This document shows positions 1 to 64,000 of a DNA stretch of 64,000 nt, piece after piece. The stretch spans positions 124,001 through 188,000 of the forward strand of contig CASFZN010000018.1 in the NCBI GenBank assembly GCA_949299195.1. Reading direction: 5' to 3'. The translations under genes and the position numbers were made by a program. Source of the stretch: an uncultured bacterium (GTDB taxonomy: Bacteria > Bacillota_I > Bacilli_A > RFN20 > CAG-826). The notes beneath the pieces were generated by a model. That model was not told the origin of the DNA, ran no database searches, and saw only the letters and a program-made list of their open reading frames with translations. How positions within the stretch are numbered: position 1 is the first letter of the stretch; each line of letters begins with the position of its first letter.

Positions 1-690
1 TTTTCTTTGTTTTTGGGCGATATTATAAGCCATATTTAATGCAAGAGCAGATTTTCCTACACCTGGACGAGCAGCTAAAACAATCATTTGGCCATTACCA
101 AAACCATTAATTTTTTTGTCTAAAACGCTAAAACCTGTGGATAAACCAGTAACTTTATCATCGCCACTACTTTTTCTAATTTGATCTCCAACAATTGAAG
201 CAATAGCTCCAGCACTTTGGAAATTAGAAATTCTTCTTCTATTAGTAATATCAATAATATTATTTTCACATTTAGTTAAAAAATCAGTTATTGAAGAAAC
301 TTCTTTTGAAGTAGATTCTTTGACAATATTTTCGCATTCTATCGCTAATTTTCTTAATAAAGTAAAGTCTTTTAGTTGAGCTATATATTGTTCAAAGTTT
401 TCTAAAATATAAACTTTATCGATTAAACTATTTAAAAAGTCGACTCCCCCTATTAATTCATAGGTTTTATTTTGTTGAAGTTGCGCAATTAAACTAGTGA
501 CATCGATATCTTTATCATCATCATTTAAGTCTTTCATAGCTTCAAAAATATAACGATGCTCTTTATGTTGAATATAAAAATCCTCGAGTTCTAGTGATTG
601 TAACCCGACGATTGCGCTATCTTTATTCATGATCATAGCGCCTAAAATAGACTCTTCAAGTTCTTTGTTAACCAAATATGTATAATCCAT
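1..690 (-). CDS. dnaB: Replicative DNA helicase DnaB (5' part only)
   Basis: N-terminal 230 residues of the replication-fork hexameric helicase; the rest lies beyond the window edge. The helical N-terminal domain (about residues 1-100, starting MDYTYLVNKELEESILG) is followed by the start of the RecA-like domain. Its Walker A, AARPGVGKSALA, has the P-loop lysine at residue 213. The ATG at 688-690 starts 26 bp downstream of the rplI stop, with no strong Shine-Dalgarno, so it is probably co-transcribed with rplI and gdpP as in Bacilli (where the gene is often called dnaC). Family assignment is secure; completeness cannot be judged. Confidence 0.93.
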   Translation of the reverse strand, partial: MDYTYLVNKELEESILGAMIMNKDSAIVGLQSLELEDFYIQHKEHRYIFEAMKDLNDDDKDIDVTSLIAQLQQNKTYELIGGVDFLNSLIDKVYILENFEQYIAQLKDFTLLRKLAIECENIVKESTSKEVSSITDFLTKCENNIIDITNRRRISNFQSAGAIASIVGDQIRKSSGDDKVTGLSTGFSVLDKKINGFGNGQMIVLAARPGVGKSALALNMAYNIAQKQRK

Positions 691-716
691 GTTTTTATCA
701 ATTTATATCTATAAAA

Positions 717-1166
717 TTATTTTTCTTCACTAACATGAACTCTTATTTTAGCAACAATACCTTTATAAAGTTCAATTTTTAATTCAGTATACCCAAATGC
801 ATTGATAGGATATTTATCGACAAACTTTCTTTTGTCGATAATAATTCCATATTCATCTTTTAATTTTTCTTCTACTTCTTTAGTAGAAATCTTTCCTGCC
901 ATAGTCTTATTAGCTTGAACTTTAGCTTTAAATTCTAAAGTAATATTTTCTAATTTTTCTTTATTTTCTAAAGCTTTAGCTTTTAAATCACTTTGACGTT
1001 TTGCTTCTTCTTCTTTTTCTTTTTCTAAGTGGAGGATACTTCCTTCGGTTTTTCTAACTGCTAATTTTCTTTTAATTAAGAAATTTATTGCATAACCATC
1101 ATTAACTTCTTTAGTTTCACCTTTTTTTCCTACACCTTTAACATCACTTAATAAAATTACTTCCAT
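717..1166 (-). CDS. rplI: 50S ribosomal protein L9
   Basis: Large-subunit protein L9, 149 residues, the usual length. The N-terminal RNA-binding domain has the family pattern (VILLSDVKGVGKKGE, then NDGYAINFLIKRKLA). A long charged helix at about residues 45-75 joins it to the C-terminal rRNA-binding domain. It lies 8 bp after gdpP and 26 bp before dnaB, the conserved Bacilli order. AAGGAG lies about 14 nt upstream of the ATG. Confidence 0.97.
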   Translation of the reverse strand: MEVILLSDVKGVGKKGETKEVNDGYAINFLIKRKLAVRKTEGSILHLEKEKEEEAKRQSDLKAKALENKEKLENITLEFKAKVQANKTMAGKISTKEVEEKLKDEYGIIIDKRKFVDKYPINAFGYTELKIELYKGIVAKIRVHVSEEK

Positions 1167-1174
1167 AAATTATA

Positions 1175-3208
1175 TTAATTCTCCTTAGTTACATTCTTTT
1201 GAGCATCAGCTAAATGATTTTCTAATGCTTCTTCTAATTTTTTCTCTACTTGTTCCACACTCATATCTTTAAATTGGGCAGATGCGCCAGAGAAATGTCC
1301 GCCACCACCGAGTTTTTCCATAATTAATTGAACGTTTGTAGATCCATTACTTCTAGCTGAAATTTTGATTGTATTTTCACTAATTCTTCCAATAACAAAT
1401 GCGGCATCCATTCCCTTAAGGTGCATACATTCATTACAAGCTTTAGCAATAGTTGCTTGTTCTAAAATATCTTGATTATTAGCGGTACAATAGACAACTC
1501 CAGTAAAAGGAGTTTTCATTGTTTGAACGATACTATTAATTTGAGTATATTCTTCAATTTCATCTTTTAAGAAATCATCAGCCTTAGAGTTATCTGCTCC
1601 ATATTCTTTTAAAACCATCGAAGCTTCAAATGTTCTAACCCCAACTGAATTAGCTTTAAAGTATCCCGTATCAAGGAAAATACCACTTAACATGATGGTC
1701 GCAACTCTTTCATCAACCGGAATTGGAGGGAAGGTTGAACCATATTTAATAATTTCAGTAATAAGTTCACTAGCACTACTTGCACTAGTATCAATAATTG
1801 AAAGGAGTAAACTTTCAACGAAGTTCGTTCCTCTTCTATGGTGGTCGATAATAATGATTTTATCGGTCTTATCGATTAAATTTTTATCCATCATCATTGC
1901 TGGGTTATTAACATCACAGATAATTAAAAGTGATGAGTTATCGCATGAATTTTCAGCATCTTTAGGGGAAATGATGAATTTTTCTAATTCATCTCTTGGG
2001 AAGGATGTAATTAAAGCGCTACGAGTTTTTCCTTCTGTTAATTTTGAATCATAAACAATATAGGCTTCCTTGCATTTTAAATAATTACAAATTTGTTTAA
2101 CTCCTAAACAAGCTCCTAAAGCATCCATATCCATTTCGGTATGACCCATAATAAAGATTTTTCCATCTTTATTTTGAGTAATGTAATTTAATAAAGCATT
2201 AGCATCGCTCTTAACTTTAACCTTGTTTCTATTTTCAGTAGCTTCGGTTTTGCCGCCATAAAATAATAATTCATGATTCATTTGAGCAACAACTGCTTGG
2301 TCGCCACCTCTACTCATAGCAACACTTAAGGCATTAGATGCCATTTCGTTAATTTGATAAATTGTTGAATAATCATATGCAAAAGCGATAGAAAGCGAGG
2401 TTTTAATATCATCTTTTCTTCCTAAACTTCTAACTTGATTTAAAATATCAAATCCATCAGCTTTCATTTCTTCTAAATCTTCATTACGTGCTAAAACTAA
2501 GAAGGAATCATTTTTAAAACTTCTTAAAACTAAATGATGTTGTTTTCCATAATTGGTGATTTGAGACTTAATTCTAGGAATAACATCGTTAATATCTTCG
2601 TTATTTGCAGCAATATCACTATAGTTGTCAATCATAATAATACCGACAGCTAAGCTATTTTTATTAAATAAGATGAGTGCGTTTTCATAATCGCTGACAT
2701 CTTTAAAAATAAAAACACGATTATTTTTTAAATATTTAACACGGTAAAAACTGTCCTTAATTTTGATCGTTTTTTCAAAATCTTCCTTATTAGAAGTAGA
2801 AAGTTCCATTAATTCAGGACACCATCCATAAATATGATCCCCAATAATCTCTACTTCTTTTTTCTCAAATAATTCACTAGTCCAGATGACTCTATTTTCA
2901 TCATCTAAAACGATATATCCAATGCCTCCAAAAGCATAGATTTGAGCGACCTCACTTCCAATGACGTCTTCAGTTTTTAAAAAATTCTTTTGATTTAAAA
3001 GTTGAATAAAGAAAATCGCAAAGAAAATAGCGATTAAATTAAGTAAAACAATACCTATTGAAATATAACCAAAAATAGTAGGAGATACAGTTTCTTGTAA
3101 ATCCCAAATATTTCCTAAATAAAGTCCAATAAAGATACCAAAACTTACTATTTCAATGATTGAAATAAATAAAGAGGCTAATCCAAGTTTTCTTAATAAT
3201 TTTCTCAT
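1175..3208 (-). CDS. gdpP: Membrane-bound cyclic-di-AMP phosphodiesterase GdpP
   Basis: 677 residues, typical GdpP length. Two N-terminal membrane helices (about residues 10-32 and 45-72) are followed by a PAS-like segment, a degenerate GGDEF domain (ending near RGGDQAVV, so probably no cyclase activity), a DHH phosphoesterase domain and a DHHA1 domain (GGGGHFSGAS). The metal motifs GHTEMDMDALG and DHHRRG are intact, so hydrolysis of c-di-AMP to pApA is expected. In Firmicutes this enzyme affects potassium, osmotic and envelope homeostasis. It sits 8 bp upstream of rplI, the standard yybT-rplI arrangement. Confidence 0.95.
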   Translation of the reverse strand: MRKLLRKLGLASLFISIIEIVSFGIFIGLYLGNIWDLQETVSPTIFGYISIGIVLLNLIAIFFAIFFIQLLNQKNFLKTEDVIGSEVAQIYAFGGIGYIVLDDENRVIWTSELFEKKEVEIIGDHIYGWCPELMELSTSNKEDFEKTIKIKDSFYRVKYLKNNRVFIFKDVSDYENALILFNKNSLAVGIIMIDNYSDIAANNEDINDVIPRIKSQITNYGKQHHLVLRSFKNDSFLVLARNEDLEEMKADGFDILNQVRSLGRKDDIKTSLSIAFAYDYSTIYQINEMASNALSVAMSRGGDQAVVAQMNHELLFYGGKTEATENRNKVKVKSDANALLNYITQNKDGKIFIMGHTEMDMDALGACLGVKQICNYLKCKEAYIVYDSKLTEGKTRSALITSFPRDELEKFIISPKDAENSCDNSSLLIICDVNNPAMMMDKNLIDKTDKIIIIDHHRRGTNFVESLLLSIIDTSASSASELITEIIKYGSTFPPIPVDERVATIMLSGIFLDTGYFKANSVGVRTFEASMVLKEYGADNSKADDFLKDEIEEYTQINSIVQTMKTPFTGVVYCTANNQDILEQATIAKACNECMHLKGMDAAFVIGRISENTIKISARSNGSTNVQLIMEKLGGGGHFSGASAQFKDMSVEQVEKKLEEALENHLADAQKNVTKEN

Positions 3209-3320
3209 ACCCTAAAATTATAAACTAAATATTAATTAAAATTAATTAATATTCATTTGCAAATAAAATTATAGCATAAATATATTCTTACTATTTTTAA
3301 TTTAATACTGATTAAATCAT

Positions 3321-4277
3321 TTATTCTATAAAAGAAACATTATCAAAATAGAATCTTTTTCTAATCTTTTCTTTTTTTATTCTTTTTCCAATAAATACAA
3401 TTTTAGATTCGCTATTTTCATTACTAGAAATATCGTCAATATAAACTGTATATTTTTTATTAACTACTTCAAAATGGAAGAATTTATTTTCATTTTTATT
3501 AATTTTAATAAACCCTTTAAATCGATAGATTTTACCAAACTCTCCACGAATTAAATCTTCTAGGAAAAATATTAATTCAGTCAAGTTTTTTAAATAGACA
3601 TTAGTCAATGAAAAGCTTTCTAAATTTTCTTCAATTACTTCTTTTTCTTTAACCTCTACCTTGTTTTTATCCTTTAAAAGGTTAAAGAAAAAGGAACTAT
3701 CATAATTAGAATAGTGGTCTAAATAAATTTCAGCATTTTCATTAAATTTTCTAATCTTTTTATAAACATCACTTTTTTCTTCACTAGAAGCATGTTCAAG
3801 TTTAGAAACAATTATTACATTAGTAGATTCGATTTGATCAATTAAACATTTATCAAATTTTTCGACCTTATGAGATAAAACATATTCTCCATCTACTATT
3901 GTAATTGGATTTAAAATATTAATTCTTTCATATTTTACCTTATTTAAATTAGAAATTATGGATGATAAATAACCTACTCCTGTAGGTTCAATAATTAAAT
4001 AATCAGGATCAATTGAATTTGAGATTGTTAAAACTGTCGAAGCAAATTCTCCTTTAGATGAACAACAAATACATCCTTCAGTAAGTTCATAAACTTCGAG
4101 TTTATTGAAATTAGAAGATTCAGGGTTCCCTGAATCTTCTAATACGTCTTTATCGATATTTATGGCACCAAATTCATTTTCTAAGACACAGTAATCACGA
4201 TTAGTTTTTTTAACTAATTCTTTAATAAAAGTTGTTTTCCCGGCGCCTAAGAAACCTGAAATAACTAAAATATCCAT
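3321..4277 (-). CDS. CobW/G3E-family GTPase, probable metallochaperone
   Basis: 318 residues. Walker A GFLGAGKTT lies at residues 8-16, the CxCC-type metal motif EGCICCS near residue 70, and the Walker-B-like IIEPTGVG near residue 96. A CobW C-terminal domain covers roughly the last 90 residues. The guanine-recognition motif is altered (SKLE where NKxD is usual). The family loads metals such as zinc, cobalt or nickel onto client proteins in a GTP-dependent way; the metal cannot be told from sequence. The neighbouring downstream gene of the same strand-order group is a zinc-dependent alcohol dehydrogenase, a possible but unproved client. No Shine-Dalgarno is visible upstream of the ATG. Confidence 0.85.
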   Translation of the reverse strand: MDILVISGFLGAGKTTFIKELVKKTNRDYCVLENEFGAINIDKDVLEDSGNPESSNFNKLEVYELTEGCICCSSKGEFASTVLTISNSIDPDYLIIEPTGVGYLSSIISNLNKVKYERINILNPITIVDGEYVLSHKVEKFDKCLIDQIESTNVIIVSKLEHASSEEKSDVYKKIRKFNENAEIYLDHYSNYDSSFFFNLLKDKNKVEVKEKEVIEENLESFSLTNVYLKNLTELIFFLEDLIRGEFGKIYRFKGFIKINKNENKFFHFEVVNKKYTVYIDDISSNENSESKIVFIGKRIKKEKIRKRFYFDNVSFIE

Positions 4278-4305
4278 AATTTTTTAAAATAGTAGAAATT
4301 AAAAA

Positions 4306-5367
4306 CTATTTATAAAGTTTGACAACTGGTTTGATTAAATCTTTTGGTTTGTCTCTCATTAAGAATAAAGCTTCTTCTAAGTGTTCCCATCCATCAAATA
4401 CGTGTGAGACTAAATGATGAACATCAAGTTTACCACTAGCGACTAAGGAACCGAGTTTTTCCATTCTTAATCTACCACCTGGCATTAATCCACCGTTGAT
4501 TTGTTTATGTCCCATACCAACGCCCCATTCAGCACGTGGGATATTGACATATTGCCCACTTCCGAGGTAGTTAACGTTACCAATTTTTCCGCCCGGTTTT
4601 AAGCATTTGACTGCTTCTTCGAATGTTTCACATCCGCCACCAGCGATAATAACTTTATCAACACCTTTTCCGTTTGTTAATTTTAAGACTTGTTCATCGA
4701 TTGGTCCTTCTTTATATGAAATAAATTCATCTGCGCCGTATTTTTTAGCAGCATCGATACAAACTTGTCTTGTACCAACAGCGATAATTCTTGAAGCACC
4801 ACGTAAAGCAGCACCAGCAACTGACATTAATCCAACAGGACCAATACCAATAACTAAGACAGAGTCACCATATTGAACATCAGCAAGTTCAGCACCATGG
4901 AATCCGGTAGGAACCATGTCTGAAAGCATACAAGCATCAACAGGATCAATGTTTTCTGGGAGAAGTGCTAAGTTACCATCAGCATCATTAACATGGAAGA
5001 ATTCGGAGAAAACTCCGTCTTTGAAGTTTGAGAATTTCCATCCAGCTAACATTCCGCCACTATGCATAGAATATCCAGCTTGAGCTTCAAGGGAATTCCA
5101 GTCTGGGGTAATTGCAGGAACTAAAACTTTATCTCCTGGTTTGAAATCTTTAACAAGTTCACCAACTTGAACGACTTCAGCACAACATTCATGACCTAAA
5201 ATCATGTTGTGTCTTTCTCCAATTGCTCCTTCCCATAAGGTGTGAACGTCACTGGTACAGATAGCAACTGCGAGAGGTTTACAAATTGCATCGAGTGGTC
5301 CGCAGTGTGGAACTTCTTTTTCGATCCATCCGGATTCACCGATCTTTAACATTGCATAACCTTTCAT
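4306..5367 (-). CDS. adh: NADP(H)-dependent secondary alcohol dehydrogenase, zinc type
   Basis: 353 residues and very close by eye to the Thermoanaerobacter brockii/Clostridium beijerinckii isopropanol dehydrogenase family. Catalytic zinc ligands are present at Cys37 (AICTSDVHT), His59-Glu60 (LGHEC) and an Asp near 150 (SDMVPTGFHGAE). The Rossmann motif is GIGPVG and the NADP-type loop is VGTRQ. It reduces ketones such as acetone, or oxidises secondary alcohols, probably for redox balance during fermentation. It has a strong Shine-Dalgarno (AGGAGG) and somewhat more GC-rich codons than its neighbours, suggesting high expression or transfer. Confidence 0.93.
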   Translation of the reverse strand: MKGYAMLKIGESGWIEKEVPHCGPLDAICKPLAVAICTSDVHTLWEGAIGERHNMILGHECCAEVVQVGELVKDFKPGDKVLVPAITPDWNSLEAQAGYSMHSGGMLAGWKFSNFKDGVFSEFFHVNDADGNLALLPENIDPVDACMLSDMVPTGFHGAELADVQYGDSVLVIGIGPVGLMSVAGAALRGASRIIAVGTRQVCIDAAKKYGADEFISYKEGPIDEQVLKLTNGKGVDKVIIAGGGCETFEEAVKCLKPGGKIGNVNYLGSGQYVNIPRAEWGVGMGHKQINGGLMPGGRLRMEKLGSLVASGKLDVHHLVSHVFDGWEHLEEALFLMRDKPKDLIKPVVKLYK

Positions 5368-5480
5368 TAATTGTCCTCCTATATTGAATTTCGTACGTTA
5401 ATTTTAACATATATAAAGTATTCTTAACTAATGATTTACAAAAGAATTTTTATATGTATAAAATTACTTATTTAAGTAAT

Positions 5481-5516
5481 AAAAAAGAGTTATTAGCTTA
5501 ATTCCTAATAACTCTC
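5481..5516 (-). terminator. Rho-independent terminator of the rpsF-ssb-rpsR operon
   Basis: An 11-bp perfect stem, AGAGTTATTAG (5486-5496) and CTAATAACTCT (5505-5515), with an 8-nt loop. On the minus strand it is followed by a T run (5481-5486). It starts 14 bp beyond the rpsR stop codon. Confidence 0.88.
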
Positions 5517-5529
5517 ATTAAGTATCAAA

Positions 5530-5757
5530 TTAATCTTCAATATATGGTAAAAGAGCCATATAACGAGCATTTTTGATTGCTCTTGCTAATTCTCTTTGAT
5601 ATTTAGCACTAGTACCAGTTACTCTACGTGGAGAAATTCTTCCGCTTCCGGAAATAAATTTCTTTAATAATTCAACATCTTTATAATCGATGTGTTTGAT
5701 TTTATTCTTTGTAAAATAACATACTTTTTTCTTGCTTCTTTTTTTAACAAATGCCAT
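5530..5757 (-). CDS. rpsR: 30S ribosomal protein S18
   Basis: 75 residues, standard length. It has the conserved core [17 protein letters not shown] followed by [23 protein letters not shown], shown here in two parts of one continuous protein. S18 binds 16S rRNA together with S6. It is the last gene of the rpsF-ssb-rpsR operon, followed directly by a terminator. The KK-rich N-terminus keeps one cysteine (VCYF). Confidence 0.97.
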
Positions 5758-5789
5758 TTTTACATTCTCCTTTTAACTATTAATTTTAA

Positions 5790-6251
5790 TTAAAATGGAA
5801 GATCATCATCTGCTAAATCCATTTGTGAATAATCTACTTCTTCACTGTTGTTACTTTGATTAAAATCATCAAAACCAACATTATTATCTTGACTTATGCC
5901 GAATGGATCTTCGTTTCTTGGTTGATTAGTTGGTTTAGAACCACAAAGGGTAACAGTTTGAACGATGACTTCAACTACTGTTGCAGTAGTTCCATCTCGT
6001 CTTTCATATCTTCTAGTTTGAAGGGCCCCTTCTAGAGCTACTTGGCTACCTTTAGCACAGTATCTATTTAAAGTTTCTGCATTTCTTCCAAAAGCAATAC
6101 AAGGAATCCAGTTAGTGATACGGTTTCCTTCGCCATCTTTTCTTGTTCCATCTACTGCAAGAGTAAAAGCAACAATTTGAGTTCCGCTTGGAGCGGTTTT
6201 CATTTCGATGTTTTTAGTGATTCTTCCTAATAATACAACACGATTAATCAT
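5790..6251 (-). CDS. ssb: Single-stranded DNA-binding protein
   Basis: 153 residues. An OB-fold covers residues 1-105 (MINRVVLLGRITKNIE, then the core FGRNAETLNRYCAKGSQVALEG). An acidic, Asn-rich linker leads to the C-terminal tail ending DDDLPF, the conserved peptide that recruits replication and repair partners. It coats ssDNA during replication. Its place between rpsF and rpsR is the usual one and points to this being the housekeeping SSB. Shine-Dalgarno AGGAG precedes the ATG. Confidence 0.96.
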   Translation of the reverse strand: MINRVVLLGRITKNIEMKTAPSGTQIVAFTLAVDGTRKDGEGNRITNWIPCIAFGRNAETLNRYCAKGSQVALEGALQTRRYERRDGTTATVVEVIVQTVTLCGSKPTNQPRNEDPFGISQDNNVGFDDFNQSNNSEEVDYSQMDLADDDLPF

Positions 6252-6272
6252 TTTTTATCTCTCCTTAACTAA

Positions 6273-6560
6273 TTATTCATGATCAACAATAATTAAGTAT
6301 CTAAGTACATTGTTGTCAATTTTGGTGAGACGTTCAAATTCCTTTAAAGATGTAGCTTCTGCTTCAATCTTGAGGACGACATAATAGCCTTTCTTTTCTT
6401 TTTTGATTTCGTAAGCTAAGTCTTTTAATCCCCATTCATCACTTTTAGTGATTTTAGCGCCATTATTTATTAATAATTTTGCTAATTTTTCGATTTCAGC
6501 TTTTCTATCAGCTTCTTCAAGGGTTGGTCTGAGAATGTACATGATTTCGTACTTTTTCAT
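6273..6560 (-). CDS. rpsF: 30S ribosomal protein S6
   Basis: 95 residues, standard length. It begins MKKYEIMYILRPTLEE and contains the conserved EWGLKDLAYEIKKEKKGYYV core. S6 pairs with S18 in the small subunit. First gene of the operon; an AGGAGG-type site (GGGAGG) lies upstream of the ATG and a structured leader precedes it. Confidence 0.96.
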   Translation of the reverse strand: MKKYEIMYILRPTLEEADRKAEIEKLAKLLINNGAKITKSDEWGLKDLAYEIKKEKKGYYVVLKIEAEATSLKEFERLTKIDNNVLRYLIIVDHE

Positions 6561-6585
6561 ATTTTTCTTTCCTCCCTATGGTCTT

Positions 6586-6682
6586 GTAGGTTAATCTAAC
6601 GAGACAATTTTAAGCGTTGATTAACAGAGAAGCATTTTTTATATAATAAAAAACGCTCAATAATTGTATTAAAAAAACCTAC
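6586..6682 (-). promoter_or_regulatory. Structured 5' leader of rpsF, candidate ribosomal-protein autoregulatory RNA
   Basis: The untranslated region of rpsF can fold into a nested structure. The outer arms GTAGGTT (6586-6592) and AACCTAC (6676-6682) pair perfectly. Inside them a roughly 15-bp stem forms between 6604-6618 and 6652-6667 with one bulge and one G-U. A separate A/T-rich hairpin can form in the apical part. Many bacteria control this operon through an S6:S18-binding leader, so that role is likely by position. I could not identify the conserved CCG bulge of that motif with certainty. Confidence 0.5.
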
Positions 6683-6767
6683 GAAAGTAAAGGAATTTTC
6701 CCCTCTCTATATACAAGAACGTTTTAATTTAAAAAATTATTCAAAAATTTTTAAATTTCTTAAAAGT

Positions 6768-7718
6768 TTATTTTTTATATTCTTGATAAGGATTTTTATG
6801 AGTTAAAAAGAATTTTGCGAGTTCGTCGCCTTTTTTAACACTTTCTTTAAAGTCTTCTTTTTTAATAAATTCTAAAATAAATCCTGCAAAAAGGGCGTCT
6901 CCTACTCCATTACTATTTAATATTTCTTTAACTTCTTTTACATCAAAATAATCAGTTTTAAAGTGATCAATTATAAGAATATTACGGGATTTATTGGTAA
7001 TAATGGCATTTTTAAGTTTATATTTAGAGATTAATAAATCTAAGATTTCATAGCCGTCTAGTTTGATGTTATCTTCTTTAAGTAATGATTTAATTTCTAA
7101 AAAATTACATTTAAGAAGATAAATATCTTTTAAATATTTCTTTATTTTTAAGATTTTTTCACTAGATACACCTTCTACAATTATCTTTTTATCTTTATAT
7201 TTTTTAACAATATATTTAATTATTTTTTCATCTAAATTAGTATCGATGACAATATATTCACTATTTAAAAAATATTTATCATAATAATCAATAAATTCTT
7301 CATCGATATAAGAGATTACTTCATTATCGCAAATTGAAACAAATAAATCGTTATTCTCATCATTTATTGCTAAATAAGATGAAGAATTTATTGTTTCTTT
7401 TTTATTATTTAAAGAAGGATATAAGTATTTTATATTACGGGAATCTAAGTCTTTTTTAATTAATTCTCCATTAATATCATTCCCAATTGCGGTGATAAAT
7501 AAAAAATCTAATTCTTCATTAACTAACTTCATAGAAGAAGCTACATTTTTCATAACTCCTCCTATTTTAAGTTTTAATTTTCCTATATTAGATGTTTCTT
7601 TTATTAAAGATTTAAAAGGAGTAGCAATATAATCTATATTGCTACCTCCGATTAAGATAACTTTAGTATTTTTTAAATTATGATCTAATTCTTTAATAGA
7701 TACTTTATTTAAATCCAT
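6768..7718 (-). CDS. psuK: PfkB-family kinase, probable pseudouridine kinase
   Basis: 316 residues of a ribokinase/PfkB fold. The N-terminal strand VILIGGSNIDYIA contains the substrate-binding start of the family, and the C-terminal signature GVGDALFAGF (near residue 275) carries the catalytic Asp. PfkB kinases phosphorylate many sugars and nucleosides. Pseudouridine is the best guess because a pseudouridine-5'-phosphate glycosidase (10099-11010) lies nearby and PsuK feeds PsuG. It follows guaA by 28 bp without a visible Shine-Dalgarno. Substrate assignment is inference; the family is secure. Confidence 0.75.
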   Translation of the reverse strand: MDLNKVSIKELDHNLKNTKVILIGGSNIDYIATPFKSLIKETSNIGKLKLKIGGVMKNVASSMKLVNEELDFLFITAIGNDINGELIKKDLDSRNIKYLYPSLNNKKETINSSSYLAINDENNDLFVSICDNEVISYIDEEFIDYYDKYFLNSEYIVIDTNLDEKIIKYIVKKYKDKKIIVEGVSSEKILKIKKYLKDIYLLKCNFLEIKSLLKEDNIKLDGYEILDLLISKYKLKNAIITNKSRNILIIDHFKTDYFDVKEVKEILNSNGVGDALFAGFILEFIKKEDFKESVKKGDELAKFFLTHKNPYQEYKK

Positions 7719-7746
7719 AATTAAATATTAATCATATATAAATATT

Positions 7747-9255
7747 TTATTGGTATTCAATAGTGGATGGTGGTTTTCTAGTGATATCATAAACTACCCT
7801 ATTAACACCTCTAACTTCATTAACAATACGAGTAGCAACTCTATCTAAGAAGTCGATATCAAAGTGATAGAAATCAGCATTAATACCATCTTGAGAGGTA
7901 ACTGCTCTAATAGCGACAGTATGATAATAAATCTTTTCGTTTTGTTCGACTCCAACGCTATCGATATTAGTTAATACACAGAAATATTGATAAATTTCTC
8001 TATTTAATCCTGCTTTTCTAATTTCATTAGATAGGATTTCGTTAGCTTCTCTTAAGATTTCAAGTTTAACTAATGTGACTTCTCCAATAATTCTTATAGC
8101 AAGACCTGGGAAAGGGAATGGTTGTCTATTGATTATTTCTTCATCAAGACCAAGTTTTCTTCCAACAATTCTGACTTCTTCTTTAGTTAATTGTTTTAAA
8201 GGTTCGATAATTTCAAATCCAATATCTTCTGGTAAACCTCTAATAACTTTACTCTTTCCACCCCATTTAGATTCTCTAATATCGGTATATAAAGTACCTT
8301 GTCCTAAGAATTTAAAGTGTCCAAGTTTTTCAGCTTCTTTTTTGAAAACTTCGATAAATGTCTTTGAAATAACTTGTCTTTTCTTTTCTGGATCAACAAT
8401 TCCTTTAAGTCTAGATAGGAATAATTCTCCTTCATCACAGACATTAACTTTAATATCAAAGTTCTTTTCAAATCTGCCTAAAATAACGTTATATTCGTTA
8501 TATCTATGTAAACCAGTTTCAACAAATACACAGGTTAAGTTGTCTCCGATTGCTCTATGGAAAAGTAAAGCAGCAACAGCGCTATCAACACCGCCTGAAA
8601 GACCTAAAATAACTCTTTCATCACCGACAACTTTCTTAATTCCTTTAATTTTATTTTCAATAAAGGCATCTAAATCCCAGTTTCCTTCGCAATCACATAA
8701 ATTAACAAAGTTTCTAATCATTACATCGCCATAATCAGTAGCGGCAACTTCTGGATGGAATAAAAGACCAAAAACATAATCTTTAGCAAATCCTACCATT
8801 CCGCTTGATCCACTCTCAGCAATTTGAGTAAATCCTTCTAAACCGCCACTAACACGGTCATTTTTTGTCATATAAGCGACAATTTCTTCAGGAACATCCA
8901 AAAATAAAGGACAGTTTTTATTCACTCTAATAACGTGCTTATCATATTCCCTGTCCCTAATTGATTCAATTTTCGCTCCAAAACGATTTGCTAAAGCTTC
9001 CATGCCATAGCAAATGCCTAAGATTGGAATGTTTAGTTCGAGTAATCTTTCGTCGAAAACCTCTTTTTGTTGGCTTTGATCGATAACATCTGGCCCACCA
9101 GATAAAATAATACCTTTTACATGGTGTAAATCTTCGATTTCTTCTTTAGTTGTTCCTTTAGGAAGCAACAGACTATAGACGCCGTTTTCTCTAATTTTTC
9201 TTAAGAGAATTTCATTATATTGGCTTCCATAGTCTAATATTACTATTTTGTCCAT
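7747..9255 (-). CDS. guaA: GMP synthase (glutamine-hydrolysing)
   Basis: 502 residues, near the usual 510-525. The class I amidotransferase domain has the nucleophile motif GICYGMEAL and the His/Glu motif LLFHPEVAATDYG. The ATP-pyrophosphatase domain carries the P-loop LGLSGGVDSAVAALL, and the C-terminal dimerisation domain ends in the typical PPSTIEYQ. It converts XMP to GMP. Strong Shine-Dalgarno AGGAGGGAG. No purine riboswitch was recognised in the 380-bp leader. Confidence 0.97.
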   Translation of the reverse strand: MDKIVILDYGSQYNEILLRKIRENGVYSLLLPKGTTKEEIEDLHHVKGIILSGGPDVIDQSQQKEVFDERLLELNIPILGICYGMEALANRFGAKIESIRDREYDKHVIRVNKNCPLFLDVPEEIVAYMTKNDRVSGGLEGFTQIAESGSSGMVGFAKDYVFGLLFHPEVAATDYGDVMIRNFVNLCDCEGNWDLDAFIENKIKGIKKVVGDERVILGLSGGVDSAVAALLFHRAIGDNLTCVFVETGLHRYNEYNVILGRFEKNFDIKVNVCDEGELFLSRLKGIVDPEKKRQVISKTFIEVFKKEAEKLGHFKFLGQGTLYTDIRESKWGGKSKVIRGLPEDIGFEIIEPLKQLTKEEVRIVGRKLGLDEEIINRQPFPFPGLAIRIIGEVTLVKLEILREANEILSNEIRKAGLNREIYQYFCVLTNIDSVGVEQNEKIYYHTVAIRAVTSQDGINADFYHFDIDFLDRVATRIVNEVRGVNRVVYDITRKPPSTIEYQ

Positions 9256-9634
9256 CGACTCCCTCCTTATTTTATATATGTTTATAAAAAGGTTATGAAA
9301 ATTTCCTTTTTATTGAGTCCTATATAATTATTTTTAAGTTCTTTTAACTTCCACTGCTTTAATTCTAAACCATTGTCCTTTTTTTGACTAGAACAATTTA
9401 AAGAAAAAGCGTTTATTTTTATACTGGTTATTTACTAAAAGAAAAAACTCGATAAATATCGCAATAATTTGTTTCCACGTGGAAACTTTTTTATTACTGA
9501 AAAACTACTAGCGAAAATGTTGGCGGTTTTTCAGTGAAACATAATCAAACAGAAAATCACTTAAAAATTACTAGTAAAGACGCAAGTCAAATTTCAGTGA
9601 AAATTTAATCAAACAATAAGCTAAGCCCCAAAAA
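9256..9634. other. Intergenic leader region upstream of guaA
   Basis: About 380 bp without an intact gene. It holds an element CGATAAATATCG (9450-9461), the palindrome GTTTCCACGTGGAAAC (9471-9486), an inverted repeat ACTGAAAAAC/GTTTTTCAGT (9496-9505 and 9526-9535), and two diverged copies of a segment ending in TTTCAGTGAAA..AATCAAACA (about 9500-9552 and 9560-9617). The guaA promoter must lie on the minus strand here, but no convincing -35/-10 pair was picked. Confidence 0.5.
9471..9486. repeat. Recurrent palindrome GTTTCCACGTGGAAAC, intergenic copy 1
   Basis: A perfect 16-bp palindrome followed on the plus strand by a T run. The same element recurs at 26288, 35435, 37704 and 51361. No gene ends immediately beside this copy, so a simple terminator role is less obvious than for the copies at 37704 and 51361. 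Confidence 0.8.
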
Positions 9635-10085
9635 TTGAACATTAGAAATACACCTGAAATTATAGATCAAGCATCAAAATGGTTCTCTTCAAGACGGGGA
9701 ATACCTTTTTTAGAATATAAATCATCAATGGAAGAGTCTTTTAATAATGATGTAGTTCCTACGAGGATTATAGTTTTAAATAAAGGAAAAATTATCGGCA
9801 GATAAAGTTTAATCGAAAACGATTTCCATCTCTCAAAATATTTAAATCCAAATATTTTTGCTGTATATGTTGAAGAAAAATATTGGAATCAAGGGATAGC
9901 AGGAAAGATGTTAAATTATTTTACGGATTTTGCTAAAAAATGGTGTTAAAAATATTTATTTAGTTACTGAACACGAGAATTTCTATGAAATGTGCGGCTT
10001 TAAATTTTATTGCAAAGTCTATATGGATGATACGAATAATAAAGATAAAATGTGCTTAAATAAAAATCTCAGCCTTGACGACTGA
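9635..10085 (+). pseudogene. Decayed GNAT-family N-acetyltransferase
   Basis: Reading from a TTG at 9635 gives a recognisable acetyltransferase (IRNTPEIIDQASKWFSSRRG, later VYVEEKYWNQGIAGKML, the acetyl-CoA-binding region of GNAT enzymes). The frame is broken by an in-frame TAA after KGKIIGR (about 9803-9805). A frameshift near 9938-9948 follows, after which another frame continues VKNIYLVTEHENFYEMCGFKFY to the end, a typical GNAT C-terminus. Two lesions and the lack of an ATG make a functional product very unlikely. It overlaps the terminator at its 3' end. Confidence 0.8.
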
Positions 10086-10094
10086 GATTTTTTA
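10063..10094. terminator. Bidirectional rho-independent terminator of psuG
   Basis: Perfect 10-bp arms AAAATCTCAG (10063-10072) and CTGAGATTTT (10082-10091) with a 9-nt loop and T runs on both sides. It lies 8 bp beyond the psuG stop (minus strand) and also at the end of the decayed GNAT gene (plus strand). Confidence 0.85.
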
Positions 10095-10098
10095 TTAT

Positions 10099-11010
10099 TT
10101 ATTTACAAATTTTTGCGTATTCTATCGCAATTTTTGCTCCTAAATTAGCATTAGATAATATCAAAGCAATATTAGTTTCAAGTGATTCACCACCAGTAAG
10201 CTCAACAATTTTTGACAGTAAGAATGGAGTTTCTTCTTTTCCTTTAATTCCTTTTTCTTCCATTTCGTGAATTGCTTCATCAATTATTTTATTAATCTTA
10301 CTTTCTTCAATTGAGTGCTCATCATCAACTGGATTAGTAATTAACACTCCGCCTTTAAGATTGTTTTCTCTTTTGGCTTTAATAATTTCTGCAGCTTCAA
10401 GAGGATCTTTAAAGTTATAATCAATTTTATATGGTGAAGTATTAGTAAAGAATGCAGGTAAATAATCGGTATTATATCCTAAAACCGGAACGCCCTTGGT
10501 TTCTAAAATTTCCATAGTTAAACCTAAATCTAAAATAGCTTTAGGTCCAGCACAAATAACACTTACATCAGTGTTTCCTAATTCCTCTAAATCTGCAGAA
10601 ATATCGAAGGTTTCGTTTGCTTTTTTATGCGCACCTCCAATTCCTCCAGTTACAAAGAATTCAATTCCAGCTTCTTTTGCTACATACATGGTGGCGGCAA
10701 CTGTTGTTGCTCCCCACATCTTTTTAGCAAAAACTATTGGCAAATCACGTCTTGAACACTTAACTATTCCTTTTCTTATACCAAATTCTTCGATTTCTTC
10801 TTTGGTCATGCCTACAATTGCGACTCCATCAATGATTCCAATAGTTGCTGCGACTGCTCCTTCGCTTTCAATAGCTTCTTCTACCTTTAATGCACATTCA
10901 ACATTTTTAGGATAAGGCATTCCATGGGAAATAATAGTAGATTCAAGTGCGACAACTGCTTTTCCTTCTTTTAAGGCGTCGCTTACTTTTTTAGATAATT
11001 TAATATTCAT
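10099..11010 (-). CDS. psuG: Pseudouridine-5'-phosphate glycosidase
   Basis: 303 residues, normal for the family. The N-terminus contains the signature VVALESTIISHGMPYPKN, followed by GVAIVGMTKEEIE and FVTGGIGGAHKKA. The enzyme cleaves or forms the C-C glycosidic bond between uracil and ribose-5-phosphate and completes pseudouridine salvage after PsuK. Shine-Dalgarno AGGTGAT. The kinase is not adjacent: guaA and a dead GNAT gene lie between. Confidence 0.94.
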   Translation of the reverse strand: MNIKLSKKVSDALKEGKAVVALESTIISHGMPYPKNVECALKVEEAIESEGAVAATIGIIDGVAIVGMTKEEIEEFGIRKGIVKCSRRDLPIVFAKKMWGATTVAATMYVAKEAGIEFFVTGGIGGAHKKANETFDISADLEELGNTDVSVICAGPKAILDLGLTMEILETKGVPVLGYNTDYLPAFFTNTSPYKIDYNFKDPLEAAEIIKAKRENNLKGGVLITNPVDDEHSIEESKINKIIDEAIHEMEEKGIKGKEETPFLLSKIVELTGGESLETNIALILSNANLGAKIAIEYAKICK

Positions 11011-11028
11011 ATAATCACCTACTTTTTA

Positions 11029-11760
11029 TTAATAATTACAATCAAATTCATAATAAATCTTTAATTCTTCATCCTTATATATATAAATATAATATTTATT
11101 TCCCGTCTTCTTTTTATATAAAGATAATAAGTCATTTAGATAACATTGAGAGACATATTCAACTTGGAAGGAGTTTATAAATAAATCGTCTTTAGGATTA
11201 AATAAATCCATAAAATAATCTAAAGTTCTAGTGTTATTTAAATGTCCATTATGATCAAGCATCGATTGAGTAACGATGATATCTTTAACATAATCTTCCT
11301 TAGAAATTTCGATTTTCTCTAATTTTTTAACTCTTTCTTCAAATACACCTTTTCTTTCAGGATCATAAATTCTTAAATCTGGAGCTTCAATCTTTTTAGT
11401 TTCAATATTAAAAACTACCCAGATACTTCTTCCCTTCATTATAAGTTCGTTTGTATCACAATCATAAAACTCATAATCACGAGGTTGTTCAAATAATCTA
11501 TTCTTTAAAGGATATGTATAAACTCTTACATGTTTTAAATTTTTAACGTGTTTTAAAATAACGTACTTATTTCTAACAATTACCCAGATCCAATTATTTT
11601 TAATAAAATCATCGAATCCAACATGAAGAATATCAGCATGATCGCATGCGATTTCTTGAGAAAGATCTAAAATTGTTGATGGTTTTATATAGTCATAACA
11701 ATCTCTTAAATTGGTAGTTATTTTAAAACTTGCTTCAAAATCTTTTTTAATCTCTTCCAT
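11029..11760 (-). CDS. Acyl-ACP thioesterase
   Basis: 243 residues with a double hot-dog arrangement of the FatA/FatB-like (PF01643) family. The first half contains the AxxxG-type segment LSQEIACDHADILHVGFDDF. The second half has the N-x-H region LDHNGHLNNTRTLDYF. The enzyme would release fatty acids from acyl carrier protein, setting chain length or tuning membrane lipid supply. It lies 27 bp after the ThyX-like gene on the same strand with no clear Shine-Dalgarno. Family is fairly sure; chain-length preference is unknown. Confidence 0.82.
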   Translation of the reverse strand: MEEIKKDFEASFKITTNLRDCYDYIKPSTILDLSQEIACDHADILHVGFDDFIKNNWIWVIVRNKYVILKHVKNLKHVRVYTYPLKNRLFEQPRDYEFYDCDTNELIMKGRSIWVVFNIETKKIEAPDLRIYDPERKGVFEERVKKLEKIEISKEDYVKDIIVTQSMLDHNGHLNNTRTLDYFMDLFNPKDDLFINSFQVEYVSQCYLNDLLSLYKKKTGNKYYIYIYKDEELKIYYEFDCNY

Positions 11761-11787
11761 ATTATTTTTTTTAAAAACTTAATGATA

Positions 11788-12384
11788 TTAATCTCTTTTA
11801 CAACCTGTGAATTCGTTAAAATGAGGTAATGAATCGCACCAATCACAGAAAACGTGCCATTCTTCTAATTTATGGAACTTTCTTTGATTGTACATGGTCT
11901 TTAATTGTTGATAATTAGTAACCATTGTGGCCCCTAAACAGAATCCACAAGGAGTTGAAGCTACTAATTCTCTCCATTTTAAGTATCTTTTTTCCTTATC
12001 ATCTTCACTAATTGCGTTATATTCATCCTTAATTCTTTCAACAATTTTTAAAATTTCAGGATTGGTTTCTTTAACGCATTGACTTGAAATATCAAATTTT
12101 AATAAGCAGTGCATGGTTGATTGAGAAGAAACATATTCAAAGAAATGATATCTTTGAGCTTGTTTCCACCAATATAAAGGTGCAGTAATATCGAATTCGA
12201 CAACAATTCCTTTTAAATAATTGTCGTGTCCTTCTCCACCCTTACAAGTTCCTAGTCCTACACATCTTTTAATATCTTTTTCGGTTACTTCTTCTCTATC
12301 AAAAGCAACTCTCATAGGGTTTCCACTAGCCTTAATAGCGTAATCCAAACCATAAACTTCGTATTTTCCAATTTTAAAATCCAT
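11788..12384 (-). CDS. ThyX-like protein (possible flavin-dependent thymidylate synthase relative)
   Basis: 198 residues resembling a family often seen in phages and gut Firmicutes. The central segment FDITAPLYWWKQAQRYHFFE then YVSSQSTMH is laid out like the ThyX substrate/flavin region (the RHR..S..SxRY area). The following helix NYQQLKTMYNQRKFHKLEEW mirrors the ThyX segment with an Arg-rich dUMP-binding helix, but the canonical RHRxxSxNExSxRY motif is not preserved. Five cysteines in the C-terminal half (two as CxxC) are unusual. It overlaps folD by 11 bp, so it is made with a methylene-tetrahydrofolate enzyme, which supports a folate-linked role. A non-catalytic or different reaction is possible. 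Confidence 0.5.
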   Translation of the reverse strand: MDFKIGKYEVYGLDYAIKASGNPMRVAFDREEVTEKDIKRCVGLGTCKGGEGHDNYLKGIVVEFDITAPLYWWKQAQRYHFFEYVSSQSTMHCLLKFDISSQCVKETNPEILKIVERIKDEYNAISEDDKEKRYLKWRELVASTPCGFCLGATMVTNYQQLKTMYNQRKFHKLEEWHVFCDWCDSLPHFNEFTGCKRD

Positions 12385-13171
12385 TATTATAAGCCTCCAC
12401 TAAATTAATTAATAATGCTAAACGAGTTAAAAGTCCGACCCCTTTAGGAACTGGAGATTGGAACTTAACGTCTAGATTATTTAAACAATCTCCAACTAAA
12501 TGATCATTAACTCGATTGATTCCTACATCAAAAACAAAGGCGTCTTTTTTAAAGTTATATTCATTCTTTATAAATAAAGGTTTACCAACTGCAACAATAA
12601 TTAAATCAGCATGTTCTATATAAAATTTGCGGTCTTCATCACTAGTTTTTGAATGTAAAAGAGTTACATTCATATCTTTTGAAATTAAAGCGCTTGCCAT
12701 TGGTTTACCAACAATTTCACTTCTTCCTAAAATTACAGCATTTTTGCCTTTAAATTCATAATTTAGATCTTCTAAAAAGGTTAAAATTCCTTTAGGAGTT
12801 GCTGGAATAAACTTTGAAAGAGGATGGAATCCATCAACATCTTTTAAAGGGTTTATTAATGACATAATTTTTTCTTTATTTATGTGTTTTGGTAAAGGAA
12901 GTTGCACAATAAAGCCAGTTACTGATGGATCGTTATTGAGTCTTTCGATAACTTTAATTAATTCACTTTCTTTTATTGAAGGAGATAATTTTAAAAGTTC
13001 ATATCTAACTTCAATTTCATTTAAATCGTTAATCTTACCTTTAATATAAGCGTTTGATGCAGGATCATCATTAACTTGGACAATTACAAGTTTAATATTA
13101 TTACGATAAGATTCGATTTTTTCTTTTAATTCTTTCTTTTTATTTAAGGTATATTCTAATATTAAAATCAT
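12374..13171 (-). CDS. folD: Bifunctional methylenetetrahydrofolate dehydrogenase/cyclohydrolase
   Basis: 265 residues, slightly shorter than the usual 280-290. The catalytic domain has the DDPASNAYIKGK pattern with the conserved lysine, then GFIVQLPLPKHIN and DVDGFHPLSKF. The NAD(P) domain has the signature VILGRSEIVGKP. It interconverts methylene-, methenyl- and formyl-tetrahydrofolate in the cytosol. TATAAT lies only 9 nt before the ATG and no Shine-Dalgarno is present, suggesting a near-leaderless mRNA. The first gene of a short operon with the ThyX-like protein and the thioesterase. Confidence 0.94.
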   Translation of the reverse strand: MILILEYTLNKKKELKEKIESYRNNIKLVIVQVNDDPASNAYIKGKINDLNEIEVRYELLKLSPSIKESELIKVIERLNNDPSVTGFIVQLPLPKHINKEKIMSLINPLKDVDGFHPLSKFIPATPKGILTFLEDLNYEFKGKNAVILGRSEIVGKPMASALISKDMNVTLLHSKTSDEDRKFYIEHADLIIVAVGKPLFIKNEYNFKKDAFVFDVGINRVNDHLVGDCLNNLDVKFQSPVPKGVGLLTRLALLINLVEAYNNGF

Positions 13172-13180
13172 ATAAAGAAT

Positions 13181-13186
13181 ATTATA
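13181..13186 (-). promoter_or_regulatory. Putative -10 box directly upstream of folD
   Basis: TATAAT on the minus strand, 9 nt from the folD ATG, so transcription would begin almost at the start codon. No good -35 hexamer is seen 16-18 bp upstream. Confidence 0.4.
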
Positions 13187-13209
13187 CTTGAAAATTAACT
13201 TTTTGATAT

Positions 13210-13735
13210 TTAAAAAGTATTAATTTTTAATCTTTTAAGATTTTTTAAATATTCACTATAAACATAATTTCTTTTAAGTTTAGAAGAGTTGCTTATTGAT
13301 AAAATCCCCAGTTTTACAAACTTTTGAATAGTTCTATTAACTTTAGAATAGTCAATATTTAAATTTGTACTAATTTTAGTAGCATCAATGATTGGATATT
13401 TTTGAATATAATCAAGTAGTTGATCATCCCTTGATTTGATTAACTTTTTATTTTTATTTTTTATTACCACTATTTTATTGATACAATCGATAGATTCTTT
13501 GATAGATTCAATTAAGCATCTTAAAAAGAAGAAATAATGACCTCTATTTCTAAACTATATTCTGCTTCTTTTTTAATCAATATATTTGTTATTACGTGAC
13601 TTTCTTTATTAAAAGTCATTAATCTATTTATTTTTCCAAGAAGAAAAATTTGCCTTTGTTAAAGGGTTTATAGTTTCATGATTAAATTTATCAAACTTTA
13701 AATCTTTTATAAATTCAAAATTCTTATTAAAACTT
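13210..13735 (-). pseudogene. Remnant of a Fic-family protein
   Basis: An 86-residue reading frame (13210-13470) encodes the C-terminal winged helix typical of Fic proteins (DYIQKYPIIDATKISTNLNI, ending NYVYSEYLKNLK). The same frame continues upstream as GHYFFFLRCLIESIKESID, the helix before that domain. Further upstream other frames spell Fic N-terminal text (KEAEYSLEIE, resembling the conserved EA..S..IEGT segment). The whole catalytic region with the HPFxxGNGR motif is missing, apparently by an internal deletion. The HTH piece alone might still be translated, but a dead gene is more likely. Confidence 0.65.
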
Positions 13736-13773
13736 TATGTTTATAGAAGTTTATAAATTTCTAAGACATTTGA

Positions 13774-13779
13774 TATAAT
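13774..13779 (+). promoter_or_regulatory. Extended -10 promoter of the PF06541-type membrane gene
   Basis: TGATATAAT (extended -10, TGnTATAAT) ends 8 nt before the ATG at 13788. No Shine-Dalgarno is present, so the transcript would be leaderless or nearly so. Confidence 0.5.
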
Positions 13780-13787
13780 TTACCCAT

Positions 13788-14729
13788 ATGAAACCAATAG
13801 TATTCGCCCAAGAAATCCTTATTTCAATGGATTCACCATTCGGTATCTTTTTAACCTATGTTTATTTATTTATTTTAGGTTCTTTCTTAGGATGGTGCGC
13901 TGAGATTTTATTTAGAAGATTTGTATCAATGAAAAAATGGATAAATCCTGGATTTTTAAAAGGACCTTGTCTTCCTTTATATGGATTCGGATTGTGCGTT
14001 TTACATCTTATTAGCGATCTTTGCTTTAAATATTTAGTAAAAGAAGGCACTTACCCTGATTTTTATAGTCTTTCTTATGAAGATTTTGGTGCTACGCAAG
14101 GCAATTTAAACTTTTATGTTGTTAGTGTTATTGCAATATTAATTATTGGAATTTCCTTAACTTTAATCGAATTTATCGCAGGATTAATCTTTATTAAGGG
14201 ATTACATATTAAATTACGGGATTATTCTAAAATGAAAGGGAATATTATGGGGATTATTTGTCCTTTATTCTCATTTATTTGGTTAGTAGCAGGAGCAATA
14301 TATTGGTTTGCTTTAAGACCATTTGTATCTTATGCGATCGGATTTTTAAATAACCATGCATGGGTATTAACATTCTTTATTGGTGCCTATATTGCCTTAT
14401 TTATCGTAGATTTTATATCATCTTTAAAATTATCACTCCAACTTTCTAAAGACGCTAAAGTTAAGCAAGCAATTTTAGACTACGAAAAATTTAAACTTTC
14501 TTTAAAATCACATCCTGTTAAAGAAAAGAAAAAGAGCGCTATCCAAGTTGCTTTAGAAGATTCTTTAACACCAGTCACCAAAAAGATTAAAGAAGTTAAA
14601 GACGAAGTTGTTTCACATCTTTATATTAATAACGAAATTCCTACTAAAAACGAAAGTGAAACTCCTCGTACTAAAGAAGAAAAAGAAAAAGAAAATCAAA
14701 ATAATGAAAATAATTCCAATAATTCATAA
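13788..14729 (+). CDS. Multi-pass membrane protein of the putative ABC transporter permease family PF06541
   Basis: 313 residues. The first part has the family pattern FLGWCAEILFRRFVSMKKW then NPGFLKGPCLPLYGFG. About five or six membrane helices follow (around residues 18-36, 58-75, 105-140, 150-175, 185-210), then a charged cytoplasmic tail rich in Lys, Glu and Asn from about residue 225. The family's biochemical role is unknown despite its transporter label. It is followed by a sigma/anti-sigma pair on the same strand with a 39-bp gap, so it may be co-expressed with them. An internal Met14 is an alternative start. Confidence 0.7.
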   Translation: MKPIVFAQEILISMDSPFGIFLTYVYLFILGSFLGWCAEILFRRFVSMKKWINPGFLKGPCLPLYGFGLCVLHLISDLCFKYLVKEGTYPDFYSLSYEDFGATQGNLNFYVVSVIAILIIGISLTLIEFIAGLIFIKGLHIKLRDYSKMKGNIMGIICPLFSFIWLVAGAIYWFALRPFVSYAIGFLNNHAWVLTFFIGAYIALFIVDFISSLKLSLQLSKDAKVKQAILDYEKFKLSLKSHPVKEKKKSAIQVALEDSLTPVTKKIKEVKDEVVSHLYINNEIPTKNESETPRTKEEKEKENQNNENNSNNS

Positions 14730-14768
14730 TATTTATTCGTCTTTATTAATAGGTAGGGAAGAAAAGGT

Positions 14769-15290
14769 ATGAATGAGGATATTTTAAGTATCTATTTGAA
14801 AGAATTTAAAAATGGAAATATGACTCACTTCCATACTTTTTATGAACTTACTAAAAAAGGAGTATTTTATAATATCCTTTCTTTAACTAAGTCTTATGAA
14901 TTAAGTGAAGACTTACTTCAAGATACATATGTGAAGTTTTTATCTAGTATCAACGAGATAAAAACTTCTAAATCAGTATTAGGATATCTAATAATGATTT
15001 CTAAAAATACTACCTTAGATTACTTCAAAAAGAAGAAAGAAGAACAATTCGAAGAATATGAGGAGGTTGAATCCAAAGATACTTATTCTTTAGATAAATT
15101 GATCCTACTAGAAAAAATGAGGGATGTCTTAAAAGAAAAAGAATTTAATTTAATCCTTTATCACTTAATTGATGAATTAACATTCGAAGAGATATCTCTT
15201 ATTACTAAAGAACCGATAGGTACGTTACTATTTCGCTATAATACAGCAATAAAAAAGATAAGGAGGGAGCTAAAATATGAAGAAATATGA
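14769..15290 (+). CDS. ECF-type RNA polymerase sigma factor
   Basis: 173 residues. Region 2 includes YELSEDLLQDTYVKFL (the conserved D..EDLLQDTF helix) and the following -10-recognition stretch. Region 4 has the helix-turn-helix LTFEEISLITKEPIGTLLFR for the -35 element. It directs RNA polymerase to a small regulon in response to an envelope or extracellular signal. Its 3' end overlaps the next gene by 14 bp and contains that gene's Shine-Dalgarno (AAGGAGGGAG), so the two are translationally coupled, as for sigma/anti-sigma pairs. Confidence 0.88.
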   Translation: MNEDILSIYLKEFKNGNMTHFHTFYELTKKGVFYNILSLTKSYELSEDLLQDTYVKFLSSINEIKTSKSVLGYLIMISKNTTLDYFKKKKEEQFEEYEEVESKDTYSLDKLILLEKMRDVLKEKEFNLILYHLIDELTFEEISLITKEPIGTLLFRYNTAIKKIRRELKYEEI

Positions 15291-16455
15291 TGATAAATTC
15301 TTAAAAGAATCATTAAAAAAAGATGCTTCAGAATATAAAATCAAAACTACGTCTGAAGATATTTTAGCTGCTTATGAAAAAGAAAAGGTTAGTAAAACCC
15401 AAGAAAATAGTAGCCATAAAAATTATTTCTTCTCTTCTTGCTTCTTTAAAATTGCTGCACCTATTGCATGTAGTGTTATCCTTTTAAGTGCTATTTTACC
15501 TATATCAATTTACTCAATATATCAAGGTGGCCAAAATGAACCTCCAGTTCCACCAACTCCAAAAGAATATGGCGTTTCTTCTTTAAGCAGTGAATACCAA
15601 GAAGTAATTGGAAAACAACTTAATACTCTTATTTCCTTTGGTGTGAATCCTTTATCTCCATCAGTTTCTAGTGATAATAAAGATAAAATAGTAGGCAATA
15701 AAATTATGTCCACTTCTTCTATTTCTCCATTTGATAATGATGATGACAATGAAGAAGAAGATAACGAAACAAACGTTTCGTTTAGTTATGTAATCGATTT
15801 ATATGACCCATATGCTATCGGCGTTAGAAACTTAATTCTTAATCCTCAATATATAATTAAGGATGATGAACAAGATAACGATTTTTATAACTATTTCCTT
15901 ACATTTACAAGTGGCGAACAAGTTATGAATATCGAATACAGCATGTATTATCAAGAAGATATCGATGAATTTGTTCTTGAAGGAAATTTAATTACTAATG
16001 TTGCGTCTTACCCAATAACCATTAAAACTGAAACTGAACAAGATGAAAAAGAAATCAAAACCATCATCGAATTTAGTGAAAACAACGTGGTTTTAATTGA
16101 AGAGGAGTCAGAATTTGAAGGTCACGAAACCGAAAATTCCTTATCTTATGCAATTTTCGCTTCAAAAGAAGATTTAGAAAGGGACGAAGATTCGTTCATC
16201 AAAAAATTCTCATTTGAAAGCGAAACTGAATATTCTTATCAAGATATGGAAGCTGAAATTCAAACTCAAAACGAAACCGATGAACTTCAACTTGAAAATA
16301 TTCATATGGTAAATGAAAACGAATTTACCTTTACTTGTGAATATGAATCTGAAGATAAAGGTGAGTTTAATGGGTTAATTAGAAACATCTTTAATAGTGA
16401 TGGTTCAAGAACATACGTTAATGATGAAACAGGCGAAGAAATTACTAAAAAATAG
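15277..16455 (+). CDS. Probable transmembrane anti-sigma factor with acidic ectodomain
   Basis: 392 residues. A short cytoplasmic part (1-55, Lys/Glu-rich) is followed by one membrane helix (about 57-82) and a Pro-rich stalk. The extracellular domain (about 100-392) is strongly acidic and has no match I recognise. Coupling to the sigma gene and this one-helix topology point to an anti-sigma factor that holds the sigma factor at the membrane. No zinc-binding HxxxCxxC motif is seen in the cytoplasmic part. Residues about 232-291 align by eye with residues 174-239 of the lipoprotein encoded next (shared pieces LEG, EEESE, ETE, SY). Confidence 0.7.
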   Translation: MKKYDDKFLKESLKKDASEYKIKTTSEDILAAYEKEKVSKTQENSSHKNYFFSSCFFKIAAPIACSVILLSAILPISIYSIYQGGQNEPPVPPTPKEYGVSSLSSEYQEVIGKQLNTLISFGVNPLSPSVSSDNKDKIVGNKIMSTSSISPFDNDDDNEEEDNETNVSFSYVIDLYDPYAIGVRNLILNPQYIIKDDEQDNDFYNYFLTFTSGEQVMNIEYSMYYQEDIDEFVLEGNLITNVASYPITIKTETEQDEKEIKTIIEFSENNVVLIEEESEFEGHETENSLSYAIFASKEDLERDEDSFIKKFSFESETEYSYQDMEAEIQTQNETDELQLENIHMVNENEFTFTCEYESEDKGEFNGLIRNIFNSDGSRTYVNDETGEEITKK

Positions 16456-16479
16456 TAGGCATTAAATTTATTTATATTT

Positions 16480-16520
16480 AGAAGTTCTATCTCAAAAAGG
16501 ATGGAACTTCTTTTCTTTTT
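16480..16520 (+). terminator. Terminator after the sigma/anti-sigma operon
   Basis: Arms AGAAGTTC (16480-16487) and GAACTTCT (16504-16511) with a partly paired interior, followed by TTTTCTTTTTATT. It begins 24 bp after the anti-sigma stop, so the lipoprotein downstream needs its own promoter. Confidence 0.82.
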
Positions 16521-16698
16521 ATTATTATTTATAAATATTTTTTGAAAATTTGATACTAAAAAATACGATAAATATCGAATATTTTTAATCTTATATAAAT
16601 TAATTTAAAAAATTTATAAATTTTTCCAATAATTTTGTCTCCTTTATCGTTTTCATAGTATCAAAAGAAAAAATTAAAAATTTAGGAGGCAAAGAAAT

Positions 16699-17664
16699 AT
16701 GAAAAAGAAATTATTAGTTTTATTACCTTTATTAGGAATCGCAGCAACAATCGCATTCACAAGTTGCGGAAATTCTACTAATGGCGGAAATAACCAAGGT
16801 GGAATTATCAATAACCCAGATATTAAAGAAGAAAGTATTGAAGGAATCAATAATTCTACCTTAGGAAATATCCAAACAATTACCTCAATGAACTTATTAA
16901 GTTTTATGAATAACGGAGGTGGCGCAACATTAGCTTCTTTAGAAAATAACCTCATGGATAGAGATTATGTAAGTGAGAGCGAAAAAGAAGAAATTATCAA
17001 AATGTTACCTACACTAGATTTATTATTAAATGAAGACTTAGCATATACTTCTACTGTTATTGAAGAAACAAATGTAATTAATGAAGTAAGTTATTCTTAT
17101 AAAGAAGAAATTACTTATTTAAATAATAGCGCTACTTATTCTTCCATTAAACTCTATTTCAACGTAACTGGTGAATGGAATGAAAAAGATGACGATGATG
17201 ATGAAAATGAATTAATTCAAACTTTAGAAGGTGTAGCATTATTAAATGATGATTCAACCTATTACCCATTTAAAAGCGTAACTAAAGAAGAAAATGAATG
17301 GGATGAAAAAGAAAGTGAAAGATCATTCTTCATCGATTTAGGAAATAACTCATCAATTTTAGTTGAAGAAGAAAGTGAAAACGAAGATAAAGAAACTGAA
17401 ACTGAATTCTCTTATAAAATTAGAGAAAATGGCAGACTAGTCGATGAATATTCAATTTCTATTGAAACTGAAGGTACTAGAAAAGCAGTAAGTTATGAAC
17501 TTAACGAAATCGAATATGAAATGAAAAAAGTAATAAAAGATGGCGTTGAATTATATAAAGTTGAATATGAAAATGGAGAAGGAAGGGATGAAGTTGAAGC
17601 TACATTATACTTTATTAAAACTACAGTTGATGGAGTTACTACATTTAGCGAATATACATTCTAG
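16699..17664 (+). CDS. Surface lipoprotein sharing the anti-sigma ectodomain
   Basis: 321 residues. A signal peptide ends in a lipobox with Cys23 (IAFTSCGN). The mature protein is highly acidic with a Gly/Asn-rich stalk. Residues about 174-239 look homologous to residues 232-291 of the upstream anti-sigma factor, and a weaker similarity covers the flanking regions. It may be a decoy, partner or ligand sensor for the sigma pathway, or simply a member of its regulon. Strong Shine-Dalgarno (AGGAGG) 9 nt upstream of the ATG; it is transcribed separately because a terminator precedes it. Function otherwise unknown. Confidence 0.65.
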   Translation: MKKKLLVLLPLLGIAATIAFTSCGNSTNGGNNQGGIINNPDIKEESIEGINNSTLGNIQTITSMNLLSFMNNGGGATLASLENNLMDRDYVSESEKEEIIKMLPTLDLLLNEDLAYTSTVIEETNVINEVSYSYKEEITYLNNSATYSSIKLYFNVTGEWNEKDDDDDENELIQTLEGVALLNDDSTYYPFKSVTKEENEWDEKESERSFFIDLGNNSSILVEEESENEDKETETEFSYKIRENGRLVDEYSISIETEGTRKAVSYELNEIEYEMKKVIKDGVELYKVEYENGEGRDEVEATLYFIKTTVDGVTTFSEYTF

Positions 17665-17690
17665 ATTTTAATTCTTATTTATATATACCC

Positions 17691-17733
17691 TAAAATAGGT
17701 TGGAGACTAATCCAATCTATTTTAATTTTTTTT
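17691..17733 (+). terminator. Terminator after the lipoprotein gene
   Basis: Stem formed by TAAAATAGGTTGGA (17691-17704) and the complementary TCCAATCTATTTTA (17711-17724) with a 6-nt loop, followed by a long T run. Confidence 0.88.
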
Positions 17734-17857
17734 CAATTAAAATTTAATGGCTTTTCATAGATAAAACCTTGTTTTCCTTTATATATTTCGCCTTATTCAA
17801 AATAGATTCACGCTTTTTCAAGGGAGTTCTAAAATTTATTATAAAAATAAAATTATT

Positions 17858-19261
17858 TTAAACCTTCCAATATCCATTTTTATTTGCACCAATCCTCTTA
17901 ATTAGTCCCATATCTTTCAATTGCTTTAAATTCTTTTTAACTCCCGGTTCTGATAAATTAACTTCGTTCATCAACTCTTTTGAGGTTACACTTGAGTTAT
18001 TTCTTATAAATTTTATTATTTTTTTCTGAGATTCATTTAATCTTATCTCTAATTCTTCAACGTTATCTTCTTCATCATCTGCATCTATATCAAAGCCAAC
18101 CGTATCAATTCTTTCAAAAGGGATAGTGACAACGATTCTATTTTTTTCTATTTTAATAGCTTCTTTCCCATATCTTCCAATAATTTTAGGGACACTTCTT
18201 CCTGATCTTTCGCTAAGTCTTAATTGTAAAAAAATTGAAGCCAAAACCTCATTTACAGGAATACTGGTTCCGGAATAAAATCCTTTTTCATCCTGATCTA
18301 TCGCTAATCCGCCATGAGATAAAATTTCGATTCTATTTTTAAAAATCGAAATTTGTGGGCCATTTAAAGTTAACCGTTTATTATGAATAAACGCGTTTAG
18401 TAGGGCCTCATGTAATACTTCAAAATCAAATAAAGGCACATCTTTTCTTTCGGAAATTCTATTAGTTTCGTCTGCCTGAATAATATTAATAGCATCAGCA
18501 TAATCTAGGATTCTATCTAAAGAATAAAGAATGCACATATTGCCAAATTCTTTTATAGAATAAAGTGGCGCGCTTTTATCGTCGCCATTAAAAATTGAAA
18601 CTCTTATCGGAATTGAATTTTGATCCGACAAAATATAAGCCATTATGTTATATAATCCATCTTTATTACGTAATTTTAGGGTTTTTTCAAAGGTTTCTTT
18701 CTTAATTTCAATACCTTTTATTGAATAATAAACAAAGAGTTTTTTAAAAGTTAAATCTTGAGCATAATCAGGAGCCAGAACATTATTAATAGTTGGAAAC
18801 CCACTTTGTAAGGTAAAATTTAATTTTAATTCCCACTCAGGAAATTTAGAGAGTTTTTCCTTACTTGATCCAATTCTAAAATATGCTACATTTTTATACT
18901 TTGTTTGAACCAATTTAGATGCAGGAACTTTAAGCAAAACAATACGTTTTCCTTTATATGAAAACTCGATTACTTCAAAAGGTATGCTTGGCTTTAAATT
19001 TCTAGCTAAATAATGTTTATAAGGTTCGTTATCGATATCTTTATCGAATGTAATTGTGCTACCTATAACTTCTTTAGGATTATTTTTAACACCCCAAACT
19101 ATATAACCTTATTCTTTTCCGCTCAAACAAGCTCCATTAGAAACAGCAGAAATATATTCGCCGATTTCGTCTTTAGAGAACCAATTCTCCTTAAAATCTA
19201 ACCATTCATATTCCTCATCTAATCTTAAAAAGTTTTCAAATAAATCTATTTATTTATTCAT
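17858..19261 (-). pseudogene. Decayed AlbA/Schlafen-type ATP-binding regulator 1
   Basis: The open 359-residue stretch (17858-18937) lacks a credible start. The same frame continues upstream through an in-frame TAA (19109-19111, after SGKE) into a clear AlbA_2 N-terminal domain (EEYEWLDFKENWFSKDEIGE, then GYIVWGVKNNPKEVIG). A further stop lies three codons after the ATG at 19261. The rest of the protein has the divergent GHKL-like ATPase region (FEVLHEALLNAFIHN) and a C-terminal winged helix (NLSEPGVKKNLKQLKDMGLI). Such proteins usually act as DNA-binding regulators or in defence and stress. It sits 50 bp downstream of the giant helicase gene, with a 12-bp tandem repeat between them. Confidence 0.75.
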
Positions 19262-19287
19262 TTATAGGATACCTCTTGATGGAAAAA

Positions 19288-19311
19288 GTATACCATAAAG
19301 TATACCATAAA
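19288..19311. repeat. Two tandem copies of GTATACCATAAA
   Basis: Exact 12-bp repeats at 19288-19299 and 19300-19311, in the 50-bp gap between the helicase stop and the decayed AlbA gene. GTATAC is itself palindromic. The position, about 27 bp upstream of the AlbA start, suggests an operator. Confidence 0.75.
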
Positions 19312-22300
19312 TTATTGTTTAATCAGTTCAATATAGTTGTTCTCTTTTAAAAGAACTATCTTTTCTTTAGCCAAATATTCAAAAACATAATCTAGTGCTA
19401 GATCAATTTTTCTTGTCTTGCTTTTAAAACCAAGCCTTTTAACTATGATTCTTTTTAAATTTTCTTTTTCCATAGAGACTTCTTTTTCTAATATTTCCTT
19501 GATTAAAACCGCTATTTCTTCTTTAGAAATATCTAAAATATCGCGGTTATTTGCCTTTCTATAGAAATTAATTTCTTTTGAATCTAAAATTCCGTCTTTA
19601 TAAAAGAATTTAATGTTTTCATTATAAGAATAATCATAATAATTATTTAATTTTGAGATAAAATATCGAATTATTGAAGTATTTTCCTTATTTTTTCTTT
19701 CAATTTGGAATAACTCTGAGATTCTTTTTATTAATAATTTTTCTGAAATTGGATATTCAACATCGATTAAATTTTTAACAAGTTTATATATAGATTGGCG
19801 ATTATGTGGATTAATGAGCATTTTTTCGTTATATAGATTTTTAAGAGTAAAGAAGGAATACGCCTTTAAATGAGAGGTGGTCTTTTTAATGGTTTTTTTA
19901 AATTCAATAGTAGAAAAATCTTCCCTATTATCATAGCCTTCCTTATTATCTACTAGATCTTTACTAGCTAACTCCTTAATTTTTTCATCTATCTCTTTAA
20001 TAGTATTAATAGGATCATTATAGTAACTTAAACTCCATACAAAGAGGATATTCCAGCCTAATTTCTTTAATTCTTCTATTTGAATAATGTTTCGATCTTT
20101 TACGGTTGGGGTAAGTGAATAATTATAGGAATCTAAAATAATACCTAATAAGTACTTGTTGTTATCATTAGGATTACTTACTGCAATATCGATTTTAAAT
20201 CTCGAAACCCCTAAATGTAAGGTAACTTCATGACCTAAAGCTTTAAGTTCTTTAGCAATATATTCTTCAATTCCATCTTTTATTAAATAGGAAGAATTTA
20301 AAGTGGTTAAAGTCTTCATGCCGTGTTCACTATATTCTAAAAAACTCTTTAAATATCTAACACCTTCGCTATTAGTTCTATTTAAATTAATATCGCGATA
20401 AGTTATTGAAGAATATACATACATTTCGTCTCTACTTCTTGTAATAGCAACATTTAGTCTACGATATCCTCCTAAAATATTAATAGGACCAAAGTTATGG
20501 ATTAATCGGCCATTTTTATTACGTCCATAACAAATTGATAGATAAATTACATCTCTTTCATCTCCTTGGACATTTTCAAGATTTTTAATAAATAATGGTT
20601 CTTTTAAAGAATTCACAAGATTATATAACTCCTCATCTTTATCAACCTTTTCTTCAAGTAATCTTTCAATCAATTCCATTTGACGGATTGAAAAAGTGAT
20701 GATTCCAAAACTTAAGTTTTTAGGATTATTTTTAATTCTTTCTAAAATATCGTTAACTAAAACCCTGGCTTCTTCTTTATTAGTGGCACTTTTACCAGCA
20801 TCATAAATTCCATTTTCAACATATTTAAAACTTACTTTAGATTTAATTTTATTAATCGAAGGGAATGTAAATAAAGAATTGCCATAGAATTTAGAGTTAG
20901 AAAAAGCGATTAAAGATTCATCTTTACTTCGATAGTGATAAGAGAGTTTATTTATTGGGAAAGAGGCTGCAAGAGCATCATCTAAAATAGACTCTAAATC
21001 TTGAATCTCGATATTTTCTTTTTCTTCATTTATAGATTTATCAAAGAAAGATGTTGGAGGAAGTTGCTTATCATCTCCTGAAATAACTACACTTTTTCCT
21101 CTTAATATTGCGCCTAGTGCATCACTTGTAGGAAGTTGACTTGCTTCATCAAAAATAACTACATCAAAATTATATAGATCTGAATCTAGATATTTAGCAC
21201 ATGAAAGGGGAGAAGTTAAAATACAAGGCGTTAATTTTTGAATTGTTAAAGGGATAAGAGAAAGAATATTTCTTAAACTCATTCCTCTTCCTCCGGATTT
21301 TATCGCCTTTTTTAAGATTCCAATCTCACTAGTTTTAGATAAAGAAGAATATACACTTGGAATGTTTTTAGATAATTTAGAAACTACTTCATTTATTACT
21401 TCTTTTTTATAGCGATTATCAAGGAGGAGATAATTATCTTTAATCATTGAATAATCTTTTCCTAGGAATTCTTCTAAATCATATTCTTTTATTAAAGAAT
21501 CGATTATCTTTTTGGCTAAAGATTTATGGAATATATCCTTAATGTATTTAAAAGATAATCCTTCATCCTTATATTTATTAATAATGTCGCTTAAATTTAA
21601 GCTTATAAATCTATCGAAGATATTTAAAAGAGAGGTATATTCATAAACTAGATTTATATTTTTATAGATATCTTTAAGGATTTCATTTAACTCTTCAAAG
21701 AAATTATTATTACTATTAGTAGTAGTACTGTTTTTTGATGAATATCGTCTTATTTCTTTTAAATTAAATTTATAATCATTGATTAATATGACTAAATTAG
21801 ATTTAACTAAATCATATTTTTCCATATATTCATCAATCATATTTTTAGAAGCTTCTTCTAAAAATAGTTCTTCAATATATTTAGTAAGTTTAAATGGTTT
21901 ATTATTCCCATATGAAATCTTTAAGATTTTTTCTCCTAAAGTAATGGTGTTATCGATATTATCTATAATATATGGGTAGTTATTTTCATTATCTAAAGAC
22001 TTACTATAATCGCTTTTAAGAGTTGAAGAAACAATAATCTTATTTTTAGTAACTAATTTTAAATTCTTACTAAATTTATTAAATCTTTCTAAATAATCTA
22101 ATAAATTTTTAGTGTTTATTGTTTTAGATTTATAGGCATATTTTTTAACTTTAGAAAGAATATTATTAAGTTTAAAGAATTTAACTAAAAAGTTAGCATT
22201 ACTATACTTTTTATATTCATTAATTAAACTTTCAAAATCTTCATTCATTATATTTTTATTAAAAATAGTGAATAAAATGTTTTCTTCGACGTTGGTGTCT

Positions 22301-25293
22301 CTTTCTAAAACTACTAGTTCTTTCATCTTTTTAGGAACTTTTAAATAGTCTTCAGTTTTTAATAATTCAAAATAGACTTTTCGTTTTTTTAAATATTCAA
22401 AGATTGATGATAATTCATCTAGTGTTTTTTCATCAAAAGATTCGATACTTATCGATTTATTTAATTTTCTAGATAAAAAGTTAAATGTATTTAATGAGTC
22501 ATTTAGATTAAATAATAAGTCTTTTAACTTTTCTTTATCTTCATTTGAATAACTTCTTAAAGAATAGACTCTAAAAGGATTCTCTTTATATGGTTTGAAA
22601 GATAAAGAATAGTTTTCTCCTCGATCAAAAAGAGAATTTATTTCTTCTAACTTACTATTATTTAAAGTCTTTAAGAAAGTGTCGTTAATATCAACATTTT
22701 CTTCAATATCTTTATATTTTTCATATTCTAAAATGGCATCATATAAAGAAATTCCATATCTTTTGGTTGAATGAATTTTAATAACGATATCTTTTAAGAT
22801 ATTTTTTAAGTTTTCATTTTCTTCAACGATTTTTTCATAGTCTTTATTGCGTTCGATTTCGCCCAAATCCAACACTCTTTCAAAGGTAGATAAAACCGCA
22901 CGTTTATCTTGTTTTTGAGAATGTAGCTCTAAACAAAATGGATCGATTCTTATTTCCTTTAAACGGGAATAAACTACATCTAAAGCAGCTTTTTTCTCGG
23001 AACAAAAGAGAATTTTTTTGCCATTAAATAAAGAGTTAACAATGATATTAGCGATAGTTTGACTTTTCCCAGTTCCTGGAGGACCAATCATTACAAAAGA
23101 TTCATTTAATGATGCATCAATTATGGCTTTAAGCTGGGTAGAATCCGCACTTAAAGGAATTGCTAAATCTTTTAATTTTATTTCTTCATCTATTTTATAA
23201 ACATCAATGGTTTCAGGACTTTTCCATTCTTTCTTATTATTAATAAATGATTTAATAACTCTATTTTTAAGGATTTTTTCTTTATTTTGTTCAATGTCAT
23301 TCCACATTATATATTTAGAAAAAGAGAATCTACCTATGAATGCATTTTTAAGAAGTTCTATTTCTTTATAGTTAGTTATTTCTTTTTTAACTTTAAAAAT
23401 AATCTCGTTAATATCGATTAAATCACTATCTTCTTTCTTTTTAGGAAGATTAGAGTTAGTTAAATCAATATTAATATTAAATTCTTCTTTTAAGAAGTTT
23501 ATAAAGGTGGTATTGATGAAGGGTTCTTCATCAATACCTTTAATAAAGTATTTTTTATCAAATCTTTTAATAATATTAATAGGATATAAAAGTAAAGGTG
23601 CATAATAACTTACTTTACTTCTTTTATTTTCTTTCCATTTTATAATACCAAGCGCGATAAATAGCGTATTAGTGCCACTTTCTTCCATATCGTTTCTAGC
23701 TTTATGATATAAAGAAGGAACGGATAAAGAATATTCTTTTTCATTTAATAATAAGATTAGTTTATTGTTTACTAGATTTTCACCTACTAATTCCTTAATT
23801 TCTTTATTATTTTGATCATATTCATAGATATTTCTTTTACTTGAAGAAGGTATTTTAGAATCACTATTAGGAATAAGTTCAATGGTATTTTCAATATTTG
23901 ATAAAGAATAGATTAATTCATTTAAAGAAGGTACTAATATTTCAATATTATTAGTTCCTATTTTCATATTAATTAATTTATTGGATTTAGAAAGATCTAA
24001 TAATTTTCTTTCCCATAGATCAAATTTACCTTTATTTTTATTAACTTCTTCGATTCTTCTTTTAGGAATTATTTCGATGTTTTCTAACTTTTCTACATTT
24101 TTATCTAGTTCAAAGATTGATGAATTAAAGGTAGTTAATTCATTAGTATCTAAAGGATAAATTCCTTCAATTCTTAAAGCTTTGATATCTAAAAGGAGGA
24201 AGGATGAAGCTAAATCTTCACTTACTTCTTCATTATTTTTAATACCACCATTTTTATCATTTTTAGTAGTAATATTATTTTTTAAATAAATTAAAGACTT
24301 CTCTTCTTTTAATAATTTATAGAGCTCTTTTTTAAAATATTCTTTCGCGTTTTTAAGATTATCAATAAAAGATGCACCGTTTAAAAATCTTTTTATCGAT
24401 AAAACTTCAATTTTGTTATTCATTAAAAGTTCAAAGAATAATGAATAATTTTCATAAACTGCAGAAATAAAATTATCGTTTAATTTCCAATATCCAAGAT
24501 AAATTTCATCATTAAAAAAGATGATCATTGGATTGAGTTTAATATATTCTAAGGTTGATGCAAAAAAGAGCGATAATTCTAAGGAATTAGCCATTTTTAA
24601 TAGATAAATATCACTTCCAAGTCTAATATTTATTCCTCCATTTAATCTATCTAAAGTAAATGAGGTTTCCCTTATTTTTAAATATGATAAATAGTTATAA
24701 ACTGAACGGACTTCATCATCAATTTCTTTATCTTCTTCATTTAAATATCCTAAATAATCTTCTTTATTTTTTAAGGCGACTATTTCTTTTTTAGCATTAA
24801 ATACATTATTTTTGGTATAAATTGAGTTTGGAGTAACGTATTTTCCTAGCATTTCTAAAGAATGATAAGAAATATTAAAGTATTTATAATTTACCAAAGT
24901 TATTTCTTCGTTTTGATAATAAATTATTGAATTATATTCATTAATTAACTCGATACTTATCGTGATTTTTGTATTATTTTTAAGAGATAAAAATTTAATA
25001 GAATTATAAATAATATCTATATCGTTAAGCTCTAAAATTTCTTTCTTTTTAATTAAAGGAATATATATGTCTTCTATTTTGAAATAATCATCACTTTTTT
25101 TATCAATATAGATCTTTAATTTTAAGTTTATTAAATCTTCTTTTTTAGAGTTATTTCTAATTTTTATATTAGAAATAACATTCTTATTATTAGATAAAGA
25201 AGTATATGAAAAATAATCACTTTTTTCGATAAAAAGAGTGACGCTTTCTTCTTCTTTTATGTTCTTTATATTTATCGAATCATTATTTTTCAT
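19312..25293 (-). CDS. Giant SF1 helicase with DUF4011, Vsr-like and DUF3320 domains
   Basis: 1993 residues, one of the COG1112-type superfamily 1 helicases. In order: an N-terminal Ig-like region with a VTPN motif (about 145-160); DUF4011 (from about 423, FDLWERKLLDLSKSNKLINM); the helicase core with Walker A GPPGTGKSQTIAN (Lys743), Walker B FDEASQLP (Asp1382-Glu1383) and a C-terminal GGYRRLNVAITRSRDEM motif; a Vsr/PD-(D/E)xK-like domain (about 1670-1780); and a DUF3320-like tail. The nuclease motif looks damaged: KIDIAV keeps its Asp, but the expected IExDG..H reads IILDS..Y. This architecture is frequent in defence-gene neighbourhoods; here it would unwind nucleic acid in an unknown anti-mobile-element or repair role. 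Confidence 0.82.
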   Translation of the reverse strand: MKNNDSINIKNIKEEESVTLFIEKSDYFSYTSLSNNKNVISNIKIRNNSKKEDLINLKLKIYIDKKSDDYFKIEDIYIPLIKKKEILELNDIDIIYNSIKFLSLKNNTKITISIELINEYNSIIYYQNEEITLVNYKYFNISYHSLEMLGKYVTPNSIYTKNNVFNAKKEIVALKNKEDYLGYLNEEDKEIDDEVRSVYNYLSYLKIRETSFTLDRLNGGINIRLGSDIYLLKMANSLELSLFFASTLEYIKLNPMIIFFNDEIYLGYWKLNDNFISAVYENYSLFFELLMNNKIEVLSIKRFLNGASFIDNLKNAKEYFKKELYKLLKEEKSLIYLKNNITTKNDKNGGIKNNEEVSEDLASSFLLLDIKALRIEGIYPLDTNELTTFNSSIFELDKNVEKLENIEIIPKRRIEEVNKNKGKFDLWERKLLDLSKSNKLINMKIGTNNIEILVPSLNELIYSLSNIENTIELIPNSDSKIPSSSKRNIYEYDQNNKEIKELVGENLVNNKLILLLNEKEYSLSVPSLYHKARNDMEESGTNTLFIALGIIKWKENKRSKVSYYAPLLLYPINIIKRFDKKYFIKGIDEEPFINTTFINFLKEEFNINIDLTNSNLPKKKEDSDLIDINEIIFKVKKEITNYKEIELLKNAFIGRFSFSKYIMWNDIEQNKEKILKNRVIKSFINNKKEWKSPETIDVYKIDEEIKLKDLAIPLSADSTQLKAIIDASLNESFVMIGPPGTGKSQTIANIIVNSLFNGKKILFCSEKKAALDVVYSRLKEIRIDPFCLELHSQKQDKRAVLSTFERVLDLGEIERNKDYEKIVEENENLKNILKDIVIKIHSTKRYGISLYDAILEYEKYKDIEENVDINDTFLKTLNNSKLEEINSLFDRGENYSLSFKPYKENPFRVYSLRSYSNEDKEKLKDLLFNLNDSLNTFNFLSRKLNKSISIESFDEKTLDELSSIFEYLKKRKVYFELLKTEDYLKVPKKMKELVVLERDTNVEENILFTIFNKNIMNEDFESLINEYKKYSNANFLVKFFKLNNILSKVKKYAYKSKTINTKNLLDYLERFNKFSKNLKLVTKNKIIVSSTLKSDYSKSLDNENNYPYIIDNIDNTITLGEKILKISYGNNKPFKLTKYIEELFLEEASKNMIDEYMEKYDLVKSNLVILINDYKFNLKEIRRYSSKNSTTTNSNNNFFEELNEILKDIYKNINLVYEYTSLLNIFDRFISLNLSDIINKYKDEGLSFKYIKDIFHKSLAKKIIDSLIKEYDLEEFLGKDYSMIKDNYLLLDNRYKKEVINEVVSKLSKNIPSVYSSLSKTSEIGILKKAIKSGGRGMSLRNILSLIPLTIQKLTPCILTSPLSCAKYLDSDLYNFDVVIFDEASQLPTSDALGAILRGKSVVISGDDKQLPPTSFFDKSINEEKENIEIQDLESILDDALAASFPINKLSYHYRSKDESLIAFSNSKFYGNSLFTFPSINKIKSKVSFKYVENGIYDAGKSATNKEEARVLVNDILERIKNNPKNLSFGIITFSIRQMELIERLLEEKVDKDEELYNLVNSLKEPLFIKNLENVQGDERDVIYLSICYGRNKNGRLIHNFGPINILGGYRRLNVAITRSRDEMYVYSSITYRDINLNRTNSEGVRYLKSFLEYSEHGMKTLTTLNSSYLIKDGIEEYIAKELKALGHEVTLHLGVSRFKIDIAVSNPNDNNKYLLGIILDSYNYSLTPTVKDRNIIQIEELKKLGWNILFVWSLSYYNDPINTIKEIDEKIKELASKDLVDNKEGYDNREDFSTIEFKKTIKKTTSHLKAYSFFTLKNLYNEKMLINPHNRQSIYKLVKNLIDVEYPISEKLLIKRISELFQIERKNKENTSIIRYFISKLNNYYDYSYNENIKFFYKDGILDSKEINFYRKANNRDILDISKEEIAVLIKEILEKEVSMEKENLKRIIVKRLGFKSKTRKIDLALDYVFEYLAKEKIVLLKENNYIELIKQ

Positions 25294-25317
25294 ATACTTC
25301 TTTTATTAATAATTTAT

Positions 25318-25346
25318 AAAAAAGATAAAAGTATTTCTTTTATCTT
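25318..25346 (-). terminator. Terminator between the galactoside operon and the helicase gene
   Basis: Perfect 10-bp arms AAGATAAAAG (25322-25331) and CTTTTATCTT (25337-25346) with a 5-nt loop. A T run follows on the minus strand. It separates lacZ from the helicase gene. Confidence 0.85.
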
Positions 25347-25387
25347 CTTAATTATACTAAATATTTATTATTAATTTATTAATAATA

Positions 25388-28300
25388 TTAGTTATTTTTA
25401 TCCTCTATTTTTATTAAAAATGATTGAATATAAGTTTTATTTCTTTTTATTTTATATTCTTTTGTGACTCCACTGGTCCATGAGTCTATTCCACCTACTC
25501 CTTTATTAAATGAATAAATAGTTAAATAGTTATAGCCATCATTTATTAGATCTAAATAGTTATTCTTAGAGGTTATTTCTAAATCGCTATATGGGAGATA
25601 TTTAAAGGAGAAAGGTTTATTTAGTGCGTAAAAAGATAAGTATTTATCGTTAAAATCTAATTTTAAATAACGTGTAAATTCATGATTTCCGCATTCTTGA
25701 GGTTTAGAATATTTAACAAATTCTTTATCGACATTACTTTCACTTATTCCATATTTTAATCCCTTATATCTATCAATATAGGAATCATAATCTTTAAGTC
25801 CTAAATAAGTGAAATTTTTAATATCGTTATCGATTTTTAAAGCTAATCCAATACATTCGTTCATAAATATTGCTATAGGTGTTTTATATTTAAATTCTAC
25901 CTTAATAGTGTCATTAGAATAAACGGTGTAAATTACCTTAAAAGTGCGATAAATACCGATAGAATTTATAGCCATCAGATAGTTAAAAGTGACTCTAATT
26001 TCGTCATCGCTTATATACTTTATATTAAGTCCTTTTCTTGAAGGAATGCATAAAGGATTAATTGAAGTTCCTACATATGGGGAAATCAAATATTTTCCTA
26101 TAATTCGGTCATTATCTGTTACAGGTCGATAAAGTGTTGGCTTAATAACATTGTGTAAATATGTTTTATCTTTAGTGATAATTCCTTCTAAGCCACCATT
26201 ATCAATAAATCTACCGTTAAAAATAGCTCTAAAACCGTTTTTGAATCCAACCGTAAAATGATTTGCCGATAACCATGAGCTTAATTTGTTTTCACGTGGA
26301 AACTTTTTAAAGTCTACTATGGTTCTAGTAGGGTTTATTTTTAAATCTCCTTGAATAAACTTTTCATAAAAACCCACCTCAAATCCTTTAGAATAGTAGG
26401 CATTATCCTCTTTTGATTTAGCACCTACTCTAACTACATATTCAGAGTCTTGCTTAAGTTCAAACTCGACACCAATTAAAATGGTTTTCGAATCATTAGG
26501 TTGAATATTGGCTTCAAAAGATTTAGTAAAAACAGCGCAACCATCTTCGATTAGCTCATATTCTAATTTCAATTTTGAAGTTGATTTAAAGTTATATAAA
26601 TTTGTAATTTTAATCGTATTTATCGATAAAATTTCAATTTCGAATGGTTGATAAAAATATTTTGCAATCTTAGTTTTGACCGTTTCTTCTCTGTTTGAAA
26701 GTAAGATTCCATCACAAACAAAATTTCCATCATTTGGGTAGTCTTTAAAATCTCCTCCAACATGAATTCTATCGTTTATTGTGATTCCTTGATCAACATA
26801 GTCCCAAATAAATCCAAGTTGGAAATTAGGATATTTCTTAGTTAATTCATAATATTCATCAAAAATACCTAAAGAATTTCCCATGGCGTGTTCAAATTCA
26901 CATAAAATAAATGGTTTATTCAATCCTTTTTTAAGGATTTTGTCACATTCTTTTGGAGAAGGATACATTCTTGAATAAACATCACTTATATCATCAAAAC
27001 TTGAATCAACTATATTTCCTTCATAATGAACAATTCTAGTTGGGTCTACTTTTCTAAAATAATTAGCAAGTTCTCTAAAGTTTTCACCAACAAAAGACTC
27101 GTTTCCTAAACTCCAGAAAATAATTGAAGGGTGATTTTTATGAGCTTCATATAAAAATTCTCCCTTTTTGAGGGTGTATTCTAAGTATTTCTTATCATCT
27201 CCTGGTAAAACATCTTTAGTAGTTACTCCTCTTTCTTTATGATTCATCCATAAGGCGTGGGTTTCTATTGCACATTCATCGCACACTAAAATTCCATATT
27301 TATCGCATAAATCGTAAAAAAAGTGGACATTAGGATAATGCGAACATCTAATTGCATTAAAATTATTTCTTTTAAGAAGTTTTATATCTTCTTCACATAA
27401 GTTTTGTGAGATTACTCTACCACTATGGGTTTCAAATTCATGTCTATTAACGCCTTTAAGAATGATTCTTTTTCCATTTAATAAAATTACATTATCTTTA
27501 ATTTCAATATTTCTAAATCCTATTTTTTGTTCTATCTCTTGAATTACTTTATCTTTTTCTTTTAATTTTATTTTTAAAGTATATAGAGTAGGTATTTCAT
27601 CACTCCAAGGTTTAACATTTTTTATTTCATAATTAAAATTAGTAGTTAATTCATTAATATTTAACACTTTATTAAATATTCGTTTATCTTTATCTAAAAA
27701 AGATAAAGATAAACTTAAATTAGGTTTAACACTATTAACCTTAATAGATAAATCTAAACTACCATCTTTATAGTAAGTTTTATCTAAAGTAGATAAAACT
27801 TTAATATCTTCGATTCTAGTTTTAGGTAATTTAATTAAATTAACATCTCTAAATATACCTGATAAATTCCACATATCTTGTCTTTTATACCAAGATTCAA
27901 AGGAATATTTAAAAAGAATAAAAGTGAATCTATTTTTACCCTTATTTAAAAAAGAGGTTATATCAAATTTCGTGGTTTCAAAGTTAAGTTTTGAGAAACC
28001 TACAAAGTTACCATTAATATAAACATATAATGCACTTTCAAATCCTCTAAATTCTAAAATATAGTCACTATTTCCTATATTTTCGTCACTTATCTCAATA
28101 TCTTTAAAATATATTCCAGTTGGATTAATAAAGGGTAATTCATTAAAAGATAAATCTTCTTTTCCTTCCCAAGGATATACAACATTAACATATTGAGGTT
28201 TTAAGTATCCTTCTAACTCTAAATGTGAAGGTACTTTTATATCTTTTAAATCCTTAATATTAAACGAAGGATCTAAAAAAGAATAATCGCTACTTTCATT

Positions 28301-28456
28301 TAATCCTTCTTTAAAAAATAAAAATTTAAAAGAACCATTCAAGGATTCTTTTAAATTTTGTTTATTTAAGAAGGATTCAAAATCACTATTAAAATTAAGA
28401 AGATTGACTCCAATATTAGGAGTAGTAAGAAATGAAAAATCTATAGGTTTAATCAT
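25388..28456 (-). CDS. lacZ: GH2 beta-galactosidase (LacZ type)
   Basis: 1022 residues, almost the length of E. coli LacZ. Domain order: sugar-binding jelly roll, immunoglobulin-like domain, catalytic TIM barrel, second Ig domain and a C-terminal beta-sandwich. The acid/base Glu453 lies in FWSLGNES and the nucleophile Glu520 in LCEFEHAMGNS. No signal peptide, so it acts on imported beta-galactosides such as lactose. It overlaps the alpha-galactosidase gene by 4 bp (ATGA), showing coupled translation. An in-frame copy of the recurrent palindrome (26288-26303) encodes KKFPREN in a solvent-type linker. Confidence 0.95.
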   Translation of the reverse strand: MIKPIDFSFLTTPNIGVNLLNFNSDFESFLNKQNLKESLNGSFKFLFFKEGLNESSDYSFLDPSFNIKDLKDIKVPSHLELEGYLKPQYVNVVYPWEGKEDLSFNELPFINPTGIYFKDIEISDENIGNSDYILEFRGFESALYVYINGNFVGFSKLNFETTKFDITSFLNKGKNRFTFILFKYSFESWYKRQDMWNLSGIFRDVNLIKLPKTRIEDIKVLSTLDKTYYKDGSLDLSIKVNSVKPNLSLSLSFLDKDKRIFNKVLNINELTTNFNYEIKNVKPWSDEIPTLYTLKIKLKEKDKVIQEIEQKIGFRNIEIKDNVILLNGKRIILKGVNRHEFETHSGRVISQNLCEEDIKLLKRNNFNAIRCSHYPNVHFFYDLCDKYGILVCDECAIETHALWMNHKERGVTTKDVLPGDDKKYLEYTLKKGEFLYEAHKNHPSIIFWSLGNESFVGENFRELANYFRKVDPTRIVHYEGNIVDSSFDDISDVYSRMYPSPKECDKILKKGLNKPFILCEFEHAMGNSLGIFDEYYELTKKYPNFQLGFIWDYVDQGITINDRIHVGGDFKDYPNDGNFVCDGILLSNREETVKTKIAKYFYQPFEIEILSINTIKITNLYNFKSTSKLKLEYELIEDGCAVFTKSFEANIQPNDSKTILIGVEFELKQDSEYVVRVGAKSKEDNAYYSKGFEVGFYEKFIQGDLKINPTRTIVDFKKFPRENKLSSWLSANHFTVGFKNGFRAIFNGRFIDNGGLEGIITKDKTYLHNVIKPTLYRPVTDNDRIIGKYLISPYVGTSINPLCIPSRKGLNIKYISDDEIRVTFNYLMAINSIGIYRTFKVIYTVYSNDTIKVEFKYKTPIAIFMNECIGLALKIDNDIKNFTYLGLKDYDSYIDRYKGLKYGISESNVDKEFVKYSKPQECGNHEFTRYLKLDFNDKYLSFYALNKPFSFKYLPYSDLEITSKNNYLDLINDGYNYLTIYSFNKGVGGIDSWTSGVTKEYKIKRNKTYIQSFLIKIEDKNN
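26288..26303. repeat. Recurrent palindrome, intragenic copy in lacZ
   Basis: GTTTTCACGTGGAAAC followed by TTTTT on the plus strand; one mismatch from a perfect palindrome. On the coding strand it is read in frame as part of KKFPREN. Confidence 0.75.
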
Positions 28457-30735
28457 ACTAATTTATCTCTTTTGCCTCCGTCTACTTGTTTTGTTTTTCT
28501 ATAAATATTAGCTTTTATTGCATCTATTTCTTTAATTACAAACATCATTGAAGTATATGGAGTTAAAATGGCTGAAATATTAAGTCCAACATTCATATAG
28601 AAATCACCTTTATAGATGTCGTTAGTTAAACTATTATAGTAATATTTGTTTTTATCTAATCCTTTAAGTTTAATAAATCTAGCTTTAGTAGCTTCTTTTC
28701 TATAAATCATAAAATAAACTAATGCTAAATTTTTTTTCTTAGTTACAACGTTCCAAGCATTGTAGTTACATTTATAAGGATTATAAATCGCATAATAATC
28801 GCCATATTCAATAACATCATGGAATTCTTGATATAAATTATTAAAGAATAAGATCTTTTCTTTTTCTTCTTCACTAATATTTAAAATATCAAGTTCATAT
28901 CCATATGTTCCAAAGAAAGCTAAGCAACACTTATCTTGGATTGAGCCGCTTCCCCTTTCACATACATGAGCACCAATACTTCTTAATGGGTAGAAAATAT
29001 TTTTAGAATATTGGATTCCACTTCTTAAAGAAATGTCCATTTCATCACTTGCCCAAGCTTGAGGAGAATAATATAAAAGACCAAGATCAAATCTTCCGCC
29101 TCCAGCAGCACAACTTTCTAATAAGATATGAGGATATCTTTTAGTAAATTTATTTAATAATTTATAAGTACCCATAATAAATCTATAGGTAGTTTCTTTT
29201 CTTTTTTCTTTTGGTAAATGAGATGAATAAGTTTCAGTTAAGTATCTATTAAAGTCCCATTTAACATAGCTTATTCCTAAAGAATCGATAACTTTTGTTA
29301 AATCGTTAAAAATTCTTTCAACTACTTCATCGTTTGTTAAATCTAAAACAAGTTGATGTCTAAAAAGAGTTGGTTTTTCATAAAATGATGGATATAAAGC
29401 GTATTCTGGATGTTCTTTATAAAGGTTTGAATCAGGTGAAATCATCTCTGGTTCAACCCAAAGTCCAACATTCATTCCCTTATTTTTTGCATATTCAACA
29501 ACTCTAGAAATATCGATTTTTTCTTTATTTATAAACCAATCTCCTAGAGATGATTTATCGTTATTTCGATGTCCGAACCAACCATCATCTAATACAAAAA
29601 GGTTAATGTTAAGTTCTTTTGCTTTATCAATAACTTTTAAAATTTTCTCGGTATCAAAGTTAAAATAATAGGCTTCCCAAGAGTTAACTAAAATATATTT
29701 ATCTTTATTTTGAGAGAATCCTAAAACTCTTTCTCTAATTAAATCGTGGAAGATTTGGCTCATTTTATTAATGCCTTCGCAACTAAATACTTGGATAGTT
29801 TCAAATGAGGTTAATTCTTCTTTTTCATTTAAGAAAAATTCAGTAGTTTCGTTATTATATGAAACAGTGAGTCTAGTTTGATCAATTTCATCTACCTTAA
29901 ATTCATAAGCAAAGTCACTTGAATATAAAATATTAAAGCCATAAACTTCGCCATTATCTAAAGTAGTTCCGTTTTTTATTAAAGCGACTGCAGAATTATA
30001 ATAAAATCCTCTAGCACCATGATTTTCGCTTATTTTTGTATAAGAATGATTAAGAGGGATTCTTTCTTCTTCGGTATCATTACTCCAGGTGCCTTTAAGA
30101 GCAAGAATTTCATAGTCACAACTATTTAAATCGAGTTCCATAGAAGAGAATTTATTGACTACTATTCCTTCTTTTTCTCCGTTATTTACAAGTTTTGAAT
30201 ATCTAACTAGACAGTGATATTTTTCACTTACTTCATAATAAAGTTTAAGTATTACGTCTTTATATTCTTCTTTTAAGGTGATTATTAAAGTTTCAACCTC
30301 ATTATCTTTAAATCGAACATGTGGTAAATTTTTATTTTTATCTTTTGGTAAACCTTTAATCACTTCATGAGAGACATATAAAAAATTAGTAATAGGGATA
30401 TTATCTTTTATTTCATTATTAATAATTGTATGAGCACCTCTTTTATCACCTTTCATAAAAGGTGCGCATTCAAATTGGGATGCTAAAAAGGAGAAATAAT
30501 AATCTTCATCCATGGTTTCATAGTAATCTTCTTCATTTTTAGACCTATTAATGTCTAAAAATGAATATCTTTCCATATATCTTTCACTAACTCTTTCTTT
30601 AGAAATATCACTTAGGTATTTTCCATCATATAAATGAATTAAATAGTTATATTTATTAATATGAATGTAATAAGAATATTCTTCATTAATTGATAAATGG
30701 ATGATTCTTCTTTCTTTTTCATAACTAATCGCCAT
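28453..30735 (-). CDS. GH36 alpha-galactosidase
   Basis: 760 residues, normal for bacterial GH36 enzymes. The catalytic nucleophile Asp494 is in YVKWDFNR and the acid/base Asp564 in WASDEMD; the 70-residue spacing matches the family. Also present: VLDDGWFGHRN and ESCAAGGGRFD. No signal peptide, so it is cytosolic and hydrolyses melibiose or raffinose-type alpha-galactosides. Good Shine-Dalgarno (AAAGGGAGAG). It lies between the GH13 gene and lacZ in the galactoside operon. Confidence 0.95.
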   Translation of the reverse strand: MAISYEKERRIIHLSINEEYSYYIHINKYNYLIHLYDGKYLSDISKERVSERYMERYSFLDINRSKNEEDYYETMDEDYYFSFLASQFECAPFMKGDKRGAHTIINNEIKDNIPITNFLYVSHEVIKGLPKDKNKNLPHVRFKDNEVETLIITLKEEYKDVILKLYYEVSEKYHCLVRYSKLVNNGEKEGIVVNKFSSMELDLNSCDYEILALKGTWSNDTEEERIPLNHSYTKISENHGARGFYYNSAVALIKNGTTLDNGEVYGFNILYSSDFAYEFKVDEIDQTRLTVSYNNETTEFFLNEKEELTSFETIQVFSCEGINKMSQIFHDLIRERVLGFSQNKDKYILVNSWEAYYFNFDTEKILKVIDKAKELNINLFVLDDGWFGHRNNDKSSLGDWFINKEKIDISRVVEYAKNKGMNVGLWVEPEMISPDSNLYKEHPEYALYPSFYEKPTLFRHQLVLDLTNDEVVERIFNDLTKVIDSLGISYVKWDFNRYLTETYSSHLPKEKRKETTYRFIMGTYKLLNKFTKRYPHILLESCAAGGGRFDLGLLYYSPQAWASDEMDISLRSGIQYSKNIFYPLRSIGAHVCERGSGSIQDKCCLAFFGTYGYELDILNISEEEKEKILFFNNLYQEFHDVIEYGDYYAIYNPYKCNYNAWNVVTKKKNLALVYFMIYRKEATKARFIKLKGLDKNKYYYNSLTNDIYKGDFYMNVGLNISAILTPYTSMMFVIKEIDAIKANIYRKTKQVDGGKRDKLV

Positions 30736-30802
30736 ATAGACTATCTCTCCCTTTTAATTTTTATGTCTTTTATTTATTACCTACTAGGTTTTACTAAATT
30801 AT

Positions 30803-32440
30803 TTATAATTTATAGATAATTGCTTCATATTCATTAAGGATATTAAGTGAATGATTTTCATAATTTGAGATTAATATTTCTTTATCTTCTCTAATATCTT
30901 TAATCTTTTTATTAGATAAATTAATAACTACTAAATATTTATTTCCTTCATATTCTCTTATGAATTTAGCAACATTTTTATTAGATTTAATTCTTTTAAA
31001 TGAGCCATGTTTTAAAACGTCATCATTATTTCTAAAATGAATCATCTTTTTATAATAATTAAGGATTGAGTCTTCAACTTTATATTCATCTTCAACATTG
31101 ATTCCTTTTTTATAAGATTCATTAATTTTTAACCAAGGTTTAGTGCCGTTATTAAATCCAGCGTTAATATCTTTATTCCGTTGCATTGGAGTACGAGCAT
31201 GGTCTCTATTAGTAGTTTCATTAACGAGTTTAAATGCTTTTTCTTTTGATAAATGAAGAAGTTTCATTAAATAATTGGTGACTCCAATTGCTGAAACATC
31301 ATTAACATCTTCATATTTCATGTCTTTATCATCATTCATTCCAATTTCTTCACCTTGATAGATAAATGGAGTTCCTCTTAAAGAAAGAAGGAAAGTAGCA
31401 AGTGCTTTAGCGCTTAAATTATAAAAATGTTCTTCATCTCCATATCGAGATACACTTCTTCTTTGGTCATGATTTTCTAAATAATTTGCCATCCATCCAA
31501 TTTCTTCAATCCATGATAAAACTGGGTTAATTAAGTTTTTAGGTTTAAACTTTTTCTTAAAGACTGGAACAATTTTATTTTGATCGCTAAAAGCATGATC
31601 AAATTCAAAGAACATATCTAAAGCGCCTGTTTCTTTAAACTTTTTACCATCTTCATAATTAATTGCAAAAGTTTCACCTACTAAAAAAGCGCCATATTTT
31701 TTTAAGACATTATTTTGAAGTCTTTCTAAAATTTTATAGTTTTCATCTTGATTAATGTAGTGTTCTCTTCCAATTTCATATAGTCTAAAGCGACCATTTT
31801 TTAAACTTGATTTATAGATTCTATTAATAACGTCACATCTAAATCCATAAACACCTTTTTCAAGCCAGAACTTTAATATTTTTTCGATTTCTTCGATTAA
31901 TTCTTCACTATGATAATTTAAATCAATTTGTTCTTTACTAAAAAGATGGAGATAATACATGTTATCTTCATTTTCTATTTTTTCCCAAGCACCACCCGAA
32001 AAGGTAGAAGTCCAGTTATTTGGAGGTCTTTTTTTGCCCTTACCTTTTTCAAAATAGTAGTATTTACGGTATTTTGAAGAGGGATCACTAAGAGCTTCTT
32101 TAAACCAAGGGTGTTCATTTGAAGTATGGTTAATTACTAAATCCATTACGATATAAATATCTCTTTTTTTAGCTTCTTTAATGAGATTATCAAAATCTTC
32201 CATTGTTCCGAAAAGAGGATTTATATCATAATAATCTGAAATATCATAGCCGTTATCTTTAAGTGGAGATTTATAAATAGGAGATAACCAAATAATTCCG
32301 ATTCCTAAATCTTTTAAATAATCTAATTTTTGAATAATTCCATTTATATCTCCGATTCCGTCATTATTAGAATCACTAAATGAAAGAGGATATATTTGAT
32401 AAACTATTCTTTCTTCAAAAGGTTGATATTTTTTATCCAT
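30803..32440 (-). CDS. GH13 oligo-1,6-glucosidase/alpha-glucosidase
   Basis: 545 residues from the ATG at 32440. It opens ERIVYQIYPLSFSDSNNDGI and has the GH13 motifs: region I LVINHT, nucleophile Asp203 (FRCDVIN), acid/base Glu256 (VGETFA) and NHDQRR. The layout is that of the GH13_31 subfamily (dextran glucosidase DexB, oligo-1,6-glucosidase). It would cleave alpha-1,6 or related glucosides in the cytosol. A GTG six codons upstream (32458) is possible but would overlap the transporter gene more and consume the GTGGGG site that serves as Shine-Dalgarno, so the ATG is preferred. Confidence 0.88.
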   Translation of the reverse strand: MDKKYQPFEERIVYQIYPLSFSDSNNDGIGDINGIIQKLDYLKDLGIGIIWLSPIYKSPLKDNGYDISDYYDINPLFGTMEDFDNLIKEAKKRDIYIVMDLVINHTSNEHPWFKEALSDPSSKYRKYYYFEKGKGKKRPPNNWTSTFSGGAWEKIENEDNMYYLHLFSKEQIDLNYHSEELIEEIEKILKFWLEKGVYGFRCDVINRIYKSSLKNGRFRLYEIGREHYINQDENYKILERLQNNVLKKYGAFLVGETFAINYEDGKKFKETGALDMFFEFDHAFSDQNKIVPVFKKKFKPKNLINPVLSWIEEIGWMANYLENHDQRRSVSRYGDEEHFYNLSAKALATFLLSLRGTPFIYQGEEIGMNDDKDMKYEDVNDVSAIGVTNYLMKLLHLSKEKAFKLVNETTNRDHARTPMQRNKDINAGFNNGTKPWLKINESYKKGINVEDEYKVEDSILNYYKKMIHFRNNDDVLKHGSFKRIKSNKNVAKFIREYEGNKYLVVINLSNKKIKDIREDKEILISNYENHSLNILNEYEAIIYKL

Positions 32441-33980
32441 TTTGTGTTTTTTCCCCACTATTTTCTTCTTTATATCGTATTTTTCTTTCTTCTATTTCTT
32501 TACACATCTTAATATGGAATTCTTCGGTAATCTTATATTTAAATCTAATAATTAAATATGTTCCTAAGAAAAGTAACATTGGAATTATGGTAAAGCCAAT
32601 ATGGAAGATAATTAATTGCATTTGTTCGATTGGATCACTTGCTAAGAAAGCATTATATTGATTTAAAATTTCACTACTATTATTCATGAATTCTCTTTCA
32701 AAATTTGCGATAGCGTTCGAATAAACTATTAATCCAGATGCATATAAGAATACATATAAAATAAGTTGTTGTAATGAAGATGCAATCTTAGCGGTAAATG
32801 CTCTTAAAGCAAAGGTAGAAGATTCTCTTCTTTCATTAAATTTCCATTCATTAAAATCAATAGAGTCTTGAATCATGATATATAAAATAAGAGAGATTAT
32901 TGCTTGACCTAAGAATGCTATAAAACCAAAAACACATAATAATGCAAATGTTGCAGGTCCAGTATAGAAAACATAAGAGAAAAGTAAAACATACGAAGCT
33001 ATTGTAGTTAAACAACAGATTTCAAATAATCTCATCTTTGGAATCTTAAGTTTATTAACTAAAAGTGGATAGATAAATTGGGCAATTAAGGTTGCTGCAG
33101 CAAAAACAATTGTAAAATAAAGTTGATAAGTACCACCTTCTGCGTAACCAAAATTAAAATAGAAATAGTTTAATCCGGCTCCAGTTAAAACAGATGAACC
33201 AGTGTAATAAAGTAAAATCGCAATAATTGTCCATCTTAACTGATCATTTTTACCAACAACAGTAAAGATTTCTCTAAACTTCATCTTTTCATTATTTTGT
33301 TCAATAATCTCATCTTGTTTTCTTTCTTTCATAAAGATGACTAAGATGAGTTGCGATAATGCAAATAAAACAGAAACTACAATTGAAACTACTCTATAGG
33401 TAGGACCTTGATTACCACTTGCTAAAAGAGGAACAATTCCACCAACCGCAAAAGTTCCAATAGAGATAAATATTGATAAAATTGTAGTTAAATTAGCTCT
33501 AACTTTTTCATCATTTGATAAAGAAGGTAAAACTGCCCAGAAAGAAATATCATTAATTGTATAGGTTAAATCCCATAAAAAGTAACTAACTCCAAACCAA
33601 GCAACATATGCCCATCCAGTTGGAGTAACCCAGAACATTAAAATAGTAACAAGCGAATTAAGTAAAGCGCCCATTGCAATCCAAGGACGATATTTACCTA
33701 ACTTTTTAAAGTGTACTTTTTCAATGATATAACCCATGATAGGGTCGTTAAATCCATCCCAAATTCTTAAAACTGCGATAATAATCGTAATTGCTAAAAA
33801 CATTTGGGTGTATTCTTCAAGTGTTACACTACCAAGAGCAAAAAATTGGACGAAGCTTAATAAAAATAATGAAACAAATTGATAAGCTGCGTCTCTAAAC
33901 ATACCTGAAGAGGTATAAAGCCACTTAGTTAAACCAGGAACTTTATCACCTTCAAAGGTTCTTTTTTCAAAATAATTCAT
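32433..33980 (-). CDS. GPH-family sugar:cation symporter
   Basis: 515 residues from the ATG at 33980, preceded by AAGGATGG at good spacing; a TTG 21 nt upstream would lie beyond that site. About twelve membrane helices and the glycoside-pentoside-hexuronide family start (GLTKWLYTSSGMFRDAAYQF). The conserved loop RIWDGFNDPIMGYIIE near residue 75 carries acidic cation-binding residues. It imports oligosaccharides or galactosides with a cation (MelB/LacS/XynP relatives, without a PTS-like IIA tail). It overlaps the GH13 gene by 8 bp and heads the three glycoside hydrolase genes. Confidence 0.9.
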   Translation of the reverse strand: MNYFEKRTFEGDKVPGLTKWLYTSSGMFRDAAYQFVSLFLLSFVQFFALGSVTLEEYTQMFLAITIIIAVLRIWDGFNDPIMGYIIEKVHFKKLGKYRPWIAMGALLNSLVTILMFWVTPTGWAYVAWFGVSYFLWDLTYTINDISFWAVLPSLSNDEKVRANLTTILSIFISIGTFAVGGIVPLLASGNQGPTYRVVSIVVSVLFALSQLILVIFMKERKQDEIIEQNNEKMKFREIFTVVGKNDQLRWTIIAILLYYTGSSVLTGAGLNYFYFNFGYAEGGTYQLYFTIVFAAATLIAQFIYPLLVNKLKIPKMRLFEICCLTTIASYVLLFSYVFYTGPATFALLCVFGFIAFLGQAIISLILYIMIQDSIDFNEWKFNERRESSTFALRAFTAKIASSLQQLILYVFLYASGLIVYSNAIANFEREFMNNSSEILNQYNAFLASDPIEQMQLIIFHIGFTIIPMLLFLGTYLIIRFKYKITEEFHIKMCKEIEERKIRYKEENSGEKTQNG

Positions 33981-34014
33981 AATTATTCCATCCTTAAACA
34001 ACTTTTTGAAAAAC

Positions 34015-34045
34015 TAAAAATATTATAAATCAACGCTAATCAAAA
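34015..34045 (-). promoter_or_regulatory. Possible promoter/operator of the glycoside hydrolase operon
   Basis: In the 83-bp gap upstream of the symporter, the minus strand carries TTGATT-AGCG-TTGATT directly followed by TATAAT. The repeated TTGATT could be a regulator half-site. No strong -35 box; the operon may also be read through from the P-type ATPase gene. Confidence 0.35.
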
Positions 34046-34063
34046 AAGTATTAAAAATATTGA

Positions 34064-36592
34064 TTACTTATCTCTTTTTTTAAAGAGATAACCTTTATTT
34101 TTAATTAAAGTTATATTTAAGAAAGTATAAATGATTGTAACAACAACAAATGACATTAATAAAGTTAACCAATCTTTAATAAAATCAAGTTGTTTAAAGA
34201 AATCAAAATTAAAGAAACATTCAAAAATTAAATTAATTTGTTCGCCTACTGTTGAACCTTGTTTTAAATATGAAGGATCTAAAAATACATTAGGGAATCC
34301 AAACATAAATAATAAGGTAAAGAAAATATTTATAGTGATAACCACATAATTAAATTTACTTAATGGATATGAAATATTAAAGATGATAACTGGTCCACTT
34401 ATAGAAATTAATATTGAAATTAAAAGTGGGCCATTACTAGATCCATTTAATGTAGTAATAAGTAAAGTTAAGGCACTACTTAAAGCAATAAATACTCCGG
34501 CTAAAGTACCTTTTTTAAGGGAATATTTAACAAAATTATCAATTACTCGATCATAATTTTTATTTTCAATACTAAGTAAGAATCCACTTAATGCAATAGT
34601 AATAAAATTAAATATATAAATAGATTCAATCCCTACTATTAATCCTTTCATAGTGAATAATGAAATTAAAGAAAGGAAGAAGAAATAGATATCTTTTGCA
34701 ATAAATAAAATAGTAGACCTATTAATATTATTAATTGATCTTCTACCTTCTTTAATTACCTCTTTTAGATGAATGAAATCATCATCTAAAAGAGTAAAGT
34801 CACTAATAAGTTTAGAAGCTTTACATCCTGAAGTTAAAGCTACTGAAGATGAAGCTCTATTTAAAGATAATATGTCATTAACTCCATCTCCAATATAACA
34901 ACATTTATGCTTATTAGATTCTAAAATATCTATGATTCTTTCTTTATCGTGAGGGTTGGCTCTTGCAAAAATATCATTATTTAATGCTATATCAATAAAA
35001 TTATCTTCATTACTATTAATATTTTCTAATGAAATTGAAGAGTTATATTCAATACTTGCTTCTTTAGCTAAAGCATTAACAGTTAAAAGATTATCTCCCG
35101 TAATAATCTTAATATCCATTTTTAAGTCATTTTTAAAATATTCAATAATTTCTTTTATTCCTTTTCTTAATTCATTTTGAAGGTTAAAAATACCTAAAAC
35201 ATCGTCATTTCTTTTAAAAACTAGTACTCTTAATCCATTTTTAGAGTAGTTATTAATTATTGATAAAATAGCTTCATCTTTAATATTTAGTTTTTCAGAT
35301 GCTCCTAAATAATATGTATCGCCATTATTTAAAATAAGAGAAGAATACTTTTTATTAGAATCGAAATAATTAACTTCTTTTATCTCTTCCTTATTTAATA
35401 TATAAGGAATATTTTCATTTTTGAGTGTAGAAAAGTTTCCACGTGGAAACTTTTTTAACTCATTATTAAAATATTCCTTAACTGAAATTGAAGTTTCGTT
35501 ATCATTAAAAAGGTTTAAATAATCTAATACTAGCTTAATATAAATTTCATTATTCTCTTTTAAATAATTATCGAAAATTATCGATTCTTTCATGATTATT
35601 TTATTGGTAGTTATAGTACCAGTTTTATCTAAAACAAGGGTATCACATCTAGCTAAAGTCTCTATTGAATAGAGTTCTTTACTCATAACATTTATCTTAT
35701 AGAGTTTAAAGATTGATGAAGAAAGTGAAATACTTGCAAGTAAAACGAGTCCAATAGGAATCATTCCTACAATTATGGTTGAAGTATTGGAAATTATAGA
35801 AATAGAAAATGTAAAGTTATTCGCAACTAATTCATTAATAAGAGTAATAATAAAAGAAGGAATCATTATTATTACCATAAATAAAATAATCTTGTTAATA
35901 TCTTTGAATAATTTAGATTTATTGGCTTTTTTCTTTTTAACACTATATTCTAATTTTTTAATATAGGTGTTTTTAGCAACCTCTTTAACCTTTAAAACAA
36001 CATATTCGCTATTAAGATAAGAAAATATTGATGATCCGCTTAAAATAGTGTCGTTTATTTCTTTTTGGATTGGATTAGATTCGCCAGTTAATATTGATTC
36101 ATTAACGGTTATTTCGCCCTCTATCAATATAAAATCTAAAGGAAAAGTATATTTTAATAAATTAATTTCATCCTTTTTCAAAATAACTATATCATCAATT
36201 ACTATTTCATCTTCTTTAACATAAACTTCCTTATTATCCCTAATTACTAGTATTTTTGAAGATTTATCTTTTTCATTAATCTCCATTTTTTCAATTAAAT
36301 ATTTACTTCTTTCTTCTACTACAAGCGAAAATAAACCATTAATTAAAATAACTAACAAGAATCCATATTTTGTTAATGGAATCTCCTTGATTCCATTATC
36401 AAAATTTAGTTGGATTATTAAAAAAGTTAATGCAACTAAATAAAGAATGATGTTAAAAAAAGAAAAGAAAGATTCGTATATTATTCTTAAATGTGATTTA
36501 TAAACTACATTCTTAGACTTATTAACCTTACCTTCTTTAATTCTTTTTTTAACCTCTTCAGTAGATAGACCTAAATTTAAATAAGATTTCAT
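34064..36592 (-). CDS. P-type cation-transporting ATPase (CtpE-like)
   Basis: 842 residues. Phosphorylation motif LDKTGTIT (Asp322), actuator motif LTGES, hinge CYIGDGVNDILSL and phosphatase-like ITGDNLLTV are all present. Four N-terminal-half and about six C-terminal membrane helices. The membrane segment IPIGLVLLASISLS resembles CtpE-type ATPases, proposed to move calcium or magnesium. It starts with a 4-bp overlap with the Gfo/Idh gene, so it is co-translated with it. The recurrent palindrome (35435-35450) is inserted in frame in the nucleotide-binding domain (KKFPRGN). Confidence 0.85.
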   Translation of the reverse strand: MKSYLNLGLSTEEVKKRIKEGKVNKSKNVVYKSHLRIIYESFFSFFNIILYLVALTFLIIQLNFDNGIKEIPLTKYGFLLVILINGLFSLVVEERSKYLIEKMEINEKDKSSKILVIRDNKEVYVKEDEIVIDDIVILKKDEINLLKYTFPLDFILIEGEITVNESILTGESNPIQKEINDTILSGSSIFSYLNSEYVVLKVKEVAKNTYIKKLEYSVKKKKANKSKLFKDINKIILFMVIIMIPSFIITLINELVANNFTFSISIISNTSTIIVGMIPIGLVLLASISLSSSIFKLYKINVMSKELYSIETLARCDTLVLDKTGTITTNKIIMKESIIFDNYLKENNEIYIKLVLDYLNLFNDNETSISVKEYFNNELKKFPRGNFSTLKNENIPYILNKEEIKEVNYFDSNKKYSSLILNNGDTYYLGASEKLNIKDEAILSIINNYSKNGLRVLVFKRNDDVLGIFNLQNELRKGIKEIIEYFKNDLKMDIKIITGDNLLTVNALAKEASIEYNSSISLENINSNEDNFIDIALNNDIFARANPHDKERIIDILESNKHKCCYIGDGVNDILSLNRASSSVALTSGCKASKLISDFTLLDDDFIHLKEVIKEGRRSINNINRSTILFIAKDIYFFFLSLISLFTMKGLIVGIESIYIFNFITIALSGFLLSIENKNYDRVIDNFVKYSLKKGTLAGVFIALSSALTLLITTLNGSSNGPLLISILISISGPVIIFNISYPLSKFNYVVITINIFFTLLFMFGFPNVFLDPSYLKQGSTVGEQINLIFECFFNFDFFKQLDFIKDWLTLLMSFVVVTIIYTFLNITLIKNKGYLFKKRDK
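35435..35450. repeat. Recurrent palindrome, intragenic copy in the P-type ATPase gene
   Basis: Perfect GTTTCCACGTGGAAAC with AAAA before and TTTTTT after it, extending the palindrome to 24 bp. It encodes KKFPRGN in the ATPase. Confidence 0.82.
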
Positions 36593-37566
36593 TTTAATAT
36601 TTTATCGATTAATTCCATTATTTTTAAAGATTCATCTAACTTCATGGATGGATTTTCTTTTTTTCCTCCAATTAAGGAATTATAGGTTTCAATAAGTTGA
36701 TATTCATAACCATTAATATCATGCTTGATATTAATGGTAGAGATTAAATCACTATAATTATGTGATTTATCATCGTGTCTATAAATTTCAATTCTTTCAG
36801 GATTATTAATATTAATTACTTTAATAAATCCTTCTTTTCCATAGATAAATCCATCTCTAGATGTAGCATTATTTAAAGTAGTAAAGAAATGGGCAATAAC
36901 ACCATTTTCATAAATTAAATTAACGCTGCATGTTTCATCCACTCCAGTATCTAATAATTTCTTATCTACTTTTATTGATTTAACTTTGGAATTAGTAAAC
37001 ATATCTATAAAGTTAAGTGGATAAACTCCTACATCTTTCATAGCTCCGCCACCAAGTTCTTTAGAATATAATCTTTCAATATCTCTAATTTCATATCCTA
37101 AATTAGCTTCAATATAATAAATTTCTCCGATTGCATTCGATAAAAGTAAGGAATTTATTATATTTCTCGAACTCATATATCTAGTCCAGATAGCTTCTGC
37201 TAAAAAGATTTTGTGACCTTTAGCATAATTTATTACTTCTAGAGCTTCTTTAGCATTATTAGTAAAAGATTTTTCTACTAAAACTGGGCGATTATGTTTT
37301 AAACATAACATAATATGATCTTTATGGAGAGAGATAGCGGTTGAAATATAAACCAAATCGATATTATCGTCTTTTAACATTTCTTCATATGAATCATAAG
37401 CGTTTTTAAAATGGTATTTTTCTTTAAAATCGTTAGCTTTATTGATGTCTCTACTAGCGACACTATAAAGATTAAACATCTTTGGTAGACCTAAAAAAGT
37501 TTCAGCAAGTTTGTGCGCTATTTTTCCTGCCCCCAAAAAGGCAACATTTAATATTCTTTTTTTCAT
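36589..37566 (-). CDS. Gfo/Idh/MocA-family oxidoreductase
   Basis: 325 residues. N-terminal Rossmann fold (FLGAGKIAHKLAETF) with the second motif VLVEKSFTNN in place of the usual EKP, and a C-terminal substrate domain (EANLGYEIRD, GGGAMKDVGVYPL). Members are NAD(P)-dependent sugar or polyol dehydrogenases, a few with glycosidase activity. First gene of the run that continues into the P-type ATPase and galactoside genes. The exact substrate is unknown. Confidence 0.85.
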   Translation of the reverse strand: MKKRILNVAFLGAGKIAHKLAETFLGLPKMFNLYSVASRDINKANDFKEKYHFKNAYDSYEEMLKDDNIDLVYISTAISLHKDHIMLCLKHNRPVLVEKSFTNNAKEALEVINYAKGHKIFLAEAIWTRYMSSRNIINSLLLSNAIGEIYYIEANLGYEIRDIERLYSKELGGGAMKDVGVYPLNFIDMFTNSKVKSIKVDKKLLDTGVDETCSVNLIYENGVIAHFFTTLNNATSRDGFIYGKEGFIKVININNPERIEIYRHDDKSHNYSDLISTINIKHDINGYEYQLIETYNSLIGGKKENPSMKLDESLKIMELIDKILK

Positions 37567-37703
37567 AATTATCGATTTCCTTTACCAATATTTTATACAA
37601 GAATAAAATTAAAGTATATTGATTTTAAAACAACTTTTAATATTGAATTTTGTTAATTTTAGGAGATTTTTAGTATACTTGAAAACTACTAGTTATGAAA
37701 AAA

Positions 37704-37719
37704 GTTTCCACGTGGAAAC
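37704..37719. repeat. Recurrent palindrome/terminator after the second AlbA pseudogene
   Basis: GTTTCCACGTGGAAAC flanked by six A and seven T, giving an extended palindrome of about 34 bp. It lies 11 bp beyond the end of the minus-strand AlbA reading frame and could terminate transcription in both directions. Confidence 0.82.
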
Positions 37720-37730
37720 TTTTTTTCATT

Positions 37731-39169
37731 TTATTTTGCTGTATATATCCTTTGATTTTTGCTTTTTGGTTTATTTGGAATTGTATAAGCCAATATCTCT
37801 TTTCCTATTAAAGGTAAAATATATTTTGTTATGAAATAAGATGGGTGAGATTTATCAAAACCGAAACGTTCTGCTAATTCTTCCTTGCTTCTTGGAGTTC
37901 GACAGAAAAATACAACTTCTTTTTCAAATTTACTTTTTACATCTAAATTCTTTTTAGTATTATAGAGCGTAACTTTAAATGTTCCTCTATAATTTTCAAA
38001 TTTTGGTTCAGACAATCCTGCTTTTTCCATTTCCTTATATATAGTGGGGATTCCAGAATATCGATTTTCTGTTATTTCTAAAATTTCAAGTACCGAAGCT
38101 ATAAAAGGATTCCTGGTATCGGCGTGAACTTTTCCTAAATCATCTAAAGTTAATCTTCCATATAGCCCTCCAGGATTAGTAACTTCAAGTCTATCGTCAT
38201 AAATTGTCAATCTGATTGGATCGTTTTCTGTATAAATACTATAGTCTCTATGTATTAATGCATTTAATATTATTTCTCCTACAGCTTCCATAGGATATTC
38301 ATAAACGTCATCTCTTTCAACTTTACTATTAAGTTTAGTTGATTTTTTAGTGTTATTAATAACAAAAGCCATAGCAAGTTTGAGCATTTCTCCAATCGTT
38401 CCATCTAATCTTTTGTTATCTAAAAATCTAACGCCTTCTTCGTCTCCTACTCCGTATTCGTCGGTCGAACATCTAACAGCGACTATATCTAAATTAGGAG
38501 AAAAGATTTGTGGAAATTTACCAAAACACATAACTCCGCAAACTGTAGGATATCCATTTTTGTCAATTATTCCGTTTACTTTTAAAATTGAGTCTTTATC
38601 TAAATTGATTAAATGCGGCTTATTATTCATTAATTTTTCCATAAAAGAATTAACTGCCACCTCATTTAAAATATCTGAATCAACTCTCTCTTTACTTCTT
38701 AATTCGTCTTCATTTTTATATTTAAATGCATCAAAACTATATATTTCATAATCGGTCATAGGCAAATCAGCTTCGCCTACTCCAACATACGATCCCTTCA
38801 TCTTCCCTTTCCCAGTATAATAACAAGGCTTATGAAAAACATCTATTTCTGGAACCTCAACCGAGGCTACAACTTTCCCTTCATATTCACAAAATGTAAT
38901 TACTGGTTTAATTTTAGGTTCCATTAAAATAGATTGTTCAGTAATTCTTTTTTGAAAGGTATCTTGATCGGTGATTCCTGTAATCTTATATCCATTTTTT
39001 CATCGATTCCAAAAATAATAATTCCGCCAGATGTATTAGAAAAACTCGAAAAGGTATCATATAACTTTTCGGGAACAACTTTAGAAGCTTTTTTAAATTC
39101 AATGTCGGTTGTCTAAGTTTTTAAAGAAATAATATTTTTTATTAAATTAACTAATTCCATCGATTCCAT
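37731..39169 (-). pseudogene. Decayed AlbA/Schlafen-type ATP-binding regulator 2
   Basis: An open 397-residue stretch (37731-38924) begins in mid-protein. The N-terminal AlbA_2 domain upstream is recognisable (TTDIEFKKASKVVPEKLYD, SNTSGGIIIFGID) but broken: a TAG stop after SLKT, and a frameshift in an A run after GIDEK, where another frame continues NGYKITGITDQDTFQKRI. The downstream half has the ATPase-like region (VGEIILNALIHRDYS) and a C-terminal winged helix (SKEELAERFGFDKS). The original start is probably the ATG at 39167-39169. The downstream fragment could still be made from an internal start, but a dead gene is more likely. Confidence 0.75.
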
Positions 39170-39222
39170 ATAAATTACCTTGTTTTTTCTTACTATAATA
39201 TGAAATTACAAAGATATCTACA

Positions 39223-39329
39223 ATTTTACGAAAATAATTTCAATTTTACGAAAATAAACTTAAAATTACGAAAATATTTTTGATTTTACGAAAATTTTTT
39301 CGTGATTTTCGTAAAATATTTTCGTAAAT
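39223..39329. repeat. Phased ATTTTACGAAAAT repeat cluster A
   Basis: Four direct copies of (A/T)TTTTACGAAAAT have their central ACG at 39228, 39248, 39268 and 39288, exactly 20 bp apart. Two inverted copies, ATTTTCGTAAAAT (39305-39317) and ATTTTCGTAAAT (39318-39329), follow 13 bp apart. The last direct and first inverted copies can form a 13-bp hairpin. The cluster begins about 55 bp upstream of the decayed AlbA gene. Confidence 0.88.
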
Positions 39330-39547
39330 TTAACACCGTCTGCTATAAGAAGTATGATTATAGTAAAACTGAGTCCTATTAAATTGATTAATGTTTTAAA
39401 AGTGCGATAATAATCGATATTTTTAATAATAAACTTTAACACAAATAACCTGATTAAATTAAAAATTGCGAATTCAAACTATGATGTGGCAGCATGTTTA
39501 CTGTATAAAAATTGGGTTATTTTGAATGTTTTTATAAAAAATATAAT
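39330..39547. other. Spacer between two phased repeat clusters
   Basis: About 218 AT-rich bases with no reading frame of note and no clear promoter apart from scattered TATAAT-like words. It separates the two clusters of the same repeat. Confidence 0.5.
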
Positions 39548-39597
39548 TTTACGAAAACAATTCCTATTTTACGAAAATGAACTCAAAATTACGAAAA
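39548..39597. repeat. Phased ATTTTACGAAAAT repeat cluster B
   Basis: Three further direct copies with the central ACG at 39551, 39571 and 39591, again 20 bp apart and in the same orientation as cluster A. It ends about 85 bp before the zinc-ribbon gene. Confidence 0.86.
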
Positions 39598-39680
39598 TTC
39601 TTACTTCAAATTAAACATCCTCCTATCTTTATAGCTGAATTTGTTTATAATTGACATTAGTAAAGCAAGGAGAAAAAATT

Positions 39681-40010
39681 ATGTATTGTAGATACTGCGG
39701 AAATAAAATCGAAGATGATCACACCTATTGTTCTAAATGCGGGAAATCGATAAATGAAGAATATATGGCCAAAAATAACGAAATAACACCTATTAGTTCT
39801 TCAAATAAAACTAAATCTTCGATTGAATTAAAAACTTTAGTTATTTTAGCTGCTGTATTTAGTGTCATATTCCCTCTTGTTGGACTAATACTTTCAATTA
39901 TTGCAATCGCAAAAGATGACACAAAGAAATATAAAAGTCTAACTACTGTTGCTTTAATATTAAGCCTAGTTTTCTTAATCATAGAAACGCTACTAGTTGC
40001 AATTCGATAA
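39681..40010 (+). CDS. Zinc-ribbon membrane protein
   Basis: 109 residues from the ATG at 39681, which has a Shine-Dalgarno (AAGGAGA) at proper distance; an upstream TTG at 39651 lacks one. The N-terminal zinc ribbon (MYCRYCGNKI, then CSKCGKSI) is followed by a linker and two membrane helices (about residues 52-78 and 86-107) with a short basic loop. This layout (zinc_ribbon_2 plus DUF4190-like helices) is common in Firmicutes; the function is unknown. Confidence 0.75.
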   Translation: MYCRYCGNKIEDDHTYCSKCGKSINEEYMAKNNEITPISSSNKTKSSIELKTLVILAAVFSVIFPLVGLILSIIAIAKDDTKKYKSLTTVALILSLVFLIIETLLVAIR

Positions 40011-40020
40011 ATTACAAATA

Positions 40021-40060
40021 AAAAGCTGTCCACAAAACAAAATTTATTTCTGAACAGCTT
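40021..40060 (-). terminator. Terminator of the secreted peptidase gene
   Basis: Arms AAGCTGT (40023-40029) and ACAGCTT (40054-40060). On the minus strand the stem is followed by TTTTTATTTG. It lies between the convergent zinc-ribbon and peptidase genes. Confidence 0.6.
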
Positions 40061-40161
40061 ATTAATTAATAATTAGTTTTCTTTAGTGCTTTTAGCTATT
40101 CACAAAAAAATCTTATTATAGCTAAGCAATTTAATATTTTTAAGACCAATATTTATAACAA

Positions 40162-41256
40162 TTACCTATAGATGAAATAAAACTGAGCAATCTCATCTAA
40201 AGAAACACTAACAACATCCATCGTATTGTTGCTTGCATAATTCGTTACTATGAACCTATCAGTGCTAGTGCCATCAAAAATGTCTCGAATACCAATTCCT
40301 AAAACAGAATGATAATATTCATTACTAGTGCCTTCATTAATAGTAAGACTCACGTGAACAGGCAACGCACAATTAGCGATAGAATTATAAAATTCGTTAT
40401 AATTATTTGAAACTGTAACATCATATTGGTTATAACCACAAGTGTTAAAATAAGTTTCATAAGCAACTGGTATTTGCAGACGAGAAGTTCCATAAATAGG
40501 GCTTGTATTAAAATAATTATTTCCTAAATTATAAATAAAGGTGTTAACCATTGAGGTGTTTTCAGTATGCATAATTGGCAAATTTTGATAAGTGGTAAAA
40601 ATTGGATAACCATTATCTTCTAAATACGCAAAATACATGGCTGCTGTTGTTGGTGAACAACCGCTATTTGAAAATTGAGTATTCATATAATTAGGAACAT
40701 TTAATATTCTTACCTCGTTTAAATATGAACTAGTATAGGTATAAAGATGGTCGCTAACATTAGAAATTGGAAGATAATTTGAAGGTGATGTTGTGCTTCC
40801 AAAAGTTACTCCTGTAGTATAGTCTGCAGTACCAACTAATGCTGAATTATAGGTATTAACTATTGGGGTAGAAACGAAAGTTAAGGCATCTTTGTAGTAT
40901 CTATTGTTTTCCCCAATCGGATTACAATCTTCGGGATAAATCGCAACAATTGAATAATCGTAAAATTCACCACGAACTAAAACCGATTCTAAGGAATTTC
41001 CACTTAAATCATCGAAAGTAACAAAATACCCTTGCTCATTATTTGCAAAGAATACTTCGTAAATACCAGAAATATTGGATTCTTCTCCTCCAATAATGTA
41101 TTTAGATAAATTGTTTTGGATACTAAAATACTCATCGTTTGAAACCACAACGTTTCCGTTATCAAATGAATAATTAACGTTGTTTTGATTGTTTAAATTA
41201 TATGTTGGAGTTAATGACACTAAAGCTAATGTAACAGCAAAATTTTTAAGTAACAT
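40162..41256 (-). CDS. Secreted C39-like cysteine peptidase
   Basis: 364 residues. A short N-terminal hydrophobic stretch (about 4-18) serves as signal peptide; no lipobox is seen. The papain-like domain in the C-terminal half has a candidate nucleophile Cys200 (NSGCSPTTAAMYFAY), His316 (YYHSVLGIG) and a following Asn-containing strand (IVTNYASN), which fits the peptidase C39-like family PF13529. It would act outside the cell on peptides or cell-surface proteins. It is a single gene with Shine-Dalgarno AGGAGA. The substrate is unknown. Confidence 0.72.
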   Translation of the reverse strand: MLLKNFAVTLALVSLTPTYNLNNQNNVNYSFDNGNVVVSNDEYFSIQNNLSKYIIGGEESNISGIYEVFFANNEQGYFVTFDDLSGNSLESVLVRGEFYDYSIVAIYPEDCNPIGENNRYYKDALTFVSTPIVNTYNSALVGTADYTTGVTFGSTTSPSNYLPISNVSDHLYTYTSSYLNEVRILNVPNYMNTQFSNSGCSPTTAAMYFAYLEDNGYPIFTTYQNLPIMHTENTSMVNTFIYNLGNNYFNTSPIYGTSRLQIPVAYETYFNTCGYNQYDVTVSNNYNEFYNSIANCALPVHVSLTINEGTSNEYYHSVLGIGIRDIFDGTSTDRFIVTNYASNNTMDVVSVSLDEIAQFYFIYR

Positions 41257-41519
41257 ATTTTCTCCTTTTAATTAAAATCTTCAATATTAAAAATATCATA
41301 ATAAAAATCTAAAAATAATTACATTAACTACAGATATATGAGAAATTTGCTCAAAAGAAGGTATTTTCTTCCCAATTACAGATTCTCCTTGATTTTGCTA
41401 TCTTTATTATAAATCTATCAATTGAGATTTTAAATCAACTTTGCAAATTTCATATATAAAAAAATCCCCTTTCATTCTACTACAATTTGGGCAAAATTTT
41501 GGGGGAAATATCATCAAGT
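41257..41519. other. Gap between peptidase gene and tRNA-Leu
   Basis: About 260 AT-rich bases. Nothing beyond a possible promoter for the peptidase was recognised. A short minus-strand reading frame here overlaps the tRNA and is not a gene. Confidence 0.4.
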
Positions 41520-41605
41520 TGGTCCAGGCCAGGAGAATCGAACTCCTACACCCTGCGGCACAAGATTCTAAGTCTTGCATGTCTACCAATTCCATCAGGC
41601 CTGGA
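41520..41605 (-). tRNA. tRNA-Leu, anticodon UAG
   Basis: An 86-nt class II tRNA with encoded CCA. Acceptor stem TCCAGGC/GCCTGGA is perfect. The D-arm has the usual GGAATTGGTAGAC core, the anticodon stem is CAAGA/TCTTG with loop CTTAGAA (anticodon TAG), and a variable arm follows. The T-arm is AGGAG-TTCGATT-CTCCT. TATAAT lies about 10 bp upstream on the minus strand. Confidence 0.96.
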
Positions 41606-41699
41606 TTCAGTAAATTATAATATAAATTGAACCATTATTCATTCTTATTTTAATCATGTATAATTAATAAATGGAATTTTATTTTAAAAGGTGTTTTAA

Positions 41700-42512
41700 A
41701 TGGAAAGAAAAAAAATATTTATAGATGCAAGTGGATTTAAATACCCTGCAGAAATTTCCCAAGCGGTCAAAATCGAATTGTCTTTATCAGATAAATATAA
41801 GTTTTATATTAACGGCAATAAGGAAGATTTCGTTAACCAAACTGATAAAGAAAACGTTATTTTACTTAAAGATAACGAAGAATTATTAAAAGATATTAGA
41901 TTTAAAATCAGTGCTATTGATAATTTTGATGGCGAATTTGATTCAAATTCCTCTTTTATTCGTCTTGCAGGAACCGAAAAAAAGAAAGATAAATTTTATA
42001 TACAAGTTGATAAAAACATTACTGAAGAAGAATTTGATAATCTTTATCAAAAATGTTTATATTTTTATCCTTTTTTAACTTCAAAGGCAGAAGAATCCAT
42101 ATCAACTGCACTAATTAAAAGTAAAGATGACTTGTCTCATCTTGAAACTTTATTAAAAAATAAAGAAAAATATAATGGTCTTATTGAAATCAAAGACATT
42201 ATTAAAAACGAAGCAAATATCATTTTTGTCGATAACATTACTTCCTATTATATGTTTAATTTGATGCAAGTTTTTAACGAATTAACCATTAAGCAACATT
42301 ATGAAAATAAAACAATCAAAAACCTTATTAAGCCATTTAAAAAAGATAAAATAGATCGAGAAGTTTTAGATATGAATTCTTTTTTCTCCTATTTTACCTT
42401 TAAATTTAACAATGACTATACTGAAATCCTTGTTAGGAGTCCGGTCGACTTTAATGCGTTCTATTATATTCTTTTTTTATTAGACCAATTTGAAAAGACC
42501 AACTACATTTAA
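41700..42512 (+). CDS. Divergent PlsX-like protein 1 (probable pseudo-enzyme)
   Basis: 270 residues. The start KKIFIDASGFKYPAEISQAV lines up with the PlsX opening (IAVDAMGGD.AP..I), but without the GGD glycines. Later YNGLIEIKDIIKNEANIIFV matches the PlsX stretch FIGN.E.RD...G.ADVVV, and IKNLIKPFKKDKID matches the basic helix before the PlsX GGA motif, which is lost here. PlsX makes acyl-phosphate for phospholipid synthesis; missing motifs suggest this copy is not catalytic. A second, even more divergent copy lies at 47922-48770. Promoter TATAAT and AAAGGTG site upstream. Confidence 0.55.
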   Translation: MERKKIFIDASGFKYPAEISQAVKIELSLSDKYKFYINGNKEDFVNQTDKENVILLKDNEELLKDIRFKISAIDNFDGEFDSNSSFIRLAGTEKKKDKFYIQVDKNITEEEFDNLYQKCLYFYPFLTSKAEESISTALIKSKDDLSHLETLLKNKEKYNGLIEIKDIIKNEANIIFVDNITSYYMFNLMQVFNELTIKQHYENKTIKNLIKPFKKDKIDREVLDMNSFFSYFTFKFNNDYTEILVRSPVDFNAFYYILFLLDQFEKTNYI

Positions 42513-42863
42513 GGAAGTAGCCACCTCTTCATTTCCTGCTAACTGTATAACTCCAAAATAAAACAACAAAACAATTACAACTATTTGAATTATTGAAAGA
42601 ATTATAGAAGAGATTAACATTCGATATTTGTGCACACTATCTTCAATTCTAATTTCTTTAAAACATAATTCCATTACTAAAACGACGGGAGCTCCAAAAA
42701 GAATAGATACTAATATTACATCAATATCTCTAACTTTTGTCTTCCTTTCTCCTCTAATATAACGAAGATATTTGATCTCAATCATATAAGTTCCCAAAAG
42801 ACAAATAAGAATTGCACTAAAGAAAATATAAATACTAATCATAATTAATAACAAAGGAGTCAA
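42480..42863 (-). CDS. Small membrane protein of unknown function
   Basis: 127 residues if started at the TTG 42861-42863, which has AAAGGAG 7 nt upstream; an ATG at 42840-42842 gives 120 residues but has no Shine-Dalgarno. Three membrane helices are likely (about 8-30, 48-66, 82-107). The gene tail overlaps the convergent PlsX-like gene by 33 bp, and its start lies inside a terminator-like hairpin. No family was recognised. It may be expressed only by read-through from mglC. Confidence 0.55.
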   Translation of the reverse strand: MTPLLLIMISIYIFFSAILICLLGTYMIEIKYLRYIRGERKTKVRDIDVILVSILFGAPVVLVMELCFKEIRIEDSVHKYRMLISSIILSIIQIVVIVLLFYFGVIQLAGNEEVATSLNVVGLFKLV

Positions 42864-42877
42864 TTATAGACTCCTTT
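42853..42877. terminator. Terminator hairpin after mglC that also holds the next gene's ribosome site
   Basis: Perfect 9-bp arms AAAGGAGTC (42853-42861) and GACTCCTTT (42869-42877) with a 7-nt loop, 33 bp beyond the mglC stop. On the minus strand the first arm contains AAAGGAG and the start TTG falls at the loop edge, so folding would hide the ribosome site of the small membrane protein. The T-rich tail is imperfect (TTTGTTATTAATT). Confidence 0.65.
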
Positions 42878-42909
42878 AATTTTAAGTAATATTGAAAGAA
42901 TTTTAAATA

Positions 42910-44913
42910 TTATTTCTTTCTTAAATATTTAGCACAATCAAGAGCAACCGCGACTAATACAATTAAACCCTTGATAGCTAATTGATAGTTAGAATCAGTG
43001 ACACCGATATATTGTAAGACAACTGTAATTGTTTGGAATAAGATAGCACCAATAACAACACCTGAAATCTTACCAACACCACCCGAGAAGGAAACACCAC
43101 CAACAACACAAGCGGCGATAGCATCAGTTTCCATACCTTGACCAGTTTGAGCTCTTACGTTACCAGTGTAAATACCATAAATAGAACCACCTAATCCATA
43201 AAGGATACCAGCCATAATGAAGACACCCATTGTGATCCAGAAGACTGAAATACCAGAAACGCTAGCTGCTTCAGGGTTGCCACCAACTGCGTACATATTT
43301 TTACCAAAGGTGGTTTTATTCCAAATAAACCAAACAATAATTATAGCAAGTAATGCCCAAAGAATCATAATTGGGAAATTTGTTCCTGGAATGTATCCAG
43401 TAATTGCTTCTTTTAAATCTGGATCTGGAGAACCTGTAAAAGTATTACCAGTGATACCAGCTAACATACCGAAGGTAAAGAGTTGAGTTGCAAGAGTTGA
43501 AACGAATGGATGCATCTTGAATTTAGCGGTAAAGAAACCTGCAATTGATGTAATAGCAACACATGCGACAATTGAAAGGAGGAATCCTAAAACAACTCTT
43601 AATCCAAATGGTATTGCTGAAAAATCTGGAGAAACGCCAAAGAATGTAACGGATGTTGTGCCTGATGTAGTGACTAACATACCTGTTAAAACCGAAGCTA
43701 AACCAACTAATCTACCAACAGAAAGATCGGTACCAGCAAGGAGGATTAATCCTGCAACGCCAAGCGCTAAGAACATTTTTGGTGAAACTTGGTTAAGAAT
43801 AGTTCTAATTGTTGAAAGATTGAATAAGAACGCTCCATTTTGAATTGCATATAAAATAACTGCAAAAATTAATAATACAACAATAGCGATATATAAGCCG
43901 TTAGAAAGGAAGAATTTTCCTAAATTAAATTGATACTTATAGTTTTCGGCTTTATATGCATATTTAAGATCGAGTGGTAATTTACGGTTATTAGCAAGTT
44001 CGATTGCATTAAATTTTTCAAGTTGAAAGCTGTGCATCTCATCTTTTAATTTTTGTACACTTTCTTTAAACCTGACATTTGCATCGTTTTTACCAGTTTC
44101 AAGAGATAATTTCAAGTCTTTACCAGCGTTTAAATGATTTTGCTTAACAGTTTTTAATTCTCTATTAGCAAGCTCTTTAGCTTCTTCACCAACAGCTTGT
44201 TCAATTTTTGCTTGAGCCTCAGCTAATTTAGTTTCATAAGCAGAATCTTCTTTTGCTTTATCTTCTTGATATTTTGCATTTAATTCTGCAACTTTTGTTT
44301 TATATTCATCTTTATAAACAGCAGTTTTTTCTGCTTTAATAACTTTTAAAGCTACATAATAGTCTTTATAGTTAGTAGTCATTAAAACTCTAACTGTTTT
44401 ATACAATAATTTGACGTGAGCGCAATTATATTTTCTTACTATATCTGCTTCTTTAATTGATATTTTATTACTCTTCAAGATTTTATTTTTAACGCTCTTT
44501 TCAAGTTGCTTATTCTTACGAATGTTTGTATTTTCGTTTTTTAAGTTTTCTTTCTTAGCAACACCATCTAATCTTAAGGCGTCAATCCTATCTTGAAGCG
44601 ATTTTTGAAGAGCGCCAATATCTTTATGAGGGATGGTAGTTTCTTTTAAAACTTTCCACAATTCATTGAAAAGCCCAGCAATATCTTCTTCTGTTGTCTT
44701 TAATGAGTCAAGTAAAGAAGCAACTTCTTCCTTACAAGAAGCAACAACACTATTTTCATCTCCTGTTCCTTTTGCTCTAATTGCTTTTGATTCAAGTTCA
44801 ATACACTTTCCACGTGGACCACTAGCAACTAATTCATCGATTTTTGCAAGAAAACCATCGATGGTGGCTTTATTTTCACTATAAGGAACTTTTTCAATTT
44901 CTTTTTTACCCAT
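42910..44913 (-). CDS. mglC: Galactose/methyl-galactoside ABC permease with long coiled-coil N-terminal extension
   Basis: 667 residues, about twice the usual MglC (around 336). Residues about 331-667 are a standard permease: membrane helices from LYIAIVVLLIFAVILY, the motif GLILLAGTDLSVGRLVGLAS, and GIDVF-like ABC coupling region near NPEAASVSGISV. Residues 1-330 are soluble, highly charged and predicted helical, with coiled-coil character at about 200-310. The extension faces the cytoplasm or lies along the ATPase MglA. It follows mglA by 9 bp. A partial copy of the recurrent palindrome (TTTCCACGTGGA, 44807-44818) lies in the extension. Confidence 0.88.
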   Translation of the reverse strand: MGKKEIEKVPYSENKATIDGFLAKIDELVASGPRGKCIELESKAIRAKGTGDENSVVASCKEEVASLLDSLKTTEEDIAGLFNELWKVLKETTIPHKDIGALQKSLQDRIDALRLDGVAKKENLKNENTNIRKNKQLEKSVKNKILKSNKISIKEADIVRKYNCAHVKLLYKTVRVLMTTNYKDYYVALKVIKAEKTAVYKDEYKTKVAELNAKYQEDKAKEDSAYETKLAEAQAKIEQAVGEEAKELANRELKTVKQNHLNAGKDLKLSLETGKNDANVRFKESVQKLKDEMHSFQLEKFNAIELANNRKLPLDLKYAYKAENYKYQFNLGKFFLSNGLYIAIVVLLIFAVILYAIQNGAFLFNLSTIRTILNQVSPKMFLALGVAGLILLAGTDLSVGRLVGLASVLTGMLVTTSGTTSVTFFGVSPDFSAIPFGLRVVLGFLLSIVACVAITSIAGFFTAKFKMHPFVSTLATQLFTFGMLAGITGNTFTGSPDPDLKEAITGYIPGTNFPIMILWALLAIIIVWFIWNKTTFGKNMYAVGGNPEAASVSGISVFWITMGVFIMAGILYGLGGSIYGIYTGNVRAQTGQGMETDAIAACVVGGVSFSGGVGKISGVVIGAILFQTITVVLQYIGVTDSNYQLAIKGLIVLVAVALDCAKYLRKK

Positions 44914-44922
44914 ATTTTCTCC

Positions 44923-46425
44923 TTATAAGTACTTAGCACTGAGTCTAAGTAATTCTTCTTGATTTGTTTCCTTAGTATTGACAATTCCAGCAAGGTGATA
45001 GTTACTCATAACAGCAATTCTATTTGTAATACCTAAAATTTCTGGCATTTCACTAGAAACGACAATACAAGTTTTACCGCGTTTTGCCATATCAATAATA
45101 AGTTGATAAATTTCATATTTTGCACCAACATCGATACCTCTAGTTGGTTCATCAAGTAAAAATAATTCTGGATCTCTTTCTAACCATTTACCAATAATGA
45201 CTTTTTGTTGGTTACCACCAGAAAGTGAAGAAATAGAATCTGTTGGTCCCATACATTTTGTATGCATTGTAACAATTTCTCTAACAGTAGCATCTCTCAT
45301 TTTACGATTGTCGAGATAGAATGCGGTTTTACATTTATCCAAAGAGACAATTGTTGTATTAAAAATTAAATCTCCTTTTCCAAACATACCAGTTTGCTTT
45401 CTTTCTTCTGTAACAAAAGCAAAGTTATAATCAATTGCATCTTTCGCATCCTTAAATCTTAATTCTTTGCCTTCATAAATGATTTTGCCGCTCTTGATGC
45501 TTCTTAATCCAAAGATGGTTTCGAGAAGTTCGCTACGCCCAGCTCCAACAAGACCATAAATACCAAAAATTTCACCTTTTTTTACAGTGAAAGAAATATC
45601 TTGAAGGTGTGGCTCATAAAGGGTAGAAAGATTTTTAACTTCAAAGATAACGTCGCCCGGATTATTGTCGACAGGAGGGAATCTTTGATCAAGTGATCTA
45701 CCAACCATCGCAGAAATAAGCTCATTCATGTTGGTTTCGCTTGTTTTTTTGGTTAAAATCATTTCCCCATCTCTTAAAACGCTAACTTCATCACAGATTT
45801 CAAAAATTTCATCCATTTTATGTGAAATATAAACGAAAGAAACACCTTGATCTCTCAAATTGGAAACAATTGAGAAAAGTTTTCTAACCTCTCTTTCTGT
45901 TAAGGAGGAAGTCGGTTCATCTAAAACGATGATTTTAGCGTTATAAGAAACTGCTTTGGCAATTTCAACCATTTGTCTTTGAGAAACAGACATGGTTCTC
46001 ATTTTTTGTTTTGGATTAACAACCATATCTAGACGCGCAAATAAGTTCTTCGTTTCATTTAACATGTGATTTTCGTCAATAACCCCAAACTTTGTGGCAT
46101 ATTTTCCAAGCCACATGTTATCCAAAACAGTTCTATCCAAACATTGGTTAAGTTCTTGGTGAACCATTGCAACTCCGTTTTCTAAAGCATCTTTAGGACC
46201 TGAATATTCAGCTGGTCTTCCATCAACTAAAATTGTTCCGTCATCTTTAGCGTAGATACCGAAGAGACATTTCATCATCGTTGATTTCCCAGCTCCATTT
46301 TCACCCATAAGTCCCATAACAGAGCCTTTTCTAACTTTAAGATGGATATTTTTAAGAACGTGGTTCTTGCCAAAAGATTTAGATAATTTCTCTATTTCAA
46401 GAATATATTCGTTTTCTTTTGTCAT
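44923..46425 (-). CDS. mglA: Galactose/methyl-galactoside ABC transporter ATPase
   Basis: 500 residues with two ABC domains, the layout of sugar ATPases MglA/RbsA. N-terminal Walker A GENGAGKST, signature VSQRQ region and Walker B IIVLDEPTSSL; C-terminal half GLVGAGRSELL, signature LSGGNQQKV and LFLLDEPTRGIDVG. The two halves energise MglC. It is 9 bp upstream of mglC and separated from mglB by a hairpin-containing gap. Shine-Dalgarno AGAGGA. Confidence 0.95.
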   Translation of the reverse strand: MTKENEYILEIEKLSKSFGKNHVLKNIHLKVRKGSVMGLMGENGAGKSTMMKCLFGIYAKDDGTILVDGRPAEYSGPKDALENGVAMVHQELNQCLDRTVLDNMWLGKYATKFGVIDENHMLNETKNLFARLDMVVNPKQKMRTMSVSQRQMVEIAKAVSYNAKIIVLDEPTSSLTEREVRKLFSIVSNLRDQGVSFVYISHKMDEIFEICDEVSVLRDGEMILTKKTSETNMNELISAMVGRSLDQRFPPVDNNPGDVIFEVKNLSTLYEPHLQDISFTVKKGEIFGIYGLVGAGRSELLETIFGLRSIKSGKIIYEGKELRFKDAKDAIDYNFAFVTEERKQTGMFGKGDLIFNTTIVSLDKCKTAFYLDNRKMRDATVREIVTMHTKCMGPTDSISSLSGGNQQKVIIGKWLERDPELFLLDEPTRGIDVGAKYEIYQLIIDMAKRGKTCIVVSSEMPEILGITNRIAVMSNYHLAGIVNTKETNQEELLRLSAKYL

Positions 46426-46447
46426 ATTTTTTCCTCTTAATTGTTAT

Positions 46448-46484
46448 AAAGGCGCTTAGAATCCAAAGAAGCCCAAGCGCCTTT
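46448..46484 (-). promoter_or_regulatory. Hairpin between mglB and mglA
   Basis: Perfect 10-bp GC-rich arms AAAGGCGCTT (46448-46457) and AAGCGCCTTT (46475-46484) with a 17-nt loop. The minus-strand downstream sequence (ATAACAATT) is not a real T run. Such hairpins usually protect the binding-protein mRNA or cause partial termination, so that MglB exceeds MglAC. Confidence 0.6.
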
Positions 46485-46518
46485 AAAATTAATTGTTAAT
46501 TATTAAATGTTTAATTAA

Positions 46519-47649
46519 TTATTGAAGTGCGTTGTACCAATCTTTAATAATTTGACCTTGAGCAGCACCTTGACCTGTTGATGAAGAACCAACATAGTAA
46601 ACTTTTTCTAAGCCAGAAAGATCAGCAACATCAGTATTGTCAGAGGTTTTTGGTTGTCTATTAAAGAATACAACTGGAACATCGCCAACTGCTTCTAAAT
46701 ATGATTCATAGTTAGCGTGAGTAATGATGTTTAAAGCAACGCAATCAAAATCGGTTTCAGTAACAGCAGCTCTAACTCTATCTAATAAGTCGGTATCATT
46801 AGTACCATCACCAGCAACTGGAGTGACATCAAAGCCTAAGGATTCAGCATAGTGAGGTAAAGCCTTCATGAAAGTTTCAGAAATGTAGTTATCGTTTGCT
46901 GAATAGTAAGCAACTAACATTTTCTTACCAGCAACTGCGCTATCTTCATTAACTGTAACATAAGCACCAGGTTTCTTTTCATCAGCATTTCCTGCTGTAA
47001 CAGCACTTAATTCTGTAGAAATAACATGATCAGAGATTTCGCTTGTAACTAAGTTAGCCTTTCCGTTATAACCAGCAACGACATCATCTTCACCTTTAAT
47101 TAAGTTAGCTAAGACAAGAGCGGTAGTTAATGCTTGATCATCACCGTTTTGAGAGACTGAACCAGCTAAGGTACCAGCTTTAATCATATTACATGCTTCA
47201 GTTAAAGCATCGAAACCAATAATAGGAGTTCCAGGAACTAAGCCAGTTGCACCAGAAGCTGCGATTGCCATACCATCATTGTTAGAAATAATGAAATCTA
47301 AATCATCACCGTATTGAGTGACCCATGTTTCAACTGTTTCTTTAGCGGTTTGGTCATTCCATGAGTTACCGTTTGTATCGATACATGTCTTTCTTGCAAG
47401 TTCTTTGACTGTGAATCCGCCGGCAGCTGCGATTTCGTTCATAGCATCAATACAACCAGCGGTTCTATCTTCTGCTTCAGGGTTTCCGTCTTCACCAACT
47501 AAAATAACATATCCAAGTTCGTTATCGACTTCAACAGAGTTTTCCCAAGTCCATTCGGTTCTACCTGTTCCACTTTGTTCACCACATGCGACGACTCCGC
47601 TTAATGCTAATGCACAAACTGCAAATGCGCCAAATAATCTTTTTTTCAT
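46519..47649 (-). CDS. mglB: Galactose/glucose-type substrate-binding lipoprotein
   Basis: 376 residues. Signal peptide with lipobox (LSGVVACGEQ, Cys near 22). The mature part is a type-1 periplasmic binding protein fold: AGCIDAMNEIAAAGGFTV, IISNNDGMAIAASGATGL and VAGDGTNDTDLLDRVR, with the Asp/Asn residues typical of sugar pockets. It delivers galactose or a related sugar to MglAC. The Shine-Dalgarno AGGAGG is 16 nt from the ATG, unusually far, and no nearer start exists. Expression should be controlled by the promoter/cre element upstream. Confidence 0.9.
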   Translation of the reverse strand: MKKRLFGAFAVCALALSGVVACGEQSGTGRTEWTWENSVEVDNELGYVILVGEDGNPEAEDRTAGCIDAMNEIAAAGGFTVKELARKTCIDTNGNSWNDQTAKETVETWVTQYGDDLDFIISNNDGMAIAASGATGLVPGTPIIGFDALTEACNMIKAGTLAGSVSQNGDDQALTTALVLANLIKGEDDVVAGYNGKANLVTSEISDHVISTELSAVTAGNADEKKPGAYVTVNEDSAVAGKKMLVAYYSANDNYISETFMKALPHYAESLGFDVTPVAGDGTNDTDLLDRVRAAVTETDFDCVALNIITHANYESYLEAVGDVPVVFFNRQPKTSDNTDVADLSGLEKVYYVGSSSTGQGAAQGQIIKDWYNALQ

Positions 47650-47743
47650 AATTATTCTATTTAATCCTCCTAATAATTATAGAAATTATTAAGAAATGAA
47701 CGTTTTTCAAAAGAATAAACTTTCTTTTCTTAATGTCTTCTTA

Positions 47744-47772
47744 ATTATAAAATGAAAGCGCTTTCAATACAA
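47744..47772 (-). promoter_or_regulatory. mglB promoter with cre-type operator in its spacer
   Basis: On the minus strand TTGTAT (47767-47772) and TATAAT (47744-47749) are 17 bp apart. The 14-bp palindrome TGAAAGCGCTTTCA (47753-47766) fills the spacer. It fits the CcpA catabolite-repression consensus (and LacI-type operators generally), so bound repressor would block polymerase. It differs from the palindrome upstream of the LacI-family gene at 49823. Confidence 0.78.
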
Positions 47773-47921
47773 CCTTTTTATTTCAAAAAAAAATTAAAAA
47801 CTTGCTTGTTTATCATTAAAAATTGTCATTTTTAACATGATTTTTAAAAACTTTAATGTAAATTAATGTAATGAATTTAGTTAAAAATGGCAAAAAGTTA
47901 TTAAAAATATTTTTAATTATC

Positions 47922-48770
47922 TCACTTAAAAAAATCTTTAAGATATTTATAGATAAAAACTAATGAAGATAAATCTATTAATTCATTCAAATTAACATTA
48001 ATTTTCTCATTGTCAAAATTAATGCTTACATCAAAAAAGACATCGTTAAGTTCTATCTTCTTTGTTTTTTGGAATTGAATAGCCATCTTTGCAAAATATT
48101 GTGATGCACTTCTATCGTTTCTTTTTTCATCAAAATAGCCTAAAAAGGTTTTATAAGTTTCTAAGATTACTTCAAAAGTTAGAGAGTTTACAATAATTAA
48201 GGTTCCTTTATTGTTAAAGAAGTCTTTTATATTAATAAAACCATAAAAATTATCTTTTAATTCTTTATTATTATTAACAAAACTGAGAATTTCTTCTTCG
48301 TTTTCATAATTATTAGATAAATATCTAATATCCATTTCCAATTTTTTTGAAAGCAGAATTTGTCTGATCTTATTATAGTTATTTCTAAAACTATTAGTGT
48401 TAGATTCTTCCAAATTACTCACATTAAAAGGATATAGGAATGAAACGTTATTATCGTTTTTATATAAATATATTGAATCGGGATTAATTACGGAATTATT
48501 ATTTCCATTACTAAAATCAAATATTATATCGGGTTCTAAATTAGATTTGTGATAATAATCTTCTATTTTAAAGTCATAACTTACCATGTCTTTAAAATAG
48601 ATGTTACCTTTATTTATGTCTTCTAAATATAGAACTATTATCTGATCTATGGCTTTATTTCCTAAATAAAAGTATTTAATGGATTCAAAAATTTTATTAA
48701 TATCTTTAACTTCTTTATTTAATTTAAATCCAATTACATAAGTATTTTCGTTTATTAAACTATTGTTCAT
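47922..48770 (-). CDS. Divergent PlsX-like protein 2 (probable pseudo-enzyme)
   Basis: 282 residues. It resembles the 270-residue protein at 41700-42512 in its C-terminal half: FYGFINIKDFFNNKGTLIIV against YNGLIEIKDIIKNEANIIFV, the position of the PlsX GN.E.RD segment. The N-terminal half is more diverged and lacks the DAMGGD glycines. Asn, Lys and Ile are very frequent, as in fast-drifting genes. It lies between the LacI-type regulator and mglB. A structural or regulatory role is guessed only from the missing catalytic motifs; remote homology should be regarded as tentative. Confidence 0.42.
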   Translation of the reverse strand: MNNSLINENTYVIGFKLNKEVKDINKIFESIKYFYLGNKAIDQIIVLYLEDINKGNIYFKDMVSYDFKIEDYYHKSNLEPDIIFDFSNGNNNSVINPDSIYLYKNDNNVSFLYPFNVSNLEESNTNSFRNNYNKIRQILLSKKLEMDIRYLSNNYENEEEILSFVNNNKELKDNFYGFINIKDFFNNKGTLIIVNSLTFEVILETYKTFLGYFDEKRNDRSASQYFAKMAIQFQKTKKIELNDVFFDVSINFDNEKINVNLNELIDLSSLVFIYKYLKDFFK

Positions 48771-48863
48771 AATGATCTCTATTTAACTACCTAATCTATT
48801 TAATCAATGTTATTACTATAAAAATCTTTTCTATTATATATAAAATAAGGATAGAGAAAATAG

Positions 48864-49823
48864 TTATTCATTTAGCCAGACATCTTTATTTAGGTGTTTT
48901 CTTTTTTTAACATTTTTACTTTTTCTTAATCTTTCATCAATGATTTCAATAGCATCTTTTGCTATTTCATCATAATCAAAATCGATAGTAGCATAATCAT
49001 AGTTTTGATGTAGTCTTTTTAAGACTGCATCAAAACCTACTATATTAATATGATTATTCTTTTTTAAATCAAATATCTTATTAATGAAGAATAATTCTTG
49101 AAGTAGTCGGTCATTATAAACAAATATACCATCATATCCATCTTCAAGAATTAATTCTTCATTTTTATAGATATCTTCTTTAGATACTAAAATATATGGA
49201 GTATTCTTACTATTAACTACATTTAAAAAACCTGCCATTCTTCTTTCGCTTGATTCACTATTTATTTCATAGATATAGCATAATTTTTTACTGCCTTTAT
49301 CAAGTAGATATTGCGCAGCTAATTCTCCCCCTTTTATATCATCAGTAGAAATATAATCAATATAAGGAATCTTAGTTTTTCTACCAATTAAAAGAATTGA
49401 AATTGAATTAATTTTAGCAATTTCACTAGCATTTTCTTCAACCTCATTAAAGGAGACAATTAAATCTATTTTTCTATAGATACATTTTTTAATGATATCA
49501 GTATCTACTTTTTTAAATTCATTGGTATTAACAACCACTAAATCATATTTATGTAGATTAATCATTTCTACTATCTTTTGACCCATAACTGCGAAATATG
49601 GATTTAAAAAAGAATCAAAAATTAAAGCAATAGTGTGAGATTTAGTTATTTGGAGGTTATATTTTTTACCTTGATAACCAAGTCTTATTGCTTCTTTTCT
49701 TACTCTTTCTTTAGTGTCTTCACTAATATCATCTAAATCTCTTAATGCATGTGAAACACTATTTATAGAAAGATTTAAGTTTAAGGCGATTTCTTTTAAA
49801 GATACTTTGTTACTTTTTCCCAT
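48864..49823 (-). CDS. LacI-family transcriptional regulator
   Basis: 319 residues. The N-terminal helix-turn-helix (VSLKEIALNLNLSINSVSHALR, residues about 7-28) is followed by the hinge helix region and a type-1 binding-protein effector domain (LIFDSFLNPYFAVMGQKIVE, GFDAVLKRL). It is divergent from the dinB-type gene and lies near the mgl cassette and a PlsX-like gene. A palindromic operator directly upstream suggests autoregulation. Effector unknown; galactosides are a reasonable guess. Confidence 0.9.
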   Translation of the reverse strand: MGKSNKVSLKEIALNLNLSINSVSHALRDLDDISEDTKERVRKEAIRLGYQGKKYNLQITKSHTIALIFDSFLNPYFAVMGQKIVEMINLHKYDLVVVNTNEFKKVDTDIIKKCIYRKIDLIVSFNEVEENASEIAKINSISILLIGRKTKIPYIDYISTDDIKGGELAAQYLLDKGSKKLCYIYEINSESSERRMAGFLNVVNSKNTPYILVSKEDIYKNEELILEDGYDGIFVYNDRLLQELFFINKIFDLKKNNHINIVGFDAVLKRLHQNYDYATIDFDYDEIAKDAIEIIDERLRKSKNVKKRKHLNKDVWLNE

Positions 49824-49850
49824 AAATTAGTATTAATTTAAATATATTTT

Positions 49851-49882
49851 AATGTTGATTAACATTGATAGCTATCAATGTT
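49851..49882. promoter_or_regulatory. Palindromic operator of the LacI-family gene
   Basis: A perfect 22-bp palindrome with arms AACATTGATAG (49861-49871) and CTATCAATGTT (49872-49882), 38 bp upstream of the regulator start. The adjoining AATGTT-GATT-AACATT (49851-49866) forms a second overlapping inverted repeat. Length and symmetry fit a LacI-family site, probably autoregulatory. Confidence 0.7.
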
Positions 49883-50008
49883 TAATATATTTTATCACAT
49901 GATTATTTTATATAAATAAAATAATCTTAAATTAATTATTGTTTGGAATATATTAAAATTAATTAATAGAATAATATAGTTGTTTATTTATTAATTATTT
50001 ATTTATTT

Positions 50009-51271
50009 ATGAAAGAAAGAGTTATTGCATTAATAGATATGAAAGCTTTTTACGCATCAATTGAATGCGTAAAAAGAGGATTAGATCCTTTTTCTACTCC
50101 TCTAGTGGTAACTGATACTTCTAGAAAAGAATCTACTATTGTATTAAGTGTATCTCCATATTTAAAAGATAAAGAAGGAGTACCTTCTAGATGTAGAAGA
50201 AAAGATCTACCAAAATCGTTAGAGAACCATATTATTTTTGCTACCCCTAGAATGGAACTATATGTTAAAGAAAGCGCAAAAATAGTATCTATTTTCTTAG
50301 ATTTTGTAGGTTTAGATGATATCCATATTTATTCTATTGATGAATGTTTTTTAGATCTTACTCCTTATTTAACTTTATATAAATGTAGTCCAGTTGAATT
50401 AGCAAAAAGAATCTTAAATAAAATAAAACTAGAAACTGGATTAACTGCAACATGTGGATTAGGTTCTAATATGTTTTTAGCTAAAGTAGCAGATGATATT
50501 TATGCTAAAAAAAATAAAGACTTTATTGCTACTTTATTTAAAGATGAAATAGAGTCCAAATTATGGACTATTTCACCTTTAAATAAAGTATGGGGTATAA
50601 GTGATGGATATTTAAAAAGATTAAATAGATTAGGAATATATAGTGTTTATGATCTTGCTAACTTTAATAAGAATGATTTAATAAAGGCTTTTGGAGTATT
50701 AGGGGAAGAATTATATAGCCACGCTAATGGAATAGATGAAACTAATATTAGAGAAAAATATATTCCTATTAATAAGGCTATTAGTAATGGGCAAGTGTTA
50801 ATGAAAGATTATTCTTTTAAAGGAGCACTACTTGTTTTAAAAGAAATGAATGATGATTTATGTTTTAGATTAAGAGCATTAAATAAAAAGACATCTATCA
50901 TTCATTTAAGTGTTGGATATACATTAAAAACCATCGAAGATTTTGGGTTTTCTCATGAGTTATCTTTATCTTTTCCAACCAATAATAATGAAGAAATATA
51001 TGAAGGAATAAAGTATTTATTTAATAAATATGCTAAAGATTATCCGATAAGAAGACTAAATATTACTTTTTCAAATTTAACTAATAATTCTTATAAGCAA
51101 TTATCGCTATTTAAAGATGAAGAAAAAGAAATGAAAGAAGAAAAATATTATGATTATGTCGATGAAATTCAAGAAAAATATGGCATGAATAAACTTTTAA
51201 AATTAGATTCTAAAAAGGAAGATTCTACTGCCAAGATTAGACATAATCAAATTGGTGGTCATAGAAAATAA
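50009..51271 (+). CDS. Y-family DNA polymerase of the UvrX/UmuC type
   Basis: 420 residues. Palm motifs: VIALIDMKAFYASIECVKRG with the first catalytic Asp, and YSIDECFLDL with the second acidic pair. A little-finger domain follows and a clamp-binding peptide QLSLF lies near residue 370. The C-terminus ends IGGHRK, typical of UvrX/YqjW-type enzymes carried by Bacilli and their mobile elements. It performs translesion synthesis. There is no Shine-Dalgarno upstream of the ATG and no LexA-type box was seen. Confidence 0.9.
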   Translation: MKERVIALIDMKAFYASIECVKRGLDPFSTPLVVTDTSRKESTIVLSVSPYLKDKEGVPSRCRRKDLPKSLENHIIFATPRMELYVKESAKIVSIFLDFVGLDDIHIYSIDECFLDLTPYLTLYKCSPVELAKRILNKIKLETGLTATCGLGSNMFLAKVADDIYAKKNKDFIATLFKDEIESKLWTISPLNKVWGISDGYLKRLNRLGIYSVYDLANFNKNDLIKAFGVLGEELYSHANGIDETNIREKYIPINKAISNGQVLMKDYSFKGALLVLKEMNDDLCFRLRALNKKTSIIHLSVGYTLKTIEDFGFSHELSLSFPTNNNEEIYEGIKYLFNKYAKDYPIRRLNITFSNLTNNSYKQLSLFKDEEKEMKEEKYYDYVDEIQEKYGMNKLLKLDSKKEDSTAKIRHNQIGGHRK

Positions 51272-51285
51272 ATTTTATTTCTTAC

Positions 51286-51325
51286 TAAAAACTAAGCATT
51301 AAAGTTAATGCTTAGTAAGTTTTAT
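51286..51325 (+). terminator. Terminator of the Y-family polymerase gene
   Basis: Perfect 12-bp arms ACTAAGCATTAA (51291-51302) and TTAATGCTTAGT (51305-51316) with a 2-nt minimal loop, followed by AAGTTTTATTTT; A-rich on the other side, so it may work both ways. Confidence 0.85.
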
Positions 51326-51360
51326 TTTGAAGCTTAGCGGAACAACAGTAGACTTTAAAA

Positions 51361-51376
51361 GTTTTCACGTGAAAAC
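51361..51376. repeat. Recurrent palindrome at the end of the 5'-nucleotidase gene
   Basis: GTTTTCACGTGAAAAC, a perfect palindrome flanked by AAAA and TTTT, 10 bp beyond the nucleotidase stop. It could serve as the gene's terminator. Confidence 0.75.
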
Positions 51377-51386
51377 TTTTTATATT

Positions 51387-52814
51387 CTAATTTATTGATG
51401 AATAGCCTTCATTAAGTAGATATTCTGCAACTACATCTCTTGCAGTTACATCTACTTCTATTATTTCTTCACAATAAGTTCTCGTTGAAACTGAATAGGC
51501 AACATAATCAATAGTTGCAACATAATAATAACCGTCAATATTATTTTCGGTCTCGCTTCTAACTAAATTCGATGCATTTCTTATAAAAGAAGGATAAATT
51601 GCTTCGTTTATTTTCAAAATACACAAAGTATTTTCAAAAGGATATACCTTAATTAAATCTCCATAAGTAAATTCGCCTTCTGCTATATTACTTCTTATGC
51701 CGCCGCTATTAACCATTCCGCCATCGCAAAGGATTTTTGGATCATAATATGAAGCATAATTTAATAATGCATAAGAAACATATCTGGCAAAATTATTTCT
51801 AGAAACATATGAATCGAAATTATATAAAACTTGGTCTCTTATAGATTCAATATTTTCACGATATTTATCATAAATATCGTTAATTTCTCGGTCTTCATAT
51901 GAGAAGGTTTCGTTACCAAATGTTTCAACATTTTTAACACTACTTCCAACTACTTCGTATTCATTATTAACAAGTTTTAAATCTAAAGTAATTTCAGAAA
52001 CATAATTTCCATTATCTCCACCTTCTACATATGGAACCAAGTTATTAACGTTATCTAAATATCCATCCCTAACATTATGATCATGACCTAAAAATAAAGC
52101 ATCAATATCTCCAACTAAATCTTCATAATAAGTAGCATTCCCGTCATGTGTTGAAAGAACAACTATTTCACAATCTTCCTCTTCTTTTAATCTTTTAGCC
52201 TCTTCTTCAATTAGGGCAATACTTGATTCATATGAAAAATCTTCACTAATAGTAGCTAAAATAGAATCGCCAATATTTGGCATAATTGCACCAATTATTC
52301 CAACATTTATGCCTTCTTTTTTTATTACTACTGAATCTTTTAAATATTCTGGTTTTGAATGATCTTCACTATAAAAAATATTGATTCCTAAAAGTGGGAA
52401 ATCCATAGATGCTTCCATTTCTTTTAAAACATCTTCACCCCAGTCAAATTCATGATTTCCTATAGTCATTGAATCAAATCCAATATCATTCATGGTTTCT
52501 ATAACTACTTGACCATAAGTAATATTAGATTCTGCTCCTCCTTGAAACATATCTCCACTAGAAATAATGAAGGTATTTTCTGGATTAGCTATTTTCATAT
52601 TCTTTAAATAATTACCAATTCTAGATAATCCAGTTTGCTCATAATCTTCATCATATAAATATGCCCCATGGAAATCATTAAGTGCATAAAATTTTAAGGT
52701 TCTTTCATCTACTCTTTCTCCTTCTACTTTACTTAAACTATTAGAACAAGACGATACATTAAATGTAAGTAAAGCTAAAATGGAGGTTATTAACATCAAT
52801 TTATACTTTTTCAT
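51387..52814 (-). CDS. Surface 5'-nucleotidase/metallophosphatase lipoprotein (UshA type)
   Basis: 475 residues. Signal peptide with lipobox (FNVSSCSN). The metallophosphoesterase domain has FYALNDFHGAYLY, SSGDMFQGG, GNHEFDWG, STHDGNA and LGHDHNV, a complete dimetal set. The C-terminal 5'-nucleotidase domain has GGIRSNIAEGEFTYGDLIKV and FENTL. It should dephosphorylate nucleotides outside the membrane so nucleosides can be imported. It lies next to the surface nuclease cluster, which fits a scavenging role. A palindrome inside the gene (51858-51880) is noted separately. Confidence 0.9.
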   Translation of the reverse strand: MKKYKLMLITSILALLTFNVSSCSNSLSKVEGERVDERTLKFYALNDFHGAYLYDEDYEQTGLSRIGNYLKNMKIANPENTFIISSGDMFQGGAESNITYGQVVIETMNDIGFDSMTIGNHEFDWGEDVLKEMEASMDFPLLGINIFYSEDHSKPEYLKDSVVIKKEGINVGIIGAIMPNIGDSILATISEDFSYESSIALIEEEAKRLKEEEDCEIVVLSTHDGNATYYEDLVGDIDALFLGHDHNVRDGYLDNVNNLVPYVEGGDNGNYVSEITLDLKLVNNEYEVVGSSVKNVETFGNETFSYEDREINDIYDKYRENIESIRDQVLYNFDSYVSRNNFARYVSYALLNYASYYDPKILCDGGMVNSGGIRSNIAEGEFTYGDLIKVYPFENTLCILKINEAIYPSFIRNASNLVRSETENNIDGYYYVATIDYVAYSVSTRTYCEEIIEVDVTARDVVAEYLLNEGYSSIN

Positions 52815-52845
52815 AATAAAGATTTTACCTTAATTGTCTATATTT

Positions 52846-52876
52846 TAAAAGGACTGTCATATCAATATGACAGCCC
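52846..52876 (-). terminator. Terminator of the Ig/OB-fold lipoprotein gene
   Basis: Arms GGACTGTCATAT (52851-52862) and ATATGACAGCCC (52865-52876, one mismatch) with a 2-nt centre. A T run follows on the minus strand. It is 40 bp beyond the stop at 52916. Confidence 0.82.
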
Positions 52877-52915
52877 ACATATTTAATTATAATAAAGTGT
52901 AAAACTAGTTAGAAG

Positions 52916-54601
52916 TTATTCAACAACACTTAAGTTAACGAGTTGTAATCCTTCAGAAGTTGTAGGGAGAGTATCTGCGCCTTTAACATTGAAAGTAATA
53001 TTACCTTTTAATGAAACAGTATCACCATCTTTTAATGCACCTAAAGCAGCTAAAACTTCTTCACCATGATATCTACTATCAGCTTTACAATCAATGACTG
53101 CACCACTTGCTGTAGTAATTTTGAAGGTGACATTTTCATAATTATCTAAAGCGTGTTCACTAACTGTACCAGTAACAGTAGCTGTTCTACCAGTATCTTT
53201 ACCATCGATTCCATCTAAGGTTTCTAAACTAACTTCAACTGGAGTAGTGCCTCTATTCTTATCATCAACTAAGATATCTGCACCTCTATCAATTTGGAAA
53301 CCACCATTATAAATAGATGTTGTACCACTAATCTTTAATGAATCTCCAACTTCAATTCCTTCATCAGCTGTTGAACCATATAAGAAGATAGCATATTCTC
53401 CATCTCCAACAAACATTCCATAACTTCCAAAGTTACCCATGAATTTACCATAGAATGCGACATCACCGCCAATTGGTTGAGCGTAGACGTCTTCAATGCT
53501 TGAATAGGTAATTTCGGTTGAAGAAACTGTAATTGTAACTGGATCAGAAGTAACACTTCCACCTTTTGCAACGATTGTAGCAGTACCTGCTTTTCTACCA
53601 TAAACTTTGTTTCCATCGAGTTCAACAACATCACTACCTTCAGTAACTTCGAATGTAACACCGCCTACTGTAACGTTATCTGGAGTATATTCATATCTTA
53701 AGGTTGTATAAGCGTTAATATCGAGAGTTGTATCTTCTGCGGATAATGTAATTGTTTCATAATCAACAGTAACGCCTTCTTCAATATTTAAGATATCACC
53801 TTTACATTGAATAACACCACTATATTCAGCAAGCATTAATTTTAAGGTGACTGTATCGCCTTTTTTGGTTTGTGGATTTCCTTCTTCATCTAAGAAGTCT
53901 TGTGGGTTTGAGTATGACCATTTACCACCTGCCCATGATAATCCTGGAGTAGTTGAAGCGCCATAGATTAATAATTGATCATCTGGATTTTCTTCATCAT
54001 AAACATAGAAGTTACCATAGCTAGTTGGTCTATCTTGAGGACCATATGAACCGTCATCATTACCATAGAAGTCGCCAACTTTAGCAGTAATTTGATAAAT
54101 TGGTTGATTAACTTCGTTATTCCAATCAGCAAAACTCATACCTAAGATATCTGCGACTGTTACTTCGGTTGCTTCTGGTTCTTCTAATGCTTTTTCAACT
54201 GTAACACTAACTGTGTCAGTAATATCACCGTTATCTGTATGTGCGGTGACTGTAATGGTAGCTGTACCTGCACCAGCTGGAGTGATATATCTTCCTAAGA
54301 CTCCAACGACTGCGGTATCGCTTGAAGTAATTTCAATTTTTCCATCAGCAACAGCTTCACCGATATTTGCTGTGCTTCCGGTAAGAGAGATTTCAACCAT
54401 TCTATTAGTAGTTCCTGCATACCATGGGGTTGCTTGTAAAGCGTCTTTATTTCCAATAGTAACGCCAGTAACACCTACTAATACTGTGCTATCTTCCTTT
54501 TGACCACAAGCAGTCATTCCAACTACAGTTGAACCTGCGATTGCACCAAAGGCTAATACGCTGATTAATGTAGTTGCAACTTTAAATTTTTTTCTAGACA
54601 T
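52916..54601 (-). CDS. Surface lipoprotein with Ig-like (BIG2) and OB-fold domains
   Basis: 561 residues. Signal peptide and lipobox (VVGMTACGQ). A BIG2-like Ig domain follows (residues about 40-140, ending GTATITVTAHTDNGDITDTV), then an OB-like domain with YVYDEENPDDQLLIYG, a second BIG2 domain (about 285-355), and two more OB-like segments (VAFYGKFMGNFGSYGMFVGD and the C-terminal part). OB-folds of this type often sit beside surface nucleases and bind nucleic acid. Domain calls are by eye. It is three genes from the SNase-OB protein with the same OB-type text. Confidence 0.65.
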   Translation of the reverse strand: MSRKKFKVATTLISVLAFGAIAGSTVVGMTACGQKEDSTVLVGVTGVTIGNKDALQATPWYAGTTNRMVEISLTGSTANIGEAVADGKIEITSSDTAVVGVLGRYITPAGAGTATITVTAHTDNGDITDTVSVTVEKALEEPEATEVTVADILGMSFADWNNEVNQPIYQITAKVGDFYGNDDGSYGPQDRPTSYGNFYVYDEENPDDQLLIYGASTTPGLSWAGGKWSYSNPQDFLDEEGNPQTKKGDTVTLKLMLAEYSGVIQCKGDILNIEEGVTVDYETITLSAEDTTLDINAYTTLRYEYTPDNVTVGGVTFEVTEGSDVVELDGNKVYGRKAGTATIVAKGGSVTSDPVTITVSSTEITYSSIEDVYAQPIGGDVAFYGKFMGNFGSYGMFVGDGEYAIFLYGSTADEGIEVGDSLKISGTTSIYNGGFQIDRGADILVDDKNRGTTPVEVSLETLDGIDGKDTGRTATVTGTVSEHALDNYENVTFKITTASGAVIDCKADSRYHGEEVLAALGALKDGDTVSLKGNITFNVKGADTLPTTSEGLQLVNLSVVE

Positions 54602-54657
54602 AATTCTCCTCCTAAAACTTTATTGCTTCACTCTCTAACTAGAGAATCTAGATAAAT

Positions 54658-55344
54658 TTATTGGTGAAATACACCATTTTGTATGTCTTTAAGTAGCGCC
54701 TCATTTCTTTTAACTTTATTTCTACCATAAATAAAGCTAGCAATTCCGAATACTATTAAAATAGCTCCTAAAGTAACAAGTGCTATAAAGACATAAAATT
54801 CAACACAGTCAGTAACTAAAATACCGCCTGCTGTAGCCTTAAATGATAAGGCAAAAAACATTAAACCAATGATAAAAAGAATGATTCCGATCATTAAAGA
54901 ACACATTCCACTAGAAATATTGTTTCTTCCTCTATGAATTTCTGAATGTGATGCTCTTGCTAATGATTTAATATCGTTTTCATCTAAATTTGGTCTTACG
55001 AGTTTGCCGCATCTTGGGCAAACATAATAATCTAAAGTATTTACATCTCTTTGATTTTTAACTTTTAATTCGTCTTTAAAATATTGGATATCATTTGCTG
55101 CTAATTTTGAAGAAATGACTTCTTTTTGAGTTTCGAATTCCTTTTTAGCTTCTTTTTTTACCTTGTTTTGATTTTCTTTATCAGTTTCTTTTGCTTCAAG
55201 AATCTTAGTTCTATATTCAAACTTTCTAACCGAGGTTAAAGATTTAGCAAGATAATTAATATCATTAATATTAATAGAGTCATTTTCTAAAGCTTTTTCG
55301 ATTTGTTTTTCTTTAATTTTTAATCCGCAATTAGAACAATACAT
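54658..55344 (-). CDS. Zinc-ribbon membrane protein 2
   Basis: 228 residues. Two CxxC pairs form ribbons: MYCSNCG at the N-terminus and YYVCPRCGKLV near residue 105. A charged, probably helical region lies between. Two membrane helices follow (about 145-172 and 178-206). It is analogous in layout to the small gene at 39681 but not clearly its paralogue. It lies in the surface lipoprotein cluster, with a Shine-Dalgarno (AAGGAGA) and short gaps to both neighbours, so it is probably co-transcribed. Function unknown. Confidence 0.7.
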   Translation of the reverse strand: MYCSNCGLKIKEKQIEKALENDSININDINYLAKSLTSVRKFEYRTKILEAKETDKENQNKVKKEAKKEFETQKEVISSKLAANDIQYFKDELKVKNQRDVNTLDYYVCPRCGKLVRPNLDENDIKSLARASHSEIHRGRNNISSGMCSLMIGIILFIIGLMFFALSFKATAGGILVTDCVEFYVFIALVTLGAILIVFGIASFIYGRNKVKRNEALLKDIQNGVFHQ

Positions 55345-55377
55345 AACTTTCTCCTTAAATAATACTTCTTTTATAAA

Positions 55378-56787
55378 TTAACTAACAAGTGCAAAAGATT
55401 CGCTATCTACTGGAATTAATTGGTAGTTAACATTTCCACTTCTTGTCTTATGGAAATTATAGATTGCGCCAGTAACATTAAATGATTTTCCAACGAAATC
55501 TTCATAAGTTCTATAAGCTAAAGTTGGATCATCTGGAACAGGTCTATAAACAAATGGAATATAAACGTTGTAATCGAGTTCATTCCCATTCTTATCTTCG
55601 ATATAAAGGGTGATTGAATCTTCTCCATCATATCCACCAGTAACGACCACTTCTTCGGTTAAATTAACTGGGGAGAATAAGCATTCAAATTGTTCACTTT
55701 TTAATTCGGTTGGAGCGTATGTAAAATCATGAACTTTTAAAGAATCGTCTATAGTATCAGAAGTGTAAATTACTTTTCCATCATTTTCATTAGTATTAAT
55801 ATCAACTCTTGGGAATGAATAAACACCAGTGATTTGGAAACCAAAATTCTCACTATCTTCAGCGACTCCACAAAGTTGGATATAGTTATTTTTAGTTGTA
55901 AATCTTGAAGGAGTTGAACTCATACCAGTAAAAATATTAATTCCAGCCCATTCTCCTTCTGGATTTGTAGAACCGGTTTCTTCATCGAAGAATCCTTGTA
56001 AATAAAGGATATGATCGGCATAACCAGCGACAGTTCCTTGAATCCTTACGTTTTCTCCATCATATGGATTAATATAATTTGGATCTTTTAATGATTCTTC
56101 GACTGCTTTTTTAAGCTCTAAAAGTGAAACATCAACATAATCGCCATAGTTAAATAATGGGTCAGGTTCACCTGAGAAAAGATTAAGTTTATAATCTCTT
56201 GCTTGTTGTTCTGCAAGAGTAAATGTTTCGACATATTCAGGAATTTCACTTAAATTTTTAACCCATGAAAAGCCTTCTTGAACTAGCATGAGGTTTAAAC
56301 ATTTAAGTTCATCAATTGGAGCGTTTTCTTTTTCTTCGTTTATCCAAATTAAGGATAAATATCTACCACCTGTTGAATCAGTTTCAGGTTCACGATATTC
56401 AAAAAATGGAGAGGAAAGAACAATTGTTCCATTTTCATTAGCATTAGTTAATTTTTCTTTTGTAAAATTTGATGCTGCTTTTCCGTATTCTTGAACCTTT
56501 CCGGTTGATTCTGGAGTATCAACACCATAAAATCTTGCTTTTATAAGTTCACTATCACCACTTGCTGAAACAAAGTGAGCAGTGTCGCCATCAATAGCGG
56601 TATAAAGTTCAACTTCTCCGATTCCATCGGTTAAAAATTCATGACCTTCATACTCTAAAGTCAATTTGATATCGCTATTAGAAGCGTAATCTATAAAGCC
56701 TTTTTCGCCACAGGAAACAAGACCCATGAGGAGGCCAACTATCATTATATTTGGATAGATAAATTTCTTAGTTAAGTGTGTTCTCAT
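55378..56787 (-). CDS. Surface thermonuclease (SNase) lipoprotein with OB-fold tail
   Basis: 469 residues. Signal peptide and lipobox (MGLVSCGEK). The staphylococcal-nuclease domain has the calcium/active-site segments TAIDGDTAHF, IKARFYGVDTPES and RYLSLIWIN, matching the conserved Asp, Arg, Asp/Glu and second Arg of micrococcal nuclease. The C-terminal 250 residues hold OB-like stretches (NVRIQGTVAGYADHILYLQG and a second near residue 390). It should cleave extracellular DNA or RNA at the cell surface. The adjacent OB-fold protein, nucleotidase and ABC system make nucleic-acid scavenging plausible. Confidence 0.85.
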   Translation of the reverse strand: MRTHLTKKFIYPNIMIVGLLMGLVSCGEKGFIDYASNSDIKLTLEYEGHEFLTDGIGEVELYTAIDGDTAHFVSASGDSELIKARFYGVDTPESTGKVQEYGKAASNFTKEKLTNANENGTIVLSSPFFEYREPETDSTGGRYLSLIWINEEKENAPIDELKCLNLMLVQEGFSWVKNLSEIPEYVETFTLAEQQARDYKLNLFSGEPDPLFNYGDYVDVSLLELKKAVEESLKDPNYINPYDGENVRIQGTVAGYADHILYLQGFFDEETGSTNPEGEWAGINIFTGMSSTPSRFTTKNNYIQLCGVAEDSENFGFQITGVYSFPRVDINTNENDGKVIYTSDTIDDSLKVHDFTYAPTELKSEQFECLFSPVNLTEEVVVTGGYDGEDSITLYIEDKNGNELDYNVYIPFVYRPVPDDPTLAYRTYEDFVGKSFNVTGAIYNFHKTRSGNVNYQLIPVDSESFALVS

Positions 56788-56823
56788 TTTAATCCTACTT
56801 TCTATTCAATTATTCGTATTTTT

Positions 56824-58266
56824 TTACATTGAGATATTTGTTAATTGTTCAGCTCTATCAAAAGCTTCATCAATTGTTTCTTGTCCGAGAAAAACTTGGG
56901 TAATAATTCCGCCGACTTGTTCTCTAGCAGTGGCAGTTCCTCTAAAGACAGGATAGTTAAAGTAATTTCCGTTAATTTCGTTTGCTACGATATTTGCGCA
57001 TCTAGGCATAAAATCGCTTTCTTCCAAATAAGAAGCATATACTTCGTTGGTATAACAGCTTTCTCTAACTGGTGCGTAACCATTAGAAGCTAAGCAAATA
57101 TCGATATTATTTTCTTCATTTGTTAAATATTTCATTAATTGCCAACCAATCTTGGCTCTTTCATCGTTTACTTCATTAGATAAACTATTATTTTTTAATA
57201 ATGTTAAGGTAACACCTTGTGAAACATATTTATTATATTCTTCAGATGTACTTGAAGAAGGAACTTTTGCGATTCCAACATTAAATCCTGCAGCACCTGG
57301 ATCGTTATATCCAGCTCCACCAGTTGAACCAACGGTAAAAATACATTCCATATTTACGAAAGTATCACTTCCGTATTCATTATTATTGGTTCCTTTTGTT
57401 AAGAATAACCCCTCATCATAGTAACCTTTTAATTCTTCAACCATGGCTTTAGCTTGTTCGTTATTAAAATCAATTCTACCTTTACCACCACTCATTGAAA
57501 CATATGGAATATTTCTTTGATATGATTGACCAATAAAAAGGTTTGCATCACTATCATAAACCATCGGAGTAATGAGTCCGCTTCCATAGGTTGAAAGATT
57601 TTTTGAGATAAATCTAAGTAAATCCATAAATTCATCCCAGGTAATTGTGTTCATATATTCTTCAATATCAACTACTGTTGGGTCATAATCCTTCATAACT
57701 CTAACCAATAAGTCTTGGTTATAAAGTAAAACTTCACTTGATTTCATTAATGGTAAAGAATAAGTACCATCTTTAACATATTGCTTACCCTCTTCTATAA
57801 AAGAAGGAACAAAGTCTTCTTCGCCTTTTAAAGATGGATTTAATTCTTCTTGAGCACTAAATCCAATTTCTGGATCAGTAAAGAAATCATCAAGATTATA
57901 AACCCATTGACGATCACTATCTTCTTCAAGAGCTAAATATTCAGCAACATGATCTGGATAAGCAACTGCAATTGTTGGAGTATTGCCAATAGCAAATCCT
58001 TTAGATACTTTATCTAAAATTTCATCGTATCCGCCTTGATATTCAAACTCAATAGTAATGTCTTCTCCTGTTTGAGATTCATAAATTGCTTCAAAATCTT
58101 CAATCTTATTTTGAACAACGTTTTGGATATCTTGTCCAAATGTATGCCAGAAGATGATTGTTTTTCCTGAAGCTTCGCTTGTTTTACCACAAGAAGCAAG
58201 TATAAAAGAGGCAGAAAAAAGTATTGAAGTAGCCAATTTCTTAAAATTATTAAACTTCCTATTCAT
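56824..58266 (-). CDS. ABC solute-binding lipoprotein 1 (family 1, UgpB-like)
   Basis: 480 residues. Signal peptide with lipobox (SFILASCGK). The mature protein has the family-1 binding-protein layout: WHTFGQDIQNVVQNKIEDFE at the start, PTIAVAYPDHVAEYL, and TVGSTGGAGYNDPG near residue 310. It is clearly paralogous to the next binding protein (matching words YPDHV/YPDNV, FTVGSTGG, NNID/NTLQ). It precedes no permease directly, but the ABC genes upstream in transcription (59796-63792) lie on the same strand with short gaps. Ligand unknown. Confidence 0.85.
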   Translation of the reverse strand: MNRKFNNFKKLATSILFSASFILASCGKTSEASGKTIIFWHTFGQDIQNVVQNKIEDFEAIYESQTGEDITIEFEYQGGYDEILDKVSKGFAIGNTPTIAVAYPDHVAEYLALEEDSDRQWVYNLDDFFTDPEIGFSAQEELNPSLKGEEDFVPSFIEEGKQYVKDGTYSLPLMKSSEVLLYNQDLLVRVMKDYDPTVVDIEEYMNTITWDEFMDLLRFISKNLSTYGSGLITPMVYDSDANLFIGQSYQRNIPYVSMSGGKGRIDFNNEQAKAMVEELKGYYDEGLFLTKGTNNNEYGSDTFVNMECIFTVGSTGGAGYNDPGAAGFNVGIAKVPSSSTSEEYNKYVSQGVTLTLLKNNSLSNEVNDERAKIGWQLMKYLTNEENNIDICLASNGYAPVRESCYTNEVYASYLEESDFMPRCANIVANEINGNYFNYPVFRGTATAREQVGGIITQVFLGQETIDEAFDRAEQLTNISM

Positions 58267-58320
58267 TCTTTTTCTGCCTCCTAAATTAATTCTTTTTAAA
58301 TCTTTATATTAGTCATTGAA

Positions 58321-59772
58321 TTATAAAGCTAAATTACACATTGCTTCAGCGTCAGCAAATAATTGATCAATATCAGCTGCATCGCCTTGTAATAAAACTT
58401 GAGTTAATAAACCACCAACTTGAGTTCTTGCTGTTGAAGAACCTTTAAATGCTGGGGATGTGAATAATGTATCGGTCATTGTTCCATAATAAACAAATCC
58501 GTTAGCAGTTAATTTTTCCATACTCTTATCTTGTTGAGCATCAGCATCTGCAGCTGCTAAATAAGCAGGATCTTCAAGATTTGATAATCTAATTGGATAA
58601 TAACCAGTTGAGTTTAAAGCCCATTGTAAGGTGTTTTCTGGGGTAGTGATATATTTATAGAATAACCATGAAGCTAATTTTCTATTTTCATCACCATGAT
58701 CTAAGATACACATAGATGGACCTTGGAGAATTGTTGAAGGTGTTCCACCATCAGCTTGTGGGATTTTAGCAACACCAACATTCATTGGGTTTGAATCTGA
58801 GAATTGATATTTAATACCACCAGTTGAACCAACTGAGAATAAACATTGATTGACAGTGAATTTTTCGTTAACGTAGTTACCTTCATTAGTACCTTTTGTA
58901 AAGATGTAACCTTTTTCATAGTATTCAGCAAATTCTTGTAATTTTGCTTTCATTTCAGGTGTATTAAAATCTATACTTCCTTTACCATCTTCGGTAACGC
59001 TTGTATATGGATAACCATATTGATGAGCTAAAGTAATAAATAAGTTATCATCACTATCATAACCTAAGACTCTTGTAACACCATCATCTTGAGGTTGAAT
59101 GATATCTCTAACTTCTGCATCGTATTTTAATAATGCCGGTGCGAGTTTTCCAAAGAATTCTTCCCAAGTTAAGTTATTTAAATAAGCTTCATTTAATGGG
59201 TTTCCACTATTGATTGAACTATCAACTTCACTTAAATCTAAACCGATTAAGATATCTGCGTTATAAAACATACCTTCGGTTGATTTTGAGAATGGAACTG
59301 ACCATGTTCCTTCAACAGTATATTGAGTACCTTCTTCCATATAGGAAGGAACGTAATCGTTAAATTCTTCTTCAGTTAATCCGTATTCTGGATGATTGAT
59401 ATAATCATCTAATTGGACTGCTCTACCATAGTCGATATAATTAGAAACGTTATCTGGGTAGCCATAAGCTAAGTCTGGATAGTTATTACCAGTGAAACCA
59501 GTAATAATCATGTTTTCTAAATCATCATAATTTCCACTAACTTTATTGTTAACAACGGTAACATTTGGTTCGATTTCTTTAAAATCTTCAACCCATCTGT
59601 TTAAGTTAGCTTGACCTTCATCACCGGCGGTTGTCCAAAGATAGATTGTTGTAGGTGTATCAATAATTCCACCTTCGACAGTTCCACTTCCTCCACCGCT
59701 ATTTCTACCACATGATGCTAAAGCAACTGTAGTGCTTGCAAGGAAAGCTAAAGTTAAAAATTTCTTTTTCAT
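58321..59772 (-). CDS. ABC solute-binding lipoprotein 2 (family 1, UgpB-like)
   Basis: 483 residues. Lipobox VALASCGRN after the signal peptide. Conserved segments WTTAGDEGQANLNRWVEDF, YPDNVSNYIDYG, VPFSKSTEGMFYN and LFSVGSTGG identify it as a sugar- or oligomer-type binding protein. It lies 23 bp downstream of the MalG-like permease, so it is the most direct partner of the transporter. The duplicate at 56824 may give a second specificity. Confidence 0.87.
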   Translation of the reverse strand: MKKKFLTLAFLASTTVALASCGRNSGGGSGTVEGGIIDTPTTIYLWTTAGDEGQANLNRWVEDFKEIEPNVTVVNNKVSGNYDDLENMIITGFTGNNYPDLAYGYPDNVSNYIDYGRAVQLDDYINHPEYGLTEEEFNDYVPSYMEEGTQYTVEGTWSVPFSKSTEGMFYNADILIGLDLSEVDSSINSGNPLNEAYLNNLTWEEFFGKLAPALLKYDAEVRDIIQPQDDGVTRVLGYDSDDNLFITLAHQYGYPYTSVTEDGKGSIDFNTPEMKAKLQEFAEYYEKGYIFTKGTNEGNYVNEKFTVNQCLFSVGSTGGIKYQFSDSNPMNVGVAKIPQADGGTPSTILQGPSMCILDHGDENRKLASWLFYKYITTPENTLQWALNSTGYYPIRLSNLEDPAYLAAADADAQQDKSMEKLTANGFVYYGTMTDTLFTSPAFKGSSTARTQVGGLLTQVLLQGDAADIDQLFADAEAMCNLAL

Positions 59773-59795
59773 CTTAATATAAAGACCTCCATTTT

Positions 59796-60779
59796 TTATC
59801 CTTTAATACCTGCACGTCCAACACCTCTCATTATGTACTTTCTGAAGAAGATGAAAAGTAAGAATAATGGGACAGTAACAAGGACTGTTGCAGCTGTTTG
59901 ATAACCATATTCAACTCTACCAGAGTCCGCGTCAACGAAACTTGAACCTCTTAAACCGTTTGAAATAAGGCGGAATTCGTCTTTGTTGGCAACTAAGTTT
60001 GGCCAGACATATGAGTTCCATGCACCCATAAATTTCAAAATACATATAGAGATTAGCGTTGGGGCAGCAAGAGGAACCATAACCTTCCATAAGAATGACC
60101 AGTCACTCTTACCATCGACCTTGGCAGCTAAATATAGTTCATTTGGGATTTGCTTAAAGTTTTGTCTAAGCAAATAAATATAGAAGACGCTAACCCAGAA
60201 AGGAACGATCATTGCAGCGTATGCGTCCATTAAGGTTGCACCTTCACCAATCCAACCGAATGCGGCTACTGTAATATAATTTGAAATAACCATCATTTCA
60301 CCTGGAATCATCATAGTCATTAAAAAGACCATAAATAATGCTTCTCTACCTTTGAAGTTTAATCTTGCAAAAGCAAAAGCTCCAAAAATAGTGGTAATTA
60401 AAGTACCGATTGTTGAGAAAATCGCAACAACAATGGTATTTGTCATATATGTTAAGAAATTAAAGTGATTGAAAACATAAACATAGTTTGTCCACATAAC
60501 AATCGTTGGGAAGAATGTTTGAGTGGAACTTAAAATTTCACTATTATTCTTTAAAGATGTAATAATCATCCAATAGAATGGGAAGACCATAAGTAAAGCA
60601 AAGAATGTAACTACTATATATAAAAGGATAGTAGAGAAAACTCTTATTACTTTTTCTCTTTTTCTAATAGATTCAACACTTTTATTGCCTTCTTTGATGG
60701 TGATAGAAATATCAACATCAACGTCTTTATCATTAGTGAAGTCTATATATTGTTTTAAAGTAGTAGATGAATTAACCAT
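59796..60779 (-). CDS. ABC transporter permease, MalG/UgpE-like
   Basis: 327 residues, longer than the usual 275-300 because of an acidic N-terminal stretch of about 45 residues. Six membrane helices follow, including LLMVFPFYWMIITSLK. The coupling motif EAA..G..P reads YLAAKVDGKSDWSFLWKVMVP. It pairs with the permease at 60800. The gene overlaps neither neighbour; gaps are 20 and 23 bp, so the operon is tight. Confidence 0.93.
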   Translation of the reverse strand: MVNSSTTLKQYIDFTNDKDVDVDISITIKEGNKSVESIRKREKVIRVFSTILLYIVVTFFALLMVFPFYWMIITSLKNNSEILSSTQTFFPTIVMWTNYVYVFNHFNFLTYMTNTIVVAIFSTIGTLITTIFGAFAFARLNFKGREALFMVFLMTMMIPGEMMVISNYITVAAFGWIGEGATLMDAYAAMIVPFWVSVFYIYLLRQNFKQIPNELYLAAKVDGKSDWSFLWKVMVPLAAPTLISICILKFMGAWNSYVWPNLVANKDEFRLISNGLRGSSFVDADSGRVEYGYQTAATVLVTVPLFLLFIFFRKYIMRGVGRAGIKG

Positions 60780-60799
60780 AACCTAATCTTAGCCTCCTT

Positions 60800-61873
60800 C
60801 TAATAATAAACTCTCTTCTTAGATAACCAAAGTTGTAAGAAGGTAAATAAGAGAATGATAACGAATAATAATACCGCTGCAGCAGCTGCTAAGCTGGTGT
60901 TGGTATTTAAGTTATCATAGATATAGTAAACGATTGTATACATGTTGTAGCTTCCCGTTGAAGTACCAGGACCATTAAATAATGCGACAACAGAGGAATA
61001 TTCTTTAAATGCTCCAATGAATGAAGTAACCATTAAGTAAAGAATTTGAGGTGATAAAGCAGGAACTGTGATTCTAGTTAAGACTCTCCATTTTGGAGTA
61101 GAGTCAATTTTAGCTGCTTGATAATATTGTTTATCAATTCCTTGTAAACCGCTTAATAAAATAAGGATTTTAAATGGTAAGGAACTCCAAACAATATAAA
61201 TGAATAAAGGAACCATTGCAGTCCATCTATCAGCACCATAAATCCAAGTTATATCAGTTCCAAAGATATAGTTAATAACACCTTGTTGGTCAAATAAAAC
61301 TGAGAAAACCATACCAATAGCGATGGTGTTAGTAACGTAAGGAAGGAAGAAAATAACTTGATATACTTTTTGGAACCATTTTAAGGAATTGAGTAAAACT
61401 GCGATAAGTAAGGCAATTATTAAAGATACTGGAACCGTAACAAAGGTGATTATGAAAGTGTTTAAGAATCCATAATCTATAAGTCTATTATCACGATATC
61501 CATTAATATCACTTAGACCTAAAATAGCACCAAAATTATCTAAAGTAAATCCATCAAAACTACCTGTAACATAGTTATAGTTGCTCATGAATGAGATAGC
61601 GATGGTATTAATTAAAGGATAGATTAAGAAGATAGCCATTAAAATAAGGACTGGTGCTAAATATAACCAAGCTTTCCAGTTATTGGATTGTTCGTTATCT
61701 AAAACACCGCCAACTTTGAATTTCTCTTTAACTTTTTTACGTGAAACAAAATGTACGATAACGTCATTTTGTTCATCGTATTTAGAAACATATGATTCTT
61801 TTCTGCCATCATATGATTCACTTCTAGAAAGAGTAAATTCTTTAGTATTTATCGATAAATCTTTGTTTTCCAT
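60800..61873 (-). CDS. ABC transporter permease, MalF/UgpA-like
   Basis: 357 residues. A soluble N-terminal part of about 65 residues, rich in charged residues, precedes six membrane helices (first at about 70-92, WLYLAPVLILMAIFLIYPLI). The coupling segment YYQAAKIDSTPKWRVLTRITVP matches the EAA motif. It forms the pore with the MalG-like subunit. The start ATG is 17 bp after the ATPase gene, in one operon. Substrate not predictable. Confidence 0.93.
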   Translation of the reverse strand: MENKDLSINTKEFTLSRSESYDGRKESYVSKYDEQNDVIVHFVSRKKVKEKFKVGGVLDNEQSNNWKAWLYLAPVLILMAIFLIYPLINTIAISFMSNYNYVTGSFDGFTLDNFGAILGLSDINGYRDNRLIDYGFLNTFIITFVTVPVSLIIALLIAVLLNSLKWFQKVYQVIFFLPYVTNTIAIGMVFSVLFDQQGVINYIFGTDITWIYGADRWTAMVPLFIYIVWSSLPFKILILLSGLQGIDKQYYQAAKIDSTPKWRVLTRITVPALSPQILYLMVTSFIGAFKEYSSVVALFNGPGTSTGSYNMYTIVYYIYDNLNTNTSLAAAAAVLLFVIILLFTFLQLWLSKKRVYY

Positions 61874-61890
61874 TATTTAGTCCTTAAATA

Positions 61891-63792
61891 TTAATCGATA
61901 TAAATTCTTTCTTCAGTAACGATATCAAAGATAAATAATTTATCTTTTTCAACACTTAAAGAGATGTTACCAATGAAATTACCTTCGCTTTGTTGAACGA
62001 TAACTTTAAATGTTGGGGTTAAACAGTTTTCGTTTTTAGCGATAACTGAAATATCTCTACCTAAAACTTGAACCATTTCACCAGTTGCATGTAAAACATT
62101 TTCTTTACTATCAGTTACATTGAATCCTTCTGGTCTAATAGCTACATAAACTTCTTGATCTTTTACATCGGTGGTAGTTTTATAAACTAAATCATCACCA
62201 ATATATATACCCTTATCTTTAACGTGTCCTTTAAAAACGTTAATAGGTGGATTACCTAAGAATTGAGCAACGAATAAATTCTTAGGATTATTAAATACGT
62301 TTTGAGGTGAATCAACTTGTTGTTTAACGCCATTTTTCATAACAACAATTTGATCTGAAATAGACATTGCTTCTTCTTGGTCGTGGGTAACGAAGATGGT
62401 AGTAATGCCAGTATTTTGTTGAATTCTTCTAATTTCTTCTCTTGTTTGAAGTCTTAAACGTGCGTCTAAGTTAGAAAGAGGTTCGTCAAGTAATAAAACT
62501 TTTGGTTTTTTAACTAAAGCTCTAGCGATAGCAACTCTTTGTTGTTGACCACCAGAAAGTTGAGCTGGTTTTCTTTCTAAATAATCTTCAATTTGAACTA
62601 ATTTTGCAGTTTCGTTAACGATATCTTTTCTTTCGTTAGCGGTTAACATTCTATAAGCTAAAGCAACACTTGTTTTAACTTCTTCTTTTTTAACATCAAA
62701 AGTATTTTTGACGATTGCTTTAACTTCTTCGATTTCGCTTGCTTTTAATTTTTTAATTAAGAAATAGAAAGAAGTATCGCCATTATCATCATATGCAGAT
62801 AATTCTTTGATGTTTTTAGCATATTTATTTAAAGCGGATTTTAATTTTTTTCTAATTTCGCTTGGATCAACGATATCGATTCTTAAATGCCCATCGCATT
62901 TGAATTCAGCTTTAACTGCCTCTAAAACTTCTAAAGCTTTAGCTTCGCTTTGTTTATTAACAGAAACTAATAAAATAGTTTTTCCTTTATTTTCATATGA
63001 AGGTGAATATGTGATTTTAAAGCCTTTACCTCTAATAAAATCAAGCATATCGGCGATTAAAATTCCACTTTCGCCCTTAGCTACATCAAGTTCAAAAACA
63101 TATTGTCCAGCGACAATTTTTTCTTCACTTGGGAGAGCATAAGAAAATCTCATTTTGGCATCAAATAATGCATCAGAAGTTTGTTTTTCTTCAACATTAA
63201 CTGTTTTTGGTTCAATAATTCTTGGGAAATTATCTATAAAAACATCTTTGTTTTTAGTGTTTTGATTAAATAATTCAACGAGTAAAGTTAAATCTTTTCC
63301 GTTAAGTGAAGAAGTAACTTTATATTGTTTTTTGGAAATACCAATCTTACCTAAAAGTGTTTTAGTAGATCTTACGATACCTTCAACATGATCATCTTCT
63401 TTCATTTCATACGAATATGTAATTTTATAATCAAAGAAAGTAACAAGAGGAACTTCAACCTTTAAATTTAAAAGTGGGAATTCAACATTCTTATAGATGG
63501 TCATATGAGGATAAAGTGCGTAGTTTTGGAAAACTAAACCAATTCCTCTTTTTTCAGGAGAAAGGTTGGTAACTTCTTCTTCACCAAACCAAACTTCACC
63601 ACTAGTAGGAGTTTGAAGACCTGAAACCATGTAAAGAGTTGTGGATTTACCACATCCTGAAGGTCCTAATAAACCAACTAATTTTCCATCAGGAACTACT
63701 AAATCAAAATCATCAACTGCAACAGTATCTTTGATATGTTTTTTAGGATTTCCTGGGAAGATCTTTGTTATACCTTTAAGTTTTATTTCCAT
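61891..63792 (-). CDS. MalK/UgpC-type ABC ATPase with a large insertion in the helical subdomain
   Basis: 633 residues against about 370 normally. Walker A GPSGCGKST (43-51), Q-loop FQNYALYPHMT (Gln89), signature LSGGQQQRV (412-420), Walker B VLLLDEP (432-438) and H-loop FVTHDQEEA are all intact, as is the TOBE-like C-terminal domain. Between Q-loop and signature, however, lie 323 residues instead of about 50: an insertion covering roughly residues 112-373. It has alternating strands and helices (for example KTILLVSVNKQSEAKALEVL and SFYFLIKKLKASEIEEVKAI), suggesting one or two small alpha/beta domains. No frameshift is needed, so it is genuinely part of the protein. First ABC gene of the operon here. 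Confidence 0.9.
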   Translation of the reverse strand: MEIKLKGITKIFPGNPKKHIKDTVAVDDFDLVVPDGKLVGLLGPSGCGKSTTLYMVSGLQTPTSGEVWFGEEEVTNLSPEKRGIGLVFQNYALYPHMTIYKNVEFPLLNLKVEVPLVTFFDYKITYSYEMKEDDHVEGIVRSTKTLLGKIGISKKQYKVTSSLNGKDLTLLVELFNQNTKNKDVFIDNFPRIIEPKTVNVEEKQTSDALFDAKMRFSYALPSEEKIVAGQYVFELDVAKGESGILIADMLDFIRGKGFKITYSPSYENKGKTILLVSVNKQSEAKALEVLEAVKAEFKCDGHLRIDIVDPSEIRKKLKSALNKYAKNIKELSAYDDNGDTSFYFLIKKLKASEIEEVKAIVKNTFDVKKEEVKTSVALAYRMLTANERKDIVNETAKLVQIEDYLERKPAQLSGGQQQRVAIARALVKKPKVLLLDEPLSNLDARLRLQTREEIRRIQQNTGITTIFVTHDQEEAMSISDQIVVMKNGVKQQVDSPQNVFNNPKNLFVAQFLGNPPINVFKGHVKDKGIYIGDDLVYKTTTDVKDQEVYVAIRPEGFNVTDSKENVLHATGEMVQVLGRDISVIAKNENCLTPTFKVIVQQSEGNFIGNISLSVEKDKLFIFDIVTEERIYID

Positions 63793-63804
63793 ACTATTCT
63801 CCTC

Positions 63805-64000
63805 TTATTTACGAATAATTAATGTACCATCATCAATAACATCTTGATTGATTTTAAGCTTATCTCTTCTAACCTTTTCGCGATGATTTTTAAACATGAC
63901 TATGAAGTATCTAATGAAGTAACCAACTAAGATTATGCTCATTACTCCAAATACGATTATATAAACATCGGTAGGATTATAAATAATCAAGGCATTATCA
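63805..64000 (-). CDS. C-terminal end of a small membrane protein (partial)
   Basis: The reading frame is open to the window edge (reads DNALIIYNPTDVYIIVFGVM near the border), so the true start lies outside. One membrane helix (VYIIVFGVMSIILVGYFIRYF) is followed by a basic stretch and an acidic tail ending DGTLIIRK. It lies 12 bp upstream of the ABC ATPase gene, probably in the same operon. No family was recognised. Confidence 0.5.
   Translation of the reverse strand, partial: DNALIIYNPTDVYIIVFGVMSIILVGYFIRYFIVMFKNHREKVRRDKLKINQDVIDDGTLIIRK

Follow-up and report, generated by a model that had tools for sequence, protein, structure and literature searches.

An ECF sigma factor module of uncultured Bacilli in which the adjoining lipoprotein is homologous to the ectodomain of a putative anti-sigma factor

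The 64,000-nucleotide stretch of DNA that was analysed (referred to here as the window) carries three adjoining genes on the forward strand, encoding (i) an ECF sigma factor of 173 amino acids (positions 14769–15290), (ii) a putative membrane anti-sigma factor of 392 aa (15277–16455) and (iii) a lipoprotein of 321 aa (16699–17664). These three ORFs, including the 14-bp overlap between the sigma and anti-sigma genes, are present as given in a preliminary description of this DNA. The sigma factor consists of Sigma-70 regions 2 and 4 only, as membership of the ECF group requires, and its best family matches in both Pfam and NCBIfam are ECF models (Pfam Sigma70_r2, 4e-8; NCBIfam sigma70-ECF TIGR02937, 48.8 bits against a cut-off of 42.9, residues 22–168). 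The product of the second gene comprises a short cytosolic N-terminus with a conserved YxIKTTS sequence, one membrane-spanning (TM) segment near residues 51–80, and an ectodomain. No known anti-sigma domain was matched in this protein in Pfam or NCBIfam, and its role as inhibitor of the sigma factor is inferred, in the absence of binding data, from its position and topology, i.e. from a TM-protein gene adjoining the sigma gene and a cytosolic N-terminus, an arrangement that is kept in relatives. The third protein carries the lipobox FTSC with Cys23. Neither this lipoprotein nor the anti-sigma factor belongs to a Pfam or NCBIfam family, and sequence searches of the PDB likewise gave no family for either.

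The gap between the anti-sigma and lipoprotein genes contains a sequence resembling an intrinsic terminator on the forward strand (16480–16524), composed of a hairpin with a 13-bp stem (16480–16511) and a T tract, in agreement with the terminator previously proposed ahead of the lipoprotein gene, while a second terminator-like hairpin with a 14-bp stem is located 3' of the lipoprotein gene (17691–17733, forward strand). The lipoprotein promoter region is additionally flanked by a 15-bp inverted repeat (16549–16563 and 16651–16665, 87% complementary); this repeat was rejected as a part of the mechanism since it is not general, most relatives having only approximately 70 bp between the two genes.

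When compared as two single sequences by BLASTP, the anti-sigma factor and the lipoprotein displayed only a modest similarity (E = 0.015), and both proteins are extremely rich in glutamate, observations that would fit a chance resemblance between acidic sequences of low complexity from an AT-rich genome. Because of this weak result, the similarity was tested with relatives and decoys. Smith-Waterman alignment of the two ectodomains yielded a score of 136, compared to 64–71 (sd 10–11) for shuffled sequences, none of which (0/4000) reached 136. Comparison of 22 ectodomains with 22 lipoproteins from members of the genus only, using hhalign, gave a probability of 97.6 and E = 4e-12, and the inclusion of all relatives (27 versus 27) raised this to 99.4 and 9e-22 over 212 columns; the real comparison gave a value of 89, as opposed to 29 for a reversed alignment and at most 21 for local column shuffles. 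Furthermore, the lipoprotein profile matches the anti-sigma factors of other groups (2.8e-31 in locus L075 and 7e-18 in locus L080), and an order-wide search with this profile matched two adjacent genes in many genomes. In genome G043, the anti-sigma ectodomain (gene at L075:5723–6952) is 51% identical to the lipoprotein of the same cassette (L075:7031–8131; 147 of 287 aligned residues). Mere acidic composition was rejected as the source of the similarity on account of the shuffles and decoys, and a chance resemblance, opposed also by the profile comparison, the G043 pair and the matching predicted folds (see below), is barely conceivable. With relatives included, sequence comparison places it beyond doubt that the anti-sigma ectodomain is homologous to the lipoprotein over its whole length. 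The likeness noted in the preliminary description, between residues 232–291 of the anti-sigma factor and residues 174–239 of the lipoprotein, is therefore real, being merely the best stretch of a full-length homology, and the proviso attached to it, that profile similarity should extend beyond acidic composition, is satisfied. A lipoprotein of 513 aa was also encountered (L210:601–2142, contig G027:C52), in which the profile matches two halves split by a long insertion.

Side-by-side comparison of upstream regions identified a bipartite motif, CCAATAA-N15-CGTnTTnA, before the sigma and lipoprotein genes. Both promoters of the window match it exactly on the forward strand: that of the sigma gene (14716–14745), which shares sequence with the 3' end of the preceding gene, has CCAATAA at 14716–14722, a 15-bp spacer and CGTCTTTA as the -10 element, while that of the lipoprotein gene (16626–16655) has CCAATAA, a 15-bp spacer and CGTTTTCA as the -10 element. 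Across the collected cassettes and partial cassettes, 42 of 56 sigma genes and 46 of 57 lipoprotein genes are preceded by the motif, as opposed to none of 55 anti-sigma genes; some cassettes have no recognisable promoter. The motif remains with the lipoprotein gene where a histidine-phosphatase gene has been inserted in between (L063), where the lipoprotein gene is unlinked (L072) and where the gene order is inverted. The -10 element varies by lineage and matches within a cassette, being identical to that of its own partner at 7.3 of 8 positions, compared to 5.9 when partners were swapped (sd 0.14, maximum 6.5 in 5000 shuffles). This shuffle controls only partly for relatedness, and the spacer, used as a control, agreed far more weakly within cassettes than the -10 element did. 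Genome G009 possesses two cassettes, each with its own version of the -10 element (CGTATTnA and TGTACTAG); the second, diverged cassette (L079, contig G009:C5) carries TGTACTAG at both promoters and represents a useful natural test of orthogonality. The CCAATAA-N15-CGT promoter before the sigma genes is of the kind expected of a predicted autoregulated ECF operon. The lipoprotein gene was thus rightly credited with a promoter of its own in the preliminary description, the type of which appears to be that of the sigma factor itself, and the promoter common to both genes, with its covarying -10 element, supports the option raised there that the lipoprotein is the output of the pathway feeding back.

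The strict pattern was found 11 times in the 1.17-Mb assembly to which the window belongs, and only two of these matches, both in the cassette, are placed as promoters. Allowing up to two mismatches gave 64 further sites, of which 17 (including all one-mismatch sites) were examined, none being promoter-placed; a reversed control pattern gave 36 sites, and the remaining two-mismatch sites fell outside this one-by-one examination. As no other promoter-placed copy was found, the lipoprotein appears to be the principal, if not the sole, output in this genome. It is not the sole output everywhere, since a gene for a Colicin V production-like (CvpA) membrane protein is preceded by a CCAATAA-N15-CGTTTTTA promoter in the relatives G003, G021 and G013 (L123, L124 and L125, respectively); the orthologue in the genome studied here has no such promoter.

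Within the genus, both proteins occur in 21 genomes and neither occurs in five, and the three genes stay together while the neighbours upstream and downstream change. The lipoprotein profile matched 98 of 279 genomes (28 of 56 genera) across the order and 75 of 395 genomes (35 of 193 genera) across the class. In other orders, 16 of 20 sampled loci contained all three genes, arranged as sigma-anti-sigma-lipoprotein in seven and as lipoprotein-sigma-anti-sigma in nine; the lipoprotein of one locus (L265) fell below the profile threshold, and some of the anti-sigma factors were recognised by position and topology only. Conserved linkage in relatives, on which the preliminary description had staked its proposal, is evident from the occurrence of the module in many genera of the order. 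In contrast, six genomes of genus g28 encode a lipoprotein that stands alone: no anti-sigma factor was detected in its vicinity, and no convincing one elsewhere in the genome. This suggests that the stand-alone lipoprotein has a function of its own; alternatively, such orphans may reflect nothing more than anti-sigma factors too divergent to be detected.

Several neighbouring genes were recorded in the course of this survey. In the window, the reverse strand at 19312–25293 encodes a protein of 1993 aa with DUF4011, AAA_11/AAA_12 helicase and REase_MTES_1575 domains, which may be a defence-type nuclease-helicase, and several relatives likewise have a large gene downstream of the cassette. A Cas9 gene (1403 aa) directly follows the cassette in G053 (L078:6080–10291), and the cassette of G015 is followed immediately by a second ECF sigma gene, in convergent orientation, with a TM-protein partner that has no Pfam match (L052:7479–8745).

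A tree of the two protein groups indicated that, in most of the genus, anti-sigma factors and lipoproteins form separate, old paralogues; it was built with a short search and includes several long branches, and its deep branching is consequently unsure. In G043, however, the anti-sigma ectodomain nests within the lipoprotein clade, beside the lipoprotein of its own cassette, as though the domain had recently been copied or exchanged within this cassette. Together with the 51% identity of the pair, this nesting indicates that a single domain is able to fill either position. Such a derivation of an anti-sigma ectodomain from the lipoprotein clade would be expected if the lipoprotein were the working protein (e.g. 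one that binds at the cell surface or forms part of the envelope) and its domain had been borrowed by the anti-sigma factor only to measure the substrate, with no negative feedback by way of the signal. Support for this view also comes from the lipoproteins that stand alone and from the precedent of RsgI (PMC6056542), while the two old paralogue groups found in most of the genus, and the absence from the genome studied here of companion enzymes or transporters under the same promoter, speak against such borrowing, which we consider improbable.

The paralogues are strongly diverged in most cassettes, and an ectodomain often scores higher with the lipoprotein of another species than with its own. 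This bears on the main rival to ligand capture, an RseB-like co-inhibitor role in which the lipoprotein would dock onto the anti-sigma ectodomain by way of edge strands or helices of the common fold, protect it from site-1 proteolysis and so return the induced pathway to its resting state. Paralogous domains often pair, the genes are linked and lost together in the genus, and RseB provides the precedent of an extracytoplasmic protein, encoded in a sigma operon, that guards an anti-sigma factor (PMC8103513). The divergence of the partners, which gives no sign of tight pairwise co-adaptation, and the lipoproteins that stand alone in g28 argue mildly against a complex of this kind, and we regard it as unlikely without discounting it.

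Each protein was separately modelled with AlphaFold2 as a helix, a variable linker and a second helix, followed by 14 antiparallel strands. The models were built from shallow alignments and are of moderate confidence (pLDDT 66 for the anti-sigma factor and 72 for the lipoprotein, with the core of the lipoprotein at 75–94 and that of the ectodomain mostly so). The predicted strands correspond one to one, b5–b8 of the lipoprotein (residues 188–243) being in register with b5–b8 of the anti-sigma factor (residues 244–294). Foldseek searches with these moderate-confidence models gave no PDB match at E < 0.001 for either, and the modelled two-helix/14-strand fold may be new. In both proteins, conserved glutamates occur in i, i+2 pairs close to where the predicted hairpins b5/b6 and b7/b8 turn, and the net charge of the two domains is -13 and -12 per 100 aa, the figure for the other ORFs of these loci being -3.2 (sd 5.4). 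While acidity alone is insufficient to demonstrate a cationic ligand, the glutamate pairs in combination with this charge favour one; a metal ion, a peptide or a basic protein is the ligand that we favour, in the absence of any ligand or binding data.

We propose that sensor and output possess a common ligand-binding domain, and that the induced lipoprotein captures the signal and thereby exerts negative feedback, a proposal to which we attach roughly even confidence. At rest, the anti-sigma factor would keep the sigma factor at the membrane. By inference from other ECF systems, an extracellular and probably cationic ligand would bind the acidic ectodomain and cause the sigma factor to be freed, which, to judge from the matching CCAATAA-N15-CGT promoters and without experiment, would transcribe both the operon that encodes it and the lipoprotein gene. 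The lipoprotein would present the domain once more, anchored in the membrane and lacking the part that binds sigma, and is inferred to capture the same ligand, so that the envelope would be protected and the signal withdrawn from the anti-sigma factor. The anatomy of this module, as read from sequence, is well supported, comprising the common domain, the lipid-anchoring signal, the separate matching promoters and co-inheritance; sigma inhibition by the TM protein, ligand binding by the common domain and capture by the lipoprotein are inferred, and whether the lipoprotein captures ligand or binds the anti-sigma factor in the manner of RseB is not settled by sequence. If ligand capture is correct, the module is a sense-and-sequester circuit, in which measurement of a ligand is answered by further production of the domain that binds it. 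Induction of a sensor copy predicts a simple feedback loop, which could be reconstructed in a laboratory strain as a means of finding the ligand, the lipoprotein being a ready-made probe for the ligand of the anti-sigma factor. Two families without a Pfam or NCBIfam match are also provided with a functional hypothesis, a fold model and a promoter motif, in a large, uncultured, gut-type bacterial group without genetics. We suggest only tentatively, at somewhat less than even confidence, that the module represents an undescribed class of ECF pathway, present in at least several orders of the class (recorded as uncultured Bacilli), with a lipid-anchored duplicate of the sensor as its main output and a fold without a solved relative.

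Of the systems already described, SigV-RsiV (Bacillus subtilis and relatives) similarly combines an ECF sigma factor, an anti-sigma factor that spans the membrane once and binds its ligand through a large ectodomain, and an autoregulated operon; RsiV is a lysozyme receptor with DUF4163/DUF3298, and the O-acetyltransferase OatA is the resistance gene downstream (PMC5014341, PMC8287880). Here, in contrast, the predicted output is a copy of the sensor and the promoter is CCAATAA-N15-CGT; DUF4163/DUF3298 was not matched in the anti-sigma ectodomain by Pfam at E values up to 1, and no resemblance to the RsiV fold emerged for either moderate-confidence model among PDB matches at E < 0.001.

Sensor modules of RsgI, such as carbohydrate-binding modules, recur in proteins of the SigI regulon, a trait shared with the module described here. 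The SigI-RsgI pairs of Clostridium thermocellum are autoregulated (PMC6056542). Unlike the present system, SigI is not an ECF sigma factor and has many enzyme targets, as opposed to one adjoining lipoprotein that consists of the sensor domain only and approximately two promoters; RsgI_N was not matched in Pfam or NCBIfam.

RseB, which is not a lipoprotein, has to our knowledge no homology to the periplasmic part of RseA, whereas the third protein is here a paralogue of the sensor, and one that matches no MucB/RseB family in Pfam or NCBIfam. The RpoE-RseA-RseB system of Escherichia coli is similar in that a third extracytoplasmic protein, the negative regulator RseB, is encoded with the pair (PMC8103513). 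In Streptomyces coelicolor, a lipoprotein gene, cseA, also adjoins an ECF sigma gene, sigE, and its loss raises expression of the sigma factor (PMC6767563); that system employs two-component signalling without an anti-sigma factor, and CseA has not been reported as a copy of a sensor domain. An induced lipoprotein paralogous to the anti-sigma sensor is absent from all four systems as described, and no such module was found in the literature searched, which did not include subscription papers or preprints, so that its novelty is provisional. While the effectors of most ECF systems are unrelated to the sensor, the gene predicted to be induced here duplicates the sensor domain, and capture of the signal and shutdown of the switch by an induced sensor copy looks like a previously undescribed way of operating such a pathway.
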